Assembly: GCA_013215375.1 (NCBI GenBank) | Contig: JABSRB010000011.1 | Location: forward strand, 62,001 to 126,000 | Direction: 5' to 3' | Length of the DNA: 64,000 nt | DNA from: Oceanospirillaceae bacterium | GTDB taxonomy: Bacteria > Pseudomonadota > Gammaproteobacteria > Pseudomonadales > Balneatricaceae | Shown: positions 1 to 64,000 of the stretch, piece after piece | Layout of the letters: the number at the start of each line of letters is the position of its first letter | Numbering within the stretch: the stretch's first letter is position 1 | Made by a program: the position numbers and the translations under genes | Notes under the pieces: model-generated | Seen by the model: only the letters and a program-made list of their open reading frames with translations | Told to the model about the DNA's origin: nothing | Database searches by the model: none

Positions 1-207
1 TGAGGCGTTAAAATGTCAGTTTCAGACTTTTGAGTTCTAATCAATTATGAGGCTGATATCAGCTATTTCTTGCAACTAAGCATGAAGCGATTCTTTTTAA
101 CTTCAATTTCAATATAAATGAAACAGCACACCCTTCTATGCAAAAGCCGGTGCTTTTAACACCTAATTCGAAACCCGTAGCGCCTAGCTCATAGCTTTCG
201 ATTGCCT

Positions 208-310
208 TATTTTATCTTTTCCTCCGTGCTCTCTGTGGTAAATATTTTTTTAAGATTTTGCACCACAGAGGTCACAGAGGCGCTTCGCTACACGGAGAAA
301 AAAAGATAAA
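208..310. repeat. Imperfect inverted repeat of a 'CACAGAG' extragenic family; fills the gene-free left edge (1-379)
   Basis: No gene is visible in 1-379. Arms around 211-239 and 262-310 pair (CTCCGTG with CACGGAG, CTGTGGT with ACCACAG, TTATCTTTT with AAAAGATAA). The 25-mer at 273-297 is, on the other strand, a 23/25 match to 12169-12193, so the same family occurs twice in the window. A 13-mer AGCTCATAGCTTT is also duplicated at 186-198 and 337-349. It lies downstream of the minus-strand diflavin reductase gene. Function unknown. Confidence 0.6.
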
Positions 311-379
311 GAGCAGAGACTTATGTTCATCTTATTAGCTCATAGCTTTTAGCTCAAAACCCGTAACCCGTAACCGCCC

Positions 380-2137
380 CTAATACACATCCCGCTGATA
401 ACGATGTTCAGTCACTAATTTATCCATATAGTCATTAACGCCCTCTTCATCCAAGTCACCAAACTGTCCGATAACTTCGCGAATCGCCGTATCAACATCA
501 GCTGCCATGCGCGAGGCATCGCCACAAATATAGATGCTGGCACCACGCTCTAGCCAATTGAAAAAGGTTTCGCCCTGCTGACGAATTAGGGTTTGTACAT
601 AGACTTTTTTATCCGTATCGCGGGACCAAGCCAAGCTTAAATTATTCAGCACTCCGCTGGCTTGCCACGCGCCTAACTGCTCGCGATATAAATAATCGTG
701 GGCCTGGTGTTGATCGCCGTAAAACAGCCAGTTATCTCCGGCGGCTTCGCGTACTTCACGCTCTTCTAAAAAGGCTCTAAAAGGCGCGATACCTGTACCT
801 GGGCCAATCATAATAAGCGGTGTTTCATCGTTACTAGGTAGATGAAAGTGCGCCGATTTTTGCACATAAACGCCGATATTTGAACCTAGCGCTAAGCGCT
901 CACCCAACCAAGTAGATGCCACGCCTTTGCGTTTTTTATCCAGTAAATCATAATGCACTTCACCCACCGTTAAGTGCACTTCTCCTGGGTGTGCTGCAAT
1001 ACTCGAGGCTATTGAATACAACCTTGGCTGCAGCGGCCTGAGACCATCGACAAAGGTCTGCGCATCTAGTTCGGGCTTGATTTCATTTAATACATCAAAT
1101 ACTTGATAGTTTTCAGCCCCTGCCACTATGCCCCAAGTTTCCAGCGCTTTGGCGTTGACGGTCATGATGTCTAGTTCAGTGGTCAAAAGTACTCGCAAGG
1201 TAGCGCTACCCTTTTTTTGTGCCACTAACTCACGTCCACTAAAACCACCAGCAGCGAGTATTTCACTGACCTGCTCAGGGCAATTGATCGGCCATACTCC
1301 CAACGCATCTCCCACATCGTAGTGCATGTCTTCACCACCACCAGCGAGGGATATTTCAACGTGGTTGACCACTTTGGCCGAACCATCACTACTGAGTTTT
1401 TCAGTGTGAATCAAATTGGCTATAAAAGGATGATTTTTGCTATAAACCGGCGCTGACTCCTCTTCACCACCAGTAACCGCTGTGCCAGCAGCGCCCGCCG
1501 CTGAGGAAAATGCCTCTGCTGCAAACACCGCATTTTTCCATTGCTCATAATCATCCTCAAAGGCGACATCGCACAGCAAGCATTCACTGACTGGGGTGGC
1601 ACCTAATTGACTCAGGCGCTCATGAATATCTTCGGCGCATTTATTGAAAAATTGATAGCTGGAATCTCCGAGACCGCAGACACTAAAATTAAGGGATGCC
1701 GGTAATGAGGGTGCGTCTTCTGCGAGAATGCTGTGATAGAATTTTTTAGCATTGTCTGGCGGTTCGCCCTCGCCAAAGGTAGAGCAAATAATTAATACAT
1801 GTTGTCGTTGCGCCATGTCAGCAACTGTAGTGTTGTCCAACTCTTCAATGACGGCATCAAAGCCTTGTGTCGCTGCGTATTTTTTTAAATTTTTCGCTAG
1901 TACTTCACAGTTGCCCGATTGTGAACCGTACAGTATGGCCAACGCGGTCCCTGGAACATCTGCTGCTGATCCTGCATTAACGGCGGCGGCAATGGTACTA
2001 ATGCCGGTCAACAGGCCATTTAACCACTGGCGTTGCTCTGCATCAAAGGGGGCATTTTCGGGCATTTCAATCACAGTGTTATTGTTTGCTTGCTCTTCAA
2101 TTGCACTAGAGAGTGTCGTTAAGATAGAGTTGGTCAT
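380..2137 (-). CDS. CysJ-like NADPH diflavin reductase (sulfite reductase flavoprotein alpha type)
   Basis: 585 residues, close to E. coli CysJ (599). Domains in order: an N-terminal region of about 65 residues; flavodoxin-like FMN domain (LYGSQSGN near 70, then FGEGEPPDNA); FAD domain (RLYSIASS, then GVASTWL); NADPH domain (GPGTGIAPFRAFLEER, YICGDASRMA); and the C-terminal RYQRDVY typical of CysJ. It passes electrons NADPH-FAD-FMN to a partner. It starts 4 bp after the stop of the siroheme reductase gene upstream, so the two form one operon and probably one enzyme. Whether the pair reduces sulfite or nitrite depends on that partner, which looks more NirA-like than CysI-like. A paralogue with the same C-terminus lies at 40956-42869. 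Confidence 0.93.
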   Translation of the reverse strand: MTNSILTTLSSAIEEQANNNTVIEMPENAPFDAEQRQWLNGLLTGISTIAAAVNAGSAADVPGTALAILYGSQSGNCEVLAKNLKKYAATQGFDAVIEELDNTTVADMAQRQHVLIICSTFGEGEPPDNAKKFYHSILAEDAPSLPASLNFSVCGLGDSSYQFFNKCAEDIHERLSQLGATPVSECLLCDVAFEDDYEQWKNAVFAAEAFSSAAGAAGTAVTGGEEESAPVYSKNHPFIANLIHTEKLSSDGSAKVVNHVEISLAGGGEDMHYDVGDALGVWPINCPEQVSEILAAGGFSGRELVAQKKGSATLRVLLTTELDIMTVNAKALETWGIVAGAENYQVFDVLNEIKPELDAQTFVDGLRPLQPRLYSIASSIAAHPGEVHLTVGEVHYDLLDKKRKGVASTWLGERLALGSNIGVYVQKSAHFHLPSNDETPLIMIGPGTGIAPFRAFLEEREVREAAGDNWLFYGDQHQAHDYLYREQLGAWQASGVLNNLSLAWSRDTDKKVYVQTLIRQQGETFFNWLERGASIYICGDASRMAADVDTAIREVIGQFGDLDEEGVNDYMDKLVTEHRYQRDVY

Positions 2138-2141
2138 TGGG

Positions 2142-3914
2142 CTACCCGGCTAAAAGAATGGTTTGTAATTGGCCTTCATCGTGTCTCTTGGTGAAGGCTA
2201 GAAAAGTTTCATCGCTCTGGCGTGTCTTGAGATAATTGCCAATAATAGTTTCAGATAATGTGCAAACATCACGCGCGGCAATGGGGCCACACAATGGGCG
2301 CGCCAGCGCTTGATCGGCATCGGTGCCACCGCCGACAAAGAAGTTATAACCCTCGCTACCATCCTCTGCGGTGGTACCAATCAAGCCTATGTCGCCGATA
2401 TAATGTTGTGCACAGGAGTTTGAGCAACCGGTGAGATGAATATTAATTGGCTGATCCAGCTCAAAGCGCGCCTCTAAATGATCAATAAGGGCCTCACCAT
2501 CTTGTTTGGTATAGGCATTAGCCAGCTTGCAACCCCAGCGACCGGTGCAGGCAATGGCGCCTGCTGAAAATGCCGTGGCATCCACACTCAACCCCAGCGC
2601 CTCTATCTCTGTTAGTGCCGCTGCTACATTTGCATCGCTAATACCGGGAATTAATAAATTCTGCCAGACAGTCAAACGTATATCGTTGCAGCCATATTTT
2701 TGTGCGATAGCGCCAAGGCCGCGCATATGCGCTGGGCTCAAAAAACCTAACTTTAAGGCCACACCGATGTAATTCAATCCCTGCTGCGCTTGTGGGTGCA
2801 CGCCCACATGTCCCTGGCGATTAATTTTTGCCCGCGGTGCATCAAAGCGCTGCTGCAGCGGTATCAATTTAACCCCGTGTCCAAATTGGTCTAGCTCGTC
2901 TTGAATACGGGCGCAAACCCAAGCAAAACCGTGCTCATCCAATACATACTTAAAACGAGATTTTTTGCGATTGGTGCGATCACCGTATTTTAAAAACACC
3001 CGTAAAATCGCCTCCGATATCTCAGGAGTATCTTCAGGCTTGCAAATAATACCAGTGTCGCGGGCAAAATCTTCGTGCCCAGTAATGCCCCCCAGTAATA
3101 ATCGGCAGTAGATACCTGGCTCAACAGCCGCGTCATTGGCTAATACTGTCACTGCGACAAAACCCACATCATTGGTATCAGAGACACAGGAGATGGAGCC
3201 GGCATTATCAAAACAGAAATTGAACTTACGTGGCAATCCATGTAAATCGCGGGTATTTAAAATACGGTGACTAAGATCCAGACCATAGCGGTGTAAATCG
3301 GTTACTTCTAAGGGATCAAAACCCGCGGTTGGTGAGGCGGTGATGTTACGCGCACTGTCCGCGCCAGTGCCTTTACAAGAGAGACCTATGTCATAGAGCC
3401 CGGCAAACAAATCCATCACTCTATCGGGCATGATTTCTCTAAATTGCAGATTGCCCCTGGTTGTCACATGCGCATACCCACCGGCAACATCTTCCGCCAT
3501 ATTGCCTAAACCGATTAACTGGTCACCGCGAAGTTTACAGGAGGGAATTCGCAGTCGACACATGTAACCTTCACTATTGGGCTCTACATTAAAGATGCCG
3601 TAGTGGCGAAACATAAACTGGGTAATGCCCTCGGCAATTTTATTAGCGCTATTGTGCTCAACTATTTGCTCCCAGATATCTAATACATGGGTTTCGTATT
3701 TAGCTTTTTCTTCCTTGCAGAGATCTTCTATCTCTGTGCCCCAAAAAGTTTCAGGCCCTGCGGGTTCAGCAGATCCTTGCTTATCCCCCAAGAGCAGATG
3801 CAGATTAAGTTTAGTCAGCATGTCTGCCAAGTACTGTTTTTGTTCAGCACTAAAGCCGTTATTTTTAGAACTAGCAATGACAATAGGCTCTGCCGGTTGC
3901 GATACTGATGACAA
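2142..3914 (-). CDS. Siroheme/4Fe-4S nitrite or sulfite reductase, NirA/CysI family
   Basis: About 590 residues from a TTG at 3914 preceded by AGGGG at good spacing. A GTG at 4049 would add 45 residues without similarity to the family, so the TTG is preferred. Ligands of the coupled siroheme-4Fe-4S centre are Cys456-x5-Cys462 (CTGRWGC) and Cys497-x3-Cys501 (GCSNSC). Duplicated ferredoxin-like and siroheme halves are present (GDRTNRKKSRFKY; LTVWQNLLIPGI; INIHLTG; YIGDIGLIG). These motifs, and the C-terminal FLAFTKRH, resemble assimilatory ferredoxin-nitrite reductase (NirA) more than E. coli CysI. The next gene, however, is a CysJ-like NADPH reductase, the usual CysI partner. Six-electron reduction is sure; the substrate is not. 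Confidence 0.88.
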   Translation of the reverse strand: MSSVSQPAEPIVIASSKNNGFSAEQKQYLADMLTKLNLHLLLGDKQGSAEPAGPETFWGTEIEDLCKEEKAKYETHVLDIWEQIVEHNSANKIAEGITQFMFRHYGIFNVEPNSEGYMCRLRIPSCKLRGDQLIGLGNMAEDVAGGYAHVTTRGNLQFREIMPDRVMDLFAGLYDIGLSCKGTGADSARNITASPTAGFDPLEVTDLHRYGLDLSHRILNTRDLHGLPRKFNFCFDNAGSISCVSDTNDVGFVAVTVLANDAAVEPGIYCRLLLGGITGHEDFARDTGIICKPEDTPEISEAILRVFLKYGDRTNRKKSRFKYVLDEHGFAWVCARIQDELDQFGHGVKLIPLQQRFDAPRAKINRQGHVGVHPQAQQGLNYIGVALKLGFLSPAHMRGLGAIAQKYGCNDIRLTVWQNLLIPGISDANVAAALTEIEALGLSVDATAFSAGAIACTGRWGCKLANAYTKQDGEALIDHLEARFELDQPINIHLTGCSNSCAQHYIGDIGLIGTTAEDGSEGYNFFVGGGTDADQALARPLCGPIAARDVCTLSETIIGNYLKTRQSDETFLAFTKRHDEGQLQTILLAG

Positions 3915-4025
3915 CGTTTTATCCCCTGAATATTTTTTAATAAAGCGATTTATTAAAATCGAAAAATGACAATTATTAGCTCTTATGCAAAAAGCTTGCC
4001 GGATTGCCAAATGACACAAAAATAG

Positions 4026-4044
4026 GAGAATGATTATCACCCCG
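4026..4044. promoter_or_regulatory. Partial Fur-like box upstream of the siroheme reductase operon
   Basis: On the minus strand GATAATCATTCTC matches 12 of the last 13 positions of the E. coli Fur consensus; the first six bases match poorly (13/19 overall by eye). It lies about 110 bp upstream of the TTG start at 3914. Siroheme/Fe-S enzymes are iron-costly, so Fur control is plausible but not shown. Confidence 0.35.
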
Positions 4045-4165
4045 TTCACTAGCTGTGCATTAAACGACCTAGTTTGGTGCCCTTTTATAGCGAAAGCCTT
4101 TTTTTAGCGCATAATGAAAAATTCCGTAGCGAGATCAGCTCTCTCGCAACGACAGATGACCAAGC

Positions 4166-4182
4166 TTACATATTTGTAAACT
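4166..4182. promoter_or_regulatory. TTACA-N4-TGTAAACT inverted repeat, candidate response-regulator operator
   Basis: TTACA-TATT-TGTAAACT lies 62 bp before the flavocytochrome start. The same site, with the same 4-bp gap and the same trailing AACT, recurs at 7600-7616 at the other end of the module. TTAGTGACAGC follows here and TTAGTGTCAGC there. The OmpR-family regulator encoded between them is the natural candidate binder. Confidence 0.6.
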
Positions 4183-4244
4183 CGCTGGCAGATTAGTGAC
4201 AGCGACCTCTTTTAAACTAATTTCAAATAAAAGAGGACAACAAA

Positions 4245-5618
4245 ATGAGAACCCTTTATATAGCCGCCGCCCTATTTATCAGCGCCCATTTAGCTTTGAC
4301 ATTCAGCAGTGTGAGTGCCAGTGAAATATTAAGTGCCAGCACGGGTATTATCGCCTTTAACTGTATGGCTTTAAGCTTGATCTTAGCGGCCAGATGGCGT
4401 TGGTTAGATGCCCTTTTAGGTGGCCCAGATAAAAGTTACCAATGGCACAGATGGTTGGGTTACGGTGCTGTCATTGGCAGTCTCGGTCACTGGGTTAGCG
4501 CCGACGATGCGCTACCGTCCATCGTCCCCGCGCTGGGCGATGCTGCGGGAGACAGTGGCGAATTCGCAGTGCTGTCGCTACTGTTACTTGGATTAATCTC
4601 AGCCTTAAAAATCATTCCCTATCACTGGTGGAAAAAAAGTCATTTATTAATGGGGCCGCTGTTTTTAGTATTGGTATTTCACAGCTTTTTTTCACAATCG
4701 CCGATCCCCATGGATAGCTTTTTATGGTGGAATCAACTCAACCTCGCCGTGCTGGGGGTAATCGCTTGGATGTTCACCTTAGTCAATCTAACCAGACCCA
4801 CCAAATTGCACATCAAACATATACATCACTTACCTGGCGCTATCGATATTCGCCTGCAAAAGCCCGCGGGGCTTAAGTTCAAAGCCGGTCAGTTTGCCAG
4901 TATCAGTGTCGATAACAGCGCTTTAAGCGAAGCGCACCCCTTCACCATAGCCAGCTCCCCCGATAGCGACGAACTACGTTTGGTTATTAATACTGCTGGT
5001 GATTACACGCGCCGCTTAGCTGCTGAGCTTACTCTTATGCATAAAATCAACTGTCACAGTATCAGCGGCAGCTTTGTGATCCCCACTGCAGTAAATCGTA
5101 AACGCCAGATATGGGTGGCAGCAGGCGTTGGAATCACCCCTTTTTTGGCTGCACTGGAGAGCCTCCAGAGTGATAATGGTGCGATGATAGAGTTAATTTA
5201 CGCACCGAGTGAAGCGCTTGGCAGCCAAATGGTTGAGCAACTGCAACAATATGCTAAAGAGCTGCCGCAATTTTCACTGCAGCTATTACCTAAACAGCAG
5301 CGTTTACAAGCTCAACATTTCAACGCACTGACTGAAGATTGGCAAACTGCGCAGCTATTGTTATGCGGTGGCGATAACCTCAAACAAAGTGCCCGTAAAC
5401 TCTACTTACAAGGTGGTGGCAAGGCGGCGATTAAAGATGAGAGTTTCGACTTTCGCAACGCTATCGCACTTGCGGTACTGATCAGTTATGCTGCTGCCAA
5501 GTTACCGGTAATTTATAAAATATTAAGCCCAATAGTAAAAAAGTTGTTAGCGATTAAACTGCCTCCTAAAGGCTCTATAGAATGGATCAAAAATGCGAAT
5601 TTTGTTACTCGAAGATGA
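4245..5618 (+). CDS. Ferric-reductase-like transmembrane flavocytochrome (FAD/NAD-binding)
   Basis: 457 residues. The N-terminal 190 residues are about six membrane segments with histidines placed as in ferric-reductase-like b-type cytochromes (WHRWLGYG, LGHW, HLLMGP, VFHSFF). After that come an FAD domain (HPFTIASSP near 235) and a nucleotide domain (VAAGVGITPF near 285). It should move electrons from cytoplasmic NAD(P)H through FAD and heme across the inner membrane to an external acceptor, possibly a metal ion. The RBS is AGAGGA. Its 3' end overlaps the response regulator start by 26 bp, so it is co-transcribed with the two-component system, which probably controls it. The true acceptor is unknown. 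Confidence 0.85.
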   Translation: MRTLYIAAALFISAHLALTFSSVSASEILSASTGIIAFNCMALSLILAARWRWLDALLGGPDKSYQWHRWLGYGAVIGSLGHWVSADDALPSIVPALGDAAGDSGEFAVLSLLLLGLISALKIIPYHWWKKSHLLMGPLFLVLVFHSFFSQSPIPMDSFLWWNQLNLAVLGVIAWMFTLVNLTRPTKLHIKHIHHLPGAIDIRLQKPAGLKFKAGQFASISVDNSALSEAHPFTIASSPDSDELRLVINTAGDYTRRLAAELTLMHKINCHSISGSFVIPTAVNRKRQIWVAAGVGITPFLAALESLQSDNGAMIELIYAPSEALGSQMVEQLQQYAKELPQFSLQLLPKQQRLQAQHFNALTEDWQTAQLLLCGGDNLKQSARKLYLQGGGKAAIKDESFDFRNAIALAVLISYAAAKLPVIYKILSPIVKKLLAIKLPPKGSIEWIKNANFVTRR

Positions 5619-6276
5619 TACCGAACTGGGTTCTTGGATCCAAAATGGCTTAAACAGTGCCGGCCATGTGGTAGATCTGCTGGTAGATGGCCGCCACGCG
5701 TTGGCCGCAGCCACGACCACTGACTACGAGTTAGTGCTGCTCGACAGAATGACCCCAGGCCTGGATGGCCTGAGTGTATTAAAGGCGATGCGCGCGGCCA
5801 AAAACACTGTGCCGGTATTGTTTCTCTCTGCCCTGAGCGAGGTCGATGATAGAGTGGCAGGGCTTGAGGCGGGTGCCGATGACTACCTGAGTAAACCTTT
5901 TGCCTTTTCCGAGTTATTGGCCCGCGTAAATGCCCTGGGGCGTCGCCATAACAGCAGTCACAGTGAAAGCAGTTCAGTACTAAAATTCGCCGATTTAGAG
6001 TTGGACTTAATGAGCCGCCAGTGTCATCGCGCAGGGCAAAAAATTGCGCTTAATACCAAGGAATATTTACTCTTAGAGATATTTTTAAAACACCCTAGTC
6101 GCATCCAAACCAAAACGATGCTGTTGGAAAAAGTATGGGACTTGCGCTTTGATCCCACCACCAGCGTGGTAGAAACCCACATCAGTAGATTGCGCAATAA
6201 AATAGATAAACCCTTCGCCATTAAATTACTCAAAACTGTTCGCGGAGCCGGTTATGTTCTTGAACAACCCTCTTAA
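5593..6276 (+). CDS. OmpR/PhoB-family response regulator
   Basis: 227 residues. The receiver domain spans 1-115, with acidic pocket Glu7-Asp8-Asp9, phospho-acceptor Asp51 (LVLLDRM) and conserved Lys in LSKPF. The winged-helix DNA-binding domain spans about 130-225 (LNTKEYLLLEIFLKH; VVETHISRLRNKID; VRGAGYVL). Overall it resembles the CusR/CopR/QseB group. The gene overlaps both neighbours and is therefore translationally coupled to the flavocytochrome and the kinase. The likely targets are the two TTACA-N4-TGTAA sites at 4166 and 7600. Confidence 0.95.
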   Translation: MRILLLEDDTELGSWIQNGLNSAGHVVDLLVDGRHALAAATTTDYELVLLDRMTPGLDGLSVLKAMRAAKNTVPVLFLSALSEVDDRVAGLEAGADDYLSKPFAFSELLARVNALGRRHNSSHSESSSVLKFADLELDLMSRQCHRAGQKIALNTKEYLLLEIFLKHPSRIQTKTMLLEKVWDLRFDPTTSVVETHISRLRNKIDKPFAIKLLKTVRGAGYVLEQPS

Positions 6277-7597
6277 GTTTTTAATGGCGCTGCCTAAAAT
6301 GAGCGCCATCCGTCAAGCCGTGATACTGACCGGATTATTTTTGCTGATTCTGTTAATAGCGGGGCTCACCAGTGCTTGGCTACTGAGCCAAAACATCACC
6401 GACAACGTCGATAATGAGCTGCGCACCAGACACCAATTACTGAGCAAGCAATTAGCCAACAGCCAAGATTTTAAAAATTTACTGCCCATTAGCCCCTTGT
6501 TATTTGCCAGTTTACAAACCCCTAACGGACAAATATTCGGCCCGAGAAAAGCGCAGTTATTTCGCATTAAAGGCTTCAAAAATATCGAGATAGAGATCGG
6601 CGATGATGATGATAACTGGCGAGTTTACAGTGCAGCCACCGCCAGTGGAAAACTGGTTATGGCCATTAATATGGAATCTCGCTACAAAGTACTTAGGCAT
6701 GTCGGCAGACTGTTTTTTTGGATGGGAGCACTCACTACGCTGATTACTTTAGTAGTCGCTATTAGTATGGGATTGCGTACCCAACGGCGCTTAAACCATA
6801 TTCACAACACCTTGGAAGAGATCGCCGCTGGCAATTTAAGCGCCCGTATTAACGCCAAAATTAATGACGATGATTTAGGCGCAGTGGCGCAACGCATCGA
6901 TGCCGCCACCGTGCAATTAGAAACATTAATGCGCCAAAGCAAAGAGCTCAGTGCCAATATCGCTCACGATTTGAAAACGCCACTGGCCAGGATGCGCGCA
7001 AAATTAGAAGTCGCTCTGAGCCTAGATGATGCCGAACTAGTCAATCAAAATATCGAGCAGGCGCTGGATCAAAGCGACCAAATGATAGCCACTTTTGAAG
7101 CTATTTTACGTATCGCGCACTTAAGCTCCGGTCAGTACCGCCAGCGCTTTTCCACCCTCTCACTGGATAAATTAGTCAGAGAAACTGCTGAGATTTATCA
7201 GCCGGTCATTGAAGACAGTCAACATCTATTTGTCTTAAAAATTGCTACTCAAGTGCAAATACAAGGCGATAGAGAGTTGATTATCCAGCTGTTGGCCAAT
7301 TTATTAGAAAACGCGATGCGTCACACTCCCATCGGTTCTACCATCACCCTTAGCTGTCTCGATAATCAACTGAGCGTGAGCGATAATGGCCCGGGGATAG
7401 CGGCAGACAAACGCGCTAAAGTGCTGGAGCCTATGTATCGCTTAGAGCATAGTCGAAGCACTGCAGGTAATGGTTTAGGCCTCTCCCTAGTAGAGACAAT
7501 CAGCCAGCTGCATCATGCCCAATTACGCTTGAGTGCAACCAGCACAGATACAGAAAATCCAGGCCTTATGGTTAATATTTGCTTTGATAATCACTAA
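6254..7597 (+). CDS. Sensor histidine kinase, partner of the upstream response regulator
   Basis: 447 residues. One membrane segment lies near 23-45, a short periplasmic region of about 100 residues follows, and a second segment lies near 150-172. After that come HAMP (RINAKINDDDLG), HisKA with phospho-acceptor His238 (IAHDLKTPLARM) and HATPase_c (N-box LLENAMRHT, G1 DNGPGI, G2 GNGLGLSLV). The start at ATG 6254 overlaps the regulator by 23 bp and has GGAG in front; ATG 6284 is an alternative. The small periplasmic domain suggests sensing of a small ligand or metal, but the signal cannot be read from sequence. Confidence 0.94.
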   Translation: MFLNNPLKFLMALPKMSAIRQAVILTGLFLLILLIAGLTSAWLLSQNITDNVDNELRTRHQLLSKQLANSQDFKNLLPISPLLFASLQTPNGQIFGPRKAQLFRIKGFKNIEIEIGDDDDNWRVYSAATASGKLVMAINMESRYKVLRHVGRLFFWMGALTTLITLVVAISMGLRTQRRLNHIHNTLEEIAAGNLSARINAKINDDDLGAVAQRIDAATVQLETLMRQSKELSANIAHDLKTPLARMRAKLEVALSLDDAELVNQNIEQALDQSDQMIATFEAILRIAHLSSGQYRQRFSTLSLDKLVRETAEIYQPVIEDSQHLFVLKIATQVQIQGDRELIIQLLANLLENAMRHTPIGSTITLSCLDNQLSVSDNGPGIAADKRAKVLEPMYRLEHSRSTAGNGLGLSLVETISQLHHAQLRLSATSTDTENPGLMVNICFDNH

Positions 7598-7599
7598 CC

Positions 7600-7616
7600 T
7601 TACAAAATTGTAAACT
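7600..7616. promoter_or_regulatory. Second copy of the TTACA-N4-TGTAAACT operator
   Basis: TTACA-AAAT-TGTAAACT starts 2 bp after the kinase stop and about 85 bp before the small membrane protein gene. It matches the site at 4166-4182 except in the 4-bp spacer. Confidence 0.6.
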
Positions 7617-7701
7617 TAGTGTCAGCCACAGCGCAGCTAACGGCTAGATAATAGCTACATCAAACACAGAGCTAATAAAGAATTAATTAAGGAGCTACAC
7701 C

Positions 7702-7896
7702 ATGAAAAAATTACAAATGTTACTCAGTTACGCCGTCGCTATTATTATCACCGGATTACTTATTGCCGCTTTTGCCACGATAGGTTTTGTAGCAATAGGT
7801 ATTGTCATCAGCTTATTCATTGCAGCGGCGATCTACCGCACTTGGAAGGGTTATAAGTTTCAACGCGATTTTGATCCCGTAGTGCGTACTTATTAA
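7702..7896 (+). CDS. Small two-helix membrane protein
   Basis: 64 residues, with a strong RBS (AAGGAGC) 8 bp before ATG. There are two hydrophobic helices (about 8-28 and 30-46), then a basic-aromatic tail (RTWKGYKFQRDFD). No family recognised. A copy of the candidate operator upstream suggests it belongs to the same regulon as the flavocytochrome and may be an accessory or stress protein of that system; this is inference. Confidence 0.7.
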   Translation: MKKLQMLLSYAVAIIITGLLIAAFATIGFVAIGIVISLFIAAAIYRTWKGYKFQRDFDPVVRTY

Positions 7897-7925
7897 GTAC
7901 CATCCACTCAACAATTAGACCCCCT

Positions 7926-7959
7926 TAGTAGATGAGGACGACACTGCCCTCATCTACTA
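7926..7959. terminator. Stem-loop after the small membrane protein gene
   Basis: Perfect 12-bp arms TAGTAGATGAGG and CCTCATCTACTA with a 10-nt loop, 30 bp after the stop at 7896. There is no clear T-run, so it is either a weak terminator or an mRNA-stabilising hairpin. Confidence 0.5.
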
Positions 7960-8087
7960 TTCGTATTATGCTCAACTTAAAAGATTAATATAAACCTTCA
8001 ATTTATCTGCGCTTAATCCTCCCCTATTTTTTGTTAAGTTATTGATTGCAAAAGTTTTCAATTAATTTATCATCAGACTAATCAAAT

Positions 8088-8106
8088 AATAATGATTATT
8101 ATTATT
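8088..8106. promoter_or_regulatory. Fur-like box upstream of the CHASE-GGDEF-EAL gene
   Basis: AATAATGATTATTATTATT matches 15 of 19 positions of the Fur consensus, 25 bp before the TTG start. The next gene downstream encodes an Fe(III)-binding protein, which supports iron control. Confidence 0.6.
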
Positions 8107-8131
8107 AACCATTTTTTAGTAGGTCCTGGCA

Positions 8132-10861
8132 TTGAACGCTAAAAGAAAACTCTCTCCGTTTACTTTGACGCTTTTAGTTTCTATTTTGTTGATTCCCTGC
8201 GTCTTTGGTTTTTTTTACACTTTGATAGAGCTAGAGGAGCGCGAGCGACATCGCTCTTTGCAAAATCGTGCGCAAACGCAATTTCAGCTACTGCAATCAG
8301 CCTTCGTTGAAATAACCGGGGTTTTGCAAGCGCTTCGCGGTGTTATCGAATTAAAACCGGATATAAGCAGCAGTGAATTTGATGCCTTTGTCGCCTCACA
8401 GAAAATATCTGACTACGGCATCAGCACCTTTGAATGGATCCCTAAAGTTAAAAAGGCTGATTACCCTCAGTGGGTTGAGAAAATGCGCCGAGCCGGTCAT
8501 TTTAATTTTATCGCCAGTTACAATGCCCAGCGACAAAACCCTCGCATCCGTGATATTTTCCCCATTAAATACAGCGCATCCAGTCAAATGCAGGGTTTAT
8601 CGCTAGGTACAAATTTAGCCCAAGACCCCATTTTTAGTCCACTACTGATAAAGGCACTGACTAGTTCTAGCATCCAATTGGCCATCAAAACACCCGATAG
8701 CAATGCACAGCTACTCACTAACGAATCAAGATTTTTACTCGCTGCCTTCCACACTGATCGCTATGACTATGCCCACTTATTAGGTTATGTCGGTGCTTCG
8801 TTAAATTTCGAAGAAACGATCAATATCTTAATGGGCAACAGCTTGGGCACTTTAAATTTATGTTTACAAGTTGAGCGCAAAACAGGCCAAACGGCCAATA
8901 CCTACCCTGAAAGTGGCCAAGTGTTATTTTCTAACTGTCAGAAAACTCACGGACAAGACAGCCTAGAAATCCCCTACCCTTTCGCGGGTGAGACACTGCT
9001 ATTTAGGTTTCATAATTTAGATAAAAAAGACAAACTCAGCCTAATCAGCACCGCCCAACTCGGTATTCTTGCCTTTTTTCTGGCTGCAATTTTTGGTTTA
9101 CACTCGCTCTACCAAGCGCGTAAAGCAACCCTAGAAATTGAAAAATTAGTTGAACAAAAACAAGCGCGTATTACTGACATTAGTGAAGATTACATGCAAT
9201 TATTTATGTTATCTGTGGATGGTATTTACAAAGCTGATTTAACAGGAAACCTACTTGAGGCCAATCCGGCATTTGCCACAGCCTTTGGCTACTGCACTAA
9301 TGAGCGAATTTGCCAACAGGTAACCGAGATTCAAAACCAGTTACATTTAAGTGCCACTAGCCATCAAGATTTCATCAAACGTTTACTCGCCCATGGCAAA
9401 GTCACTAACTATGAATGGCTAGGTGTAACTGAAACTAATCAGCCAGTATGGTTGACCGAAAATGCCTATTTAGTCAAAGACGATCAGGGAGTTGCCAGCC
9501 ATTACCAAGGTTTTATCAGTATTATCTCCGAGCGTAAACAGGCTGAGCAATCACTGCAATATCAAGCGGACTACGATGCACTGACAGGGCTGCGCAACCG
9601 CGCCTCTTTTATGCGCTTGCTCGATGAGCAAATTAAAGCCCATAACGATGGTCAGCTAGCGATGATATTTATCGATATCGATCGCTTTAAATCGATTAAC
9701 GATAGCTACGGTCACGCAGTGGGCGATGATCTATTAATCAAATTTTCACAGCGTTTAAAGAACTGTTTTAGCAGCGCTCAAGTAGCGAGATTTGGCGGTG
9801 ATGAGTTTGCATTATTCATGCCGAGCGTTACTGACATAAAATTATTGTCAAATTACTGCAACATTATTTCACAGGCGATGGAGTCTAATTTTCAATTGGA
9901 CTCAGGTCACAGCTTGAGCATTACCGCCAGCATTGGCGCAAGCTTATTAACCGCGCAATGTCTAGATTCATCTGAAGCATTATTGCAGGCAGACTTGGCA
10001 ATGTACGGAGTAAAACACAGCGGAAAAAACAACAGTGCAATTTACGATTTAAACTTAAGCCAAAATATTGAGCGGCGTTTAAAATTAGAAGTGCTGTTAA
10101 AAAATGCCCTTGAAAATCAAGAGTTCTATCTGGTGTATCAGCCAATTGTCACTTTAAGCGATCAATCTCTGGCGGGGTTTGAGACCTTAGTGCGCTGGCG
10201 CAGTGCCGAGCTTGGTGAGGTCTCCCCCGTTGAGTTTATCCCAGTGTTAGAAGAGTTAAACTTGATAGCGCCCATTGGCGCTTGGATCATGAGCCAGGCG
10301 ATTGCCCAGCTACAAAAATTCAATCAGCTACACACAGCAAACCAACTGTTTCTGAATATTAACGTCTCGCCTAAGCAATTGATCGTCAATGATATTGCCA
10401 GTTTAATTAAGCAACTCACCAGCACCCATCAAATACCCACTAGCCAAATTAATATAGAAGTGACAGAGACACAGCTGTACAGTGATGGCACTACTTTGTT
10501 AAGTCAATTGCACAGTATTAAAGCGATGGGAGTGGGTATTTACATTGATGACTTTGGCACCGGTCACAGCTCGCTAGAAAGGTTAGTTAACTTTCCACTG
10601 AGCGGTATCAAGCTGGATCGATCATTTATTAGCGCGTTAAAATTGCATTCAAATAATGCCATAGTGCTTAAAGCAAGTGTGCAGATGGCGCAGTTACTGG
10701 GCTTAAAAGTGACCGCTGAGGGCATTGAGCAACAGTACCAGCAAGATTTTTTCAACGACTTAGACTGCCTACACGGCCAAGGGTATTTGTACAGTAAACC
10801 ACTATCGGTATTACATGCCGAACAACTAATACTCAACAGATGCACCATTCAATTAGCATAG
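8132..10861 (+). CDS. CHASE-PAS-GGDEF-EAL cyclic-di-GMP signalling protein
   Basis: 909 residues from a TTG start with AGTAGG upstream. One membrane helix lies near 10-30; a periplasmic CHASE domain spans about 50-280 (FEWIPKV); a second helix lies near 305-325. A PAS domain spans about 350-470. The GGDEF domain has an intact GGDEF at 555-559, but the RxxD inhibitory site upstream is missing (SSAQVARF), so product inhibition is probably lost. The EAL domain has Glu684-Thr-Leu in place of EAL, yet keeps DDFGTGHSS, KLDRSF and AEGIE, so phosphodiesterase activity is likely. It links an external small ligand, and probably iron status through the Fur-like box, to c-di-GMP levels. It ends 49 bp before the iron-binding protein gene and may be in the same transcript. 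Confidence 0.93.
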   Translation: MNAKRKLSPFTLTLLVSILLIPCVFGFFYTLIELEERERHRSLQNRAQTQFQLLQSAFVEITGVLQALRGVIELKPDISSSEFDAFVASQKISDYGISTFEWIPKVKKADYPQWVEKMRRAGHFNFIASYNAQRQNPRIRDIFPIKYSASSQMQGLSLGTNLAQDPIFSPLLIKALTSSSIQLAIKTPDSNAQLLTNESRFLLAAFHTDRYDYAHLLGYVGASLNFEETINILMGNSLGTLNLCLQVERKTGQTANTYPESGQVLFSNCQKTHGQDSLEIPYPFAGETLLFRFHNLDKKDKLSLISTAQLGILAFFLAAIFGLHSLYQARKATLEIEKLVEQKQARITDISEDYMQLFMLSVDGIYKADLTGNLLEANPAFATAFGYCTNERICQQVTEIQNQLHLSATSHQDFIKRLLAHGKVTNYEWLGVTETNQPVWLTENAYLVKDDQGVASHYQGFISIISERKQAEQSLQYQADYDALTGLRNRASFMRLLDEQIKAHNDGQLAMIFIDIDRFKSINDSYGHAVGDDLLIKFSQRLKNCFSSAQVARFGGDEFALFMPSVTDIKLLSNYCNIISQAMESNFQLDSGHSLSITASIGASLLTAQCLDSSEALLQADLAMYGVKHSGKNNSAIYDLNLSQNIERRLKLEVLLKNALENQEFYLVYQPIVTLSDQSLAGFETLVRWRSAELGEVSPVEFIPVLEELNLIAPIGAWIMSQAIAQLQKFNQLHTANQLFLNINVSPKQLIVNDIASLIKQLTSTHQIPTSQINIEVTETQLYSDGTTLLSQLHSIKAMGVGIYIDDFGTGHSSLERLVNFPLSGIKLDRSFISALKLHSNNAIVLKASVQMAQLLGLKVTAEGIEQQYQQDFFNDLDCLHGQGYLYSKPLSVLHAEQLILNRCTIQLA

Positions 10862-10910
10862 CCAGTACCATCGCCATTGCCAGACCAGCGACATCGCAAA
10901 GGATCACCAC

Positions 10911-11993
10911 ATGCCATTTAAAAAACTGGGTAATTCGGTTTTTTCCTCTAACAACAGAGGCTTTCGCAACAAAGCGCCGTTACTAAGCGTCATGTCAATG
11001 TTTCTATACACCGCGGGATTAAACTCTCTAGCGGCGGCTGAAGTTAATATTTACTCAGCACGGCAGCCATTTTTGATCGCACCCATTTTAAACGATTTTA
11101 CCGAGCGTACCGGCATTGTTATCAACATTGTTTATACCAGTAGCAATTTAGTGGACCGGCTAAAATTAGAGGGGGATCGCAGCGCGGTGGATTTAATCTT
11201 AACGTCGGATGTCGCGCCACTGTATCAACTGGCAAGCCTAGATCTAACCCAACAAGTTGATAGTGCAGTGTTGCAACAAAACATTCCCGCTCCCTTTCGC
11301 GACCCACAAAACCACTGGTACGGCCTTACCTCGAGAGCGCGTATTATCTACGCCTCAAAAACCCGAGTGGCAGACCACGAGATAGAAAACTACGAACAGC
11401 TGATGGATGAAAAATGGCACGGGCGCATCTGCTCACGCTCCGCCAAACACAACTATATGCTCTCTCTCATCGGCTCGATGATCCTCGCCAAAGGAGAGCA
11501 ATTCACCGAGCAGTGGCTGCTGGCAGTAAAGGGAAATTTAGCGCGCAAGCCCCAAGGCAATGATAGAGCGCAAGTGAAAGCCATTAGTGAGGGTGTGTGT
11601 GATCTAGCCTTAGTCAATAGCTACTACTTTGGCAAGATGATGACCAACAAACGCAAGCCTGAACAAATAGTCTGGGCAAAATCAGTGAAGCTGATATTTC
11701 CCAATCAGCACAACCGCGGCTCCCACATGAATATCAGCGGTATTGCGCTGAGTAAAAACGCCCCTAACAAAGCACATGCCATCCAACTAATGGAGTACTT
11801 AAGTGGCGACAACGCCCAATATACTTACGCGCAAGACAACCATGAGTTTCCTGTACGCAAAGGCACACTCCACTCAGAATTACTGCAACAATACATGCCT
11901 AAATTCAAGCAAGATAACGTTTCACTTGCCGCTATAGCTGAGCAGCGAGGCCGCGTATTAGCGTTGATTAAACGAGTGGATTTTGATCACTGA
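10911..11993 (+). CDS. Periplasmic Fe(III)-type solute-binding protein (FbpA/FutA family)
   Basis: 360 residues with an N-terminal export signal ending near SLAAAE. The ATG at 10911 gives a long n-region; ATG 10992 is an alternative start. After the signal, VNIYSARQP, then NIVYTSSNLVDRL, LILTSDV and a tyrosine-bearing hinge (LVNSYYFGKM) are typical of class III ferric-ion-binding proteins. No FbpB permease or FbpC ATPase follows; the next gene is 580 bp away and divergent, so it either serves a transporter encoded elsewhere or acts as an orphan receptor. It follows the Fur-boxed c-di-GMP gene by 49 bp. Confidence 0.85.
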   Translation: MPFKKLGNSVFSSNNRGFRNKAPLLSVMSMFLYTAGLNSLAAAEVNIYSARQPFLIAPILNDFTERTGIVINIVYTSSNLVDRLKLEGDRSAVDLILTSDVAPLYQLASLDLTQQVDSAVLQQNIPAPFRDPQNHWYGLTSRARIIYASKTRVADHEIENYEQLMDEKWHGRICSRSAKHNYMLSLIGSMILAKGEQFTEQWLLAVKGNLARKPQGNDRAQVKAISEGVCDLALVNSYYFGKMMTNKRKPEQIVWAKSVKLIFPNQHNRGSHMNISGIALSKNAPNKAHAIQLMEYLSGDNAQYTYAQDNHEFPVRKGTLHSELLQQYMPKFKQDNVSLAAIAEQRGRVLALIKRVDFDH

Positions 11994-12573
11994 GAAAGGA
12001 GACTAATAGGGACAAATTTAGCGATATGTTATTCGCCGATACCCTACACGATGCACTTCGCGCTCTACAAAGCAGCGTAGCGTGGTCGGTCTTCTCTAAA
12101 AGATTTTTTCACCACACAGAGCACAGAGGAAGGAATTAAAAGGCTAAAACCTGCAACCCTTTGCTTTTCTCTGTGTAGCGCAGCGCCTCTGTGTCCTCGG
12201 TGATCCAGACTTTTTTCACCACAGAGGGTACCGAGACCACAGAGGAAGGGATTAAATGACTAAAACCTGCAACCCTTTGCTTTTCTCTGTGTAGCACAGC
12301 GCCGCTGCGATCTCGGTGATCCATATTCTTTTAAAGGACTTGTTCACCACAGAGGAAGGTCTTAACAGACTAACCCTTAAATCCCTTAATGCACCTAGAA
12401 AACCAGAAAGTATTTTCATCATCATTTAAAGGTGCCCTAAAAAATTCTAATTTCCTCGGTAATTGCTCCAGCATTACTCTAACAACAGGCTTCCTAGTCT
12501 TGTATGCACACCAATGTCTAGCACTTCTTTTTCACCCTCAATCGCCGAATCTAGGTTTAAGAATTACATAGCC
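11994..12573. repeat. Gene-free spacer with tandem copies of the CACAGAG repeat family
   Basis: About 12105-12345 holds repeated TTCACCACAGAG-type segments. A unit of about 80 bp starting at 12126 recurs at 12242 (offset 116 bp) with near identity, including CTAAAACCTGCAACCCTTTG. The 25-mers at 12169-12193 and 12285-12309 are related to 273-297 near the left edge. Short open frames here are made by the repeats and have no family likeness. Nothing recognisable in 12350-12573. Confidence 0.75.
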
Positions 12574-13554
12574 TTATTTAAAACAGATAGATGCAAGGGT
12601 TAATCGATCACCTTTAAAGGGTTGTCTAGCATGCATAACGGTATGGTTATTAACCCATAGCACATCGCCTTCCTGCCACTTAAAATTCACACATAACTCA
12701 TCCATATCCTTGACCAACTGGGAGATAACATCCGGGTTCATCACACTGTCGTCCGCTCCGACAACCGATGTTTCACCTTTATTGCGTCTATCATTCCAGC
12801 CGGTAAAAACGGCGACAATTGAGTTAAAAAACACCTTCTCATGGGTTTCAGGATCGAGGCGGATAGCCGGTAATTGCGCCGTTTGAGTGGCAACACCACC
12901 GTCATCAAGCCATTCCCAGCTCATGCCTGCTTCCTGCATGGCGTGCTCAGCCTGTTCTTTAGTCTCAACCAGAAAAGTATCGCGCCAAGAGCGACCAATA
13001 GCCGAGCTCTTATCAGTCTCTAATGGCATCACTCTTTTATAACTGACTCCGCTCGCCTCTATACTGGCGGCAAATTCAGGGTCGATCTCAAAAAATTTCT
13101 TACATATTTCTGCTGAATGTAATATCGAAGTCGCGCCACCTTCACTCGGTGCTATATCACAGTAAAAGAAGATATATCCCGGTGGTTTTGGCACTTGCGC
13201 CATCTCGTGATGAAAGGGGATTTTCTCACTTGCTGGAGACTCATTAGCAGTGACAATTCGCGAAGCGGTTACTTGTGATCTTGGAGCGGCACCACCGACA
13301 TAAGGCATATTTTCAAAATCGGTATGATTGAGCATCTGCTCAAAATCATCGGCGCCAGACAATGGAAAACCACGAAACAAAATAGCCCCATGTACAATTA
13401 AGCGCTGTTTTAATTCTGGATAATTTTGTGCGACCCAATCATTAAATTGCTCTTTATTTTCTGCTACTTGTGAATTGTGCGGCTTAATGACCAGTGGGAA
13501 ATCCAACCCTGAGACCTGTTTTTGCTCATCGATCACATCTATTAATATACTCAT
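12574..13554 (-). CDS. TauD/TfdA-family Fe(II)/2-oxoglutarate dioxygenase
   Basis: 326 residues of the double-stranded beta-helix type. The facial triad is visible as HHEMA near 120 (HxE in place of HxD) and the distal His in NNHTVMHARQPF near 305; the 2-oxoglutarate-binding Arg is likely in KGDRLTLASICF. It should couple decarboxylation of 2-oxoglutarate to hydroxylation or oxygenolytic cleavage of an organic substrate. It sits alone on the minus strand, with 438 bp to the Gfo/Idh/MocA gene, beside oxidoreductases, a TRAP transporter and a YeiH-type exporter. That context would fit organosulfonate use, but a clavaminate-synthase-like hydroxylase is equally possible. Confidence 0.88.
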   Translation of the reverse strand: MSILIDVIDEQKQVSGLDFPLVIKPHNSQVAENKEQFNDWVAQNYPELKQRLIVHGAILFRGFPLSGADDFEQMLNHTDFENMPYVGGAAPRSQVTASRIVTANESPASEKIPFHHEMAQVPKPPGYIFFYCDIAPSEGGATSILHSAEICKKFFEIDPEFAASIEASGVSYKRVMPLETDKSSAIGRSWRDTFLVETKEQAEHAMQEAGMSWEWLDDGGVATQTAQLPAIRLDPETHEKVFFNSIVAVFTGWNDRRNKGETSVVGADDSVMNPDVISQLVKDMDELCVNFKWQEGDVLWVNNHTVMHARQPFKGDRLTLASICFK

Positions 13555-13993
13555 AGTACCTCTCCAAATAAGCTGTGTTCAGCACTTAAATTAACTGCAA
13601 ATATATCGATAACATTCCAGAACCCAAGATGACAAAAGCCCGCTGATTTTTTAATCTGCAGCAAGCTTATCAAGCAGCGAACAAAGAGTAAATCAATAGT
13701 GAATGAATTTTACATTTACTGTTGGAATTCCCACCAAAATCAATAAATTTATTGTGCGAAAAAAATACTTAAACTAGAAATAGACCGCTGTAAAACGTAA
13801 CGAGAGAGGGTAATACAAGGCACAAAACGGAGCGAGTGTGCCCCGTTTCGTGGGAATAATGAGCATAACCCACCAGAGAGCTGGCAACGAAACGCGACCT
13901 CCCAGATGAATCAGACTCCGCCTCATTCATCTTTTTTGATGACGATTTTTAACACCGTATTATCGAGCGTAATTATCATGACTTTCGGATAAC
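13555..13993 (+). terminator. 438-bp spacer with a terminator-like hairpin at 13904-13937
   Basis: AGATGAAT and ATTCATCT form a perfect 8-bp stem with a 13-nt loop, followed by six T on the plus strand. It therefore faces plus-strand transcription, although no plus-strand gene is seen upstream; an unseen small RNA is possible. A second weak inverted repeat (AAACGG/CCGTTT) lies near 13825-13850. No protein gene. Confidence 0.4.
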
Positions 13994-15124
13994 TTATTCA
14001 GCTAACTGAAAATTAAAGCCATCCTCTGTCATCATTACCGCTTTTCCCGTCGCTGCAGAGTATTGCGCTGCCATACCGATCACTACTGCTTTTAGCCCAT
14101 CATCAACGGACACTTCTACACTGGCACCTTCCACAATGGCTTTATAAAAACCTAAGTGCTGGTAATAGGTTGATCCGTTGTGATCACCCGCCGCTAATAA
14201 TGTTGCATCGACTTCCACATAAGTAGTCACAGGGCCTTTTGGCAGCCTCGGTGATTTGACCAATTTGGCGATAGGCGCAGGCCCCAATTCATCCACAGGC
14301 CAAAAACGACCGGGCCCCGGCACAAAACACTCAAGTTTGGCGGATGCGCCCACAGCACTGATGTGCTCTTGATACTGCGCACCTTCTGCAAACATATTGA
14401 GCTCTAACATCGCCCTTAAACCACTGGAAAAATCTAAGATTACATAAGCGTTATCAATGATATCCGCCGCCTCACCCGCGTAACTTTCATCTAAATGGTT
14501 TACATCTTGCCCAGTACTGGCATAAACACGCACCACTTCACTACCGCTGAGCAAGCGCATTAAATCAAAGAAATGACAACATTTTTCGACCAATGTGCCC
14601 CCTGTATTTTGATTAAAGCGATTCCAATCACCCACCTTAGACAAAAACGGAAAACGATGTTCGCAAATAGTCAGGGTTTTCAAAGAGCCTATTTCAGACT
14701 CGGTTAAACTTTCTCTAAACTGTTGAATAACAGGCATGTAGCGATATTCCATCGCTACCCAAATCGGCGCGCTGTGGGCATCAGCAGCTTGTTTTATCGC
14801 TGCTACTTGTGCCACATCCGTCACTATTGGCTTTTCTATCAACACCGCTAAATCGCTGTGGTTTAAAATATACAATAATTGCTCAGCGTGCTGATAATTA
14901 GGCGTCACTATCACTATTGCATCTAATTGGGGGTGAGTAATTAGCGCAGCTAAATCATCGTAAAAACAGACATCTGGCAATAACGCCTTGGCCCGCGCTC
15001 TCATCTCAAGGTTTGGCTCAACCACAGCGACAACCTCAGCGCCCTCTATTAAAGCTATATTTTTTACATGCTCTAAACCCATCATGCCGCAACCAAGTAG
15101 TGCGTATTTGACGCTTTTTGTCAT
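13994..15124 (-). CDS. Gfo/Idh/MocA-family NAD(P)-dependent oxidoreductase
   Basis: 376 residues. The N-terminal Rossmann fold has LLGCGMMGLEH at 9-19, and the family EKP motif follows (VLIEKPIV). The C-terminal alpha/beta domain has a catalytic histidine region (VEKCCHFFDLMR near 200). Such enzymes oxidise or reduce sugars, inositols or related polyols. It is divergent from the aldo/keto reductase gene across a 289-bp spacer and lies next to a TRAP transporter, so it probably takes part in catabolism of an imported organic compound. The substrate is not known. Confidence 0.92.
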   Translation of the reverse strand: MTKSVKYALLGCGMMGLEHVKNIALIEGAEVVAVVEPNLEMRARAKALLPDVCFYDDLAALITHPQLDAIVIVTPNYQHAEQLLYILNHSDLAVLIEKPIVTDVAQVAAIKQAADAHSAPIWVAMEYRYMPVIQQFRESLTESEIGSLKTLTICEHRFPFLSKVGDWNRFNQNTGGTLVEKCCHFFDLMRLLSGSEVVRVYASTGQDVNHLDESYAGEAADIIDNAYVILDFSSGLRAMLELNMFAEGAQYQEHISAVGASAKLECFVPGPGRFWPVDELGPAPIAKLVKSPRLPKGPVTTYVEVDATLLAAGDHNGSTYYQHLGFYKAIVEGASVEVSVDDGLKAVVIGMAAQYSAATGKAVMMTEDGFNFQLAE

Positions 15125-15413
15125 TTATTATTACCTGTCATTAACGATTAATTTTTTATTTCTCTCTACTGATAGAAGTATTTAGATTTTTCATAAATAC
15201 AATTGTGGGTAGAAAGTATTTGGCGGCTGCCCCACAGAGATAAAACGCTCCAGCAGGAAATTTCCAATAGATCAGTTTCGCAAAAATTTATACTTTTAAG
15301 AAATTCATTCGAAAAATTCATTCACAATTCATTTACATGGAAAGAATACACTGATAAGGTGATTAAACAAGATAAGACTATAAAAATAACAACGATTGCA
15401 TCAAGGACAAGAA

Positions 15414-16316
15414 ATGCTTAACTCTATCAAGCTAGATAATAATCTAACATTATCCCGATTAGTTTACGGTGTCTGGCGCCTCGGGGATGATAGCGATACC
15501 TCTGTAGCGAATGTCACTGCAAAAATAGACGCCTGTCTAACACAGGGGATCAGTAGTTTTGACCACGCTGATATTTACGGTGACTATCAATGCGAAGCTA
15601 TTTTCGGCAAAGCGCTAGGGCAAAATCCGCAATTGCGCCAACAAATGCAACTCATCAGCAAATGTAACATCGCCCTTACCTCTGATCATTTTCCGAATCG
15701 GCGGGTAAAACACTACGATACCAGTGCACAGTACATTACCAACAGTGTTGAGCAAAGCTTAACTAACTTGCACACTGACCATTTAGACTTATTGATGATG
15801 CATCGCCCGGATCCGTTTATGGATGCTGCGGCAACAGGGGCGGCGCTAGATTCCCTAGTAGATAGCGGCAAAGTGAGAGCAATTGGCGTCTCCAATTTTA
15901 GCGCCTCAGACTGGCGTCTACTGCAAAAACATATGCACCATAACTTGCAAGTGAATCAAATTGAAATCAGTCTGCTGCAAGCTCAGAGTTTTACTGACGG
16001 CACCTTAGTCGATATGCAATTAGATAATATCCAGCCAATGGCTTGGTCTCCCTTAGCGGGCGGTGCGCTATTTTCCAACAGCGATGCGGCGACTAGGATT
16101 AAACCTTTATTCAAAAGCTTGTGTGAACGTTATGACTGCTCACCAGATCACATTGCGGTGGCTTGGCTACTGGCGCATCCGGCCAATATCATTCCCGTAT
16201 TAGGCACTAATAATCTGCAGCGCATCGCCCTGTTATCTAAAGCCTGTGACATTGAACTAGATAGAGAAACCTGGTTTGAGCTGTATAGTGCAGCGCAAGG
16301 TAGCGAAGTCCCTTAA
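15414..16316 (+). CDS. Aldo/keto reductase, YdhF-like
   Basis: 300 residues from ATG 15414 with AAGGA upstream; an in-frame TTG at 15396 is less likely. The TIM-barrel tetrad is visible: Asp and Tyr in DHADIYGDYQCE, Lys in ISKCN and His in LMMHRPDPFMD. NADPH-binding features are VIPVLGTNN and the SPLAGG region. The sequence is close to E. coli YdhF. It would reduce an aldehyde or ketone intermediate using NADPH. It precedes the TRAP genes, separated from them by a large palindromic element. The stop codon lies inside the first bases of that element. Confidence 0.92.
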   Translation: MLNSIKLDNNLTLSRLVYGVWRLGDDSDTSVANVTAKIDACLTQGISSFDHADIYGDYQCEAIFGKALGQNPQLRQQMQLISKCNIALTSDHFPNRRVKHYDTSAQYITNSVEQSLTNLHTDHLDLLMMHRPDPFMDAAATGAALDSLVDSGKVRAIGVSNFSASDWRLLQKHMHHNLQVNQIEISLLQAQSFTDGTLVDMQLDNIQPMAWSPLAGGALFSNSDAATRIKPLFKSLCERYDCSPDHIAVAWLLAHPANIIPVLGTNNLQRIALLSKACDIELDRETWFELYSAAQGSEVP

Positions 16317-16482
16317 CCCGGATATTGCATGCAATGCCGTGATGATAGCGCTGCTAGTTGTTTTTACAGGCTTTTTTTCGATTGAACACCGTACTGGTGC
16401 GTCCGGTTGATTGAGAAAGAAAAACCTGTAAAAACAAGGAGCAAGCTAGGACACGAACAGTTGGGTGCAATATTCGGGTTAA
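16313..16482. repeat. 170-bp MITE-like imperfect palindrome between the aldo/keto reductase and dctQ
   Basis: Left end TTAACCCGGATATTGCA (16313-16329) and right end TGCAATATTCGGGTTAA are near-perfect terminal inverted repeats. Deeper in, TTGTTTTTACAGG on the left pairs with CCTGTAAAAACAA on the right, followed by T-rich and A-rich tracts. There is no coding capacity. It overlaps the stop codon of the upstream gene. It could act as a transcription attenuator. Only one copy is visible here. Confidence 0.65.
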
Positions 16483-16524
16483 GTTTAAGTGATTGATTAG
16501 TACAAATCATACAAGAGGTAGCTG

Positions 16525-17052
16525 ATGGTTTTTCTCGATAATGTTATCAATAGGTTAGCAAAAATAAATTTATTACTCGCCAGAGCGGGCCGCAGTGTTG
16601 CCTGGATACTGGTCGCGGCGATGGTACTGACCATCTTACTGCAAGTGTTTTGTCGTTATGTGTTAAATAATGCCCTGCCCTGGCCCGAAGAAGTCGCCAG
16701 AGCACTGATGATTTGGATGCTGGCACTGGTCGCTGGCGAAGCTTATCGCCAGGGATCTTTTGTCGCGATTGATTTATTACATGATGTGCTGCCCTATCGT
16801 CTCTCATCCCTTTTAAAATTCATTTTGTTAGTGATTGCCACACTGGTTTTGTACCAGTTATTTACCATGGGTATTGAATTCTTCCAACGCGGATTTCGCA
16901 CCCGCGCCGCCTCTTTCCACCTATCCAGAGCTTGGATTTATCTAGCGATGCCGGTCTGTTTTGGCTCTATGTTGCTGGTCAACATTGAACTGGTTCTCAG
17001 CTCGCTAAAAATGCTCATTAGTCCCACACCAAGCGCGGAGGCAAACACCTAA
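16525..17052 (+). CDS. dctQ: TRAP transporter small membrane subunit DctQ
   Basis: 175 residues with four hydrophobic helices. The DctQ signature LPWPEEVARALMIWM is near 51-65. An AGAGG RBS precedes ATG. The stop overlaps the dctM start by one base (TAATG). It pairs with DctM to form the Na+-driven uptake channel fed by the periplasmic DctP protein. Confidence 0.93.
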   Translation: MVFLDNVINRLAKINLLLARAGRSVAWILVAAMVLTILLQVFCRYVLNNALPWPEEVARALMIWMLALVAGEAYRQGSFVAIDLLHDVLPYRLSSLLKFILLVIATLVLYQLFTMGIEFFQRGFRTRAASFHLSRAWIYLAMPVCFGSMLLVNIELVLSSLKMLISPTPSAEANT

Positions 17053-18338
17053 TGCTTATACTCTTTTTACCACTTTTTCTGATATTTTTGCTGTTGGGAA
17101 TGCCCGTATTTTTTGCCATGCTTGCCGCCCCTGGTTTCATGTTAGTGTCAGAGGGTATGGACCGTGACTTACCGATGTTATTTCGCAATATTTACAACGG
17201 TATGGACTCTTTTCCACTGATGGCAATTCCATTTTTCATGCTGGCGGGTGAACTGATGAATAGAGGGGGAATCACCCTCTCCCTGGTCAATTTTGCACAG
17301 TCTTTTATTGGCCATGTTCGCGGTGGTCTGGCCCATGTGAATGTCATGTCTAGTATGTTATTTGCCGGCATGTCCGGCTCCGCAGTCGCCGACACATCCG
17401 CCATTGGTTCAATGATGATTCCAGCCATGGAAAAAAATGGCTACTCACGTAAATTTGCCGCAGCCATTACTGCCGCCTCCTCGGTTATCGGCCCGATCAT
17501 TCCGCCCTCTGGAATCATGATTATCTACGCCTACACTATGGAAGTGTCTGTAGCAGCACTATTTGCCGCAGGTGTTGTCCCGGGTCTGTTAGTGGGACTG
17601 GGCTTGATGGGGATGATATCGCTAATGGCCAAGCGCTACGATTTCCCAGTAGCGGCACCCAAACAAACCTGGAAACAGCGCGCCAAGGCTGGTAAATCTG
17701 CGGCACTGCCGCTATTTACGCCCGTTATTATTTTAGGCGGTATTTTATTCGGCATATTCACCCCAACAGAAGCCTCTGCCATCGCGGTAGGCTACGCTTT
17801 ATTCATCAGCATCTTTATATTAAAAACGATTAAAATCCACGAACTACCTGAAATACTCAACCGTAGCGCCAAAGGTTCAGCGGTGGTTTTATTACTGGTA
17901 GGTGCCGCGATTGCGTTCAAAACCGTGGTCAGTCTCTCCCACTCTGCCGAACAACTGGCGCAGTGGGTACTCTCTTTTAGCGAAAACCCATTAATACTGT
18001 TGTTTTTGATCAATATATTACTGTTTATCGTCGGTATGTTTTTAGATGCGGGCCCCGCAATTATCATTCTCGGCCCAATACTGGCGCCCATTTTTATTAA
18101 CATCGGAGTAGATCCCATTCACTTCGCCATTATTATGTCGGTGAATTTGACCGTGGGCCTCGCTACACCGCCGATGGGCTTAGTATTATTTGTCGCCTCC
18201 AGCGTCTCCGGTGTCAAAGTTGAGAGTATCGCCAGGGCCATACTGCCGTTTTTATTCGTCGAAGTGGTGGTGATCTTTCTCATCACTTTTTTCCCAGCAC
18301 TTTCAATGTCCGTCCCCCAATGGCTCGGGCTTGCCTAA
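17052..18338 (+). CDS. dctM: TRAP transporter large permease DctM
   Basis: 428 residues, about twelve membrane helices, the usual size for DctM. Family motifs: AGMSGSAVADTSAIG near 103 and IIPPSGIMIIYAY near 149, the repeated hairpin regions of the ion-coupled transporter. It overlaps dctQ by one base and is followed by dctP with a 76-bp spacer. It drives uptake of an organic acid or related solute whose identity is set by DctP. Confidence 0.95.
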   Translation: MLILFLPLFLIFLLLGMPVFFAMLAAPGFMLVSEGMDRDLPMLFRNIYNGMDSFPLMAIPFFMLAGELMNRGGITLSLVNFAQSFIGHVRGGLAHVNVMSSMLFAGMSGSAVADTSAIGSMMIPAMEKNGYSRKFAAAITAASSVIGPIIPPSGIMIIYAYTMEVSVAALFAAGVVPGLLVGLGLMGMISLMAKRYDFPVAAPKQTWKQRAKAGKSAALPLFTPVIILGGILFGIFTPTEASAIAVGYALFISIFILKTIKIHELPEILNRSAKGSAVVLLLVGAAIAFKTVVSLSHSAEQLAQWVLSFSENPLILLFLINILLFIVGMFLDAGPAIIILGPILAPIFINIGVDPIHFAIIMSVNLTVGLATPPMGLVLFVASSVSGVKVESIARAILPFLFVEVVVIFLITFFPALSMSVPQWLGLA

Positions 18339-18414
18339 ACGAGTCAGAAAAAACCACACTCCGCGATTGCAGATCAATCAGCTGAGTCAACACAAGAAGA
18401 TAGAGGAAGCAATA

Positions 18415-19485
18415 ATGATAAAAACAAAAATATTTAAGCGTACCATCAGTTCTGTAATGGTCGCTGCTGCGATGGTTTTAAGCATGGGAGCCAGCGCCGC
18501 TGACTTTAACTTAAGAGCGACTGCCAACTCCAATGAAAACGATGAAGACTACGATGGTTTAGTGGTTTTCAAAGATTATGTTGAGTCTCACTCTAATGGC
18601 AGAATCGCCGTAGATCTGTTCATTGGTACGCAACTTTGCGCCAATGGCACAGAGTGTCTACAAGCTTTAGAAGATGGTTCTGTCGATGTCTACATCTCTA
18701 CCTCTGGCGGTGCAGCTAACATGTACCCTTACGTACAAGTATTAGACTTGCCTTACCTGCTAACCGACGATCGCGTCGCAGAAGCGGTACTTGAGGGTAA
18801 TTTCACTCGCGAAATGCGCAAGGCTATCCTCGCCGACTCTGGTGATAAAGTGCGTCTGATGACTATCGGTAATACCGGTGGTTGGAGAAACTTCGCCAAC
18901 ACTAAACGCACCGTTAAAACTCCTACTGATCTAAAGGGATTGAAAATTCGTACCGTGGTTGCCGATCTTCCCCAAGAGCTGGTAAAAGCGATGGGAGCAA
19001 GCCCAACTCCAATTCCATGGCCTGAGCTATTCACCTCGTTCCAAACCGGTATTGTTGAGGGCTCTAAAAACGGCATCACTGATATCATGGGGATGAAGTT
19101 TCCAGAGGCGGGCCTCAAGTACGTTACTTTAGATGGACATGCTTACATGTCAGCACTTTGGTACATGAATAACGACAGTTTCAAGAAGATGCCTGAAGAC
19201 ATGCGTAAAGTGATCGTCGATGGTTTCTCTGCTCTACAGCAGGCAACCTTTGCCTCGCCTAAGCGTAAATCTATCCAAGCTTACGCTGATTTCAAAGCCA
19301 ATGGCGGCGAAATCTATGTACCTACCCCTGAGCAAAAGATGATGTTTCAAAAGTCTGCAGAGCCTGTTTACACTTGGTTCAAAGGCAATGTTAAAGACGG
19401 CCAAAAGTGGTTTGATTTGCTAAAGTCAGAGACGGCTAAAGTGCAATCCTCACTTGAGGTCAGCTACAAGTCAGATTTAAATTAA
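18415..19485 (+). CDS. dctP: TRAP transporter periplasmic solute-binding protein DctP
   Basis: 356 residues from ATG 18415 with GAGGAAG in front; an in-frame upstream extension lacks a signal sequence. Signal peptide about 1-26, cleaved near ASA-ADF. The conserved substrate-carboxylate Arg is in GLKIRTVVAD, and the family segment PWPELFTSFQTGIVEG follows. It captures the substrate outside and delivers it to DctQM. Two cysteines (LCANGTEC) near 75 may form a disulfide. The ligand cannot be assigned; the nearby dioxygenase and reductases suggest a substrate needing oxidation steps. Confidence 0.93.
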   Translation: MIKTKIFKRTISSVMVAAAMVLSMGASAADFNLRATANSNENDEDYDGLVVFKDYVESHSNGRIAVDLFIGTQLCANGTECLQALEDGSVDVYISTSGGAANMYPYVQVLDLPYLLTDDRVAEAVLEGNFTREMRKAILADSGDKVRLMTIGNTGGWRNFANTKRTVKTPTDLKGLKIRTVVADLPQELVKAMGASPTPIPWPELFTSFQTGIVEGSKNGITDIMGMKFPEAGLKYVTLDGHAYMSALWYMNNDSFKKMPEDMRKVIVDGFSALQQATFASPKRKSIQAYADFKANGGEIYVPTPEQKMMFQKSAEPVYTWFKGNVKDGQKWFDLLKSETAKVQSSLEVSYKSDLN

Positions 19486-19501
19486 GCGGATATTTAAATC
19501 C

Positions 19502-19532
19502 ATATAGGCGGATTTTATCCGCCTATATTTTT
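19502..19532 (+). terminator. Rho-independent terminator after dctP
   Basis: Perfect 12-bp stem ATATAGGCGGAT / ATCCGCCTATAT, 3-nt loop, then a T-run. It ends the TRAP operon and separates it from the YeiH-type gene. Confidence 0.9.
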
Positions 19533-19694
19533 GTACTGCTAAATTTTTTGTGATCTTTATCAATCTTAAACAGCACCATTAAACCGCTTGATCTAGCGAT
19601 CATCTATTCAATAAAATTCTGCTGGTCTCTATTTTATTTCTGCCACTTCTTTAGTAATATCCATTGATTATTAATAGAGAGCCAGTGCCTTGTT

Positions 19695-20741
19695 GTGATT
19701 AAAATGTCTATTTTAAAAATAAAAAAACGTTATTTCGGTACTAACTTGCAGCAACAGGTACAAACAATTTTACCTGGTTTTTCATTGTGCTTAGTGGTGG
19801 CTATGGCCGCGAAATTTGTCTCTGAGCACTACGGCGGCCCCACTATTTTGTATGCCTTATTGATGGGCATGTCGCTAAATTATCTATCCCTTGAAGGCAA
19901 ATGCATTGCGGGCATTCAATTTTCTGCCACCGCCATTCTAAAGCTAGGGATCGCGCTGCTCGGTGCGCGAATTACTTTTGAGCAACTTCTCAGCTTAGGC
20001 TTCACCCCTATTATCGTGGTACTTGTCGGGGTACCCGCGACTATTTTCTTTGCTATTGTGTGTGGCAAATGGTTAAAACTTAGCACCTCACAAAGTGTGC
20101 TCTCCGGTGCGGCGGTGGGTATTTGTGGCGCATCCGCGGCGCTGGCGGTGTCTGCCGTATTGCCGCAAAACAAAGAGTCCGAAAAACAGCTAATATTCAC
20201 TATTATCGGAGTCACTGCACTCAGCACTGGGGCAATGATTATCTACCCGTTTATTCTCTCTGCGCTGGGGTTAAACGCAGTGGATGGCGGTATATTTCTA
20301 GGGGCCACCATTCACGATGTTGCCCAAGTAATTGGCGCAGGTTATATGGTCTCGGATGAAGTAGGAGACGTCGCTACTTTCACTAAATTATTAAGAGTGG
20401 CAGCGCTAGTCCCTGTGGTGGTAGTTATTTCTGTGATAGTCGCGCGCAGCAAACTCGGGCAAAAAAACGATGCCAACTCGCCGCCCATACCCCTACCGTT
20501 TTTTCTGATCGCCTTTGTCGCGATTGTGGCACTTAACAGTACGGTGACTTTGCCCGAAGCTCTATTGAGTGCAACTACTGAGTTCTCACGTTGGTGTTTA
20601 ATTGTGGCGATGGTGGGTCTTGGTATGAAAGCCTCGTTCCAAGAACTAGCCAAACTTGGCTGGCGCCCTATTGTTCTACTGCTACTTAATACAGTATTCC
20701 TCGCTGGCGGTGTGATCTTATGGCTATGCCTAAATAGATAA
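19695..20741 (+). CDS. YeiH/UPF0324-family membrane exporter (putative sulfate exporter)
   Basis: 348 residues, about ten hydrophobic helices. The family motifs GAAVGICGASAALAVSAV near 136 and ATIHDVAQVIGAGYMVSDEV near 203 are clear. The start is GTG 19695 or ATG 19704; neither has a strong RBS. Members of this family are annotated as putative sulfate or sulfite exporters and turn up near organosulfonate catabolic genes. It follows the TRAP operon terminator by about 160 bp. That neighbourhood, with a TauD-like dioxygenase, is the basis for a tentative link to organosulfur use. Confidence 0.88.
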   Translation: MIKMSILKIKKRYFGTNLQQQVQTILPGFSLCLVVAMAAKFVSEHYGGPTILYALLMGMSLNYLSLEGKCIAGIQFSATAILKLGIALLGARITFEQLLSLGFTPIIVVLVGVPATIFFAIVCGKWLKLSTSQSVLSGAAVGICGASAALAVSAVLPQNKESEKQLIFTIIGVTALSTGAMIIYPFILSALGLNAVDGGIFLGATIHDVAQVIGAGYMVSDEVGDVATFTKLLRVAALVPVVVVISVIVARSKLGQKNDANSPPIPLPFFLIAFVAIVALNSTVTLPEALLSATTEFSRWCLIVAMVGLGMKASFQELAKLGWRPIVLLLLNTVFLAGGVILWLCLNR

Positions 20742-20757
20742 CCAGAGCTCTAGTCAC

Positions 20758-22734
20758 TTATGCTCTGCGCTGCAAGCGAGACACCACGAGTAGTAGCAAA
20801 AAGTAGCTTGATCCCAGTATCGCCACAATAGTACCCGCGGCGATTTGATTGGGGTGCAGCAATACTTGCCCGGCCCAATCCGACCAGAGCATCAAAGTAG
20901 CCCCGACTAAACTCGCCAGCGCCAGCTGGCTTTTTATTTGCGTAGCCCCCAGCATCATCGCCATATGCGGCGCGATTAAGCCGACAAAAGATACCGGCCC
21001 CATGGTCGCAGTCACCACAGCACACAGCAGTGCGACTAACAAGAGTAACCACAGCATCGAAGTGCGAGTATTCAAACCTCTAGCTCCGGCAAAACTGCGA
21101 CTTATAGAGATCAGCGTCAACCAGCGACTCGCTGAGAACGCCAGCACTAATAAACCTATGACTAAACCAATACTTAATAGTGCTTGCGAGGGCGTTACTC
21201 TATAGGTAGAACCCGCCAACCACTGCAATATTTTGTAGCTATCTTGATTACCTTTAGCCAAAAAGAACTGCACAAATGCTTGCAGCAAAGCGGTGATCGA
21301 AATACCCATTAAAATCACACTTGAAGGGGCGTATTGATGACGTCTGCCCAGCGCTAAAATCAATCCAAGCACTACCAAACTGCCCACTAACGCCGTTAGC
21401 CATTGACTTGCCAACAGGGCCTGGCCCATAAACAAACTGGCAAAAACCAAAGTAAAAGTAGCCCCAGCAGACACGCCTAAAATATCTGGGCTAGCCAGTG
21501 GATTGTAAATTATGCGCTGTAAAATACAGCCGGCAATGGCGAGGCCCACGCCAGTACTGATCGCCGTTAACGCCCGTGGCCAGCGCAAACTCCACTGATA
21601 ATCGCTAAGGGGGGCAAAGCTCCACTGCTGCACACTGATGTGCACACTAAAATACAAAAACGCCGCCAGTATAAAGGCAGCACAGATAGCCGTTACCACT
21701 GGGTAGCTGATTGCAGCGCGACTCACACTGATGCTGAGCGCGATGTTATCTTGCGCCCGGTATTTTCTGAGGCTAAACCACAACAGTGCAGGTGCGCCAA
21801 TTGCCGCAGCCGTCACTCCACTGGGTACCACTTGAGAAAACCACAAGCTGAGTATTATTGATAAAATATCAGTTAACAATAAAAACAGCGCCCCGAGCAA
21901 ACAGCTGATATACAACTCAGCTTTTGCCGAATTTGGGTTAAACATTCTGGCGATATTAGGTGCTAGCAATCCGATAAAACCGATTAATCCCACCGCGGTA
22001 ATCGCCGCCGATACCAGCCAGATACCGCAGAGCATTAAACCAAAAAACACCGGAACAACGGCCAGACCGCGCGATGCAGCACCACGCTGACCCAAGCGCA
22101 TCAACGTGAGTACTCTAGGAGCGAAGATTAACAACAACACCGCCAGTGATATTCTAGGCAACAGCCATAAAACCCAGTCCCAGCCATTTTGTGCCAGATC
22201 TCCCGCACCCCACATAAACAGATGACTGGCAAATTCACGATTGAGCAGAATAATGGCGCTGGCAATGGCCCCCAGCAAAATATTAACCACCATCCCCGAC
22301 ACCACTAATCCTAGACCGGCCATATTATTAAGGCCATTAATCAAGACGATTAAGGTAAAAGCCAACATTGCGCCGAGCATCGCCGCTACTGCGTTGCCAT
22401 CAGCCGCAGTATTTGGCAGCCAGATACTCACCACCACTAACGCCAACCAGGCGCCGGATGATGTGCCTAACGTCAGTGGCGAGGTGAGCGAGTTTTGCGT
22501 GAGTTGCTGCATCAAGCTGCCCACTAACCCCAGACAAGCACCGACCATAATAGCGATAACCACACGTGGCAGCTGGGCGTAAACAAAGTTAAATTCGGCA
22601 AACGAGCTGGCTTTAGCAGGATCTAACAGCAGCCTCCACTGCTCCACAAAGCTTAATGCTTGGTCTAACTGCAACGCCCCAAAAATCCCAATTAGTAGCG
22701 CTATTACAATGATCAGCAGTGATTGAATTTTCAT
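20758..22734 (-). CDS. fhuB: Fused FecCD-type siderophore ABC permease FhuB
   Basis: 658 residues made of two tandem FecCD permease domains (about 1-330 and 340-658), as in E. coli FhuB (660). Each half has the ATPase-coupling region GLIGFIGLLAPNIARM and GPVSFVGLIAPHMAMM, and the PRVVIAIMVGACLGLVGSLM / PRALTAISTGVGLAIAGCIL entry segment. It imports iron-hydroxamate siderophores through the inner membrane with FhuC and FhuD. It is the last gene of a minus-strand operon and overlaps fhuD by 4 bp. The two-in-one architecture supports the hydroxamate class rather than BtuC-like systems. Confidence 0.9.
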   Translation of the reverse strand: MKIQSLLIIVIALLIGIFGALQLDQALSFVEQWRLLLDPAKASSFAEFNFVYAQLPRVVIAIMVGACLGLVGSLMQQLTQNSLTSPLTLGTSSGAWLALVVVSIWLPNTAADGNAVAAMLGAMLAFTLIVLINGLNNMAGLGLVVSGMVVNILLGAIASAIILLNREFASHLFMWGAGDLAQNGWDWVLWLLPRISLAVLLLIFAPRVLTLMRLGQRGAASRGLAVVPVFFGLMLCGIWLVSAAITAVGLIGFIGLLAPNIARMFNPNSAKAELYISCLLGALFLLLTDILSIILSLWFSQVVPSGVTAAAIGAPALLWFSLRKYRAQDNIALSISVSRAAISYPVVTAICAAFILAAFLYFSVHISVQQWSFAPLSDYQWSLRWPRALTAISTGVGLAIAGCILQRIIYNPLASPDILGVSAGATFTLVFASLFMGQALLASQWLTALVGSLVVLGLILALGRRHQYAPSSVILMGISITALLQAFVQFFLAKGNQDSYKILQWLAGSTYRVTPSQALLSIGLVIGLLVLAFSASRWLTLISISRSFAGARGLNTRTSMLWLLLLVALLCAVVTATMGPVSFVGLIAPHMAMMLGATQIKSQLALASLVGATLMLWSDWAGQVLLHPNQIAAGTIVAILGSSYFLLLLVVSRLQRRA

Positions 22735-23666
22735 TGAGTCTCAACGAGCTCAAGTAAACTCTCGGTGATGGCTTGAGCGGTATACAAAATTGACATCGCA
22801 CCGCCATAGCTCCAGACAGAGCGCACGGCATTGACGCGATTTTGTTGCACAAAAGGTAGCGCTCGCCAAAGGATTGAGCGTTTCAATTGTTGCTCTTGGG
22901 CGAAAGGTAATATGTAGAGCACATACCCTTCATTAATATGCTGCAATTCACTCAAGCGCTTTTGCACTATGCCCCACTTTGCCGGTTTTTGTGGCAGTGC
23001 CGCACTTAAACCTAGTGCCTGCAAAGCGTAATGGGGGATTGAGTTTTCAGCGTAAACAAAGCTGGAAGTTTGACTGGCAAGGCGCATCAGTAATACAGCA
23101 GCCTTATCAGAGTGAAGGGCTGTGGCCAATTGCGCTTTCAATCTGCTTAGCTCGGTGTTCATCCCCTGCAGCTTTTGTACAGCTAGGGTGCTCTTAGCAA
23201 AGACTTGCGCCAATTGTTTAAAATGCTTTATGGCCAATTGCGCGTGTTTATCTTGCTTTGCAAAGTTGCTGTAATACAGCACCGGGGCAATCTTCTCTAA
23301 AGCGGGCATCAAATCTATTTGGGTGGCACTGATAATGATCACATCAGGGTTTAGCTCAGCAATTATTTCAAGGTTAGGCTCTGATCGTGTGCCCACATCC
23401 AACACGCTACTATCGATAGCTGGCTGTATAACCCAGTGCTGGTAGGAGGAAATTTCTGGCGCGCCCACTGGCATAATTCCCAGCTCAATTACTTGCTCTA
23501 ACAGATCCCAATCTAATACCACGGCTCGCACTGGTATTTGGGCGAGCGTTTTAGCGCCTAAACTATCACTTACTTGAATAGCTTGAGCGGATAAAGTGGC
23601 ACTACTGCTGATAGCGATAAACAGGGATAAAAACACCCGCGCAAATATTTTAGGGGCTATGCACAT
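22731..23666 (-). CDS. fhuD: Siderophore-binding periplasmic protein FhuD
   Basis: 311 residues with a signal peptide (about 1-28, cleaved near LSA-QAI). Class III binding-protein fold: VVLDWDLLEQVIELGIMPVG, then GTRSEPNLEIIAELNPDVII, joined by a long helix. It hands Fe-hydroxamates to FhuB. It overlaps fhuC by 10 bp and fhuB by 4 bp. Only the context and general fold identify the ligand class. Confidence 0.88.
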   Translation of the reverse strand: MCIAPKIFARVFLSLFIAISSSATLSAQAIQVSDSLGAKTLAQIPVRAVVLDWDLLEQVIELGIMPVGAPEISSYQHWVIQPAIDSSVLDVGTRSEPNLEIIAELNPDVIIISATQIDLMPALEKIAPVLYYSNFAKQDKHAQLAIKHFKQLAQVFAKSTLAVQKLQGMNTELSRLKAQLATALHSDKAAVLLMRLASQTSSFVYAENSIPHYALQALGLSAALPQKPAKWGIVQKRLSELQHINEGYVLYILPFAQEQQLKRSILWRALPFVQQNRVNAVRSVWSYGGAMSILYTAQAITESLLELVETQ

Positions 23667-24442
23667 ACAATCGCTACCTTGTTGATCTTGGATGTATCCA
23701 GAGGTTTAGGATGGTCAATTAATCGAATATCAGTGTTGTACAAAGCAGATAGGCACTTTTCATCTAACAGCAACTCGGCACCCCCGGCAAAGGCGACAGC
23801 TCCCTCTTTTAGGGCAATGACATGATTGGCGAATCGCAGGCTGAGATTTAAGTCGTGCAAAATAACGATAATGCCACAGCCTTGATCCCGATTGAGTTGC
23901 GCCAATAATTGCATCAATTGGTATTGATGATGCACATCCAGCGCCGATGTTGGCTCATCCAGTATCAGCAGCGGCGTCTGCTGCGCTAATAACATCGCCA
24001 CCCAAGCGCGCTGTCGCTCGCCACCTGAAAGTCGGTCTGCGAGCATTTTAGAGAAATCACTCACCCCGGTTTTGGCCATGGACTGATCGATAATCTGCTC
24101 GTCAATTTGCCGCCAGCGCCCCAGTGCGCCCCGCCAGGGAAAACGCCCTAAGCGGACTAATTCACGCACACTTAAACCGGCACTCGTCGGTAATTTTTGC
24201 GGCAGGAAAGCCAGCTCTCTGGCCAGCGATTTGGCACTAAAACTGGCGACACTGCGCCCGTTTAATAACACACTGCCACTATCGGGCTGTTGTTGCGCAC
24301 AGAGCAAATTAACCAGTGTCGATTTACCAGAACCATTGTGGCCCAATATCACGGTTAACTTATCAGTCGGTATAGATAGCTGTTCAATAGCGAGAATAGT
24401 GCGTTTTTCTCGTACTATTTTTATGTCAGACAATAAAAACAT
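23657..24442 (-). CDS. fhuC: Siderophore ABC transporter ATPase FhuC
   Basis: 261 residues. Walker A GHNGSGKST near 34-42, Q-loop LPQKL, signature LSGGERQRAWVAMLLAQ, Walker B LLILDEPTSALD and H-loop VILHDLN are all intact. First gene of the fhuCDB operon; it energises FhuB. The promoter region (24443-24652) is shared with the divergent ABC exporter gene. Confidence 0.93.
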   Translation of the reverse strand: MFLLSDIKIVREKRTILAIEQLSIPTDKLTVILGHNGSGKSTLVNLLCAQQQPDSGSVLLNGRSVASFSAKSLARELAFLPQKLPTSAGLSVRELVRLGRFPWRGALGRWRQIDEQIIDQSMAKTGVSDFSKMLADRLSGGERQRAWVAMLLAQQTPLLILDEPTSALDVHHQYQLMQLLAQLNRDQGCGIIVILHDLNLSLRFANHVIALKEGAVAFAGGAELLLDEKCLSALYNTDIRLIDHPKPLDTSKINKVAIVCA

Positions 24443-24540
24443 GGGATCCTAGTGCTAGCACACAGTGCTAAAAAGTATAGCTTTTCAGTAAATATCAAAA
24501 ATTCGGCAGTATACTGGCACAGCACACAAATGAGAACCAC

Positions 24541-24557
24541 TTTAATTATCATTAACA
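24541..24557. promoter_or_regulatory. Weak Fur-like site between fhuC and the ABC exporter
   Basis: AATTATCATTAAC resembles the right half of known Fur boxes (10/13 against AATAATCATTCTC); AATGAGAA lies upstream. It is placed to control the divergent pair, but the match is poor. Confidence 0.35.
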
Positions 24558-24652
24558 CTACTAATTTAAAAAAAACTCATCAATAATAGCGCCCTATACT
24601 TAGAAACAACCCAGCTCCCTCACTTTTTTACAGCCCCCAAGGTCCCTATTTC

Positions 24653-26509
24653 ATGTTCCAATGGTTTGAAAACCTCACCAATGCTTTTCCCGATCAAGAC
24701 CCTAGCCAACCACCAACCGGCTTTGTCGATTTTTGCCGTCATTACACGCAAGGCTTTGAAAAACCTTTGCTTATCATGTCTTTTCTCAGTGCCTGTGTCG
24801 CTATCGTGGAAGTCACTCTGATTGGTTTTATGGGTGAATTGGTGGATATGTTACATACTAAAGAGCGCGCTAATTTTTTAAGCGAGCAAAGTGATACCTT
24901 ATTCTGGATGGGCGCCTTAGTGGTGATCGTTATGCCACTGCTGGCGTTTTTTCATTCAATGATTTTACATCAGTCAATATTAACCAATTATCCGATGTCT
25001 ATTCGCTATCGCGCCCACCGCTATTTGCTCAAGCAAAGCGTCGGATTTTTTCAGCGCGATTTCTCCGGACGCATATCAACCAAAGTGATGCAAAATGCCC
25101 ATGGCATTCGCGAAACGGTGATGAAGTTAGTCGATGTTGCCGTTTATATCAGCGTCTATTTCACCGCAATGATTGTCATGATTGCAGAGGCCGACAAGGT
25201 ATTAGCACTGCCGATACTGCTTTGGCTAGCGCTTTATATTGGTATTCAATATTACTTTTTGCCGCGCTTAAAAAACATAGCCAGCGCCCAAGCCGATGCG
25301 CAATCCACCATGAGTGGGCGTATTGTTGATAGTTACTCCAACATCACCACCGTAAAATTATTTTCCCATAGCGCACGTGAAACCCAGTACGCAAAAAGCG
25401 GTATGCAGCAGTTTTTGAATACTTCGTACCGTCAAATGCGCACCATCACTTGCCTACTGTTCAGCATCGATATTATTAATTACCTACTACTTTTTGGCAT
25501 TACTGCCCTGTCGATTTCTCTTTGGTTAGATGCCAGCGTATCCGTGGGTGTCATCGCCATTGGCATCAGTATTGCCCTGCGCCTGCAAGGTATGTCGAAG
25601 TGGATCATGTGGGAAATCCGCACCCTCTTTGAGGCGGTGGGCACTGTGATAGATAGCATGAACACTATCGCCAAGGAAGTAGAGGTTAAAGATATTGATA
25701 GTGCTCAAGCGCTCGTCGTCACCCAAAGCGTTATCGACTTTAATCAAGTTAGTTTCGCCTACGGAGCCGGCAAAGGGGTTTTCGAGCAACTCAATTTATC
25801 TATCAGCTCCGGGGAAAAAGTCGGCATTGTCGGCCGCTCTGGTGCAGGTAAGTCTAGTTTGGTCAATTTGCTGCTGCGCTTTTATGATATTCAAAGTGGA
25901 GAGATTAAAATTGATGGACAGAACATTGCCAAGATTTCTCAAGAGTCTTTACGCCACCACATCGGCATGATCACCCAAGATACTTCGCTGTTGCATCGAT
26001 CCATCCTCGACAACATCCTCTACGGCAATCCAGATGCGACCTTTGAGCAAGTACAAAACGCCTGCAAACAAGCACAGGCGCATGATTTTATTATAGAACT
26101 TGCAGATGAGAGCGGAAAAACCGGCTATCACGTATTAGTCGGTGAACGCGGTGTTAAGCTCTCAGGTGGGCAGCGACAGCGCATTGCTATCGCCCGCGTA
26201 TTACTGAAAAATGCTCCTATCTTGATAATGGATGAGGCCACTTCCGCCCTTGATTCAGAAATCGAAGCGGCCATCCAAGAAAACTTACAACAGTTAATGG
26301 GCAGCAAAACGGTGATCGCTATTGCGCACCGTTTATCCACTATCGCCGCCATGGACAGACTGATCGTCATTGATGAAGGGCGCATAGTAGAACAGGGAAC
26401 TCATCAAAGTTTACTGGCGCAACAAGGTATTTACGCACAACTTTGGGCACACCAAAGTGGCGGCTTTATCAGTGACATCGATGCGGTGAAAGAGGCGACT
26501 CTTGCTTAA
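24653..26509 (+). CDS. ABC exporter with fused membrane and ATPase domains
   Basis: 618 residues. The N-terminal half has six membrane helices (type IV exporter fold). The C-terminal ATPase has Walker A GRSGAGKSS at 394-402, Q-loop ITQDTSLLH, signature LSGGQRQR starting at Leu503, Walker B LIMDEATSALD and H-loop IAHRLST. It would work as a homodimer exporting or flipping a hydrophobic or peptide-like molecule. It is divergent from fhuCDB and followed by the siderophore receptor, so siderophore secretion or processing of an imported siderophore is possible. No siderophore synthesis gene is in the window. A terminator follows. Confidence 0.92.
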   Translation: MFQWFENLTNAFPDQDPSQPPTGFVDFCRHYTQGFEKPLLIMSFLSACVAIVEVTLIGFMGELVDMLHTKERANFLSEQSDTLFWMGALVVIVMPLLAFFHSMILHQSILTNYPMSIRYRAHRYLLKQSVGFFQRDFSGRISTKVMQNAHGIRETVMKLVDVAVYISVYFTAMIVMIAEADKVLALPILLWLALYIGIQYYFLPRLKNIASAQADAQSTMSGRIVDSYSNITTVKLFSHSARETQYAKSGMQQFLNTSYRQMRTITCLLFSIDIINYLLLFGITALSISLWLDASVSVGVIAIGISIALRLQGMSKWIMWEIRTLFEAVGTVIDSMNTIAKEVEVKDIDSAQALVVTQSVIDFNQVSFAYGAGKGVFEQLNLSISSGEKVGIVGRSGAGKSSLVNLLLRFYDIQSGEIKIDGQNIAKISQESLRHHIGMITQDTSLLHRSILDNILYGNPDATFEQVQNACKQAQAHDFIIELADESGKTGYHVLVGERGVKLSGGQRQRIAIARVLLKNAPILIMDEATSALDSEIEAAIQENLQQLMGSKTVIAIAHRLSTIAAMDRLIVIDEGRIVEQGTHQSLLAQQGIYAQLWAHQSGGFISDIDAVKEATLA

Positions 26510-26573
26510 AAATCGTTAATAAGTACCGCTAAAAATCCATTTTTTCCGTTTCACTTTAGTTGTACCTCACTTT

Positions 26574-26600
26574 AAAAAGCGCTAATTCAGCGCTTTTTTT
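26574..26600 (+). terminator. Rho-independent terminator after the ABC exporter
   Basis: Stem AAAAAGCGCT / AGCGCTTTTT with a 5-nt loop and a continuing T-run, 64 bp after the stop. Confidence 0.88.
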
Positions 26601-26769
26601 ATGCCCCACCGACAATATATTTATTGTTATTGTTTAATTTTATAACTTTCACGCTTTCACACGTCAATTATTAACAGCTGTATAGCCAAAAACTCGCCGT
26701 TCTTTTCAATCATAAAAAACCTATACTTTTTAGCACAACAATCAATACTTTTTTGACCTTAAAGTTAAT

Positions 26770-26788
26770 GATTTAGATTATCATTACG
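26770..26788. promoter_or_regulatory. Fur-like box upstream of the TonB-dependent receptor
   Basis: On the minus strand the 19-mer centred on TAATGATAATC matches 14/19 of the Fur consensus, about 108 bp before the receptor start. Confidence 0.55.
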
Positions 26789-26895
26789 ATAACGATTGAC
26801 TTAAAAAGTTCCCGAGACCAATATGCCGAAAAATATCAATGATTCATAATTTTGATTTAACTTTCTAAATCAAGAAAAAGGAAAGCACAAATAAC

Positions 26896-28971
26896 ATGAT
26901 GTCCACTCAACCAAAGCAGCTACAGCAGGCTGTTAGAAAATCAATATTCCTCGGAACTCTGTCGACTACCTTAGCTTTTACAGTAGCCATTAGTGCACAG
27001 GCAACTGAAACCTTAGTGGTCACGGCCAGCGCTTTAAAAGTGGACACGCCGATGGCTGAGACGCCAAAGTCAGTATCTGTTATTAGTCAAACAACACTAG
27101 AAAACCGTAGCGTGCAAAAATTAGATGAGGCGATGCGTTACACCGCAGGCGTACTATCGGCACCATATGGCGCTGATAATGATGCAGATTGGTTTAAAGT
27201 ACGCGGCTTTGATGCAGCAACTTACCTCAATGGTAACCGCGTATTTAAAGACGGCTATTACTCATGGATGATTGAGCCAGTTGGCCTTGCAAGCGTTGAA
27301 GTTGTTAAAGGCCCCGCCTCTATCTTGTTTGGAGCAGCGCCTCCTGGTGGCGCAGTTAACGCAGTACAAAAAACACCGACGAAGACACCTCAAGGAAATA
27401 TAGCAGTGGAGGTTGGCAGTCGTAATCATACTCAAATATCTCTCGATCAATCCGGATGGCTTGACGAAAATGGCGATAAGCGCTATCGCGTTGTCTCTGT
27501 GTTGCGAGATCAAGACGGTGAACTCGAGGGTACAGATAATCAACGTTTGTATTTAGCTCCCAGCTTAAGCATCGACATTTCAGCGCAAACCAAAATCACA
27601 TTTTTAGGCAGTTTCCTTAAAGACTCTGGCGTGCCGACCAACCCGTTTTTCCCCGCTTACGGTACCTTGATCTCCGCTGTAGAGGGAAAAATCGATCCGT
27701 CGACCAACTTCGGTGAGCCAGGTTATGATGCCTATGAGCGCACGCAAGCTTCAATTGGTTATCAACTTGAACATCAATTAGATGCAACTTGGACACTGAG
27801 CCAAAACTTTAACTATGGCTACAATGACCAGTTATTACACAGCACTTATGCATTCCCCAACTCGACATCAACCACTTTGTCTCGCGGCCATGTCTATCGC
27901 GAAGGCAACAGCTACAGCACTACGTTAGATAACAAAGCAATCGCCAAATGGGATAGCGATAATACTGAGCACACCTTGTTATTAGGAGTCGATTTACAAC
28001 AGCATATCAATGATGGCAAAGAAATTGATAGCTACGGATTTAATGCCATCGATGCGCTTAATCCTGTCTATGGCAACCACACCCCTGTTGACACAGACAC
28101 AGCGACTAAACGCGAAATTTCCAAGCAACAGATAAGTGCCTATGCACAGTATCAGTCCACTTTTGATCAACAGTGGGTGGCAGTGTTAGGAGCGCGCTTC
28201 GATTTTGTAAATACTAAGAACAACAATCTGAGTAGCAACGTTAAAGAACAGCGTAAAGATCGTCAAACCTCGCTCAATTTAGGTTTAATGTATCTCGCTG
28301 AAAACGGTCTTGCACCTTATATAAACTATTCAGAATCTTTTGAAGTGCTAAGCACCGTCGACTCCACTACTAGTAAGCTGTACAAGCCTTTAGAGGGACG
28401 TCAAACTGAGATAGGCATTAAATATACACCCGAAGATTTCGATGGCTATTTCAATGTTGCCTGGTTTGATATAAAACAGAAAAATGCCTTAGTCACCGAC
28501 CCTACTACTTGGGTTAAAACCCAAACGGGCGAAGTTACCTCACAAGGTATTGAAGCAGAAGTAGTTGCGCAGCTTAACGATCATCTGCAAGTAGGCGCTA
28601 ACTACACTTACACAGATGTACGTACCGATGAAACGAGTGGCCAAGGCACCCAACAAGCCGGGTTAGTCCCACGCCACAGTGCTGCAACTTGGTTCGAATA
28701 TGATATGAAAGCAACCGCTCAACAGGGCTTTAGTTTTGGTAGTGGGTTGCGTTACACAGGCGCTAGTGTCGATAATCCAGGAAGCAGTGATTTAGAAGTA
28801 CCAGGTCACCTTGTGGTAGATGCTCATGCAAAATATCAGTTCAACAAACAGTGGCAGGCACAGTTAAATGTAAGTAATTTGACCGATAAAGAGTACGTTT
28901 CAAGTTGTGACTACTACTGCTATTTAGGCGAATCTCGTAAAGTTGTCGCTCAAATAAAATATAACTGGTAG
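26896..28971 (+). CDS. TonB-dependent siderophore receptor (FhuA/FhuE/FoxA type)
   Basis: 691 residues. Signal peptide cleaved near SAQA-TE, then a TonB box-like ETLVVTAS at the mature N-terminus. The plug domain spans about 50-160 (RYTAGVLSAPYG; WFKVRGFD; VEVVKGPASILFGAAPPGGAVN, typical of siderophore receptors). The 22-strand barrel ends with Trp (KYNW), as outer-membrane proteins do. Near the end two close cysteines (SCDYYCYLG) are typical of FhuA-like receptors. It imports a ferric siderophore, probably a hydroxamate given fhuCDB nearby. An AAGGAAAGC RBS precedes the ATG pair (26896/26899). Confidence 0.95.
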   Translation: MMSTQPKQLQQAVRKSIFLGTLSTTLAFTVAISAQATETLVVTASALKVDTPMAETPKSVSVISQTTLENRSVQKLDEAMRYTAGVLSAPYGADNDADWFKVRGFDAATYLNGNRVFKDGYYSWMIEPVGLASVEVVKGPASILFGAAPPGGAVNAVQKTPTKTPQGNIAVEVGSRNHTQISLDQSGWLDENGDKRYRVVSVLRDQDGELEGTDNQRLYLAPSLSIDISAQTKITFLGSFLKDSGVPTNPFFPAYGTLISAVEGKIDPSTNFGEPGYDAYERTQASIGYQLEHQLDATWTLSQNFNYGYNDQLLHSTYAFPNSTSTTLSRGHVYREGNSYSTTLDNKAIAKWDSDNTEHTLLLGVDLQQHINDGKEIDSYGFNAIDALNPVYGNHTPVDTDTATKREISKQQISAYAQYQSTFDQQWVAVLGARFDFVNTKNNNLSSNVKEQRKDRQTSLNLGLMYLAENGLAPYINYSESFEVLSTVDSTTSKLYKPLEGRQTEIGIKYTPEDFDGYFNVAWFDIKQKNALVTDPTTWVKTQTGEVTSQGIEAEVVAQLNDHLQVGANYTYTDVRTDETSGQGTQQAGLVPRHSAATWFEYDMKATAQQGFSFGSGLRYTGASVDNPGSSDLEVPGHLVVDAHAKYQFNKQWQAQLNVSNLTDKEYVSSCDYYCYLGESRKVVAQIKYNW

Positions 28972-29051
28972 CCCTTAAGCTTCTCTAATCGCTAGGTACG
29001 ATTTCTAACTTGAGATCAAGCAATGTCACTAGCACAGAGAGTAACCCAAAT

Positions 29052-29085
29052 AAAAACAGCTAGTGTCGCCACTAGCTGTTTTTTT
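29052..29085 (+). terminator. Terminator after the siderophore receptor; rest of 28972-29495 gene-free
   Basis: Perfect 14-bp stem AAAAACAGCTAGTG / CACTAGCTGTTTTT with a 4-nt loop and T-run. An open frame that runs through it (29023-29304) is therefore not believed. No other element recognised before the chemotaxis gene. Confidence 0.9.
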
Positions 29086-29495
29086 ATTTTGGAGAACTCA
29101 CTTACACACGCACAACTAAAATCGTCTCCGTATCGCCACCATTGCGCGAACAAGATTTGCACAATAAGACCATTCAAGTGTGTTGCCTATTTCAACAAAC
29201 AATTTATTAGATTCACCTCGACACCTACGAAAACCATTCAAAACGCTGAGAGCTTAGAAAAACAGGTAATAATCTTTATTAACAACAACCGAAAACATCA
29301 CTAATACAAGACTCAATTAATCATCCAGGCTCAAGGTTGTTATCATTTAACATCAATGGCTTATTCTTGTGAATCTGCAAATAATAACCTACGAAATACA
29401 GGGGCTTTATTACTGTAAACCTTTCTATACATTCCAAAACTTAGACTATACTGATGTAAAAACTTAACTTGCCTCCTCAATATATAGGGATTTAT

Positions 29496-31376
29496 ATGAA
29501 GGTTTCACACAAAGTCGTCATTATTTCATCAGTCATCGTCATTGTAACCTTCACCCTATTTTCATGGACACAATACCAATCGGTTAAGACTGCACTCTAC
29601 CAAGCGGCTAAGTTAAATGTGGACCAAACCTCTAAAATTGTCTCGGGGCAAATAGCTAGGTGGTTGAATAACAAGCTTGAATTAATCGATATTGTCGCCC
29701 GCTCTATTAATAATGACTTTAGCCCTGGCAATATTCAAAAAGAATTTAACAACCCGATTTTAAAAGATAAGTTCGTGCTGATTTTTGGCGGTTTAGACAC
29801 TGATGGCCAGCCAATTACCAACAGTAAAACTTGGTCATCCCCTGGCTGGGATGCCAGAAAACGTCCTTGGTACAACGTGGCTCGTGACAATGATCGCGCC
29901 ATCTTAACAGCGCCCTATCAATCCTCAAGTACTAAAAAAATGCTTATTTCAGCAGTCGCTAAGCTCACCAACGAGCAGAAATTTGCAGGGGCTTTTGGCG
30001 GCGATATTAGCTTAGAGGGAATTTCTCAAGCCATCAACCAAGTCACTTTCAACAATACCGGCTATGCATTTGTGATTGATGCAGAGGGCCTTATTGTCAG
30101 CCACCCAGATCCTGCTTTGAACGGTAAAAAGCTGCGAGACCTATTTGTGACTCAAACCCCTGAAATTAGCCATGAATTTCAGGAGCTACCGCTCAATGAC
30201 AAAACCTTATACGTCAGTTTTCAATCGCTCACTGAGCTGCGAGACAAGCAGTGGTATTTAGGTATTGCACTAGAGAAAGACAAAGTATTGGCGCAAGCCA
30301 CCTCCTTCGGTATATCAGCCATTATCGGTGCTTTTTTATGTGCCTTGATCTGCTCTGTTGCCTTGTTCATCTCTATTACTAGAACCTTGCGCCCACTGAA
30401 GAAGCTCAACCAATCGCTGGTAGACATCAGCAGCGGTGAGGGAGATTTAACGCATAGATTACACACCGACAGTACCGATGAATTTGGCAGTGTCTCGAAA
30501 AACTTCAACCGCTTCATCTCCCAGTTACAAAGCATCATCATCGATGTTAAACACGTATCCGTTGATATCCGCTCCAATACCCAAAAGAGCTCCGTTGTAT
30601 CTATTGAGGCAGCTCAAGGGTTAGTGAAACAATTAGAACAGCTAGATAGCTTAGCGGCGGCCATGGATGAGATGAATCTAGAATCAAAAAAAGTGGTGCA
30701 TAACGCGCAGGCTAGTGTGGAACTTAGTCAGTTGACTGATACAGCAGCAGCAGATGGCACCGTTATCATGGCAGACACTTCACAACATATTGAGAATTTG
30801 CTGCAGGAAATGGAGCAAGCAAGCGAGGCAGTCGATAAGCTAAAGGTTTACTCCAATGAGATTGAATCGGTTTTGACGGCCATTACTGGCATTGCCGAAC
30901 AGACCAATTTACTCGCCTTAAATGCCGCCATTGAAGCCGCCAGAGCCGGTGAGTCTGGCCGTGGTTTTGCTGTGGTAGCCGATGAGGTACGCACACTGGC
31001 AGTACGTACCCAAAACTCCACAGATGAGACCAGCAAAATTATCAGAAACTTACAGGAGGGGGTACAAAATGCCATTAACAAAATAGATTCAAGTAAAAAT
31101 GTTGCCAGCGAAACCAATCAAACGGCTGAAAAAGCCAACCTCATATTCTCTAAAATACGCTCTTCTATCAGCGATATAAAAGAGTTAAGTATCGAAATTT
31201 CCGAAGCGGCTAAACATCAAAATGAAACCAGTGAAGAGATAAATACTAACACCAATAAAATTCGTGACATTAGCCAGGGAGTATTCCAGCAAGCGCAAGA
31301 TCAGAGCGAGCTGTGTCAAATCATGGTGCAATCTACCGATGAGCAAGATAATGTGCTGAAGAAGTTTAAAGTGTAA
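29496..31376 (+). CDS. Methyl-accepting chemotaxis protein with dCACHE sensor
   Basis: 626 residues from ATG 29496 with AGGGA upstream. TM1 about 5-28. A double-CACHE periplasmic domain spans about 30-270 ([14 protein letters not shown] and [11 protein letters not shown] are hallmarks, often amino-acid or carboxylate sensors). TM2 about 275-298; HAMP about 300-350. The cytoplasmic signalling hairpin has the conserved tip [19 protein letters not shown]. It should modulate CheA and steer motility toward a small molecule. No che genes are nearby, so it plugs into a system encoded elsewhere. Confidence 0.95.
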
Positions 31377-31947
31377 GCAGCTTTTAAGGATCATATTATC
31401 GCTGTTCAAAAAATCATAAAATGCATCTTCCAACATCGCTGCCGCGAACCAAAATTGGCGGCAGTTGAACTGGATTTTTAACCACTAGTTGTCTATTTAA
31501 TTCATAGCCAGCCACTGCAACGTCCATGTTCAACAACCTCACATATTAAGTAACAATCTCACACTCAATCAAAAATCGGGTATTTCTTTACTAAACTCAT
31601 TTCCTTTACTAGGCTTTTAACATCGAATTTGCGGGCATAGCTATACCTGCTTTCAGATGCTTGTCGAGTTGGGTCGACCTCAGCCTAATTAAGCAAGTTC
31701 GAGACTGGTTTCGTGGCGTATGCGTAACACAAGTTGTGTTGAGTCATGAATCATACAGCCCCGAAAGTGTAAGCATAAAGGCATATGAGTAACAGCAGGC
31801 TATTTAACATTAATCTAATAGATTCAGATTTTCACAGTTTTAGCGGTGCATAGGATGTATTTCATACATCCTATGCAAGGAACATGGGTAGCCTAAAACC
31901 TCTATGAAAACCTTGCGTGAGAGTTATTAGATATTGAGGGCTATACA
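31377..31947. other. 571-bp gene-free spacer with a perfect 14-bp hairpin (31847-31877)
   Basis: TGCATAGGATGTAT and ATACATCCTATGCA form perfect arms with a 3-nt loop, 70 bp before the kinase start; no T-run follows. AACACAA-G-TTGTGTT is a shorter palindrome near 31725-31740. No coding sequence recognised. Confidence 0.6.
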
Positions 31948-33660
31948 TTGATTCGAATAATTAAAACTTTTGCGACCAATCTAAGAGAAGTGTTGCCTTT
32001 TGTCGGCAATCAACAAGCCTATGGTATTGGTCGTAGATTACTCTTTTCAGTGCTTTTCATCAGCTCCCTATTTGTATTGATACAAACCAGCTTACAACTC
32101 AAATGGAACTATGATTCGGGCATAGAAGATATCGAACAAATGTTCTCGCAGATTGAGCTTGGTTACAAAGACAGCCTAACTAAAAGTTTATGGGAAATGC
32201 ACATCGAGCAATTAAAGAGTAGCGCCATCGGCATCCAACAAATGCCTGGAGTAATCAGCGTTGAAATTTATGAAAGTGTCAGGAACATCACTAGCGGCAG
32301 CTATGACAATATTACTTTAACCAGTACTGGCGAGCGACCTAACAGTAATTTTGTAACACGGGATATTCCGATAAAGTTCGATGGTTCTGCGATAGGTAAT
32401 CTGAGAATATTTATAACCTTAGAGGATTTATACAGCGAACTGTTCCATCAATTTATCTTCATCATTATATTCCAGATCATAAAGACCTTACTTGTTTCTA
32501 TTTTTATTTTAGCGACTTTTAATTATTTAGTGACTAGGCACCTCACGCTGATGGCCAATTTTTCAAGGGCAACCAATTTAGGTAATCTCGACGAATTACT
32601 TGAACTTGATCGGGACGAATACTCTCGTCCCGACGAGCTGAGTTTAATGGTTAAAGCACTTAACGATACTAAAAGAAATCTAAAGAAACTGTTTGAGTCT
32701 GAGCAAACAGCCGTAAAACTAGAGGTAGAATTGGAGAAAAATGCTGAAAAGGTAATACTGCAGAAAAATCATCGACATTTAATGGAACAAAAAAACGAAG
32801 TGCTAGAAAAACAAAACAACCGTTTAGCCACTACTATAAACACCTTGAAAGTCACTCAACAAAAACTGGTTAACTCAGAAAAAATGGCCGCTTTGGGGGG
32901 CATGGTACAAGGAGTAGCCCACGAGCTTAATACGCCACTGGGACTTTCTATCACTGGCGTTTCTCACATAGAGACAGAAACCCATGGACTGATAGCAAAA
33001 CTGTCTGCTAATCAGATGAAAAAATCCGATTTAGATAACTATCTATCAACAGCGAGTGATATGTCCTCCTCTATCAGTGCCAGTCTAGCGCAAGCGGCTA
33101 GTTTAATACGCTCTTTTAAAATGCTCTCCCCAGAGGAACACCAAGAGCTTATATCTACTTTTGACTTGCATGAAAATTTAGAAGATGTTTGCAGTAGCTT
33201 GCGCCGAAAACTACAGGAAAAAAACATAATAATCAGTCATAACCTCCCCGCTAAGACACAAGCTACAAGCTATCCAGGGATTCTTTTTCAAGTTTATAGC
33301 AACTTAATAAGCAACTCAGTATTACACGCATTTGAACATATCGACGGCGGAGAGATAACGATTAAATTTAACAGAGTTAATGACCTTTATTACAGCATAT
33401 CTTTTACCGACAATGGCTGTGGCATGGATGATGACACCCTCAAAAATATATATCAGCCATTCTTCACCACCAAACGTGCTAACGGGGGCACTGGCCTTGG
33501 GATGAATATTATTTACACTTTGATATCTGAAAAACTAAAAGGGGAGATTCATGTCGAGAGCGCACTAGATAAAGGCACTACATTTACCATGAGTTTACCC
33601 TTTGACAGCGCGCAACAGCACCTTACTGAGATTATCGGTGAGGAAACCTTACAACCATAA
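31948..33660 (+). CDS. Membrane sensor histidine kinase (orphan)
   Basis: 570 residues from a TTG start with GAGGG upstream. TM1 near 33-53, a periplasmic domain of about 115 residues, TM2 near 168-195. A HAMP-like region is followed by a coiled coil (about 245-305, rich in Lys/Glu/Asn). HisKA has phospho-acceptor His325 (GVAHELNTPLGL), and HATPase has DNGCGMDD and NGGTGLGMNI. No receiver domain or response regulator is adjacent. The next gene, 15 bp downstream, encodes a periplasmic solute-binding protein, suggesting the kinase may read that protein's ligand state. Confidence 0.93.
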   Translation: MIRIIKTFATNLREVLPFVGNQQAYGIGRRLLFSVLFISSLFVLIQTSLQLKWNYDSGIEDIEQMFSQIELGYKDSLTKSLWEMHIEQLKSSAIGIQQMPGVISVEIYESVRNITSGSYDNITLTSTGERPNSNFVTRDIPIKFDGSAIGNLRIFITLEDLYSELFHQFIFIIIFQIIKTLLVSIFILATFNYLVTRHLTLMANFSRATNLGNLDELLELDRDEYSRPDELSLMVKALNDTKRNLKKLFESEQTAVKLEVELEKNAEKVILQKNHRHLMEQKNEVLEKQNNRLATTINTLKVTQQKLVNSEKMAALGGMVQGVAHELNTPLGLSITGVSHIETETHGLIAKLSANQMKKSDLDNYLSTASDMSSSISASLAQAASLIRSFKMLSPEEHQELISTFDLHENLEDVCSSLRRKLQEKNIIISHNLPAKTQATSYPGILFQVYSNLISNSVLHAFEHIDGGEITIKFNRVNDLYYSISFTDNGCGMDDDTLKNIYQPFFTTKRANGGTGLGMNIIYTLISEKLKGEIHVESALDKGTTFTMSLPFDSAQQHLTEIIGEETLQP

Positions 33661-33675
33661 TATTTAGGATAACCT

Positions 33676-34392
33676 ATGAGATTAACATTTAAACTAATAA
33701 CGCTTTTAAGCTTTTTTTTGAGTGCATCCATTACTCATGCACAACAATCTTTGGTATTTACCGTGGGAGAAGGTGCTGTTATACAAGAAATATCAATGCG
33801 GGTTTTGACCGAGGCCTACCAAAAACTAGATATCAATATTCAAGTAAAAAAAATGCCCAATGCCCGCGCCCTGAAATCTGCCAATAACGGCACTTTTGAC
33901 GGCGATGTCTCCAGAGTTAAAAGTATCGAAGCTAAATTCGCCAATCTCATTCGGGTTCCTATTGAAATTAACTATTTGCAAGCACAAGCTTTTTCGGCAG
34001 ACAAATCTCTCGCTATTGATGGTTGGGACAGCCTTAAAGACAAAATCCTGATTAGCGTATTAGGTATTAAATTTGTTGAGAATAATTTAAAAAAGCGCAA
34101 CATTGCCTGTAATTTTTTACCCTCTTTCACTCAGGCGATGAAAATGCTTGATCGCGGCCGGGCAGACGCCGCTATTTTTCCCCGCATCGTCGGCATAACC
34201 GCCAGCAGAGATGCCGGCACCCCCAATGTACTGCCTATCGGTGAACCGCTGATGAAACTTTCCCTGTTCCATTACATTAACAAAAAACATCAAGCGACTG
34301 CCGATAAGTTGGCAGTGGTTTTAAAGCAGATGAAAACCAGCGGTCGTATCAGTGAAATACGCGATCAGTATGTGAAAGAAAAAAGTTTCTAA
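33676..34392 (+). CDS. Periplasmic solute-binding protein, family 3-like, paired with the kinase
   Basis: 238 residues with a signal peptide (about 1-22, cleaved near THA-QQ). The short single-unit binding fold starts LVFTVGEGAVIQEI and later has MLDRGRADAAIFPR, typical of amino-acid-type binding proteins lacking their own transporter. AGGATAACCT precedes ATG, 15 bp after the kinase stop. No ABC permease is near. It resembles the protein at 60986-61687 (same size; shared GR-D-A/V-pattern and HYI-KKH near the C-terminus). Role as a co-receptor is inference. Confidence 0.85.
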   Translation: MRLTFKLITLLSFFLSASITHAQQSLVFTVGEGAVIQEISMRVLTEAYQKLDINIQVKKMPNARALKSANNGTFDGDVSRVKSIEAKFANLIRVPIEINYLQAQAFSADKSLAIDGWDSLKDKILISVLGIKFVENNLKKRNIACNFLPSFTQAMKMLDRGRADAAIFPRIVGITASRDAGTPNVLPIGEPLMKLSLFHYINKKHQATADKLAVVLKQMKTSGRISEIRDQYVKEKSF

Positions 34393-34628
34393 ACAGTAGA
34401 TTCGATAGCAGTCGGGCCGTCTTATCTATCACTTTTTTTGTGTTCGAGCTATCGAGAGGATCAATGTGAAAAGGTGATATTTTTCACAGCGAACCGCAGG
34501 TAGTTCAAGGTAAGCTTGTACGACTATGCGCCAAAAAGAAAGGCTAATCCATTGCTTTGCAATAGCTGCAATTAGCTAAGCGGTGCGCAGATTACACTTG
34601 TGGCTCGACTTGTAATAAAGGCAACTAG

Positions 34629-34946
34629 TTAAACATTAAGTTGTTTTGCTTGGTTGATATAATAAGTAAGTTCCTGGTAAGAGGGCTTATTAATATGGAA
34701 CACTTTGATCTTTTTCCCACTGCCCTTGAGCCCGCCAAATTTGTCTTCTAACAACACACCTTTTAAGAAACCAATATCAACACCATTGGCCATTGTTCTT
34801 ACATGGCACAAACCAGATCCAGCATAATGGTAAGTGGTAATTCGCGCCTTTTTCGACTCTGAAACATTGTTATCTTCTAGCAGAAGACTTCTTACCTGCA
34901 AAAAGAGTTGTTTATATTCTGATTTTAGATCTTTATCAAACTGCAT
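34629..34946 (-). CDS. DUF1801-like small protein
   Basis: 105 residues from ATG 34946 (a longer frame to 35003 adds a hydrophobic stretch but no better RBS). FDKDLKSEYKQLFLQVRSLL, then ITTYHYAGSGLCHVR and DIGFLKGVLL, recall the DUF1801/YdhG-like fold. Function unknown. Minus strand, alone between plus-strand genes. Confidence 0.65.
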   Translation of the reverse strand: MQFDKDLKSEYKQLFLQVRSLLLEDNNVSESKKARITTYHYAGSGLCHVRTMANGVDIGFLKGVLLEDKFGGLKGSGKKIKVFHINKPSYQELTYYINQAKQLNV

Positions 34947-35437
34947 TTCAATCGCCCTATCTATATAAAAGAACAGAGTATATATGCAGGCTACTGCCAG
35001 CATTGTGTCAGCAGTGTTTGCATTGCAGTCTTAACTAATCCCCAACAGTTTTGTGATAATGGTTAAATGTCACACCACATTTCACCAAACTTTCTGCTGT
35101 TTAAGCGCGTTATTAAACTTTTTTTGCTGTTTTTAAATAGATAAACAACATTTATTTTCAATCCTCCAAATTGGTTCTAAGCCTCGAGATTACTGATCAA
35201 ATGGGTAATTACCATTCAAACAACAAACAAATAGAAACAATAACGATTTGCATTAGCTTTTATCAATGTGTATTCTGCATCGCCCTGCTTGAGGAACTTG
35301 ATGTCAGCGCCTGTAAATCAAGGCTTACAGAGCATAACTGGCTATCCACAGGAGTGAGTCATTAACCTAGATTCAACCGTTGAATCTAGGATTAACATCA
35401 ACAGGACAATTTATAGTATTTAGTTTTAAGCGATAGG
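34947..35437. promoter_or_regulatory. Spacer upstream of the glutamate synthase with a 25-bp perfect palindrome (35366-35390)
   Basis: CCTAGATTCAAC-C-GTTGAATCTAGG is a perfect 12-bp inverted repeat with a single central base, 48 bp before the gltB start. There is no T-run, so a protein-binding site is more likely than a terminator. GTTGAATCTAGGAT recurs at 57469-57482 in the thi operon, with an 8/9 paired left arm (57456-57464). The rest of the spacer shows nothing; a 64-codon open frame at 35171-35365 is not supported. Confidence 0.5.
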
Positions 35438-38400
35438 ATGGCTAAGATGAGAAGTTTATATGATAAAACGTTGGAATATTCTAGTTGCGGTGTCGGCTTT
35501 ATAACCCACAAACTCAGAGTTCAAACCCATGAACTTTTAAATCTGTCCCATCAAGCACTGTGCAAAATACCGCATCGCGGTGGCATGAACGCCCAAGGTA
35601 TTGGCGATGGCGCTGGCGTTAACATTGACTTATCGGTTAATTTTTATCGCCACTTAACTGGCAACAACTCCCTCGAAGAGGGCCGTTTTGGTGTAGGTAA
35701 CTTCTTTTACCCTATCGATGAAAGCGCCCATGCCCAAGCGGAGCAAATCATCAGTGATACCTTGCAGGAATATGGTTTAGAGATACTGCTTTGGCGCGAT
35801 GTAAAAGTAAATCCCGATGTTTTAAATAGTGCGAGCCAACAGGCACAGTTATCTATACGCCAAGTAGTGTTCAGCTGCCCAGCTGCACTGACTAATCAAT
35901 CAGACTTTGAAGCGCTTATCAATGAAGCGATACTCGATATAGAAGAACCCGCTTTTCAAGCTGAGAATTTACAAGGTTTTTATCCACTGTCGATTAGCTC
36001 GTACACACAAGTGTATAAAGGTCGCCTAAACAGTTGGGAGGTGATGCCCTACTTCCAAGATTTACAACATCCACAACATTGCATTAAAACCTTATTCTTT
36101 CACACCCGCTTCTCTACTAACACTGCACCTAACCCCATTTTTGCCCAACCTTTTAGGCGCATGGCGCACAACGGTGAGCTCAACACTGATAAAAAGAATC
36201 GCCTCAGTGAAAATGCGATTTCCAAATTTCAGATCAAAATTGTCATTTTCCCCAAGGGTCAGTCTGACTCGGCGCGTTTAGACCAAACTCTAGCGAGACG
36301 TATTACAGAAGACAAGATGGACATCGTTGAAGCGATATTGGCAATGATGCCGCCCGCTTGGGAAAACGACGCCACACTCAGTGATGAAGTACGCGCAATG
36401 CTGGAGTACTACAGCCTCAGCGAAGAGAAAAACGACGGCCCCGCTGCCATTATCTTCAGTGATGGCATAAAAATAGGCGCGCGTTTAGATCGCCTCGGCC
36501 TGCGACCACTACGCACCGTTGAGACCCAAGAGTACTTCGCGGTGATGAGCGAGGCGGGGCAAATCGACTTCCCCGCTGACACTATTGTACGTCGCGGTCG
36601 CGTTGAGGCTGGCGGCATGGTGGTGTTTGACCACGCCCGTGGTGAAATACAGTACACCGAGTCGATATTAGCGTCCCTGGCGGCAAAGGAAGACTACCCA
36701 TTACTGCTGGAAAAAACCCGACTGCATTTATCCAGTTTACCCGCGCTGACGCTACAAGATGTGCAAATTCGCTCTGAATTGTCTATCGCTGCACGCATGG
36801 TCGCCTACAGTTTGAATCAGGAGAGTTTTAAATTCATGCTCGATCCTATGCTGCAATCGGGCATGGAGAAAATCTCGGCCATGGGCTACGGCATCGCTCC
36901 CAACGCCCTCAATATCGATGAAGGAGGCATGTCGCGCTATTTTAGCCAGCGCTTTGCTCAGATTACCAACCCGCCGCTCGACAGCATTCGCGAAGCGGAC
37001 GGTATGACATTGCGCGTGGCACTGGGCCCTAAACCCAATTTTTATCAGGGATCAACGACTGACAAACCTCATCAGTTAGTGTTGCGCTCGCCTATTTTAC
37101 AACCGCCACAGCTACAGCAGATATTTAAGCAGCGACAATTGAAAGTAGAGAGCGTAGAGGCACTGTTCACCCCTGACCTAGTTCATGACACAGCCAATCA
37201 AAAAAACTTGCTAGAGGCGATAGAGCGCGTTTGTAGCCACGTGGAAGCATTAGCGCGTTCGCGCTGGGAAATCATTGTACTAACCGATCGTAATATCAGT
37301 GCACAGCGCGCTGCTATTCCAGCAATTATGATAATGGCCGCAGTCAATCAGCGTCTGATTAAACAGGGGCTGAGTTTTAATTGCAGTGTGATCTTTGAAA
37401 CAGGTCAGGCTGTGAGTACCCATGATATTGCCTGCCTGTTAGGTTTTGGCGCAGCAGCAGTTTGTCCGCTGAGCGTTTATTACCGCGCCCTGGAACTGGC
37501 CAGTGATGATACTGCGGCGCAACTTTCTTTGGATAACTTTCAAAAAGCGGTAGAAAAAGCGCTGATGAAAACCATGGGCAAGTTTGGCCTGTGTACCGCA
37601 GAGAGCTACATCGGCGGTGAGTTTTTTGAAGCGAACTTTATCGACACTAAAGAGCCGCAGTTGGCAAAATTTTTCCCCAACATCGATTCGCCCATTGGCG
37701 GCATCCGCTTTGCCGATCTCGCCAAGAGCGCCAGTCACTGGCACCGTAAAATATCCAGCATTCAAGGCAGCAATGAGATCCCGGTGCTGGGTTTGTTTAA
37801 AGAGCGCAGCGATGGGCCCGGCCACACCTTTGGCAATACCTCAGTGCGCGAATACCTGAACATGACGCAAGAGCAGATTCTATATACCGATGATCAGGAG
37901 ATATTAGAACAGCGCCAAATTTTACCCATCGACGATAGTTATCGCGATTTAGGTTTTGAGAAACTCAGTGCACAGCAAATTGACCGCGCGACTATCACCA
38001 GTGCCTACCGCTCGTTTTGTGAAAATTTATATGCCGAGCGCGATAAACGTCCCGCCTCCCTGAGAGATGTATTACAGCTGGCGATCAATATGGACAGCGC
38101 CCAGAGTATCGAGGATTTCAGTCAGTGTCTGGCAACCTTCAACCTAGAGGGTAATGCTAGCTATGCGGTGCAAGGGCTTAATGTTGCACATATTGAAGCG
38201 AGCCAGTGGTTAGTCACTCTCTCTAAACCTACCCCTGCGCGCTATATCGCACTGACTGCCGCCATCAAAGCGCATTTTCCAAACAGCACACTCGATACTT
38301 TAACCGTCAACAACTTAGACATCGCCGCCAACGGCCTAACCATCGTACTCAATCGTGCCGCTCATGTATTTTTTACTAAAATACACAGCGCACCAGCAGC

Positions 38401-40903
38401 TATAACACTGGATCAAGTGCAACCGGCCTCCGAAATAACCACACTGCTGGCATCGGGCGCCATGAGTCACGGTGCATTAGTCGCTAAAGCACACGAGAGC
38501 GTTGCCCATGGCACTAACATCGTCGGCGCGATGAGCAACTGTGGCGAGGGCGGTGAAAACTCCAGTCGTTACAACAGTATTAAAGGCAGCAAGATCAAAC
38601 AGTTTGCCTCGGGCAGATTTGGCATTTGGACCGGCTACTTGGCAGATCCTTGTCTGGAAGAAATCGAAATAAAAATTGCCCAGGGCGCCAAGCCCGGTGA
38701 AGGCGGCCAATTACCCGCCGCTAAAGTCGATGTGGAAATTGCCGCAGCGCGCTGTGCCACACCGGGTGTGGAACTTATTTCACCACCGCCACACCACGAT
38801 ACTTATTCTATCGAAGATTTAGGGCAGCTCATTCACGATGCTAAGGCAGCTAGAGTGCGAGTCATCGTAAAACTGGTTTCTTCCGAGGGCATTGGTACTA
38901 TTGCCGTCGGTGTCGCCAAGGCGGGTGCAGATGTGATCAATGTTGCCGGTAATAACGGTGGCACTGGGGCTGCACAAGTGACTAGTTTAAAAAACACCGG
39001 CCGCTCTGCCGATGTCGGTATTGTAGAAGTGCACCAGGCACTGAGCGAAAACGGCCTGCGCGATAAGGTTATACTGCGCTGTTCCAACTCCCATCAGACC
39101 GGCTTAGACGTGGTTAAATCAGCACTAATGGGCGGCGATTCGTTTGAGTTTGGCACCACCGCACTGATGATGCTCAAATGTGTGATGGCCAAAAACTGTA
39201 ATGTTAAATGCCCAGCGGGCCTGACTACTAACGCGGAAATGTATCAGGGAGATGCCCGCGCGCTCGCCCAGTACTTCATCAATTTGGCTCACGAAGTAAG
39301 AGAGATACTGGCCGCCATTGGCTACCCGTCGCTGCGTGCGATTAGAGGGAAAAGCCAGTTAATGAGCCTGATCAGCCACAGCGCCATCGTCGGGCGCTTA
39401 GATATGACCGGCATGCTGCGTGAAGTCGAGACCATCAGCTACTCGCATCCGGTATATTTAGAGGCCGATTTCAGCGCAGATGATCAGTACCTGATAGCTT
39501 TTAAACGCGACTTTATTAACACCAATGACAACACTATTGATATAAAAGGCCCGGCTCTCAACAATTGCCACAAAACCACCACCGGACAATTCTCCATCGA
39601 TGTCGAGCGTATGCTCAACTACCAGCTTAGCGAGCAGCAAAAGATTGATCATCCTGCCATTATGCAATTACAAAATGGCCGCTGGGTACTGGCCGCTAAC
39701 AGCGTCACCATTCACACCAATAATTCTGCTGGCCAGAGTTTTGCCGCTTTTAACAACAGCGGTATCAATTTAATTCACACTGGTACTTGTAACGATGGCG
39801 TAGCAAAATCGGCCAGTGGTGGGGTGATTGTGATTAAAAACCCTAACCTTGAAAGTGACTCATTAACTGAAAACGTATTGATCGGTAACTTTGCCTTATT
39901 CGGCGCCACCGGCGGTCAAGTATATATCCAAGGCCAAGCCGGTGACCGCTTCGGCGTAAGAAACTCAGGAGCTGTTGCGGTAGTCGAAGGCGTGGGCGAT
40001 TTTTGCTGCGAGTATATGACCCACGGTGCCGTCGTCAATTTAGGTACGTACGGCAAAGGCTTTGGCAATGGCATGAGCGGTGGCAATGCTTACCAATACG
40101 ATCCTAGCGGCGAGCTAAGCAAGCGCTGCAGCCAAGACAGCGTCATCGCGATTCCCCTCACCCAAGACAACCCATTAATTACCGGGCAAGAGCTGGCGCT
40201 ATTGCAACACTTAGAACAGCACGCGGCACACAGCGGCTCCCACTTAGCTAAAAAACTCTTAGATGAATGGTCAACTCAGCGCCAGCACTTTTATGTGGTA
40301 CTACCGCGACCACTGATTAAACATCAGTGCTCAACATCAATACTCAGTGATAACAACAGCTCGGTAATGCTTGAAGAATTGGCGATTTACACCGCCAATA
40401 GACAACTGGATATTTTAATCGCCGCCTATGCAAAATGGCACAGCGATCAACAGGGCATCTTTAATGACCGTGTGCCAGATTATGGCGATTGCGATAGCCC
40501 GCTTATCTGCAACTACATCACCACTACAGGTGTGCTACGCCGCGCTTTAGAGCTGGCGCAAAAGAATAATCAACACAACCTAGATGCCATCGCTAAAGCC
40601 TTGATCATGCATAAAGATCGCAAGTTAATAGACTGGTTAGTGAAGGATGTCAAAGTGGTATTGGCTGATTACTCAGAGCAAGCACTGGCCAGTTTACTAG
40701 CAGACAAACGGGTCACAGATTACAAGCAATCGCTAAACTTACGGGAAGTTTGGGATATTCAAGCACTGGGCACCACCGCTTGGATCATCGAACGCGATCG
40801 CCAAAACCAGCGCGAACTCGCCCAATACCCCGCTTTAGCCACCCAGTTAGCGAAACATTATATGCAGCATTTAGCGGATGTTATGCGCAGTTGCGCCGCA
40901 TAA
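35438..40903 (+). CDS. gltB: Glutamate synthase large subunit (GltB-like), 1821 residues, coupled to a diflavin reductase
   Basis: Class II glutaminase domain with nucleophile Cys17 after a short propeptide (LEYSSCGVGF), then RFSTNTAPNPIFAQPFR and HNGELNT. A central domain follows. The FMN/glutamate synthase domain spans about 980-1370 (MSHGALVAKAHES; NCGEGGE; GEGGQLPAAKV; PPPHHDTYSIEDL; GNNGGTGAAQ). The 3Fe-4S ligands are Cys1248-x5-Cys1254-x3-Cys1258, one residue shorter than the usual x5-x4. The GXGXG domain ends near 1560 (GAVAVVEGVGDFCCEYMTHG). The final 165 residues or so have no GltB counterpart. Usual GltB is about 1500. ATG 35447 is an alternative start. It makes two glutamates from glutamine plus 2-oxoglutarate. 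No GltD follows; a CysJ-like reductase does. Confidence 0.93.
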   Translation: MAKMRSLYDKTLEYSSCGVGFITHKLRVQTHELLNLSHQALCKIPHRGGMNAQGIGDGAGVNIDLSVNFYRHLTGNNSLEEGRFGVGNFFYPIDESAHAQAEQIISDTLQEYGLEILLWRDVKVNPDVLNSASQQAQLSIRQVVFSCPAALTNQSDFEALINEAILDIEEPAFQAENLQGFYPLSISSYTQVYKGRLNSWEVMPYFQDLQHPQHCIKTLFFHTRFSTNTAPNPIFAQPFRRMAHNGELNTDKKNRLSENAISKFQIKIVIFPKGQSDSARLDQTLARRITEDKMDIVEAILAMMPPAWENDATLSDEVRAMLEYYSLSEEKNDGPAAIIFSDGIKIGARLDRLGLRPLRTVETQEYFAVMSEAGQIDFPADTIVRRGRVEAGGMVVFDHARGEIQYTESILASLAAKEDYPLLLEKTRLHLSSLPALTLQDVQIRSELSIAARMVAYSLNQESFKFMLDPMLQSGMEKISAMGYGIAPNALNIDEGGMSRYFSQRFAQITNPPLDSIREADGMTLRVALGPKPNFYQGSTTDKPHQLVLRSPILQPPQLQQIFKQRQLKVESVEALFTPDLVHDTANQKNLLEAIERVCSHVEALARSRWEIIVLTDRNISAQRAAIPAIMIMAAVNQRLIKQGLSFNCSVIFETGQAVSTHDIACLLGFGAAAVCPLSVYYRALELASDDTAAQLSLDNFQKAVEKALMKTMGKFGLCTAESYIGGEFFEANFIDTKEPQLAKFFPNIDSPIGGIRFADLAKSASHWHRKISSIQGSNEIPVLGLFKERSDGPGHTFGNTSVREYLNMTQEQILYTDDQEILEQRQILPIDDSYRDLGFEKLSAQQIDRATITSAYRSFCENLYAERDKRPASLRDVLQLAINMDSAQSIEDFSQCLATFNLEGNASYAVQGLNVAHIEASQWLVTLSKPTPARYIALTAAIKAHFPNSTLDTLTVNNLDIAANGLTIVLNRAAHVFFTKIHSAPAAITLDQVQPASEITTLLASGAMSHGALVAKAHESVAHGTNIVGAMSNCGEGGENSSRYNSIKGSKIKQFASGRFGIWTGYLADPCLEEIEIKIAQGAKPGEGGQLPAAKVDVEIAAARCATPGVELISPPPHHDTYSIEDLGQLIHDAKAARVRVIVKLVSSEGIGTIAVGVAKAGADVINVAGNNGGTGAAQVTSLKNTGRSADVGIVEVHQALSENGLRDKVILRCSNSHQTGLDVVKSALMGGDSFEFGTTALMMLKCVMAKNCNVKCPAGLTTNAEMYQGDARALAQYFINLAHEVREILAAIGYPSLRAIRGKSQLMSLISHSAIVGRLDMTGMLREVETISYSHPVYLEADFSADDQYLIAFKRDFINTNDNTIDIKGPALNNCHKTTTGQFSIDVERMLNYQLSEQQKIDHPAIMQLQNGRWVLAANSVTIHTNNSAGQSFAAFNNSGINLIHTGTCNDGVAKSASGGVIVIKNPNLESDSLTENVLIGNFALFGATGGQVYIQGQAGDRFGVRNSGAVAVVEGVGDFCCEYMTHGAVVNLGTYGKGFGNGMSGGNAYQYDPSGELSKRCSQDSVIAIPLTQDNPLITGQELALLQHLEQHAAHSGSHLAKKLLDEWSTQRQHFYVVLPRPLIKHQCSTSILSDNNSSVMLEELAIYTANRQLDILIAAYAKWHSDQQGIFNDRVPDYGDCDSPLICNYITTTGVLRRALELAQKNNQHNLDAIAKALIMHKDRKLIDWLVKDVKVVLADYSEQALASLLADKRVTDYKQSLNLREVWDIQALGTTAWIIERDRQNQRELAQYPALATQLAKHYMQHLADVMRSCAA

Positions 40904-40955
40904 ATCACCACCAGCGCCTGCCCTATTAGACACAGAAGTATTGGAGTTATGCCAA

Positions 40956-42869
40956 ATGAGTCATGCAGAAAAGGAAGTACCTCAAAGCCAGCGATTAAGC
41001 CAAGTCACTAATCAGGCTAGCCATCCATTAACTAGTCAATCAACGGGTCGATCAACAGACCAAGCACCAGCGCAAGCAAACATACTGGCACCGAGCCAGA
41101 TTCCCTTTATCCCCCAGGATCTGCCGTTTAATAATCTGCAGCGACAGTGGTTAGGCGGCTTTTTAGCAGGTTTGCATAGCCGCTTGTTAGTGGTAGAAGG
41201 TAACGCAGGCCAAAGCGCCGCAGCCCCTATAAACCACCGCCCTATCACCATTATTTACGGCAGCCAAACGGGTAATGCCGAAGCGGTGGCAGAACAGGCG
41301 GCCACTGCTGCCAAAGCACAAGGATTAACCCCCACTGTATTAGATATGGACGATGTCGATTTGGCGCTACTGAGCAGCATCGAGCGTTTATTAATAGTAA
41401 CCAGCACCTATGGTGAGGGAGAAATGCCTGATAACGCGCAAGCGCTATGGGATGCGATCAGTGATGATCTAACCCCGAGACTAGAGCAACTGCACTACAG
41501 CGTTTTAGCGCTCGGAGATACTAGCTACGATGAATTTTGCCTCGCCGGTAAACTCTGGGATGAGCGCTTAGCGCAGCTTGGCGCCCAGCGCATTAATAAA
41601 CGCATCGATTGTGATATTGACTATGAAGCGCCAGCGCAAAGCTGGATAGATGACACACTACCAAATATCGCCAGTAAAGGCGCTGACGCCACAAACGCTA
41701 ACAGCGCAGCGAACACTGGCGAAGCACCGAAAAAAGCGAAATCAACATACAACCGTAACAACCCACTACAAGCGACGTTAACCTGTAAAACGGTACTGAC
41801 GCAACCCGCCTCCAGCAAAGAAGTAATGCATTTTGAATTCTCTTTAGGCGATTCTGGTGAAACTTATCAGGCCGGTGATGCACTTAATATCATCGCGCTG
41901 AATCGCCCAGAGTTAGTCTCCCAGATACTGCAATTTTTTGCTGTGGATGGCGCTAAAACAGCCACTAGTTCTGAACTTAGCTACACTCAACTACTCAGCC
42001 AGCAACTGGAAATACGCAACCCCAGCAAAGAGTTAGTAGCAGCGCTCGCCACTCTTAGTGACGATAAACAACTCAATGACTTACTGTGGCAAGACGACAA
42101 AGCGCCCCTCGTTAATTTCCTCTGGGGTAAAGATTGCCTAGACCTGCTAACCACTTATGCGGATGACAAAAAACAGCAATTCAACATCGAAGACTTTATC
42201 GGCCTGTGCAAACCTCTAGCACCAAGGGCTTATTCAATATCTTCGTGCATCGAAAAACACCCGGGGGAAGTGCATTTAACCATTGGCAGTGTGCGTTATA
42301 ACCATCAACAGCGCGAACACTTTGGCGTCTGCTCCACCTACCTCGCGGATATCGCCGAAGTCGGCGAGAGCATCGCCTGCTACTTCTCACCCAATAAAAA
42401 CTTTGCTATTCCAACTGATGGCTCACTACCTATCATCATGGTGGGCCCAGGCACCGGTATCGCACCCTTTAGAGCCTTCCTCGAAGCGCGCGAAACTTCT
42501 GCAGCCAGCGGTGCTAACTGGCTGTTCTTTGGCGATCGCAACAGCGGCACTGATTTTTTGTATCGCGAAGAATTGCAGGCAATGCAACAAAGCGGCCTGC
42601 TCACCCAGCTAGACCTAGCTTTCTCCCGTGATCAAAGTAAAAAAATCTATGTGCAAGATAAGATGCGCGAACAAGGCGCACAGTTATTTAAGTATTTAGA
42701 GCAAGGCGCCTACTTCTACATCTGTGGCGATGCGCTACGCATGGCAAAGGATGTCGAAAAAGCCCTGCATGATGTAGTGGCCAAGCACGGCCAGATGAGT
42801 GCCGAGCAAGCGGTTGATTACATCAATAAATTGAAGAAGAACAAACGTTATGTGAGAGATGTTTATTAG
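40956..42869 (+). CDS. CysJ-like NADPH diflavin reductase next to the glutamate synthase
   Basis: 637 residues from ATG 40956 with TTGGAG in front; an in-frame frame from 40878 overlaps gltB and is unlikely. The N-terminal 90 residues are a Gln/Ser-rich linker. The flavodoxin domain follows (IYGSQTGNAEA near 92), then the FAD domain (RAYSISS, GVCSTYL), the NADPH domain (MVGPGTGIAPFRAFLEAR, YICGDALRMA) and RYVRDVY at the end, as in CysJ. It begins 52 bp after the gltB stop on the same strand. In ordinary NADPH-GOGAT, GltD supplies electrons; in Fd-GOGAT, ferredoxin does. Here this diflavin protein is the obvious donor. It is a paralogue of the reductase at 380-2137. Confidence 0.92.
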   Translation: MSHAEKEVPQSQRLSQVTNQASHPLTSQSTGRSTDQAPAQANILAPSQIPFIPQDLPFNNLQRQWLGGFLAGLHSRLLVVEGNAGQSAAAPINHRPITIIYGSQTGNAEAVAEQAATAAKAQGLTPTVLDMDDVDLALLSSIERLLIVTSTYGEGEMPDNAQALWDAISDDLTPRLEQLHYSVLALGDTSYDEFCLAGKLWDERLAQLGAQRINKRIDCDIDYEAPAQSWIDDTLPNIASKGADATNANSAANTGEAPKKAKSTYNRNNPLQATLTCKTVLTQPASSKEVMHFEFSLGDSGETYQAGDALNIIALNRPELVSQILQFFAVDGAKTATSSELSYTQLLSQQLEIRNPSKELVAALATLSDDKQLNDLLWQDDKAPLVNFLWGKDCLDLLTTYADDKKQQFNIEDFIGLCKPLAPRAYSISSCIEKHPGEVHLTIGSVRYNHQQREHFGVCSTYLADIAEVGESIACYFSPNKNFAIPTDGSLPIIMVGPGTGIAPFRAFLEARETSAASGANWLFFGDRNSGTDFLYREELQAMQQSGLLTQLDLAFSRDQSKKIYVQDKMREQGAQLFKYLEQGAYFYICGDALRMAKDVEKALHDVVAKHGQMSAEQAVDYINKLKKNKRYVRDVY

Positions 42870-42970
42870 CTATTAAATATAAAAAGAGGATGCAAAAGGT
42901 GCAGTAAGCCGAGCGAGCAAACTAGCAGCCACTCACCTAGGCTGCTTTAAGCCCGCTATTTCTTAATGAC

Positions 42971-43411
42971 TCAAGTCACCGAAATCACAGCACCTATGAA
43001 CAATAGAGTTGCGCCAGCCACTTTCTTAAAAGTTATCGGATCAACCGGAGAGGCTAACATTCCAAAATGACTCACTATCATTGCTGTCAATATTGAGCCG
43101 GCAATAGTGAGTGTTGTTAATTTTCTGACGCCGATGATCGGGATCAGGAAAGTGATACTAAACACAATGAATGCACTCACCACCCCGGTTAGATATAAAT
43201 ACGGCGGCACCGATTTAAATTTATAAATGGTCTCGTGCTCACCAAATAGAGCAAAGAGCACCACGGCAGTAATAAACGCCACAAAATAAAATGAAATACT
43301 GGCGGTGAGCGATGATCCTAAATGTTTTGCGACAGCAGCATTCATTGGCATATAAATTGATGAAATCACTCCAATGAGTAACGCAAATATTATGTACATT
43401 CCGGTCTGCAT
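42971..43411 (-). CDS. DMT-family small membrane protein (YdcZ/DUF606-like)
   Basis: 146 residues, five predicted helices. FALLIGVISSIYMPMNAAVAKHLG at the N-terminus and IPIIGVRKLTTLTIAGSI in the middle fit the YdcZ half-size EamA-like family. AGGAGAG precedes ATG. Last gene of the minus-strand run of small genes at 43-46.8 kb. The substrate is unknown. Confidence 0.75.
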   Translation of the reverse strand: MQTGMYIIFALLIGVISSIYMPMNAAVAKHLGSSLTASISFYFVAFITAVVLFALFGEHETIYKFKSVPPYLYLTGVVSAFIVFSITFLIPIIGVRKLTTLTIAGSILTAMIVSHFGMLASPVDPITFKKVAGATLLFIGAVISVT

Positions 43412-43608
43412 TGGGCTCTCCTAGTATTATTGATGCATGGCTAACATCGCTTGCAGGTAGTTTTTGCAAGGCATGTGATCCTATCTTTATCCGCTACTTA
43501 TGACCTAAGATTCATCTAACGCGTGGCATTAAAACGGCGCAGAAACACCAAAACCGTCGCCGTTGACACCTTTATGTAAGTACATTAACAGTTAACCAAG
43601 ATCGCTTA

Positions 43609-44037
43609 TTAATGGCATGATTTACCATGCTTTTGCAATCTCCAATAATTATAGGGCCAGGGGGTTAAAAAGCCTGCTAATAGCGCTATAGGTATAACCC
43701 ACCATGTCAGTATCGCTCCGCCTGTCAAGGCATAGTCTGTAAGGTTCATCGCCGCCTCCATCGCCAACATTGATATAAAGCTCATACCAAAGGCCGTCTT
43801 AAGTGCATCACGCAAACTGAAATTAGCTCTATATAAAATAATGGTTTCCAGCATAATACTGGTAAGAAGCCCATTAAACATAGCTAACAGCAAAACAGTG
43901 AAAGTCGAAAGGCTATGTTCAATGAATTGAAAATAAGCAATGGTGCCAAAATCCCCAATCGCACAACCAATCAAACACCATTTAGTATTATGTGCGCTCT
44001 TTAGCCAATTCTTGCGGTTATTCCAAACAATGCTCAT
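43609..44037 (-). CDS. DUF4396-like four-helix membrane protein
   Basis: 142 residues, four hydrophobic segments. Segments such as GCAIGDFGTIAYFQF, MSFISMLAMEAAMNLTDY and PIALLAGFLTPWPYNYWRL fit DUF4396, a metal-resistance-associated domain of unknown function; the C-terminal HGKSCH may bind metal. It follows an attC-like inverted repeat. The preceding regulator gene has a CxxC heavy-metal-like start, which would agree with a metal role. Confidence 0.7.
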   Translation of the reverse strand: MSIVWNNRKNWLKSAHNTKWCLIGCAIGDFGTIAYFQFIEHSLSTFTVLLLAMFNGLLTSIMLETIILYRANFSLRDALKTAFGMSFISMLAMEAAMNLTDYALTGGAILTWWVIPIALLAGFLTPWPYNYWRLQKHGKSCH

Positions 44038-44063
44038 TGCGGTACTCCAAATAATAAATCATT

Positions 44064-44125
44064 GGATAACATTCTAAGCTGTTAGGCTCATAACGTTGTT
44101 ACATCCTTTCTAAGCATTGTTATAC
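44064..44125. repeat. attC-like inverted repeat after the AraC-family gene
   Basis: On the minus strand, arms ATAACAATGCTTAG and CTTAGAATGTTAT pair, with TATAAC at one end and GTTATCC at the other (62 bp, at the short end of attC sizes). It begins 3 bp after the AraC-family stop. End consensus is imperfect, so this is weaker than the site at 46158-46262. Confidence 0.4.
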
Positions 44126-44128
44126 AAT

Positions 44129-44704
44129 TTACAGTTTATCTAAGGAGTTCCTCAGTTTTTGGTTTTTTAATGAGCGGAAATAACTAGGGGTTAACCCTGT
44201 GACCTTTTTAAACTGGCCACTCAAATGAGCCACACTGCTGTAATCTAATTGAAAAGCAATTTCCCCTAGCGCCATTTCCCCATAAACTAACAGCTCCTTC
44301 ACCTTCTCAACCCGCAGTCGAATGAAATACTGCTCTATGGTTATCCCTTCAACAACAGAAAACAAATGGCTCAAATAGTTATATTCCCGCTGAACTGCTT
44401 GGCTAATATGCTCAGATAGCACCTTTTTGTCGACCCCATCTATGTGCTGAAGATACTCAAGGCATGATTTTTTAATAGCCTCAATCAGCTTACTTTTTTT
44501 ATCATTGAGAATAGCAAAGCCCAAAGCGTCTAAATCAGCGCCCAGCAATATTTTTACATCGTCAGATAACTTGGCTCCTTGATAATCAGCAAAATCTATC
44601 TCGCCAAGATCAACAGAGGCATAGCTTAAATCCATATTATTTAATACATTTTTGACTGCTAAACAGCATCTGTCGCAGACCATATTTTTAATATATATTT
44701 TCAT
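44129..44704 (-). CDS. AraC-family regulator with N-terminal CxxC (heavy-metal-like) segment
   Basis: 191 residues. The N-terminus MKIYIKNMVCDRCC contains a CxxC pattern like heavy-metal-associated domains, followed by about 100 residues of linker. The C-terminal HTH_18 domain spans about 100-185 (EQYFIRLRVEKVKELL, LGEIAFQLDYSSVAHLSGQF, GLTPSYFR). Short AraC proteins of this form occur in mobile and metal-related contexts. The likely role is metal or thiol sensing; the target is unknown. Confidence 0.85.
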   Translation of the reverse strand: MKIYIKNMVCDRCCLAVKNVLNNMDLSYASVDLGEIDFADYQGAKLSDDVKILLGADLDALGFAILNDKKSKLIEAIKKSCLEYLQHIDGVDKKVLSEHISQAVQREYNYLSHLFSVVEGITIEQYFIRLRVEKVKELLVYGEMALGEIAFQLDYSSVAHLSGQFKKVTGLTPSYFRSLKNQKLRNSLDKL

Positions 44705-44728
44705 TTTTTTGAATCACTTAACCGTTAA

Positions 44729-44836
44729 CTTTAACGCTATGGATATTTCACACTCTGTATCCATCCAACCTGACCAGGCCGAGCAATGAAAGCGGTGTTC
44801 GTTGTTGCAGACATAAATACCATGAGAGCGTTAAGT
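44729..44836. repeat. attC-like inverted repeat after the NTF2-like gene
   Basis: 108 bp beginning 2 bp from the NTF2-like stop. End motifs: ACTTAAC (perfect RYYYAAC) and GTTAAAG (6/7 of GTTRRRY) on the minus strand. Outer arms TTAACGCT...ATGG...TATTT pair with a 3-4 nt bulge. It fits an integron attC site in size and position. Confidence 0.5.
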
Positions 44837-44837
44837 T

Positions 44838-45236
44838 TTAATTTATATGAAATGTTGATGTTATTACTTTCCAGTGGTTATCAACTTTAATTAAATTATA
44901 CGATTGGCGCCACTCACGTATTAGAATGCGACTTTCATTGAGCATCTCCCAGGTCAATGAGACCAACATGCTTTTCTGACCCATTGGAATTACTTCATAA
45001 TCTTTAGTAGTGAAATATTGGTACCCTTCAATATTCCATTTATTGAGAGCCTTACTAAAAAAATCCTTTGCCATTTCATGAGTAGGCATGCTCTCTAATG
45101 TGCCGTCAGCACGGACGCTAATAAACGGCTCTGTAAACAAATTGGAGAAGGCATCCATGTCACCACTATCAAAAATAGTGTTGTATCCATCAAAAAATCT
45201 TTTCGCTTCTACGACCATAAATTTATCGTTCATCAT
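44838..45236 (-). CDS. NTF2/SnoaL-like protein
   Basis: About 132 residues (ATG 45236; a GTG two codons earlier is possible). The N-terminal helix FFDGYNTIFDSGDMDAFSNL and the beta-sheet region (YNLIKVDNHWKVITSTFHI) are typical of the NTF2-like cone fold with a ligand pocket. Enzymatic role unknown. No clear RBS, as is common in gene cassettes. An attC-like repeat follows. Confidence 0.8.
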   Translation of the reverse strand: MMNDKFMVVEAKRFFDGYNTIFDSGDMDAFSNLFTEPFISVRADGTLESMPTHEMAKDFFSKALNKWNIEGYQYFTTKDYEVIPMGQKSMLVSLTWEMLNESRILIREWRQSYNLIKVDNHWKVITSTFHIN

Positions 45237-45555
45237 ATTCACTATGTATGCCTAATATGGGAATTTTCATTTTTTATATTTGTTATTTTTTTAGGTTTAT
45301 CGAGCACAATACGCCCTCACGATATTCCTTATCCAACGAGCTAACTTATAAGGGTGGATATCAAGGTTTTGAGCGACATCATTACTTTTTATTACCATCA
45401 AGATATGACATTTCAACAGCAGAAACCTCAAACTCTTCTAAATATTTCCAAGTATGGCAAGGTTTACTGTATTTGGGCTTGAGACACATTTTCCATAGTT
45501 AGGGTTTTGTGTCCGCTATATAGAGGGAAGTTCAGAGTCTGATTGGCTGACCTTG
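45237..45555. other. 319-bp spacer with a truncated attC remnant
   Basis: After the cupin stop the minus strand continues TAACAAGG...CAGACTCTG, like the left half of the GNAT attC (TAACAAAA...CAGACTCCG), but no right half with GTTATGC is found. A 35-codon frame on the minus strand (45382-45489) is possible but unrecognised. Confidence 0.45.
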
Positions 45556-46161
45556 TTATGCATTGGTGATTACCGGCATTTCAAAGCTCCCCCTTCTCCA
45601 TAGATTTAAAATTAGTACCGGTTTATTACCTGCTTTTATAGAGTGGATGACATTAGGAAGATGATGAATTACTTCCCCAGCAAATTTCCTGCAAGCCTTT
45701 TGATTGTCTGATTGCCACCATACATTCCCAGCTAAAATCACATAAAGCTCTTCTGGTGAATGCTTATGATTAGGATAAGTTATGTTAGGTTCCAAAAGCA
45801 TGATCTCCATAAGACCTTTAGAGAAGAGAATTGGGCCTTCTACATCTGCTATTGGAAACCAAGCTGTGTTATTAAAGAAATCCAAGCCAAAATCATCCGC
45901 CTGATATGGCTGTCTCCACTGCTGACTCTGATATGTCTCTTGAATTTCGTGAACAATACTAATTGTTGAGGGAGCTGTATTACCAACCTTTAGTACTGAT
46001 GCAGCTATCGGCAAGATAGAAGGCTTCAGATCAACTGCGGACAATTGATTCAGTTCGGGAAAGTCATTCCTGAATGATGATGCAATTTTATTGTCCACAT
46101 TCTCCAAAGTGCCAAGAGCTAATTCATAAAGCATGTGACTAAAATTCCCATTTAAATGCAT
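45556..46161 (-). CDS. DMSP-lyase-family cupin (DddQ/DddL-like), integron cassette cargo
   Basis: About 201 residues if started at ATG 46161, only 2 bp inside the cassette. Reading further upstream goes through the attC site, so it is rejected; ATG 46134 is the alternative. Cupin motif 1 PNHKHSPEELYVILAG fits HxHx3Ex6G, and motif 2 IHHLPNVIHSIKAGNKP supplies the last His. The layout WW...GEVIHHLPNVIHS...LNLWRRG matches dimethylsulfoniopropionate lyases of the DddL/DddQ/DddW group, which release dimethyl sulfide and acrylate. Activity cannot be read from sequence, since many relatives are untested. Its stop TAA lies in GCATAAC (minus strand), the right cassette end. Confidence 0.72.
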   Translation of the reverse strand: MHLNGNFSHMLYELALGTLENVDNKIASSFRNDFPELNQLSAVDLKPSILPIAASVLKVGNTAPSTISIVHEIQETYQSQQWRQPYQADDFGLDFFNNTAWFPIADVEGPILFSKGLMEIMLLEPNITYPNHKHSPEELYVILAGNVWWQSDNQKACRKFAGEVIHHLPNVIHSIKAGNKPVLILNLWRRGSFEMPVITNA

Positions 46162-46262
46162 AACACCAACCACAACAGCGTAGTAAGCTTGGCGATTTTT
46201 GTGCGTCTTTATGCACAAAAGATGCCACGCTTACGGAGTCTGCTTGCTGGTTTTTGTTACGT
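46158..46262 (-). repeat. Integron attC recombination site between the GNAT and cupin cassettes
   Basis: 105 bp. On the minus strand it opens with ACGTAAC and closes with GTTATGC. Inner arms GTAAGC-TGGC-AT-TTTGTGC pair with GCACAAA-AT-GCCA-GCTTAC. Crucially, each flanking cassette has matched ends. GNAT begins after GTTACGT (46797-46791) and ends ACGTAAC; the cupin cassette begins GTTATGC and ends GCATAAC (45561-45555). This reverse-complement pairing of a cassette's own start with its own R'' is diagnostic of integron cassettes. TTGTTGTGGTTGG before GTTATGC recalls Vibrio VCR repeats. The GNAT stop codon lies in R''. Confidence 0.8.
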
Positions 46263-46781
46263 GTTTTTACGATCATAAGTCTCTATTTTAACTTCATTTC
46301 CATGGCGATCTTTTTTTAGAATACTGGCTATAAATTGCATACCGTTTTTAATCATAACTCGACCAGAAGCTGGATTGCTTGCTAGATGCTCAGCAGAAAA
46401 ATGATTTATGCCATGTGAATATTCCATAAACCGAATTAGACAATTTACTGCTTCGGTGCAGTAGCCATTACCCCAATAAGGATGTCCCATCCAATAACCT
46501 ATTTCAGCTTTGTTGCCTTCGATGCTTACTAAACTAACAGTACCAACTAACTCTTCAGTATCCCTTTTCTCTATCGCCAATACTAAGCTTTCTTTATTCG
46601 ACCATTGTTCGGCATGTAAGGCGATCCAATCTTGTGCTGCTTCCAACGAATACGGATAAGGTATATTCAACGTCATTTCAGAAACTCGACGGTCACCAGC
46701 TAGGTTCACAACCTCCTGTGCATCACTTAATGTAAAAGGTCGTAAGATTAAACGGTTTGATATTATTGGTTTAAGTTTCAT
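46257..46781 (-). CDS. GNAT-family (RimJ/RimL-like) N-acetyltransferase
   Basis: 174 residues from ATG 46781; an in-frame extension to 46820 crosses the cassette boundary and is rejected. Acetyltransferase_3 fold: LILRPFTLSDAQEVV at the start, EIGYWMGHPYWGNGYCTEAV (acetyl-CoA loop) near 100 and NPASGRVMIKNGM near 145. It transfers acetyl from acetyl-CoA to an amine, such as a ribosomal-protein N-terminus, antibiotic or amino acid. The acceptor is unknown. It is cargo of the best-defined integron cassette here. Confidence 0.9.
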   Translation of the reverse strand: MKLKPIISNRLILRPFTLSDAQEVVNLAGDRRVSEMTLNIPYPYSLEAAQDWIALHAEQWSNKESLVLAIEKRDTEELVGTVSLVSIEGNKAEIGYWMGHPYWGNGYCTEAVNCLIRFMEYSHGINHFSAEHLASNPASGRVMIKNGMQFIASILKKDRHGNEVKIETYDRKNT

Positions 46782-47268
46782 TTCATATACACGTAACAAC
46801 TTAATTGTGCGCTGGCGCATTTACATGAAAGTGATATTCACTAAACCAAGCCAACACTTTAATTTAAAAGTACTTCCTATATAACAAGCTGTAGTTTTTG
46901 ATCCAGGTCATTATCTACAAATTTTCGGCGCAATATCATTCAGGAATAGTCTTCTAAATATCTGAATTTAATAGAAAACGAGAATATCACTTTGTAGCAA
47001 AGCACACCATTTCTGAACATACACAACCTAAAAACTAGACTTTTTCTCATAGTTTTCGCAACTAAAAAAATCAATTTGAGATTTTTATAACCAAACTAAC
47101 CGACAATAAACGATAGCCGCCTGACTCAACTAGAACGTCATCCTCCTGCATGATTTCAGGTATAGCAATAAAGGACCTCACTGTTGAAATTAAAAATTCT
47201 TTATGCAATTTAAAATTATATATTTACCATTTCCTTGCTAAGGCAATGAGCACTAGTTAAGTGGGAAT
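46782..47268. other. 487-bp spacer upstream of two divergent genes
   Basis: Contains the left boundary of the GNAT cassette (ACGTAAC, 46791-46797). No intact second attC is seen farther right. GTTAAGT (perfect GTTRRRY) lies just before the serine hydrolase start, without a matching partner. No coding sequence. Confidence 0.5.
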
Positions 47269-48233
47269 ATGAAACATATAAATGCAATAGAGTTAGAGGC
47301 TTTAATTCAACAGCAGTACTCGAATATTACCGGCCTTGTTATCCTCAAGGGGCAACAACTTGTGCATGAGCATTATACTGGCGGCTATCATAAAGACAGT
47401 GCTGTGCATGTGGCATCCGTGACTAAAAGTGTGCTGTCTGCTCTTATTGGAATTGCCATTGAACAAGGGGCGATACACAGTATTGAGCAAAAGGTTTTGG
47501 ACTTCTTCCCTCGCTATCGATTAAAAAGGGGAGAGAAAACCATTCAACAAATAAAGATACGCCATTTATTAACGATGACAGCACCCTATAAATACCAATA
47601 TGAGCCTTATACAAAGGTATATTCCAGTGACGATTGGACTATTGCGGCGTTAGATCTATTAGGCGGTAAACATAATCTTGAAGCATTTAAATATACCACT
47701 GTCGGGATACAAGTTTTAGCCGGCGTTATCGCGAATGCTACGAACCAATCGGTGCGTGATTTTGCTAATAAACACCTCTTTAAACCACTTGGAATCAACG
47801 TATCGCAAGATATAACGATTAATAATAAAGAGGAATATTTCTCATTCCTTAAAAACAATCTAGTGAGTGGCACGGTGGTCGATCCCAAAGGGGTTAATAC
47901 TGCAAGATGGGGACTGATATTAACAGCGATGGACATGGCTAAATTTGGCCAATTATATTTAAATAACGGCTTATGGCAAGGTAAAGAAATCCTACCGTCA
48001 CCATGGATTAAAAGAGTATTCAAAAACATAGCCAATGGAGAAACCGCCCATATGGTTATTTATGGTGGGTAATCGATGAGATTAACGGTACCTATGCAGC
48101 GATAGGCGACAGTGGCAATATCATTTATGTATCATCAAAAAAACATCTGGTGATTGGCATCGCCTCTCAATTTATGCCAAGAGCTAAAGATAGAGTTGAA
48201 TTAATAACCGAGCATATAGAACCACTCTTGTAA
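47269..48233 (+). pseudogene. Beta-lactamase-family serine hydrolase, frameshifted
   Basis: The first frame runs 47269-48072 with the family SxxK nucleophile (SVTKS near 52) and the IGIAIEQGAIHSIEQKVLDFFP region. It then stops early. The family's C-terminal segment (PYGYLWWVIDEINGTYAAIG and IASQFMPRAKD) continues in another frame to 48233. The switch, near 48020-48050, equals loss of one base, so this is a pseudogene, a sequencing error near the A-run, or a phase-variable gene. When intact it would be a penicillin-binding-protein-like hydrolase or esterase. Confidence 0.75.
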
Positions 48234-48251
48234 GACGCTAGCGAGAGAAGT

Positions 48252-48665
48252 TTAAAGATGGTGTTGAGCATAATTTTTATAAATAAAAGGCGGCAGTGGT
48301 TGGAAAAAAGGCATTATGTTGCCTATTTCTTTCGCACATTGTCTAGCAAGGCTTTGGCTATGAGTGATTTTCCTCTGGCAGCATTTACGATATAAATAGC
48401 TTCTATGGGTTTTAGTTAGCTCCTCGCGTAACACCTTAGATAACCACATAAACAACTGTAATTTTTCACACTCTCTGTGTTGTCGATCAAACACTGCCGC
48501 TAGCTTTTGCGCCGCATTAATGCACAACAATACATCTAAAACCGAACACTGCTCACTAGAGAAGCGTAGTGCCGCTACGTTCAGGGCACAGCTGCTATAT
48601 TCTAATGCTTGTTTATCTTTATCAGCTTGTAGTATTCGCAGTGCCCTAGCTTGGGGTGTTTCCAT
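48252..48665 (-). CDS. Hypothetical Cys-rich protein
   Basis: 137 residues with no family recognised. Mostly helical and basic at the C-terminus, with eight cysteines (CC, CAL, CSV, CIN, CEK, CAK); possibly metal-binding. A weak RBS (GGAATAAC) precedes ATG 48665. Reading-frame length and composition make it plausible but unproven. Confidence 0.45.
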   Translation of the reverse strand: METPQARALRILQADKDKQALEYSSCALNVAALRFSSEQCSVLDVLLCINAAQKLAAVFDRQHRECEKLQLFMWLSKVLREELTKTHRSYLYRKCCQRKITHSQSLARQCAKEIGNIMPFFQPLPPFIYKNYAQHHL

Positions 48666-48857
48666 GCAACGTTATTCCAACTTCGATTAAAAACACTCAA
48701 ATGGTAACAATACGCATTACCACTTACAACGTTAAATGCTCAAATTAGAAAAGTATCACAGTGGCACTACGCCATAGCTTTGTGCAGATCGGAGGCCTTT
48801 TGCTAAGTTATGCTCAGACTTCAGCGCCCCCGATATTTTATTTATCTTATAAAAAAT

Positions 48858-49028
48858 TTAATGTAGAAATTGTTGCTGATTACCTTCGCAGATAAACATC
48901 GCCTGCTCACAGGAGCGACGTTGCTTGTCGGTTAATTTCATACCATTGCTCCAATAACCTTTTTTTAAAGCCCTCTTAAATTCCATCTGAATTTCAAAGG
49001 GTAAACTTGCCACTAAAAGCTCAAACAT
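48858..49028 (-). CDS. DUF1315 (YeaC-like) small protein
   Basis: 56 residues, begins MFELLVASLPFEIQ and contains LKKGYWSNGMKLTDKQRRSC, the core of the YeaC/DUF1315 family (xGkWpdGxxLTxeQrxxC). Strong RBS TAAGGAGAAAG before ATG 49028. It is shorter than E. coli YeaC (90), lacking the C-terminal part. Function unknown. It lies 58 bp downstream of pyrD and may be co-transcribed. Confidence 0.75.
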   Translation of the reverse strand: MFELLVASLPFEIQMEFKRALKKGYWSNGMKLTDKQRRSCEQAMFICEGNQQQFLH

Positions 49029-49086
49029 AATCTTTCTCCTTAATTTAATAGCGCTAATCCATTCATAGAGGTCCCTAATAATGGAT

Positions 49087-50289
49087 CTATGCAGCCGCTT
49101 CTGCTTTATCAGACGCAGCAGCTATTTCTAGTATTGGCAAAGGATTTCTCGAGCCTACCGCCTCCTCTATTGAGCTAAAACCATCTTCTTGCAACAGTTT
49201 GACCAAACCGCGATTAATCTCACTAATATTTTGCGGACCATCAAAAATCAGCGTGGTGATCATATGCAACAAATTAGCCCCTGAGGTGATTTTTTCGTAG
49301 GCATCTTTGGCGCTAAATATTCCGCCCACACCAATGATTGTCAGGCTGCCACGAGTACGACGATAAACATGACGTACCACATCTGTAGAGATACGCTGTA
49401 GTGGCAAGCCACTCATCGCCCCCTTGCCTTTGGGTAGCAATCCTAGATTAGAGGGGTACTCTGCCGCTATGTGTTCTTGATTAACATCAGGCTTGGCAAG
49501 ATTGGTCAATACCACCCCATCCATGTTGAATTTCACGCAGCCATCGATGATGATGTTAATCTCATCGATATTTAAATCCGCCGCCAATTTAATATAAATG
49601 GGTTTATTGGTGATAGGTCTGATGCTGTCATTGATGGCAGCGAGTAAGGCCTCAAGGTTGTCTTTATCGACAAAAGGCTCACCATCTTGGGTATTTGGAC
49701 AGCTGATATTAACCGTAAAATAATCGCCAATATCTTTAAATAAGGTCAGGGTTTTTAAATAGTCTCGTATAGACTCCTGCAGTTCAAACTCAGGCGTTAC
49801 ATTTGATTTAGCGGCGTTGATACCCACCACTAAACGTCCAAAATCCACACCCGCTAGGCGCTTTGATATTTTTTCAGCACCAAAGTTATTGAGCCCATAC
49901 CAGACCACAATAGATTTTGATTTAACCATGCGAAATAATCGCTTGCCGGGATTGCCTGGGCACACCTCACCGGTAAAGGAGCCTAGCTCTGCCAAGCCGA
50001 AACCTAGCGAGGGGTATATTTTGGTCAACTCACCATCTTTGTCAAAGCCCGCCGATAAACCCACGGGATTGCGATATTTAATGCCGTTGACTTTGGTCTC
50101 TAAGCTGCTGTGATTATAGTCAAACAACAGCCCTGTTAACCCTCTAAACAGCGCGTTGCTCCCCATCACGACGCCAACTTTCTTCAAGCTATAATGTGCC
50201 TGCTCCGGATCCATTAAAAATATTAACGGTCGCATAGCGCGATACATGATTTTTAGAATGAAATTCCTTATTGCTACGATAAAGCTCAT
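49087..50289 (-). CDS. pyrD: Class-2-like dihydroorotate dehydrogenase with a Cys at the active site
   Basis: 400 residues from ATG 50289 with AGGAG upstream; an extension to 50469 runs through the Fur-like box and is unlikely. The N-terminal 35 residues are a hydrophobic, basic helix as in membrane-bound class 2 enzymes. The FMN TIM barrel has GLSAGFDKDGE, GSFTGEVCPGNPGKRLFR, NISCPNTQDG and GVGGIFSAKDAYEKI. The catalytic base position holds Cys197, as in class 1A; class 2 has Ser there. A strong Fur-like box lies in front. It may be a second PyrD made under iron limitation, or a related flavin dehydrogenase. Substrate not proven. Confidence 0.85.
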   Translation of the reverse strand: MSFIVAIRNFILKIMYRAMRPLIFLMDPEQAHYSLKKVGVVMGSNALFRGLTGLLFDYNHSSLETKVNGIKYRNPVGLSAGFDKDGELTKIYPSLGFGLAELGSFTGEVCPGNPGKRLFRMVKSKSIVVWYGLNNFGAEKISKRLAGVDFGRLVVGINAAKSNVTPEFELQESIRDYLKTLTLFKDIGDYFTVNISCPNTQDGEPFVDKDNLEALLAAINDSIRPITNKPIYIKLAADLNIDEINIIIDGCVKFNMDGVVLTNLAKPDVNQEHIAAEYPSNLGLLPKGKGAMSGLPLQRISTDVVRHVYRRTRGSLTIIGVGGIFSAKDAYEKITSGANLLHMITTLIFDGPQNISEINRGLVKLLQEDGFSSIEEAVGSRNPLPILEIAAASDKAEAAA

Positions 50290-50322
50290 AAACGACTCCT
50301 GATAAACCAAACAAACACGAAT

Positions 50323-50341
50323 GATAATGATTATTGTTATG
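50323..50341. promoter_or_regulatory. Fur-like box upstream of the dihydroorotate dehydrogenase
   Basis: GATAATGATTATTGTTATG matches 15/19 of the Fur consensus, and TGATAAT-G-ATTATTG fits the 7-1-7 form at 13/15. It lies 33 bp before the start codon, where a repressor would block transcription. Confidence 0.65.
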
Positions 50342-50585
50342 ATTAGTATATACAACAAAGAGTCGATTGCAAAATCTATCTTATTTAATTTTGGTAGTGA
50401 ACGATCAGATGATCGAATTTCGAACAGTTGTTTTAACAATGCGCTTATTGATCTATACTTGCCTCTCAATTTTTAGCGTTTAAAAAACATTACTTGATCA
50501 TCATGTTGTAGGTAACAAAAGTTAGAAGTTCTCGTTAACACATACGCTGCAGCGAAGTTTCTTAATAATAAAGCTTGAGGTGACT

Positions 50586-51272
50586 ATGAATATGCAGGAG
50601 CTAATCAAGGTATTTAATAGTGAAACCAACCCCTTAATCATCGTCGTCTTAATACTTTATTATGTGTTGATTAACTGGAGTAAATTAAAAGATGGCTTAG
50701 GTTTATCGAAAGATAATCGGACTAACCTAGCAAAAATAGAACAGAACTATAATTTGTTAAAATTACGTATTGAGATAGAACAACTTAAGAAAAACTCCGG
50801 GCTAGACAATGATTTACTGTTAACACTAGACCAGGAAATGAATGACCGCTTAGACAATATCACCAATAAAGCCTATACCCCTTCCCAAAAATTTATAGCA
50901 ATCCCACTGGCCTTTTTATTCACCATCACTGCTTTTTTAGAGTTACAGTCGACCGCTGCAGAAATTGACGCTTTGGAGACCCTATTAGGTTTAGTTTTAA
51001 TGTTAGTGCTGATCTACATCGGCTTTTGGGGATTACCTATTTTACAAAAACAGCGACAGGGTTTGTTGAAAAGTATCGGCTTTATTATTTTCTGGAGTGT
51101 TGCCTTCTATATATTGGCCTGCACTTTTCTCTTCACCGTCTCGGAAATGATCAACGACTCTGAGCTTTTCATGGAGTACCTAGGTGTAATTTTTATCATT
51201 AGTACTATCTGCAGTATCACGCTTGGCGTTTTCGGAAAGTTGCCAATGAGTCGACAGGTTATTAGCAAATAA
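50586..51272 (+). CDS. Hypothetical membrane protein with coiled coil
   Basis: 228 residues. One helix near 17-33, a charged helical stretch (about 40-100, Lys/Glu/Leu rich), then four helices (about 105-215). ATG 50586 has GAGG 5 bp upstream; GTG 50580 is too close to it. No family recognised. It faces the protease gene on the opposite strand. Confidence 0.65.
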   Translation: MNMQELIKVFNSETNPLIIVVLILYYVLINWSKLKDGLGLSKDNRTNLAKIEQNYNLLKLRIEIEQLKKNSGLDNDLLLTLDQEMNDRLDNITNKAYTPSQKFIAIPLAFLFTITAFLELQSTAAEIDALETLLGLVLMLVLIYIGFWGLPILQKQRQGLLKSIGFIIFWSVAFYILACTFLFTVSEMINDSELFMEYLGVIFIISTICSITLGVFGKLPMSRQVISK

Positions 51273-51374
51273 TAACTAATGCTCTTCCACTTTGGATACA
51301 GGGGTATTTCGCCTCCAACTTTGCTGCGACGGCAATCACAGCATAAAAGTCAGAGACGCTTTAATTTACTTACG

Positions 51375-53375
51375 CTACCTCGCAGTAAAAGTAACCTTGT
51401 CTGCAAACCTCTGGCACTTATCCTTCATATCTTCTTTCTGTCGATCACTAATGCATCTAATCACATAGAGTTCTTGATTATCTGGCTCATCTTTAGAGTC
51501 ATACATTGTGCTTTTAATCACATTCTGCACGCTGAATTGACCGTCTTTATTAATTATTTCGCCGGTGAAATCACCCTTTTTATTAATGATATTATGCCAA
51601 GTACTGAGTGTTTCATCATCGCTATATTCACTTGGAGAATGGTATTTTTGAATTCTATAATGAAACCTTTCACCACTATTAGGGAATATCTCAAACAGCA
51701 ATAAATCTTCAGCTAACAGCACTTCACTGGAGTAACCAAAATGAAAATGCAGGTTAGATTTATCGGTAATTTCTGCATCATCTATTTGAATTGCATAATC
51801 ATCGATGTTTAATTTAAACACACCATCTTTTAGTGTCATACCCGCTGACTCAAAGCCTTTTGACAAATAATCTTTATCTAAAGAAAACAGCTCAAGCCAA
51901 TCCGTGACTTTACCTTCATAGCCCACCGCCAACTCATTATAAGAATTTTGTAAAATAGCTAAATAGCCGTATTTAAGCGCACTGTTAGGCTGTATATCCA
52001 AATTACATAAAGCGCCTTTAGGGTAAGCGACACAGTGGCTATAAACAAAATAATCATCCGTCGGCATAAACCAAAGCGAAGATGTCCATTTACGCCCCAG
52101 TTTATCCGTCCATTTCTGTACTGATTCGGGCGCACCCAGACTAGATATTCTAACTTTTTCTTTACCTACTGCACGTGTTAAAGGGAGCCCTTTCAGGATG
52201 CTATCCATCACTAACTTAGGGTCATTTAAAAAGTCATTTAGCGATACCTCTGTGGTTTTTTCAATCAACAGATGCATGGTGGCAACGTCACTTTTGCTCA
52301 ACTTAAGATCTTGGTTTTTCTCTAATGATTTAGTTTTTGTAGAGTAACTGCTTAAAAACCATTCTTTAAAATCAGGCCCCGCTTTGAGCACGCCAAATTG
52401 CTTAACAAATTTTTGATCCCTTAAATACACTCTAAAACGTTCCCCCTTAGGGAAAGCCAAAGCTGCATATTTTTCATTTAGCCCCTCTAACAGTTGCCCA
52501 TAAAATTCATCCACAGAATTTTGCGCCAGCGAGGCTAGATCTTTAACACTTTTAGGTAATGGGAATGATGCAGACCAGTCTTTATAAATACTGTTTTGCT
52601 CAACGTTCAAAAACATTGATAAGTTTCTATGCAGAAATACCGCTTGGTCATCGAGTACCATCACCTCGTTACTAGGTACCGCGATGTTATGGTTCTCGCT
52701 AGAGTTTCTTTTAACGATAAGACCGACAACATCACCGGCTATATTGACCAGAGGCCCACCGCTATTGCCCGGCGATGCAGGTGCTGTAAATCTAATCTCT
52801 TTCCATTTACCGTATTCAGGCTCTGGCGTATAAGAGGCAATTTGCCCCGCTCGAAAAGAGATGCCCTCTCCCTGAGCGTTGCCAATAGAAAAAACCGTAT
52901 CGCCTATTTCAGATTTTTCAGTAAATATCAGTGGCGTGATCGTCTCTGGATAAGTTTCAAGATCAAATACAATGACATCTTTAATATTTGAGTAATGATT
53001 AACCTTGTTGACTTTAAAGACTTCACCTTCTGAGTCTCGTATATAAATATCACTATAGAGCGAGAAACTCTCCAGTTTAAAGACATGCGCGGCAGACATA
53101 AGCTCTTTGTCATTAATGAAAAAAGCGGTGCCTATACTATGATATTTTTCATTGCGCTCTCGATAATTTAATTGATGAAAGGGCAACTCCCTCACATAGG
53201 TTATTTTGTCACTTTCAATTTTTGGAATAACAACTTCAAAGACATTTTTGTTAAGACTTTTAATGGTTTCCTTATCTAAAAACTCAATATTACTGGTTGA
53301 AAAAGCCAACGGCGACAATAATACACAAAAAACCACCAGCCACCTTACCACTATAATTTTTGTCATCTGTAACAC
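51375..53375 (-). CDS. Secreted trypsin-like serine protease with long C-terminal region
   Basis: 666 residues from GTG 53375 (AAGGGG 7 bp upstream); ATG 53366 is possible. Signal peptide about 1-26 (cleaved near LAFS-TS). Trypsin-fold domain about 60-245 with His97 (SAAHVF), Asp133 (KDVIVFDLE) and Ser205 (SPGNSGGPLV). There is no PDZ domain. The remaining 420 residues are of unknown fold, with a few Cys (HCVAYPKGALCNL). It should act in the periplasm or outside on misfolded proteins or a specific substrate. Confidence 0.85.
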   Translation of the reverse strand: MLQMTKIIVVRWLVVFCVLLSPLAFSTSNIEFLDKETIKSLNKNVFEVVIPKIESDKITYVRELPFHQLNYRERNEKYHSIGTAFFINDKELMSAAHVFKLESFSLYSDIYIRDSEGEVFKVNKVNHYSNIKDVIVFDLETYPETITPLIFTEKSEIGDTVFSIGNAQGEGISFRAGQIASYTPEPEYGKWKEIRFTAPASPGNSGGPLVNIAGDVVGLIVKRNSSENHNIAVPSNEVMVLDDQAVFLHRNLSMFLNVEQNSIYKDWSASFPLPKSVKDLASLAQNSVDEFYGQLLEGLNEKYAALAFPKGERFRVYLRDQKFVKQFGVLKAGPDFKEWFLSSYSTKTKSLEKNQDLKLSKSDVATMHLLIEKTTEVSLNDFLNDPKLVMDSILKGLPLTRAVGKEKVRISSLGAPESVQKWTDKLGRKWTSSLWFMPTDDYFVYSHCVAYPKGALCNLDIQPNSALKYGYLAILQNSYNELAVGYEGKVTDWLELFSLDKDYLSKGFESAGMTLKDGVFKLNIDDYAIQIDDAEITDKSNLHFHFGYSSEVLLAEDLLLFEIFPNSGERFHYRIQKYHSPSEYSDDETLSTWHNIINKKGDFTGEIINKDGQFSVQNVIKSTMYDSKDEPDNQELYVIRCISDRQKEDMKDKCQRFADKVTFTAR

Positions 53376-53982
53376 TAAAATGCCCCTTGTAGAACAATGA
53401 ATTGCGTTAATTAAAAACCATGAAACGGAAGCTCTTGCTACTTATCTAAATGACAATAACCTCTGACAGAGCTTATTTAACATTAATAGTCGCATAATAT
53501 CTAGGAGCGAGACCAAGAGCAGACTAATTTACGGCACCCAAGCCTATTTGGTTAAAACTAACGTTCAATATATATGAAATATATCCTATATTTCACTCTT
53601 CGAGCAGCTAAAGCGCTGCAAATCTGATCCCGTCAGATAAGTGTTAAACAGCAACGTTAAAAACCTCTTACTATTTTAATTCAATCGATAGTGCGCAGGG
53701 CAGGATGAGTAAAGCCCTACAGCTACTCTATAAAAGTAGCATCACAGCTCTACCTTTGCTGTTACTACTCCCCACTGCCTGTCTATATTTTTGAAGTTCC
53801 CCAGCCCTCCTCTGCTCTAGCTCAGGATTTTAGAGGGAGTTTTGTATCGATTTTCATATTATAAAATAGATATTTTAAACATGAAGTTAACCTGAATTTT
53901 GCGGATTTTTACATACGCGCTTTTCCATGTAATACTTTGCCTCTTCTCTCAACTCATAAGATCACTAAGGAGGCAACATCTG
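53376..53982. other. 607-bp gene-free spacer
   Basis: Nothing well supported. A 29-codon frame (53705-53794) resembles a signal peptide ending PTAC but stops at once. ATAT-rich short inverted repeats near 53570-53600. Confidence 0.4.
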
Positions 53983-54735
53983 ATGACGACAAAAGTAGGC
54001 ATGTTGCTGCTTCTTTTTAGCTGCTCTTTAGCCTTCAACAGCTATGCAAATACTTTAAGAATCAGCTTAGCGCAACTTCCTTTGCATGCTTATAAAGGAT
54101 TTTTGGATGAGCCACGAGGGACCTTTGTTGATTTAGTACAGGCTATGGATGCTGTTTATCCTGAGGGCAAGCTAACCATCAAAATTTATCCCTTTGCTCG
54201 CTCCTTAGAAAACGTGATCACAGGCCGAGCCGATGTACATATACCCCTGATCAAAGCCCCAAACTTTAAAGAGGAGGGTTTACCTTATACTTTTGCGAGT
54301 GAAATCATGGGGGTCGTCACTTTTGTGCTCTACTCTCGGGCCGATAAACCGCCACTAGATATGAATAATTTAGCGCAATATACTTTGAGTACCATGCGTG
54401 GCCACAAAGAGTTTTTCCCCTTCGAGGTGACTGAAGATACCGGTAATATCCAGGGGATAGAGAAAGTACTTCGCGGCAGAACAGATGGCTACCTTATTGA
54501 GCAAGACACCGCTGACAATTATATTAAAACCAGAAAAATTAAAAATATTAGGCGTACCTATTATTCCCAGTTTGATTTTGGCGTGGTTATCCCCACGGGG
54601 CCCAGACAACAAGAAATCGATAACATCATCAGTAAACTAATCCGCAAGCTTAAAGAAAAGGGTGAAATAACTAGGATTTTTCAAGTCATTAACACTGAGT
54701 TTGTCGACTGGCAACCTTATGAGATGCCTTGGTAG
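53983..54735 (+). CDS. Periplasmic solute-binding protein (family 3-like)
   Basis: 250 residues from ATG 53983 behind a strong AAGGAGG. Signal peptide about 1-24 (cleaved near NSYA-NTL). Binding fold with GTFVDLVQAMDAVYPEG, VITGRADVHIPLI and LRGRTDGYLIEQDTADNYI. No transporter genes adjacent, so a scavenging or sensory role is possible. The next gene starts behind a TPP riboswitch 195 bp away. Confidence 0.82.
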   Translation: MTTKVGMLLLLFSCSLAFNSYANTLRISLAQLPLHAYKGFLDEPRGTFVDLVQAMDAVYPEGKLTIKIYPFARSLENVITGRADVHIPLIKAPNFKEEGLPYTFASEIMGVVTFVLYSRADKPPLDMNNLAQYTLSTMRGHKEFFPFEVTEDTGNIQGIEKVLRGRTDGYLIEQDTADNYIKTRKIKNIRRTYYSQFDFGVVIPTGPRQQEIDNIISKLIRKLKEKGEITRIFQVINTEFVDWQPYEMPW

Positions 54736-54930
54736 CTGTACCCTCCTGCCGTTCCTCCTGTCGTTTTATTTACTTAAAAACCACTACTTTTTCATGAGCA
54801 ATATTTAAATGCGAGTTATTTGCATCTGAAATTCATTACGTCTATGATACGCGCACGTTAGTCGGGGGGCCTTTAGGGATCCTTTGAATAAGTCACACGC
54901 TGGTGTCATACAAGCGAGACTTAATCAGAG

Positions 54931-55004
54931 ATTCCACAGGGCTGAGATGGTATTTAATACTGGACCCGCTGAACCTGATCCAACTGATATTGGCGTAGGG
55001 AACT
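54931..55004 (+). promoter_or_regulatory. TPP (thi-box) riboswitch
   Basis: GGGCTGAGATGG and ACCCGCTGAACCTGATCC, then TTGGCGTAGGGAACT, are the conserved TPP aptamer segments in correct order. It sits 58 bp before thiD and should switch off the thi operon when thiamin pyrophosphate is plentiful. A short hairpin-prone stretch ending in TTTTTTTT (55045-55051) just before the RBS may be the expression platform. Confidence 0.95.
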
Positions 55005-55061
55005 AACTTGATTGAGTCCCCTCGAGTATCAAGTTGTCCGCGCTTTTTTTTAGGAGTTTTC

Positions 55062-55931
55062 GTGGACAATATACCCTCTATAGCCCTAGGCAATAATACC
55101 GATTCGCCCTCTGTACACAGCCCAATAGTTTTAACAGTGGCTGGCTCCGACAGTGGCGGTGGCGCTGGTATCCAAGCGGATATCAAAGCAATTTCAGCCA
55201 CTGGCAGCTACGCTTGTACTGTTATAACCGCCCTAACCGCACAAAACACCTGCGGTGTTAGCGCAGTTCTTCCCATCGACCCAAGTTTTATCGAGGCACA
55301 GTTTGCAGCGGTGTTTAGTGATATCGCGGTGGATGTGGTCAAAATTGGCATGCTCGGTGATGCAGCGACAATTCGCACTGTAGCGAAAGCGCTGCGACAA
55401 TTCCCCGTTAAACATATTGTATTAGACCCCGTAATGGTCGCCACCAGCGGTGATGTACTGCTTGAAGAAGAGGCCATCTCCAGCTTGATAAGCGAGCTGC
55501 TACCACTGGCCAGCGTGATCACTCCCAATATCCCTGAAGCTTTGGCACTGTTGGGTCGCAAACGAAATCAAAGCATCGAAACCGAGCGACAGAGCTTGGC
55601 GCTGTGCAGTGATTTACTTGCCTTAGGCTGCCAGTCTGTATTGGTTAAAGGAGGTCACCAAAGCGGCCCACAAAGTTGTGACTACTGGTTCAGTGACACT
55701 GAACAACAAGTTTTTTCCAGCCCTAGAATCGACACTAAAAACACCCACGGCACCGGCTGTACTCTCTCTTCGGCAATCGCTTCTTATTTAGCCCAAGGCT
55801 ACGCACTGGCCGATGCTATTGGCAGCGCCAAACACTACATTAGTGAGGCACTTCGCCACGGTAAGTACTTAAAGATAGGTAGTGGCAGTGGCCCAGTACA
55901 ACATTTCTTTGCCCAGCAACATCATGACTGA
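55062..55931 (+). CDS. thiD: Hydroxymethylpyrimidine (phosphate) kinase ThiD
   Basis: 289 residues from GTG 55062 with AGGAG in front. Ribokinase-like fold: GSDSGGGAGIQADIKA near 30, LDPVMVATSGD near 125, VKGGHQ and NTHGTGCTLSSAIASY near 230 with the catalytic Asp/Thr-Gly region. It phosphorylates HMP and HMP-P to HMP-PP for thiamin synthesis. First gene of the riboswitch-controlled operon; its stop overlaps thiZ by 8 bp. Confidence 0.95.
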   Translation: MDNIPSIALGNNTDSPSVHSPIVLTVAGSDSGGGAGIQADIKAISATGSYACTVITALTAQNTCGVSAVLPIDPSFIEAQFAAVFSDIAVDVVKIGMLGDAATIRTVAKALRQFPVKHIVLDPVMVATSGDVLLEEEAISSLISELLPLASVITPNIPEALALLGRKRNQSIETERQSLALCSDLLALGCQSVLVKGGHQSGPQSCDYWFSDTEQQVFSSPRIDTKNTHGTGCTLSSAIASYLAQGYALADAIGSAKHYISEALRHGKYLKIGSGSGPVQHFFAQQHHD

Positions 55932-56664
55932 CATCCAAATTAGTCACGCCTCGCTGCACTACGAAAATGCTGCTCAGCCCATTTTTAGCGATTTAGATTT
56001 ACACTTGCCTGCCGGGCAATGGACTTGTCTGTTAGGTGCCAGTGGCTGTGGAAAAACCAGCTTACTGCGTCTGCTGGCGGGCCTGATCGAACCTCAACAT
56101 CAGATGAGCGCTCAGATCTGTTGCTCCGACGGTTTAAGCATCGATAACCGTATCGCCTATATGGCCCAGCAAGACTTACTACTGCCCTGGTTAAATGTAT
56201 TAGACAACATCTGCCTAAAAGCCAAGCTGTACAGCGGCCAAGTCACTGCTAGCCAATACCAAAAAGCGCGCACACTGCTGGCGCAATTGAATTTATCTGG
56301 TATCGAAAAATCACTCCCTGAACAGCTATCGGGCGGTATGCGACAGCGCGTGGCACTGGCGCGCACCTTAATGCAAGACACCCCCATCGTCTTAATGGAT
56401 GAGCCGTTTTCAGCCCTAGATGCCGTCAATCGCTACAAGTTACAAGCTCTCGCCGCCGATGTTTTACAAGATCGTACGGTGTTGTTCATCACTCACGATC
56501 CACAAGAGGCACTGCGCCTGGCCGATCAACTGTACATTTTTGATGCTAATCAACAGCTAGAGGCTTTGCCACTGCCATCATCCGTGCCGCCGCGAGCTAT
56601 CAATGCCGAACTGGGCGCATGCCAACAAGCGCTACTGCAAAAGATGCACAAACAATATGAATAA
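55924..56664 (+). CDS. thiZ: ABC transporter ATPase ThiZ (HMP precursor uptake)
   Basis: 246 residues. Walker A GASGCGKTS near 36-44, Q-loop MAQQD, signature LSGGMRQRVALART, Walker B IVLMDEPFSALD and H-loop ITHDP. It belongs to the NitT/TauT-like group. It powers ThiX. It overlaps both thiD and thiX by 8 bp, so the genes are translationally coupled. Confidence 0.9.
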   Translation: MTDIQISHASLHYENAAQPIFSDLDLHLPAGQWTCLLGASGCGKTSLLRLLAGLIEPQHQMSAQICCSDGLSIDNRIAYMAQQDLLLPWLNVLDNICLKAKLYSGQVTASQYQKARTLLAQLNLSGIEKSLPEQLSGGMRQRVALARTLMQDTPIVLMDEPFSALDAVNRYKLQALAADVLQDRTVLFITHDPQEALRLADQLYIFDANQQLEALPLPSSVPPRAINAELGACQQALLQKMHKQYE

Positions 56665-57451
56665 ATCGTCCCACGCGCTGCTAGCATTGCTTAGTCGCTA
56701 CGCCAATATATGGCGCCTATTAATCACTGTGTTAGTGCTGCTATCGCTGTGGCAGGCAATCGTTACCCTTTTTGCTATGCCGCCCTTTATCCTGCCACCG
56801 CCACTGTTGGTGTTTGAAAAACTGCTGGAAAATTACTCGCTACTTTTTCATCACGCGATGATTACGCTGAGCGAAATAGTTTTAGGTTTAATCCTCGGCG
56901 TTTCCATGGGTCTGCTGTTTGCACTGCAAATGCTACTGTTTAAACCGGTGCGCCGCTGGCTGCTACCAGTACTCATTGCCAGCCAGGCAATCCCGGTATT
57001 TGCCCTCGCGCCCATCTTAATGCTCTGGTTCGGCTACGGCATGACGTCCAAGGTAGTAATGGCGGCGCTGATCATCTTTTTCCCCATCACCACTACTTGT
57101 TTTGATGGCTTGCGCCACACCCCCACCGGCTACTTAGATCTCGCCCACACGATGGGTGCTAATCGCTGGCGAACACTCTGGCACATTCGCTTTCCCGCGG
57201 CACTGCCCACCTTAGCATCGGGTATCCGAGTGGCTGTTGTGGTCGCCCCTATCGGCGCGGTGGTCGGCGAGTGGGTGGGCTCCTCCGGGGGTTTAGGTTA
57301 TTTGATGTTGCAATCAAACGCGCGCATGCAAATAGCCGATATGTTTTCTGCACTGATAGTACTGGCGGTATTTTCGATCGGCCTCTACTACCTCACCGAT
57401 TCACTACTAAAACGTTTTATCCCCTGGCATCGCGAACTGGCGAGCCGCTAA
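56657..57451 (+). CDS. thiX: ABC transporter permease ThiX
   Basis: 264 residues, about six helices, with the BPD_transp_1 EAA-like loop (HTMGANRWRTLWHIRFPAAL near 175). It forms the channel for the thiamin precursor pyrimidine. It overlaps thiZ and is followed by thiY after a 55-bp spacer that carries the GTTGAATCTAGGAT motif. Confidence 0.9.
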   Translation: MNKSSHALLALLSRYANIWRLLITVLVLLSLWQAIVTLFAMPPFILPPPLLVFEKLLENYSLLFHHAMITLSEIVLGLILGVSMGLLFALQMLLFKPVRRWLLPVLIASQAIPVFALAPILMLWFGYGMTSKVVMAALIIFFPITTTCFDGLRHTPTGYLDLAHTMGANRWRTLWHIRFPAALPTLASGIRVAVVVAPIGAVVGEWVGSSGGLGYLMLQSNARMQIADMFSALIVLAVFSIGLYYLTDSLLKRFIPWHRELASR

Positions 57452-57506
57452 TGACCCTAAATTCGGCAGTTGAATCTAGGATAACGCTCTACAAGAGAGA
57501 CTTAAT

Positions 57507-58439
57507 ATGAAAAGAATAATAGCTTCAATAGCTTTGGTGCTGATTAGCCAAAGCGCCTTCGCGCAAAAAGTAACGCTGATGTTGGATTGGTTCGTCAATC
57601 CTGATCACGGTCCTATCATCGTGGCTAAGCAGCAGGGCTTGTTTAAAGCGCAGGGGCTAGAAGTTGAAATTCAAGAGCCTGCTGACCCGAGCATGCCGCC
57701 TAAATTAGTCGCAGCTGGCAAATTCGACCTAGCGGTTACCTATCAGCCACAGCTGATTCGTGATGTGGTTGAAAAACTGCCATTGATTCGTGTTTCCACC
57801 CTCATTGCCACCCCCCTCAACACCGTCATGGTACTGGCGGATAAGGGCTATGACAGCTTGGCGGACCTTAAAGGCAAAAAGATTGGTTACGCTTTTGATG
57901 GCGGATTAGTCGATGCCACTGTCGGCACCATGCTAGAAAAAAACGGCATTAGCATTAAAGATGTAGAGTTAATAAACGTCGGCTGGTCGCTCTCTGCGTC
58001 ATTAGCCGCTGGCAAAGTGGATGCAATCTACGGCGCGTATCGCAACTTTGAAATGCACCAGTTAAAAATGGAAGGCTTTGAAGGAAAAGGCTTTTATGTT
58101 GAAGAGGAAGGCGTGCCACCTTACGACGAGTTAATTGTAGTGGCCAACAGCAACAATGTTGACAAAGAAATGGTCGCTAAATTCAACCGCGCGCTAGAGC
58201 TTGCTACCCAATATACCGTCAACCACCCACAACAGGCCTGGGACTTATTCAAGAGCTATGGCGATGGACAAAAATTGGATACAGAACTTAACCGCCTAGC
58301 TTGGCAGGACACTTTAGTACGCTTTGCACTGCGTCCAAAAGCCGTGGATAAAGCGCGTTATGACAACTACGCACAGTTCCTGGTGGATAACGGCGTGATC
58401 AAAACTAAGCCAGATACCAACAGCTACATTCTCGATTAA
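57507..58439 (+). CDS. thiY: HMP-precursor-binding periplasmic protein ThiY (NMT1/THI5-like)
   Basis: 310 residues. Signal peptide about 1-19 (FAQ-KVT). NMT1/THI5-like fold, mature start LMLDWFVNPDHGP, typical of proteins that bind formylaminopyrimidine or HMP. Further motifs: ADPSMPPKLVAAGKFDLAV and FDGGLVDATVG. Export and operon context give the role; the exact ligand is inferred. Confidence 0.9.
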   Translation: MKRIIASIALVLISQSAFAQKVTLMLDWFVNPDHGPIIVAKQQGLFKAQGLEVEIQEPADPSMPPKLVAAGKFDLAVTYQPQLIRDVVEKLPLIRVSTLIATPLNTVMVLADKGYDSLADLKGKKIGYAFDGGLVDATVGTMLEKNGISIKDVELINVGWSLSASLAAGKVDAIYGAYRNFEMHQLKMEGFEGKGFYVEEEGVPPYDELIVVANSNNVDKEMVAKFNRALELATQYTVNHPQQAWDLFKSYGDGQKLDTELNRLAWQDTLVRFALRPKAVDKARYDNYAQFLVDNGVIKTKPDTNSYILD

Positions 58440-58487
58440 TTATTGTCATTAACAGCCTCAGTACGAGGCTGTTTTAGGGTTTTCATC

Positions 58488-59153
58488 ATGAATCATCAAC
58501 AACTTATTGAAGGTTGCCAATCCCACTGGGATCAATACATCCAACATCCTTTTGTGCAGCAACTCGGCAACGCCAGCTTGCCTAAAGCCTGCTTTGCGCA
58601 CTATTTACAACAAGATTATCTGTATCTAATTCACTACGCCCGGGCCTTTGCACTGGCGGTGTTTAAAAGCGAAAACCCCGCACAAATGCGCGCCAGCTTG
58701 CCATCGCTATTTGCCTTGGTCGATCAAGAAATCTCGCTGCACATCGACTACTGCCAATCGTGGGGCTTAGATGAAGCCGCTATCATCGCACTACCTGAAG
58801 GCGTGGCAACCATCGCCTACACCCGCTACTTAATCGATGCCGGTGTGCAGGGCGACCTCACCGATTTATATGCGGCACTTGTGCCTTGTGCCTTAGGCTA
58901 CGCACATGTCGGGCAGTGGTTAATGCAACCAGGCAACACCACTTTAGCCAACAATCCCTACCGTGATTGGATTGACATGTACGCAGGTGATGAATACCAA
59001 CAAGCAGCCAAAGCCACTACGGACTTTTTCGATGAGTTAATTGCCGACATCGATATAAACTCAGCGCGCGGGCAGCGATTACAGCAGCACTTTAGTACTG
59101 CCACTCGTATGGAGATTGCCTTTTGGCAACAAGGGTTAGACATTAGTAATTAA
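58488..59153 (+). CDS. tenA: TenA-family aminopyrimidine aminohydrolase
   Basis: 221 residues from ATG 58488. All-helical TenA/THI-4 fold; the catalytic Cys134 is present in VPCALGYAHVG, and FAHYLQQDYLYLIHYARAFA and AYTRYLIDAG are typical. With this Cys it can hydrolyse aminopyrimidine to HMP and so recycle degraded thiamin, feeding ThiD. End of the thi operon. Confidence 0.93.
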   Translation: MNHQQLIEGCQSHWDQYIQHPFVQQLGNASLPKACFAHYLQQDYLYLIHYARAFALAVFKSENPAQMRASLPSLFALVDQEISLHIDYCQSWGLDEAAIIALPEGVATIAYTRYLIDAGVQGDLTDLYAALVPCALGYAHVGQWLMQPGNTTLANNPYRDWIDMYAGDEYQQAAKATTDFFDELIADIDINSARGQRLQQHFSTATRMEIAFWQQGLDISN

Positions 59154-59238
59154 ACCAAAATTCTAAAAAGGATAAGTTAAAAAATCGACTTGCACTGTGG
59201 TAAGTTCCAGTCGTACAAGCCAAATGTATTAGGTCCCC

Positions 59239-59532
59239 CTAAAGCACAACGGGACCATCATGGGCTTTACCCCAAACCAATACTTTATAAGACCTTAGCT
59301 CTTTTGCATAATACGGATCATTTTTAATCAACTCTTCGGCTCGTGCAAAAGAAACAACTTCCATCACCCATAACGCACCCACAAACGTCCCATCGGGCTG
59401 TGGCCTTAAACCTCCCGCTATTGGTATTTCCGACTGGTTTTCTTTGAGGTAATTGAGATGGGCTGGCTCATGTTTTGCTCGATGTTCCATCATGCCGGGT
59501 TTGTCTTCAAAATATGCGATTAACCTCATCAA
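59239..59532 (-). CDS. YciI-like protein
   Basis: 97 residues, ferredoxin-like alpha/beta fold of the YciI family (RLIAYFEDKPGM; EHRAKHEPAHLNYL; FARAEELIKNDPYY; KVLVWGK). The His-Asp active-site pair in this family is seen around HR...DPYY. Function unknown. It starts MM at 59532/59529. Confidence 0.75.
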   Translation of the reverse strand: MMRLIAYFEDKPGMMEHRAKHEPAHLNYLKENQSEIPIAGGLRPQPDGTFVGALWVMEVVSFARAEELIKNDPYYAKELRSYKVLVWGKAHDGPVVL

Positions 59533-59614
59533 TTATCCTTTTGGTATAATGTTTGTTTTTTGAGCAATATTATCAGCAATAGCAATGTTGTAATTGGAGC
59601 AACCTGATGGCTAG

Positions 59615-60016
59615 TTAGATCTCTTGTTGCCAAACGTTAACTGCATAAGACTCTTCAATATCTGAACGTTTTAAATAAAGACTTTTAATAAATAATCCCA
59701 GTCCCATTTTGTTGATGTTGCAGCTAAATGGTAGCTCTCCATGGTATTTACTAACCGCTGAAATTCTAAGCTGACCTGCCATTTCATCGTGCCATGCATA
59801 AAAAGTCATTGAGGAAGCTGTATTTTTTTCATGGTACAAAGCCGCACATTCACGAATAAAACTGGTGATTGAGCTACTCCCCCAATCTTTAAACAAACGA
59901 TCGCTGGCTCCAAATGTAACCATATTGAAATTAGCCTCTTGATTCTGATTTGCTGATTGAATAATTTCAATCTCTTCTTCAAGCTCTATTAGCCATTGAT
60001 TTAGAGTGCTATGCAT
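59615..60016 (-). CDS. Hypothetical protein
   Basis: 133 residues, no family recognised. It opens with an acidic helix (LIELEEEIEIIQSA) and later has AWHDEMAGQLRISA. A GAGGAATT RBS precedes ATG 60016. Its stop TAA lies in GATCTAAC, a possible cassette-like end, but no matching start is found. Confidence 0.55.
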   Translation of the reverse strand: MHSTLNQWLIELEEEIEIIQSANQNQEANFNMVTFGASDRLFKDWGSSSITSFIRECAALYHEKNTASSMTFYAWHDEMAGQLRISAVSKYHGELPFSCNINKMGLGLFIKSLYLKRSDIEESYAVNVWQQEI

Positions 60017-60040
60017 AATTCCTCTGGATGTTCTTATTGC

Positions 60041-60310
60041 TTATAGTGCATGCCTAACTATTAACTCCGCTATGGCCGCAACCCAACCAAAACATAACGT
60101 AATAAATATACTGAACTTAACTGCAGCATCCCAATTTTTCCAAAAATCATCTAGAAACAATGCCGACAATTCGGGCCATATTAGAAATTTCATAGCGGCA
60201 CCTATGTCTTCGAACTTATCTGCGTAAAATATTTTGGCTATCATCCCATAAATTGGAATACTCAAAAGGCCGATAATAACTATTATCTTGGGGTAATCCA
60301 TAAATTCCAT
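60041..60310 (-). CDS. Small two-helix membrane protein
   Basis: 89 residues, helices near 7-27 and 60-80. No family recognised. It lies 24 bp upstream of the previous hypothetical, so the two may be co-transcribed. Confidence 0.5.
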   Translation of the reverse strand: MEFMDYPKIIVIIGLLSIPIYGMIAKIFYADKFEDIGAAMKFLIWPELSALFLDDFWKNWDAAVKFSIFITLCFGWVAAIAELIVRHAL

Positions 60311-60352
60311 CTACTGGTCACTCATGCTGACAGCCCCACCAGTCATAATTTT

Positions 60353-60718
60353 TCACACCCAAACATCATTATTAGCTTTGAGTTCGCTCTCTGAATCCCC
60401 AGTGTTAACTACACCTTTAGGCTCAACAATCATAATTTTACACTCCATGCTGGCTTTAGGTTTATGTTCAACTCCTTTTGGTATTACAAACATTTCACCA
60501 GAATTTAATGTCACTAAGGCGTCGCGAAACTCAATATCTAGACGGCCTTCAATCACAATAAAAACTTCATCAGTGTCTGGGTGATCATGCCAGACAAATT
60601 CACCTTCGACTTTTACTAACTTAAATTGGTAGTCATTCATCTGCGCGATGACACGTGGAGACCAATGTTCGCTAAATTTGGAAAATTTATCCCTAAAATT
60701 AATGACTTCAGGTTTCAT
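60353..60718 (-). CDS. Small cupin-domain protein
   Basis: 121 residues. Single cupin with [15 protein letters not shown] (metal ligands HxHx4E-like) and [11 protein letters not shown] (second His). Possibly an isomerase or ligand-binding cupin. Followed by the small membrane and hypothetical genes in the same direction. Confidence 0.8.
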
Positions 60719-60985
60719 TTGAGCTCCAGTCTAAGTGAAGAATATACAACATTCACTATACTTGCTGTTTATGGCCAAGCAAGCCATTTGATTGCTTAAT
60801 ATATAATAAACAAATAAAGGGCTGGCGCTATAAAAACAGTACCAAAAATTTAGATTTTATAGCTGACTTTTTAGTACGAAGGAGCGATAAAGGGGTCGAC
60901 TAGAAACTTCGCCAACGCTTCACTGGCTGAGTGCTGCATAGAAACATTGCTAGTTGTGTTTATAGCTTTTTTACCGGCATGAAAG

Positions 60986-61687
60986 TCACATTCCTGTGAC
61001 GGATGCCTTCTCGCTGGCCGCTAATTCCTCCTTCACATCTCTAATCGCGTGAGACAATTTATGAGCGATATGCGCATGTTTTTTATGAATATAATGATAT
61101 AACTTCTGGCTGTACAATATGGGTTCTAAGCGCTGTAGATTAAAGCCTAATGTTTTAATGGTAACAGCCCCTGCCGCATAATTATCAACCACTAGATCGA
61201 CCCGCCCCCTATCCAGTAACTGATACAACTGCTCGGTGGTCCCCAGTGGTGTAACTTTAAAACCTTGAGTTAACATTTCTGCCGATTTATGCCCCCTGCG
61301 AATGCCAATTAAATACGGTTTTAAGCTCTCTTTGCCTCTCACAACAAAGTTATACCTTTTACTAAACACGCCCTCTTGTGCAGTGCTCACGGCCTCAGTG
61401 ATCCTAATTAGGTTCGGATATATTTTGCTCATACCGGCAACTCTTAGATATGACGCATCAACTTTAACACCTTTGTTTGCTTCAATTAACGCGCGTTCAC
61501 CCGGCATAATGACAATTTTTAGCCTGATGCCCAATTTTTCATAAGCTTTTCGCAATATTAAATAAGTGTCGCTGCCTAACCGGTTAAAGCCTGTTGACGC
61601 TATAAAAGCTGGGGAGGCTGTCGCCATACTTGTAAGGCTGGATGAGACGATGCAAAACCATAAAATTTTAATTATTTTATTAATCAT
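60986..61687 (-). CDS. Periplasmic solute-binding protein (family 3-like), relative of 33676-34392
   Basis: 233 residues from ATG 61687. Signal peptide about 1-24 (cleaved near ATA-SPA). Binding-fold features LRKAYEKLGIRLKIVIMPGERAL, VRGKESLKPYLIGI and LDRGRVDLVVDNYA. The last quarter (KLYHYIHKKHAHIAHKL) resembles the kinase-linked protein. No transporter genes adjacent. It may be part of a signalling rather than uptake system. Confidence 0.82.
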   Translation of the reverse strand: MINKIIKILWFCIVSSSLTSMATASPAFIASTGFNRLGSDTYLILRKAYEKLGIRLKIVIMPGERALIEANKGVKVDASYLRVAGMSKIYPNLIRITEAVSTAQEGVFSKRYNFVVRGKESLKPYLIGIRRGHKSAEMLTQGFKVTPLGTTEQLYQLLDRGRVDLVVDNYAAGAVTIKTLGFNLQRLEPILYSQKLYHYIHKKHAHIAHKLSHAIRDVKEELAASEKASVTGM

Positions 61688-61705
61688 TGATCCAATACCT
61701 ATCAA

Positions 61706-62048
61706 AGAATAGTGACAGATTTTCGCTGTAATATTATTAAGGCAGAGGTCTTCATTATTAATGAAGACCAGCTGCAGCTATAGAACTGCTGCTTGTTTTG
61801 TTTTTCTTCCTTAGTCTAGTACGATAAAAGCAATTAACAGACTCAATGCAAAAAAGTGTCAGGTTTAGCAAAAATGTAAATACTAGCTCTACGTCGAGTT
61901 ACCCGCTTTCACCACAATTATGCTTCATTGATAAGTCTGAATCATAGTACGCCTCTTATAGAAATCAAGAGCGATAGTGGCTTGTTCACTACCGCACTAT
62001 AAATTGCTTAAAACCGTCACTGATCATCCCTGCTCGCTTCCAGCACCG
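61706..62048. other. 343-bp spacer, nothing recognised
   Basis: AT-rich, with no coding frame, clear terminator or repeat apart from short T-runs near 61795-61810. Confidence 0.5.
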
Positions 62049-64000
62049 TTACACTTTAAAACTCCCCACTCGATCATTTAGTCGCTCATACAGCTCTGAG
62101 ATTTTTTGAGAGTGATCTTCAATTATGCCAGACACTTCTTCAATAAAATCTGTCTGCTCTTTAAGACCCATCAGGTTTTTCATAATTGAATCTGACACTG
62201 CAGATTGCTCCACCGTCGCTTGTGATGTCTGTTGTGCCATCTCTTTTACATCTTCAAAAGAGGTGGTTAATGTGTCAAAAACACTGACCACGTCTTTAAA
62301 ACTCGCCATGGCAGTTTCAACATTACTGCGACTCTCGACGATTGAACCAGATGATTCTCTGACATTTCTCTTCAACTTTTCAATCATTAACTCAATTTCG
62401 TTGGTACTCTCTTGTGTCTTGGTCGCCAGCAGACGCACTTCATCAGCAACCACAGAAAACCCCCTGCCCTGCTCTCCGGCTCGCGCTGCTTCTATCGCCG
62501 CATTAAGCGCCAATAAATTGGTCTGCTCCGCTATTTTTTGAATCACTTCTAGCACGGTTGAAATCGCCGCCGAGCTCTGTTCTAGCTCATCGGATCTGGA
62601 AAGTGCTGTATCAATACCAGACACTAAATTTTCAATTAACAAGCTAGAAGATTTAACGGCTTGTATGCCCTGTTTAGTTTGTACTCCAGACTGGTGCGCC
62701 TCGTCTGCGGTGCTTTTTGCAGAGTCTGCCATTTGCACATTTGCCACGCTCATCTCATTGGCTGCATTTAATATCTGCTCAGACGCCACCACTAATGTGC
62801 TGGTGATGCTCTTGGCTTTTGCTGAGACATTTGACAGTGAGATTGTCATATTGCCAAGATCATTGGATTGATTTTGTACACCGCCAATAATAGAGCGCAA
62901 GCGTTCAACAAAAGAGTCAAACTCACCAGCCAAGGCCCCCAGCTCATCTCTGGCTTTTGAATTAATACGTTGGGTTAGATCCCCGTCACCTTCTGCTATT
63001 TCTTTGATTCGACCCGTGAGGTTTTCGATATTTTTGGTAATGCGATCAGCCACAATGTAACCAAAGGTGAGTGCCGCTAAAAATACCATCGCGATCACGA
63101 TACCGGCGGTATATTCAAACTCCACGAACTTTTCATTCATTAGTTGCTCTGACTCTCTCGCATGGTTACGCACTACTTCTCCCGCCAGGTTTAAAGAGTT
63201 ACGCACCGCAGAGAAATCACTCTCATCCGAGGTATGCTGATTCTGTTTAGCAATATAGGGCCCTACTATATCGATAAAGGTTTCACTATTTTGATACCAG
63301 CGGCTAAATAAAATATCAAAATTTTCGTAGGGTTTAGTTAGCTCAGGTTCATTAGATAAATAACTGCGGAAGGCGCTAAAACGCTGTACGACTTGACGTG
63401 CATTTTCATGAAAATCTTGGACATTTTGTTTAATGTCGCCATTGCTATTAATTAATTTTTGCACCGCTAAACGCGCTTGATACATATCTCTATCTGCATT
63501 GAGCACTTCAGTGATCGCTTCCACATAGCGTTCAAGATCCTTAATCGATGATTTTTTAGTCGCTTGCTGGGTTAAGTGCGCTCGCAAACTTTCTCCTGCT
63601 TTATCGAGAATATTTCGGATCTGCGCGAATTCGGTATCTAGCTCAATGAGAGCATCAACTTTGATGTTTCTGTCACTAGGCGTTAGTAATCTTTGAGCGC
63701 TAGAGTCTAACCAGGCTTGGAACAACCGGTCAAAGGATTCGAATTGCTCAAGTAGTTGTGGCTCATCAACTAAGTATTCACGGTATAAATTGAAACGATC
63801 CTTCACTTGCTGCGCGTTTTCTCGAAAGACACTCTGATTATCTGTACGACTACCTTGACCACTTATCAACATCTCTTGAGCCAAACGCGCTTGATATATA
63901 TCTCGATCGGCATTGAGTACTGCTGAAGTCGCTGCAAAATAATGATTCATCTGCGTTTTCATCGAACTCTCTTGCATGTTTTTTGAATACAACAGCAACA
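62049..64000 (-). CDS. Methyl-accepting chemotaxis protein, N-terminus cut by the window edge
   Basis: At least 649 residues on the minus strand; the visible start lacks a TM1 helix, so the gene probably continues past 64000. The periplasmic part has two similar units (about 20-145 and 155-285), each with VLNADRDxYQARLA and a DEP/NEPELL-like segment, i.e. a duplicated helical-bundle sensor. TM2 near 305-325. HAMP ([20 protein letters not shown]), then the signalling tip [20 protein letters not shown]. It feeds a CheA system encoded elsewhere. Confidence 0.9.

Follow-up and report, generated by a model that had tools for sequence, protein, structure and literature searches.

The window analysed here is a 64,000-nucleotide stretch from an Oceanospirillaceae bacterium. 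Its forward strand carries gltB_L (35438..40903), which Pfam domains and alignment identify as the gene of a long (L-type) glutamate synthase large subunit of 1821 aa. All four GltB large-subunit Pfam domains (GATase_2, Glu_syn_central, Glu_synthase and GXGXG) are found in this open reading frame, and its product scores 1044.3 bits against NCBIfam NF008730 (NADPH-GOGAT large subunit), just below the cut-off of 1047. Downstream on the same strand lies a gene for a CysJ-like diflavin reductase of 637 aa (40956..42869), assigned by its domains and its branch in a tree. The mechanical open reading frame (40878-42869) begins with a 26 b overlap with gltB_L, and the gap is 52 b if the putative ATG at 40956 is used as the start. 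Pfam places a flavodoxin (FMN) domain (Flavodoxin_1, 41250..41624), an FAD-binding domain (FAD_binding_1, 41754..42341) and an NAD(P)-binding domain (NAD_binding_1, 42438..42758) in this frame, the last with an SRDQ..K.YVQ stretch common to E. coli CysJ, which we take to be the NADPH site. The best-scoring model is CysJ itself (TIGR01931), at 606 bits, below the equivalog cut-off of 668. The Pfam domains and the TIGR01931 score thus bear out an earlier note on this DNA, which had described an 1821-residue GltB-like protein followed 52 bp later, on the same strand, by a diflavin protein.

That note had also reported no GltD-like gene near gltB_L. Indeed, GltD matches in the host's own genome lie only on contigs C18, C46 and C73, whereas the window lies on C3, so no GltD is nearby. 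Its hint that gltD might be missing fails for the genome as a whole: an ordinary gltB at C18:1823-6190 is directly followed by a gltD at C18:6378-7760. With this ordinary pair present on another contig, the gltB_L pair is an extra system in this host. The window contains a second diflavin protein (380-2137), which adjoins a NirA-family protein (2142-4049).

Domains and conserved residues of GltB_L

The domains of GltB_L, all encoded on the forward strand, begin with a glutaminase (class II amidotransferase) domain (residues 17-420, 35486..36697; Pfam and alignment), whose C17 falls in the same alignment column as Cys1 of mature GltB. Residues C17, R224, N245, G246 and D277, which we take to be those of the glutaminase site, are kept in 69/69 long GltB rows of the alignment. 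The central domain (residues 453-732, 36794..37633; Pfam) includes the loop M482-G497 (36881..36928), whose M482 aligns with Azospirillum Met479. Here the sequence is MG(Y/F)G, where ordinary GltB has MGDD or MGND. This contrast is drawn from the PDB rows and from the host's own copy of ordinary GltB, because a search for the MGDD/MGND pattern over the open reading frames of the loci matched no ordinary GltB (those of Vibrio and of locus L043 failed the pattern). The alignment reveals two family-specific inserts, at about residues 803-848 (37844..37981) and, between the central and FMN domains, at about residues 881-980 (38078..38377), neither with a Pfam match. In the FMN (synthase) domain (residues 981-1296, 38378..39325; Pfam and alignment), E1037, K1085, Q1091 and R1105 align with E903, K972, Q978 and R992 of Synechocystis Fd-GOGAT, presumably its 2-oxoglutarate site, and are likewise kept in all 69 long GltBs. 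So are C1248, C1254 and C1258 (39179..39211), which by alignment are the expected 3Fe-4S ligands; their spacing, C-x5-C-x3-C, is one residue shorter than the C-x5-C-x4-C of ordinary GltB. The ferredoxin-binding loop of Fd-GOGAT, which we take to lie in the FMN domain at about residues 914-938 of the Synechocystis enzyme, has no counterpart insert at that place in GltB_L, where the alignment to 1llw breaks. A GXGXG beta-helix domain (residues 1414-1576, 39677..40165; Pfam) follows.

The protein ends in an extension (residues 1630-1821, 40325..40900) that is all-alpha and absent from ordinary GltB, as judged from alignment and AlphaFold2. The model of residues 1560-1821 reached a pLDDT of 91.4 and a pTM of 0.85, whereas that of residues 430-1629 was poor (pLDDT 67, pTM 0.48) and recovered the GOGAT fold only. 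No PDB match to this C-terminal domain was found at E <= 0.001, the glutamate synthase row 6s6s spanning 63 columns only, and we regard the domain as a candidate for docking. In a class-wide draw the extension was present in 3/274 genomes, the host's own included, which makes it a rare system, patchily distributed in this class.

Conserved linkage and replacement of gltBD in one methanotroph order

Relatives of GltB_L from Gamma- and Alphaproteobacteria and from Tsukamurella are 51-77% identical to it, with five plasmid relatives at 51-54% and Marinomonas sargassi at 77%. In a 24-row tree, 15 long GltBs occupy one side of a branch with support 100/100, and a very long branch separates them from ordinary GltB; on these sequence grounds long GltB is a separate class. 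The linkage with a CysJ-like gene was scored in the best 80 of 486 confirmed stretches, 68 of which were testable. The gene lies close downstream of long gltB in 65 of the 68, within 200 b in 61, and is lacking behind gltB_L in three (L093, L094 and L095). The same pairing occurs in 9/9 plasmid records from two phyla, so that the adjacency pointed to in the earlier note is conserved in relatives. A 28-row CysJ tree, built from 14 of the 65 linked genome loci, five plasmid rows, the window's two proteins and seven others, places 20 GltB-linked CysJs on one side of a branch with support 100/99. Ordinary GltBD is retained beside long GltB in the window genome, in Tsukamurella and in 15 of 30 genomes (30 loci taken from the 80 fetched), and five Vibrio loci carry gltB, gltD, gltB_L and cysJ in that order on one strand.

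A search for shared neighbours returned a GlnD cluster (by Pfam of its L084 member) upstream in 11 loci and a cluster with an FAD monooxygenase-like L084 member in 34 loci. The shared neighbours of the genome loci reflect mainly local synteny, and we do not count them as functional evidence.

In the order of Methylomonas sp. LW13, the pair replaces gltBD. Long GltB was found in 19 of the 81 genomes sampled from this order; ordinary GltB occurs in none of these 19 but in 61 of the 62 others (58 strong matches and 3 fragments), and no genome holds both. Fisher's test gives 1.3e-17 for this exclusion, uncorrected for kinship, and since the 19 genomes are related, they may represent few independent events. 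Nineteen controls for the GltD, CysJ-like and ELFV tests were picked from the 58 genomes that match ordinary GltB strongly. GltD scored above cut-off in 0/19 long-GltB genomes versus 19/19 controls, and a matching CysJ-like gene lies beside gltB_L in 19/19 versus 0/19. At E <= 1e-30, 17 of the 19 genomes have no CysJ match besides the linked one; of the other two, G311 has a second copy beside CysI and G334 a piece on another contig. CysI is absent from 18/19 of this set and from 29/31 long-GltB-only genomes (present in 2). ELFV glutamate dehydrogenase (PF00208), searched in 19 of these 31 genomes, was found in 0/19, and the large NAD-dependent kind in 11 of the same 19, leaving 8/19 with neither tested kind. 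In many methane-eating bacteria, long GltB is apparently the sole glutamate synthase.

Proposed electron route and alternative readings

We consider it highly probable that the two genes, gltB_L and that of the CysJ-like protein, specify a GltD-independent glutamate synthase that depends on NADPH, is fed by a dedicated diflavin reductase and is able to replace GltBD. The formation of a complex, the electron path and the roles of 2-oxoglutarate and NADPH as cellular substrates are parts of this proposal that we infer. In such an enzyme, the FAD of the diflavin protein would accept hydride from NADPH and in turn reduce the FMN in the flavodoxin domain, from which electrons would move singly to the 3Fe-4S cluster and then to the FMN of GltB_L. 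The N-terminal Cys site of GltB_L would free ammonia from glutamine, which would be led to 2-oxoglutarate at the FMN site, where the imine would be reduced to glutamate. The surface on which the diflavin protein docks is probably formed by the two inserts peculiar to the family together with the all-alpha domain at the C-terminus. In the host genome the pair would act as a second GOGAT beside GltBD, and in many methanotrophs in its place.

Alternatively, the electron chain could be as proposed while GltB_L, as a GOGAT-like amidotransferase-reductase, acts on another 2-oxo acid or imine and makes a product other than glutamate. The MG(Y/F)G loop, the very long branch and the presence of both systems in the window genome and in 15/30 genomes would all fit such an enzyme. 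However, the residues aligned to the presumed 2-oxoglutarate site are invariant among long GltBs, the long and ordinary forms never meet among the 81 genomes, 8/19 genomes have neither tested glutamate dehydrogenase, and gltB_L adjoins gltBD in the five Vibrio loci, which makes another substrate unlikely.

CysJ-type proteins are known to work with CysI, and one adjoins NirA in the window; together with the three loci where gltB_L has no linked CysJ, this could mean that GltB_L is fed by ferredoxin or free flavodoxin while the CysJ-like protein serves another enzyme, e.g. a siroheme sulfite or nitrite reductase. The adjacency in 65/68 loci, the linked CysJs' own branch and their standing as sole match in 17/19 genomes render this very improbable. 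A ferredoxin-type GOGAT was rejected for want of the ferredoxin loop in the GltB_L alignment, and a role of the linked CysJ as CysI partner was rejected because only 2/31 long-GltB-only genomes have CysI. Least probable of all, to the point of being nearly negligible, is that GltB_L uses a GltD encoded elsewhere, its CysJ neighbour being incidental. The host does have a GltD on C18, the kind of distant partner that the earlier note had named as a possible refuter, but it directly follows its own ordinary GltB. We rejected this pairing on that ground and because long-GltB genomes without GltD exist, all 19 of which carry the CysJ-like gene.

Beyond the preferred reading of a diflavin-fed glutamate synthase, we lean, with less assurance, towards regarding it as a further structural class, with a deeply separate GltB, its own all-alpha docking domain, a reshaped 3Fe-4S loop and a dedicated diflavin donor without a 4Fe-4S relay, that would by itself sustain glutamate synthesis and be the one GOGAT on which many environmental methanotrophs rely.

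Comparison with known systems

GS-GOGAT is a central route by which nitrogen enters cells. If the proposal is true, the diflavin-fed form would be an additional electron route for glutamate synthase, and a CysJ-type reductase would be re-usable for a 3Fe-4S/FMN enzyme. For nitrogen models of methanotrophs, a missing gltD, where a gene labelled sulfite reductase alpha subunit is present, then need not mean that GOGAT is missing. A review (PMC8097209) names GltD-dependent, fused NADH and ferredoxin-dependent forms of glutamate synthase. A published description of the GltB_L-diflavin system was not found among the matches listed in a literature search.

Domain order in GltB_L is that of NADPH-GOGAT (GltBD), from glutaminase through central and FMN/3Fe-4S to beta-helix, and the catalytic and cluster residues are shared. 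The electron donor of NADPH-GOGAT is the small subunit GltD, with two 4Fe-4S clusters. In contrast, GltB_L has no GltD partner, is about 35% identical to the host's own ordinary GltB, and differs by about 150 aa of inserts, a 190-aa C-terminal domain, the C-x5-C-x3-C cysteines and the MG(Y/F)G loop. With Fd-GOGAT of plants and cyanobacteria it shares the core domains and the independence from GltD, but it lacks the insert at Synechocystis residues 914-938 or so, and its partner would be a two-flavin reductase rather than ferredoxin. The CysJ-like protein resembles CysJ of NADPH-sulfite reductase (CysJI) in its flavodoxin, FAD and NADPH domains and its NADPH-site stretch; identity with the CysI-linked CysJ of G311 is 42%. 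Unlike CysJ of CysJI, however, it is linked to GltB_L and not to CysI, falls in a separate branch and scores below the TIGR01931 cut-off. The NirA-CysJ pairs of the window (380-4049) and of Sulfitobacter pontiacus (L105) similarly join a redox enzyme to an adjoining CysJ-like reductase, although there the neighbour is a siroheme-type protein and the CysJ belongs to another branch.

Gene pairing in the window and its relatives

An 1821-residue GltB-like protein with Pfam glutaminase, central, FMN and beta-helix domains is encoded at 35438-40903 (+) by gltB_L (long GltB, GltB_L), and directly downstream on the same strand lies the gene of a CysJ-like diflavin protein (40956-42869, +; the mechanical ORF starts at 40878) with Pfam flavodoxin, FAD and NAD domains, so that the neighbours claimed in the earlier note are indeed present. 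By sequence comparison, the closest solved structures are glutamate synthases for GltB_L and CysJ, the sulfite reductase flavoprotein, for the diflavin protein, and both proteins score below the curated NCBIfam cut-offs for GltB (1044.3 vs 1047 bits) and CysJ (606 vs 668 bits). A few kb beyond the pair, a DMSP lyase domain protein (PF16867; 45556-46218, -) adjoins an acetyltransferase gene.

The adjacency, which the earlier note had proposed to search for in relatives, is conserved. A family-specific region was used to scan one genome per species; of the 545 stretches found, 486 are relatives, and the best 80 of these were kept. Of these 80 loci 68 were testable, the other 12 being left out because the gene is cut or is followed by fewer than 1500 b. 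At 65/68 testable loci gltB_L is followed, no more than 1.6 kb away and in the same orientation, by a CysJ-like gene, which lies within 200 b at 61 of the 65; in L093, L094 and L095 the 6-7 kb downstream of the long GltB contains no CysJ-like gene. The best 80 of the 486 come mostly from methanotrophs, and also from Marinomonas, Oceanobacter, Alteromonas, Psychromonas, Marinifaba, Vibrio and Thaumasiovibrio. Nine records of a plasmid collection, from Sinorhizobium, Neorhizobium, Shinella (2), Ketogulonicigenium (4) and Tsukamurella, also carry a long GltB (50-53% identical, with 98-100% of its length covered), with a CysJ-like match just behind it in all nine, judged by positions and annotated neighbourhoods; the next records listed are ordinary GltBs at only about 33-36% identity. 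Tsukamurella has an ordinary gltB and beta subunit as well, on another replicon. Within the window's own class the C-terminal extension is rare, occurring in 3/274 genomes drawn, the window genome counted.

Both proteins form branches of their own. In a 24-row GltB tree, a long branch (100/100) separates 15 long GltBs from nine ordinary ones (Pseudomonadota, Bacillus, Tsukamurella and Bacteroides). In a 28-row CysJ tree, a branch (100/99) sets 20 GltB-linked CysJs apart from a CysI-linked CysJ (Novosphingobium), the CysJs of E. coli and Proteus, two NirA-linked CysJs, a CysJ fused to nitrate reductase, and unannotated Burkholderia and Streptomyces rows.

Several loci have peculiarities of their own. 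Extra ORFs separate gltB_L from cysJ in L078, L074, L080 and L099, with an Mrr-type restriction endonuclease domain (PF04471) encoded in L078. A large gene stands upstream of gltB_L in 11 loci (L041, L044, L049 and L084 among them), a conserved housekeeping neighbourhood; in L084 it is GlnD (PII uridylyltransferase) by Pfam. Vibrio mexicanus (L042) has gltB_L in three pieces in different frames, which looks broken or misassembled, and the ordinary gltB beside it is likewise split. The cysJ-bearing "plasmid" records of E. coli (L104, 4.9 Mb) and Proteus (L106, 4.1 Mb) look like chromosomes, and a Rhizobium anhuiense plasmid (L109) has an ordinary-size gltB followed by glnA, not gltD.

The pair alongside and in place of GltBD

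The window genome (4,999,463 b, 96 contigs, the window being on C3) contains an ordinary gltB at C18:1823-6190 followed by gltD at C18:6378-7760. GltD is therefore not missing, contrary to the earlier hint, and the window pair is a second system. The genome has three other relatives of the diflavin protein: the product of window 380-2137, 40% identical to it; a frame of 891 aa on C7, matched in two pieces (32-34%); and, on C40, a short flavodoxin. The first had been suspected of serving another enzyme, and a NirA-family siroheme-type protein (2142-4049) does adjoin it; Sulfitobacter pontiacus (L105) has the same arrangement, and these NirA-linked CysJs fall outside the GltB-linked branch.

Among 30 genomes chosen from the loci, 15 carry ordinary GltB and full-length GltD alongside GltB_L, the GltD scoring above the cut-off in 10 and below it (336-360 bits) in 5, yet adjoining ordinary GltB. 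Five Vibrio loci (L028, L029, L034, L055, L060) have gltB, gltD, gltB_L and cysJ in order on one strand, which agrees with a glutamate-synthesis role of the pair, though both systems are kept. Neither ordinary GltB nor GltD was found in the other 15/30, which are 14 genomes named as methanotrophs or methane-oxidising symbionts and one gammaproteobacterial MAG.

In Methylococcales (NCBI taxonomy), the order to which Methylomonas sp. LW13 belongs, the pair has replaced GltBD in the long-GltB genomes. Long GltB occurs in 19/81 genomes, none with an ordinary GltB among the matches listed (down to about E 1e-26); the remaining 62 comprise 58 with a strong ordinary GltB (best E at most 3.6e-89; a few truncated where a contig ends), 3 with a fragment and 1 with a weak match only. 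Fisher's test gives 1.3e-17, uncorrected for kinship; the genomes are related and may represent few independent replacements. Some methanotrophs have both kinds (Methylomonas lenta, Methylicorpusculum, L043). The absence of gltD, which did not hold for the window genome, does hold here: no GltD exceeds the cut-off in the 19, vs 19/19 controls picked from the 58. Among the long-GltB genomes, G345 shows a partial match (152 bits, 563-aa frame), of a kind that 16/19 controls have besides their GltD. The GltB-linked CysJ (52-57% identity) is present in 19/19 vs 0/19 controls and adjoins gltB_L in all 19, the G334 copy being cut by a contig end; another CysJ relative (40-43%) occurs in 13/19 controls. 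CysI was found in 2/31 long-GltB-only genomes, including one of the 19.

No ELFV glutamate dehydrogenase was found in the 19 (vs 8/19 controls); the large NAD-dependent enzyme occurs in 18/31 long-GltB-only genomes, 11 of which belong to the 19. Of the four kinds of glutamate-forming enzyme searched for, 8/19 genomes thus have the pair alone, including the complete genome of Methylomonas sp. LW13. Alanine dehydrogenase would be a possible further route to glutamate; Methylococcus capsulatus uses it at high ammonium (PMC10623323).

GltB_L and known glutamate synthases

In an alignment of 69 proteins, the window's own and 68 others, 69/69 keep glutaminase residues C17, R224, N245, G246 and D277, FMN-site residues E1037, K1085, Q1091 and R1105, and cysteines C1248, C1254 and C1258; five plasmid rows and the window genome's ordinary GltB have these residues as well. 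C17 aligns with Cys1, the FMN-site residues with E903, K972, Q978 and R992 of the Synechocystis enzyme, and the cysteines with its C1137, C1143 and C1148. M482 aligns with Azospirillum Met479, a residue that, according to a review, may govern how electrons pass from the 3Fe-4S cluster to FMN (PMC8097209).

The review's passages on glutamate synthase name GltD-dependent, fused and ferredoxin forms; passages of methanotroph papers give GOGAT as gltB plus gltD or do not name its genes (PMC10623323, PMC6570963, PMC10974252). A non-exhaustive literature search found no description of the GltB_L/CysJ-like pairing. We file the pair as a glutamate synthase with a different reductase, and infer a GltB_L/CysJ-like complex with a putative electron path and putative substrates.

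Compared with ordinary GltB, GltB_L spaces its cysteines as C-x5-C-x3-C in 69/69 rather than C-x5-C-x4-C (n=7), reads MG(Y/F)G, rather than the MGDD of the window genome's ordinary GltB, in the loop that follows M482, and carries two extra inserts (about 150 residues together) and an extra C-terminal domain (about 190 residues). Modelling of residues 1560-1821 predicts, with good confidence (pLDDT 91.4), an all-alpha fold past the GltB tail, for which a PDB search gave no match at E <= 0.001. Unlike Fd-GOGAT, GltB_L aligns without an insert where the ferredoxin loop sits, and its linked reductase shares the NADPH-site stretch with E. coli CysJ.
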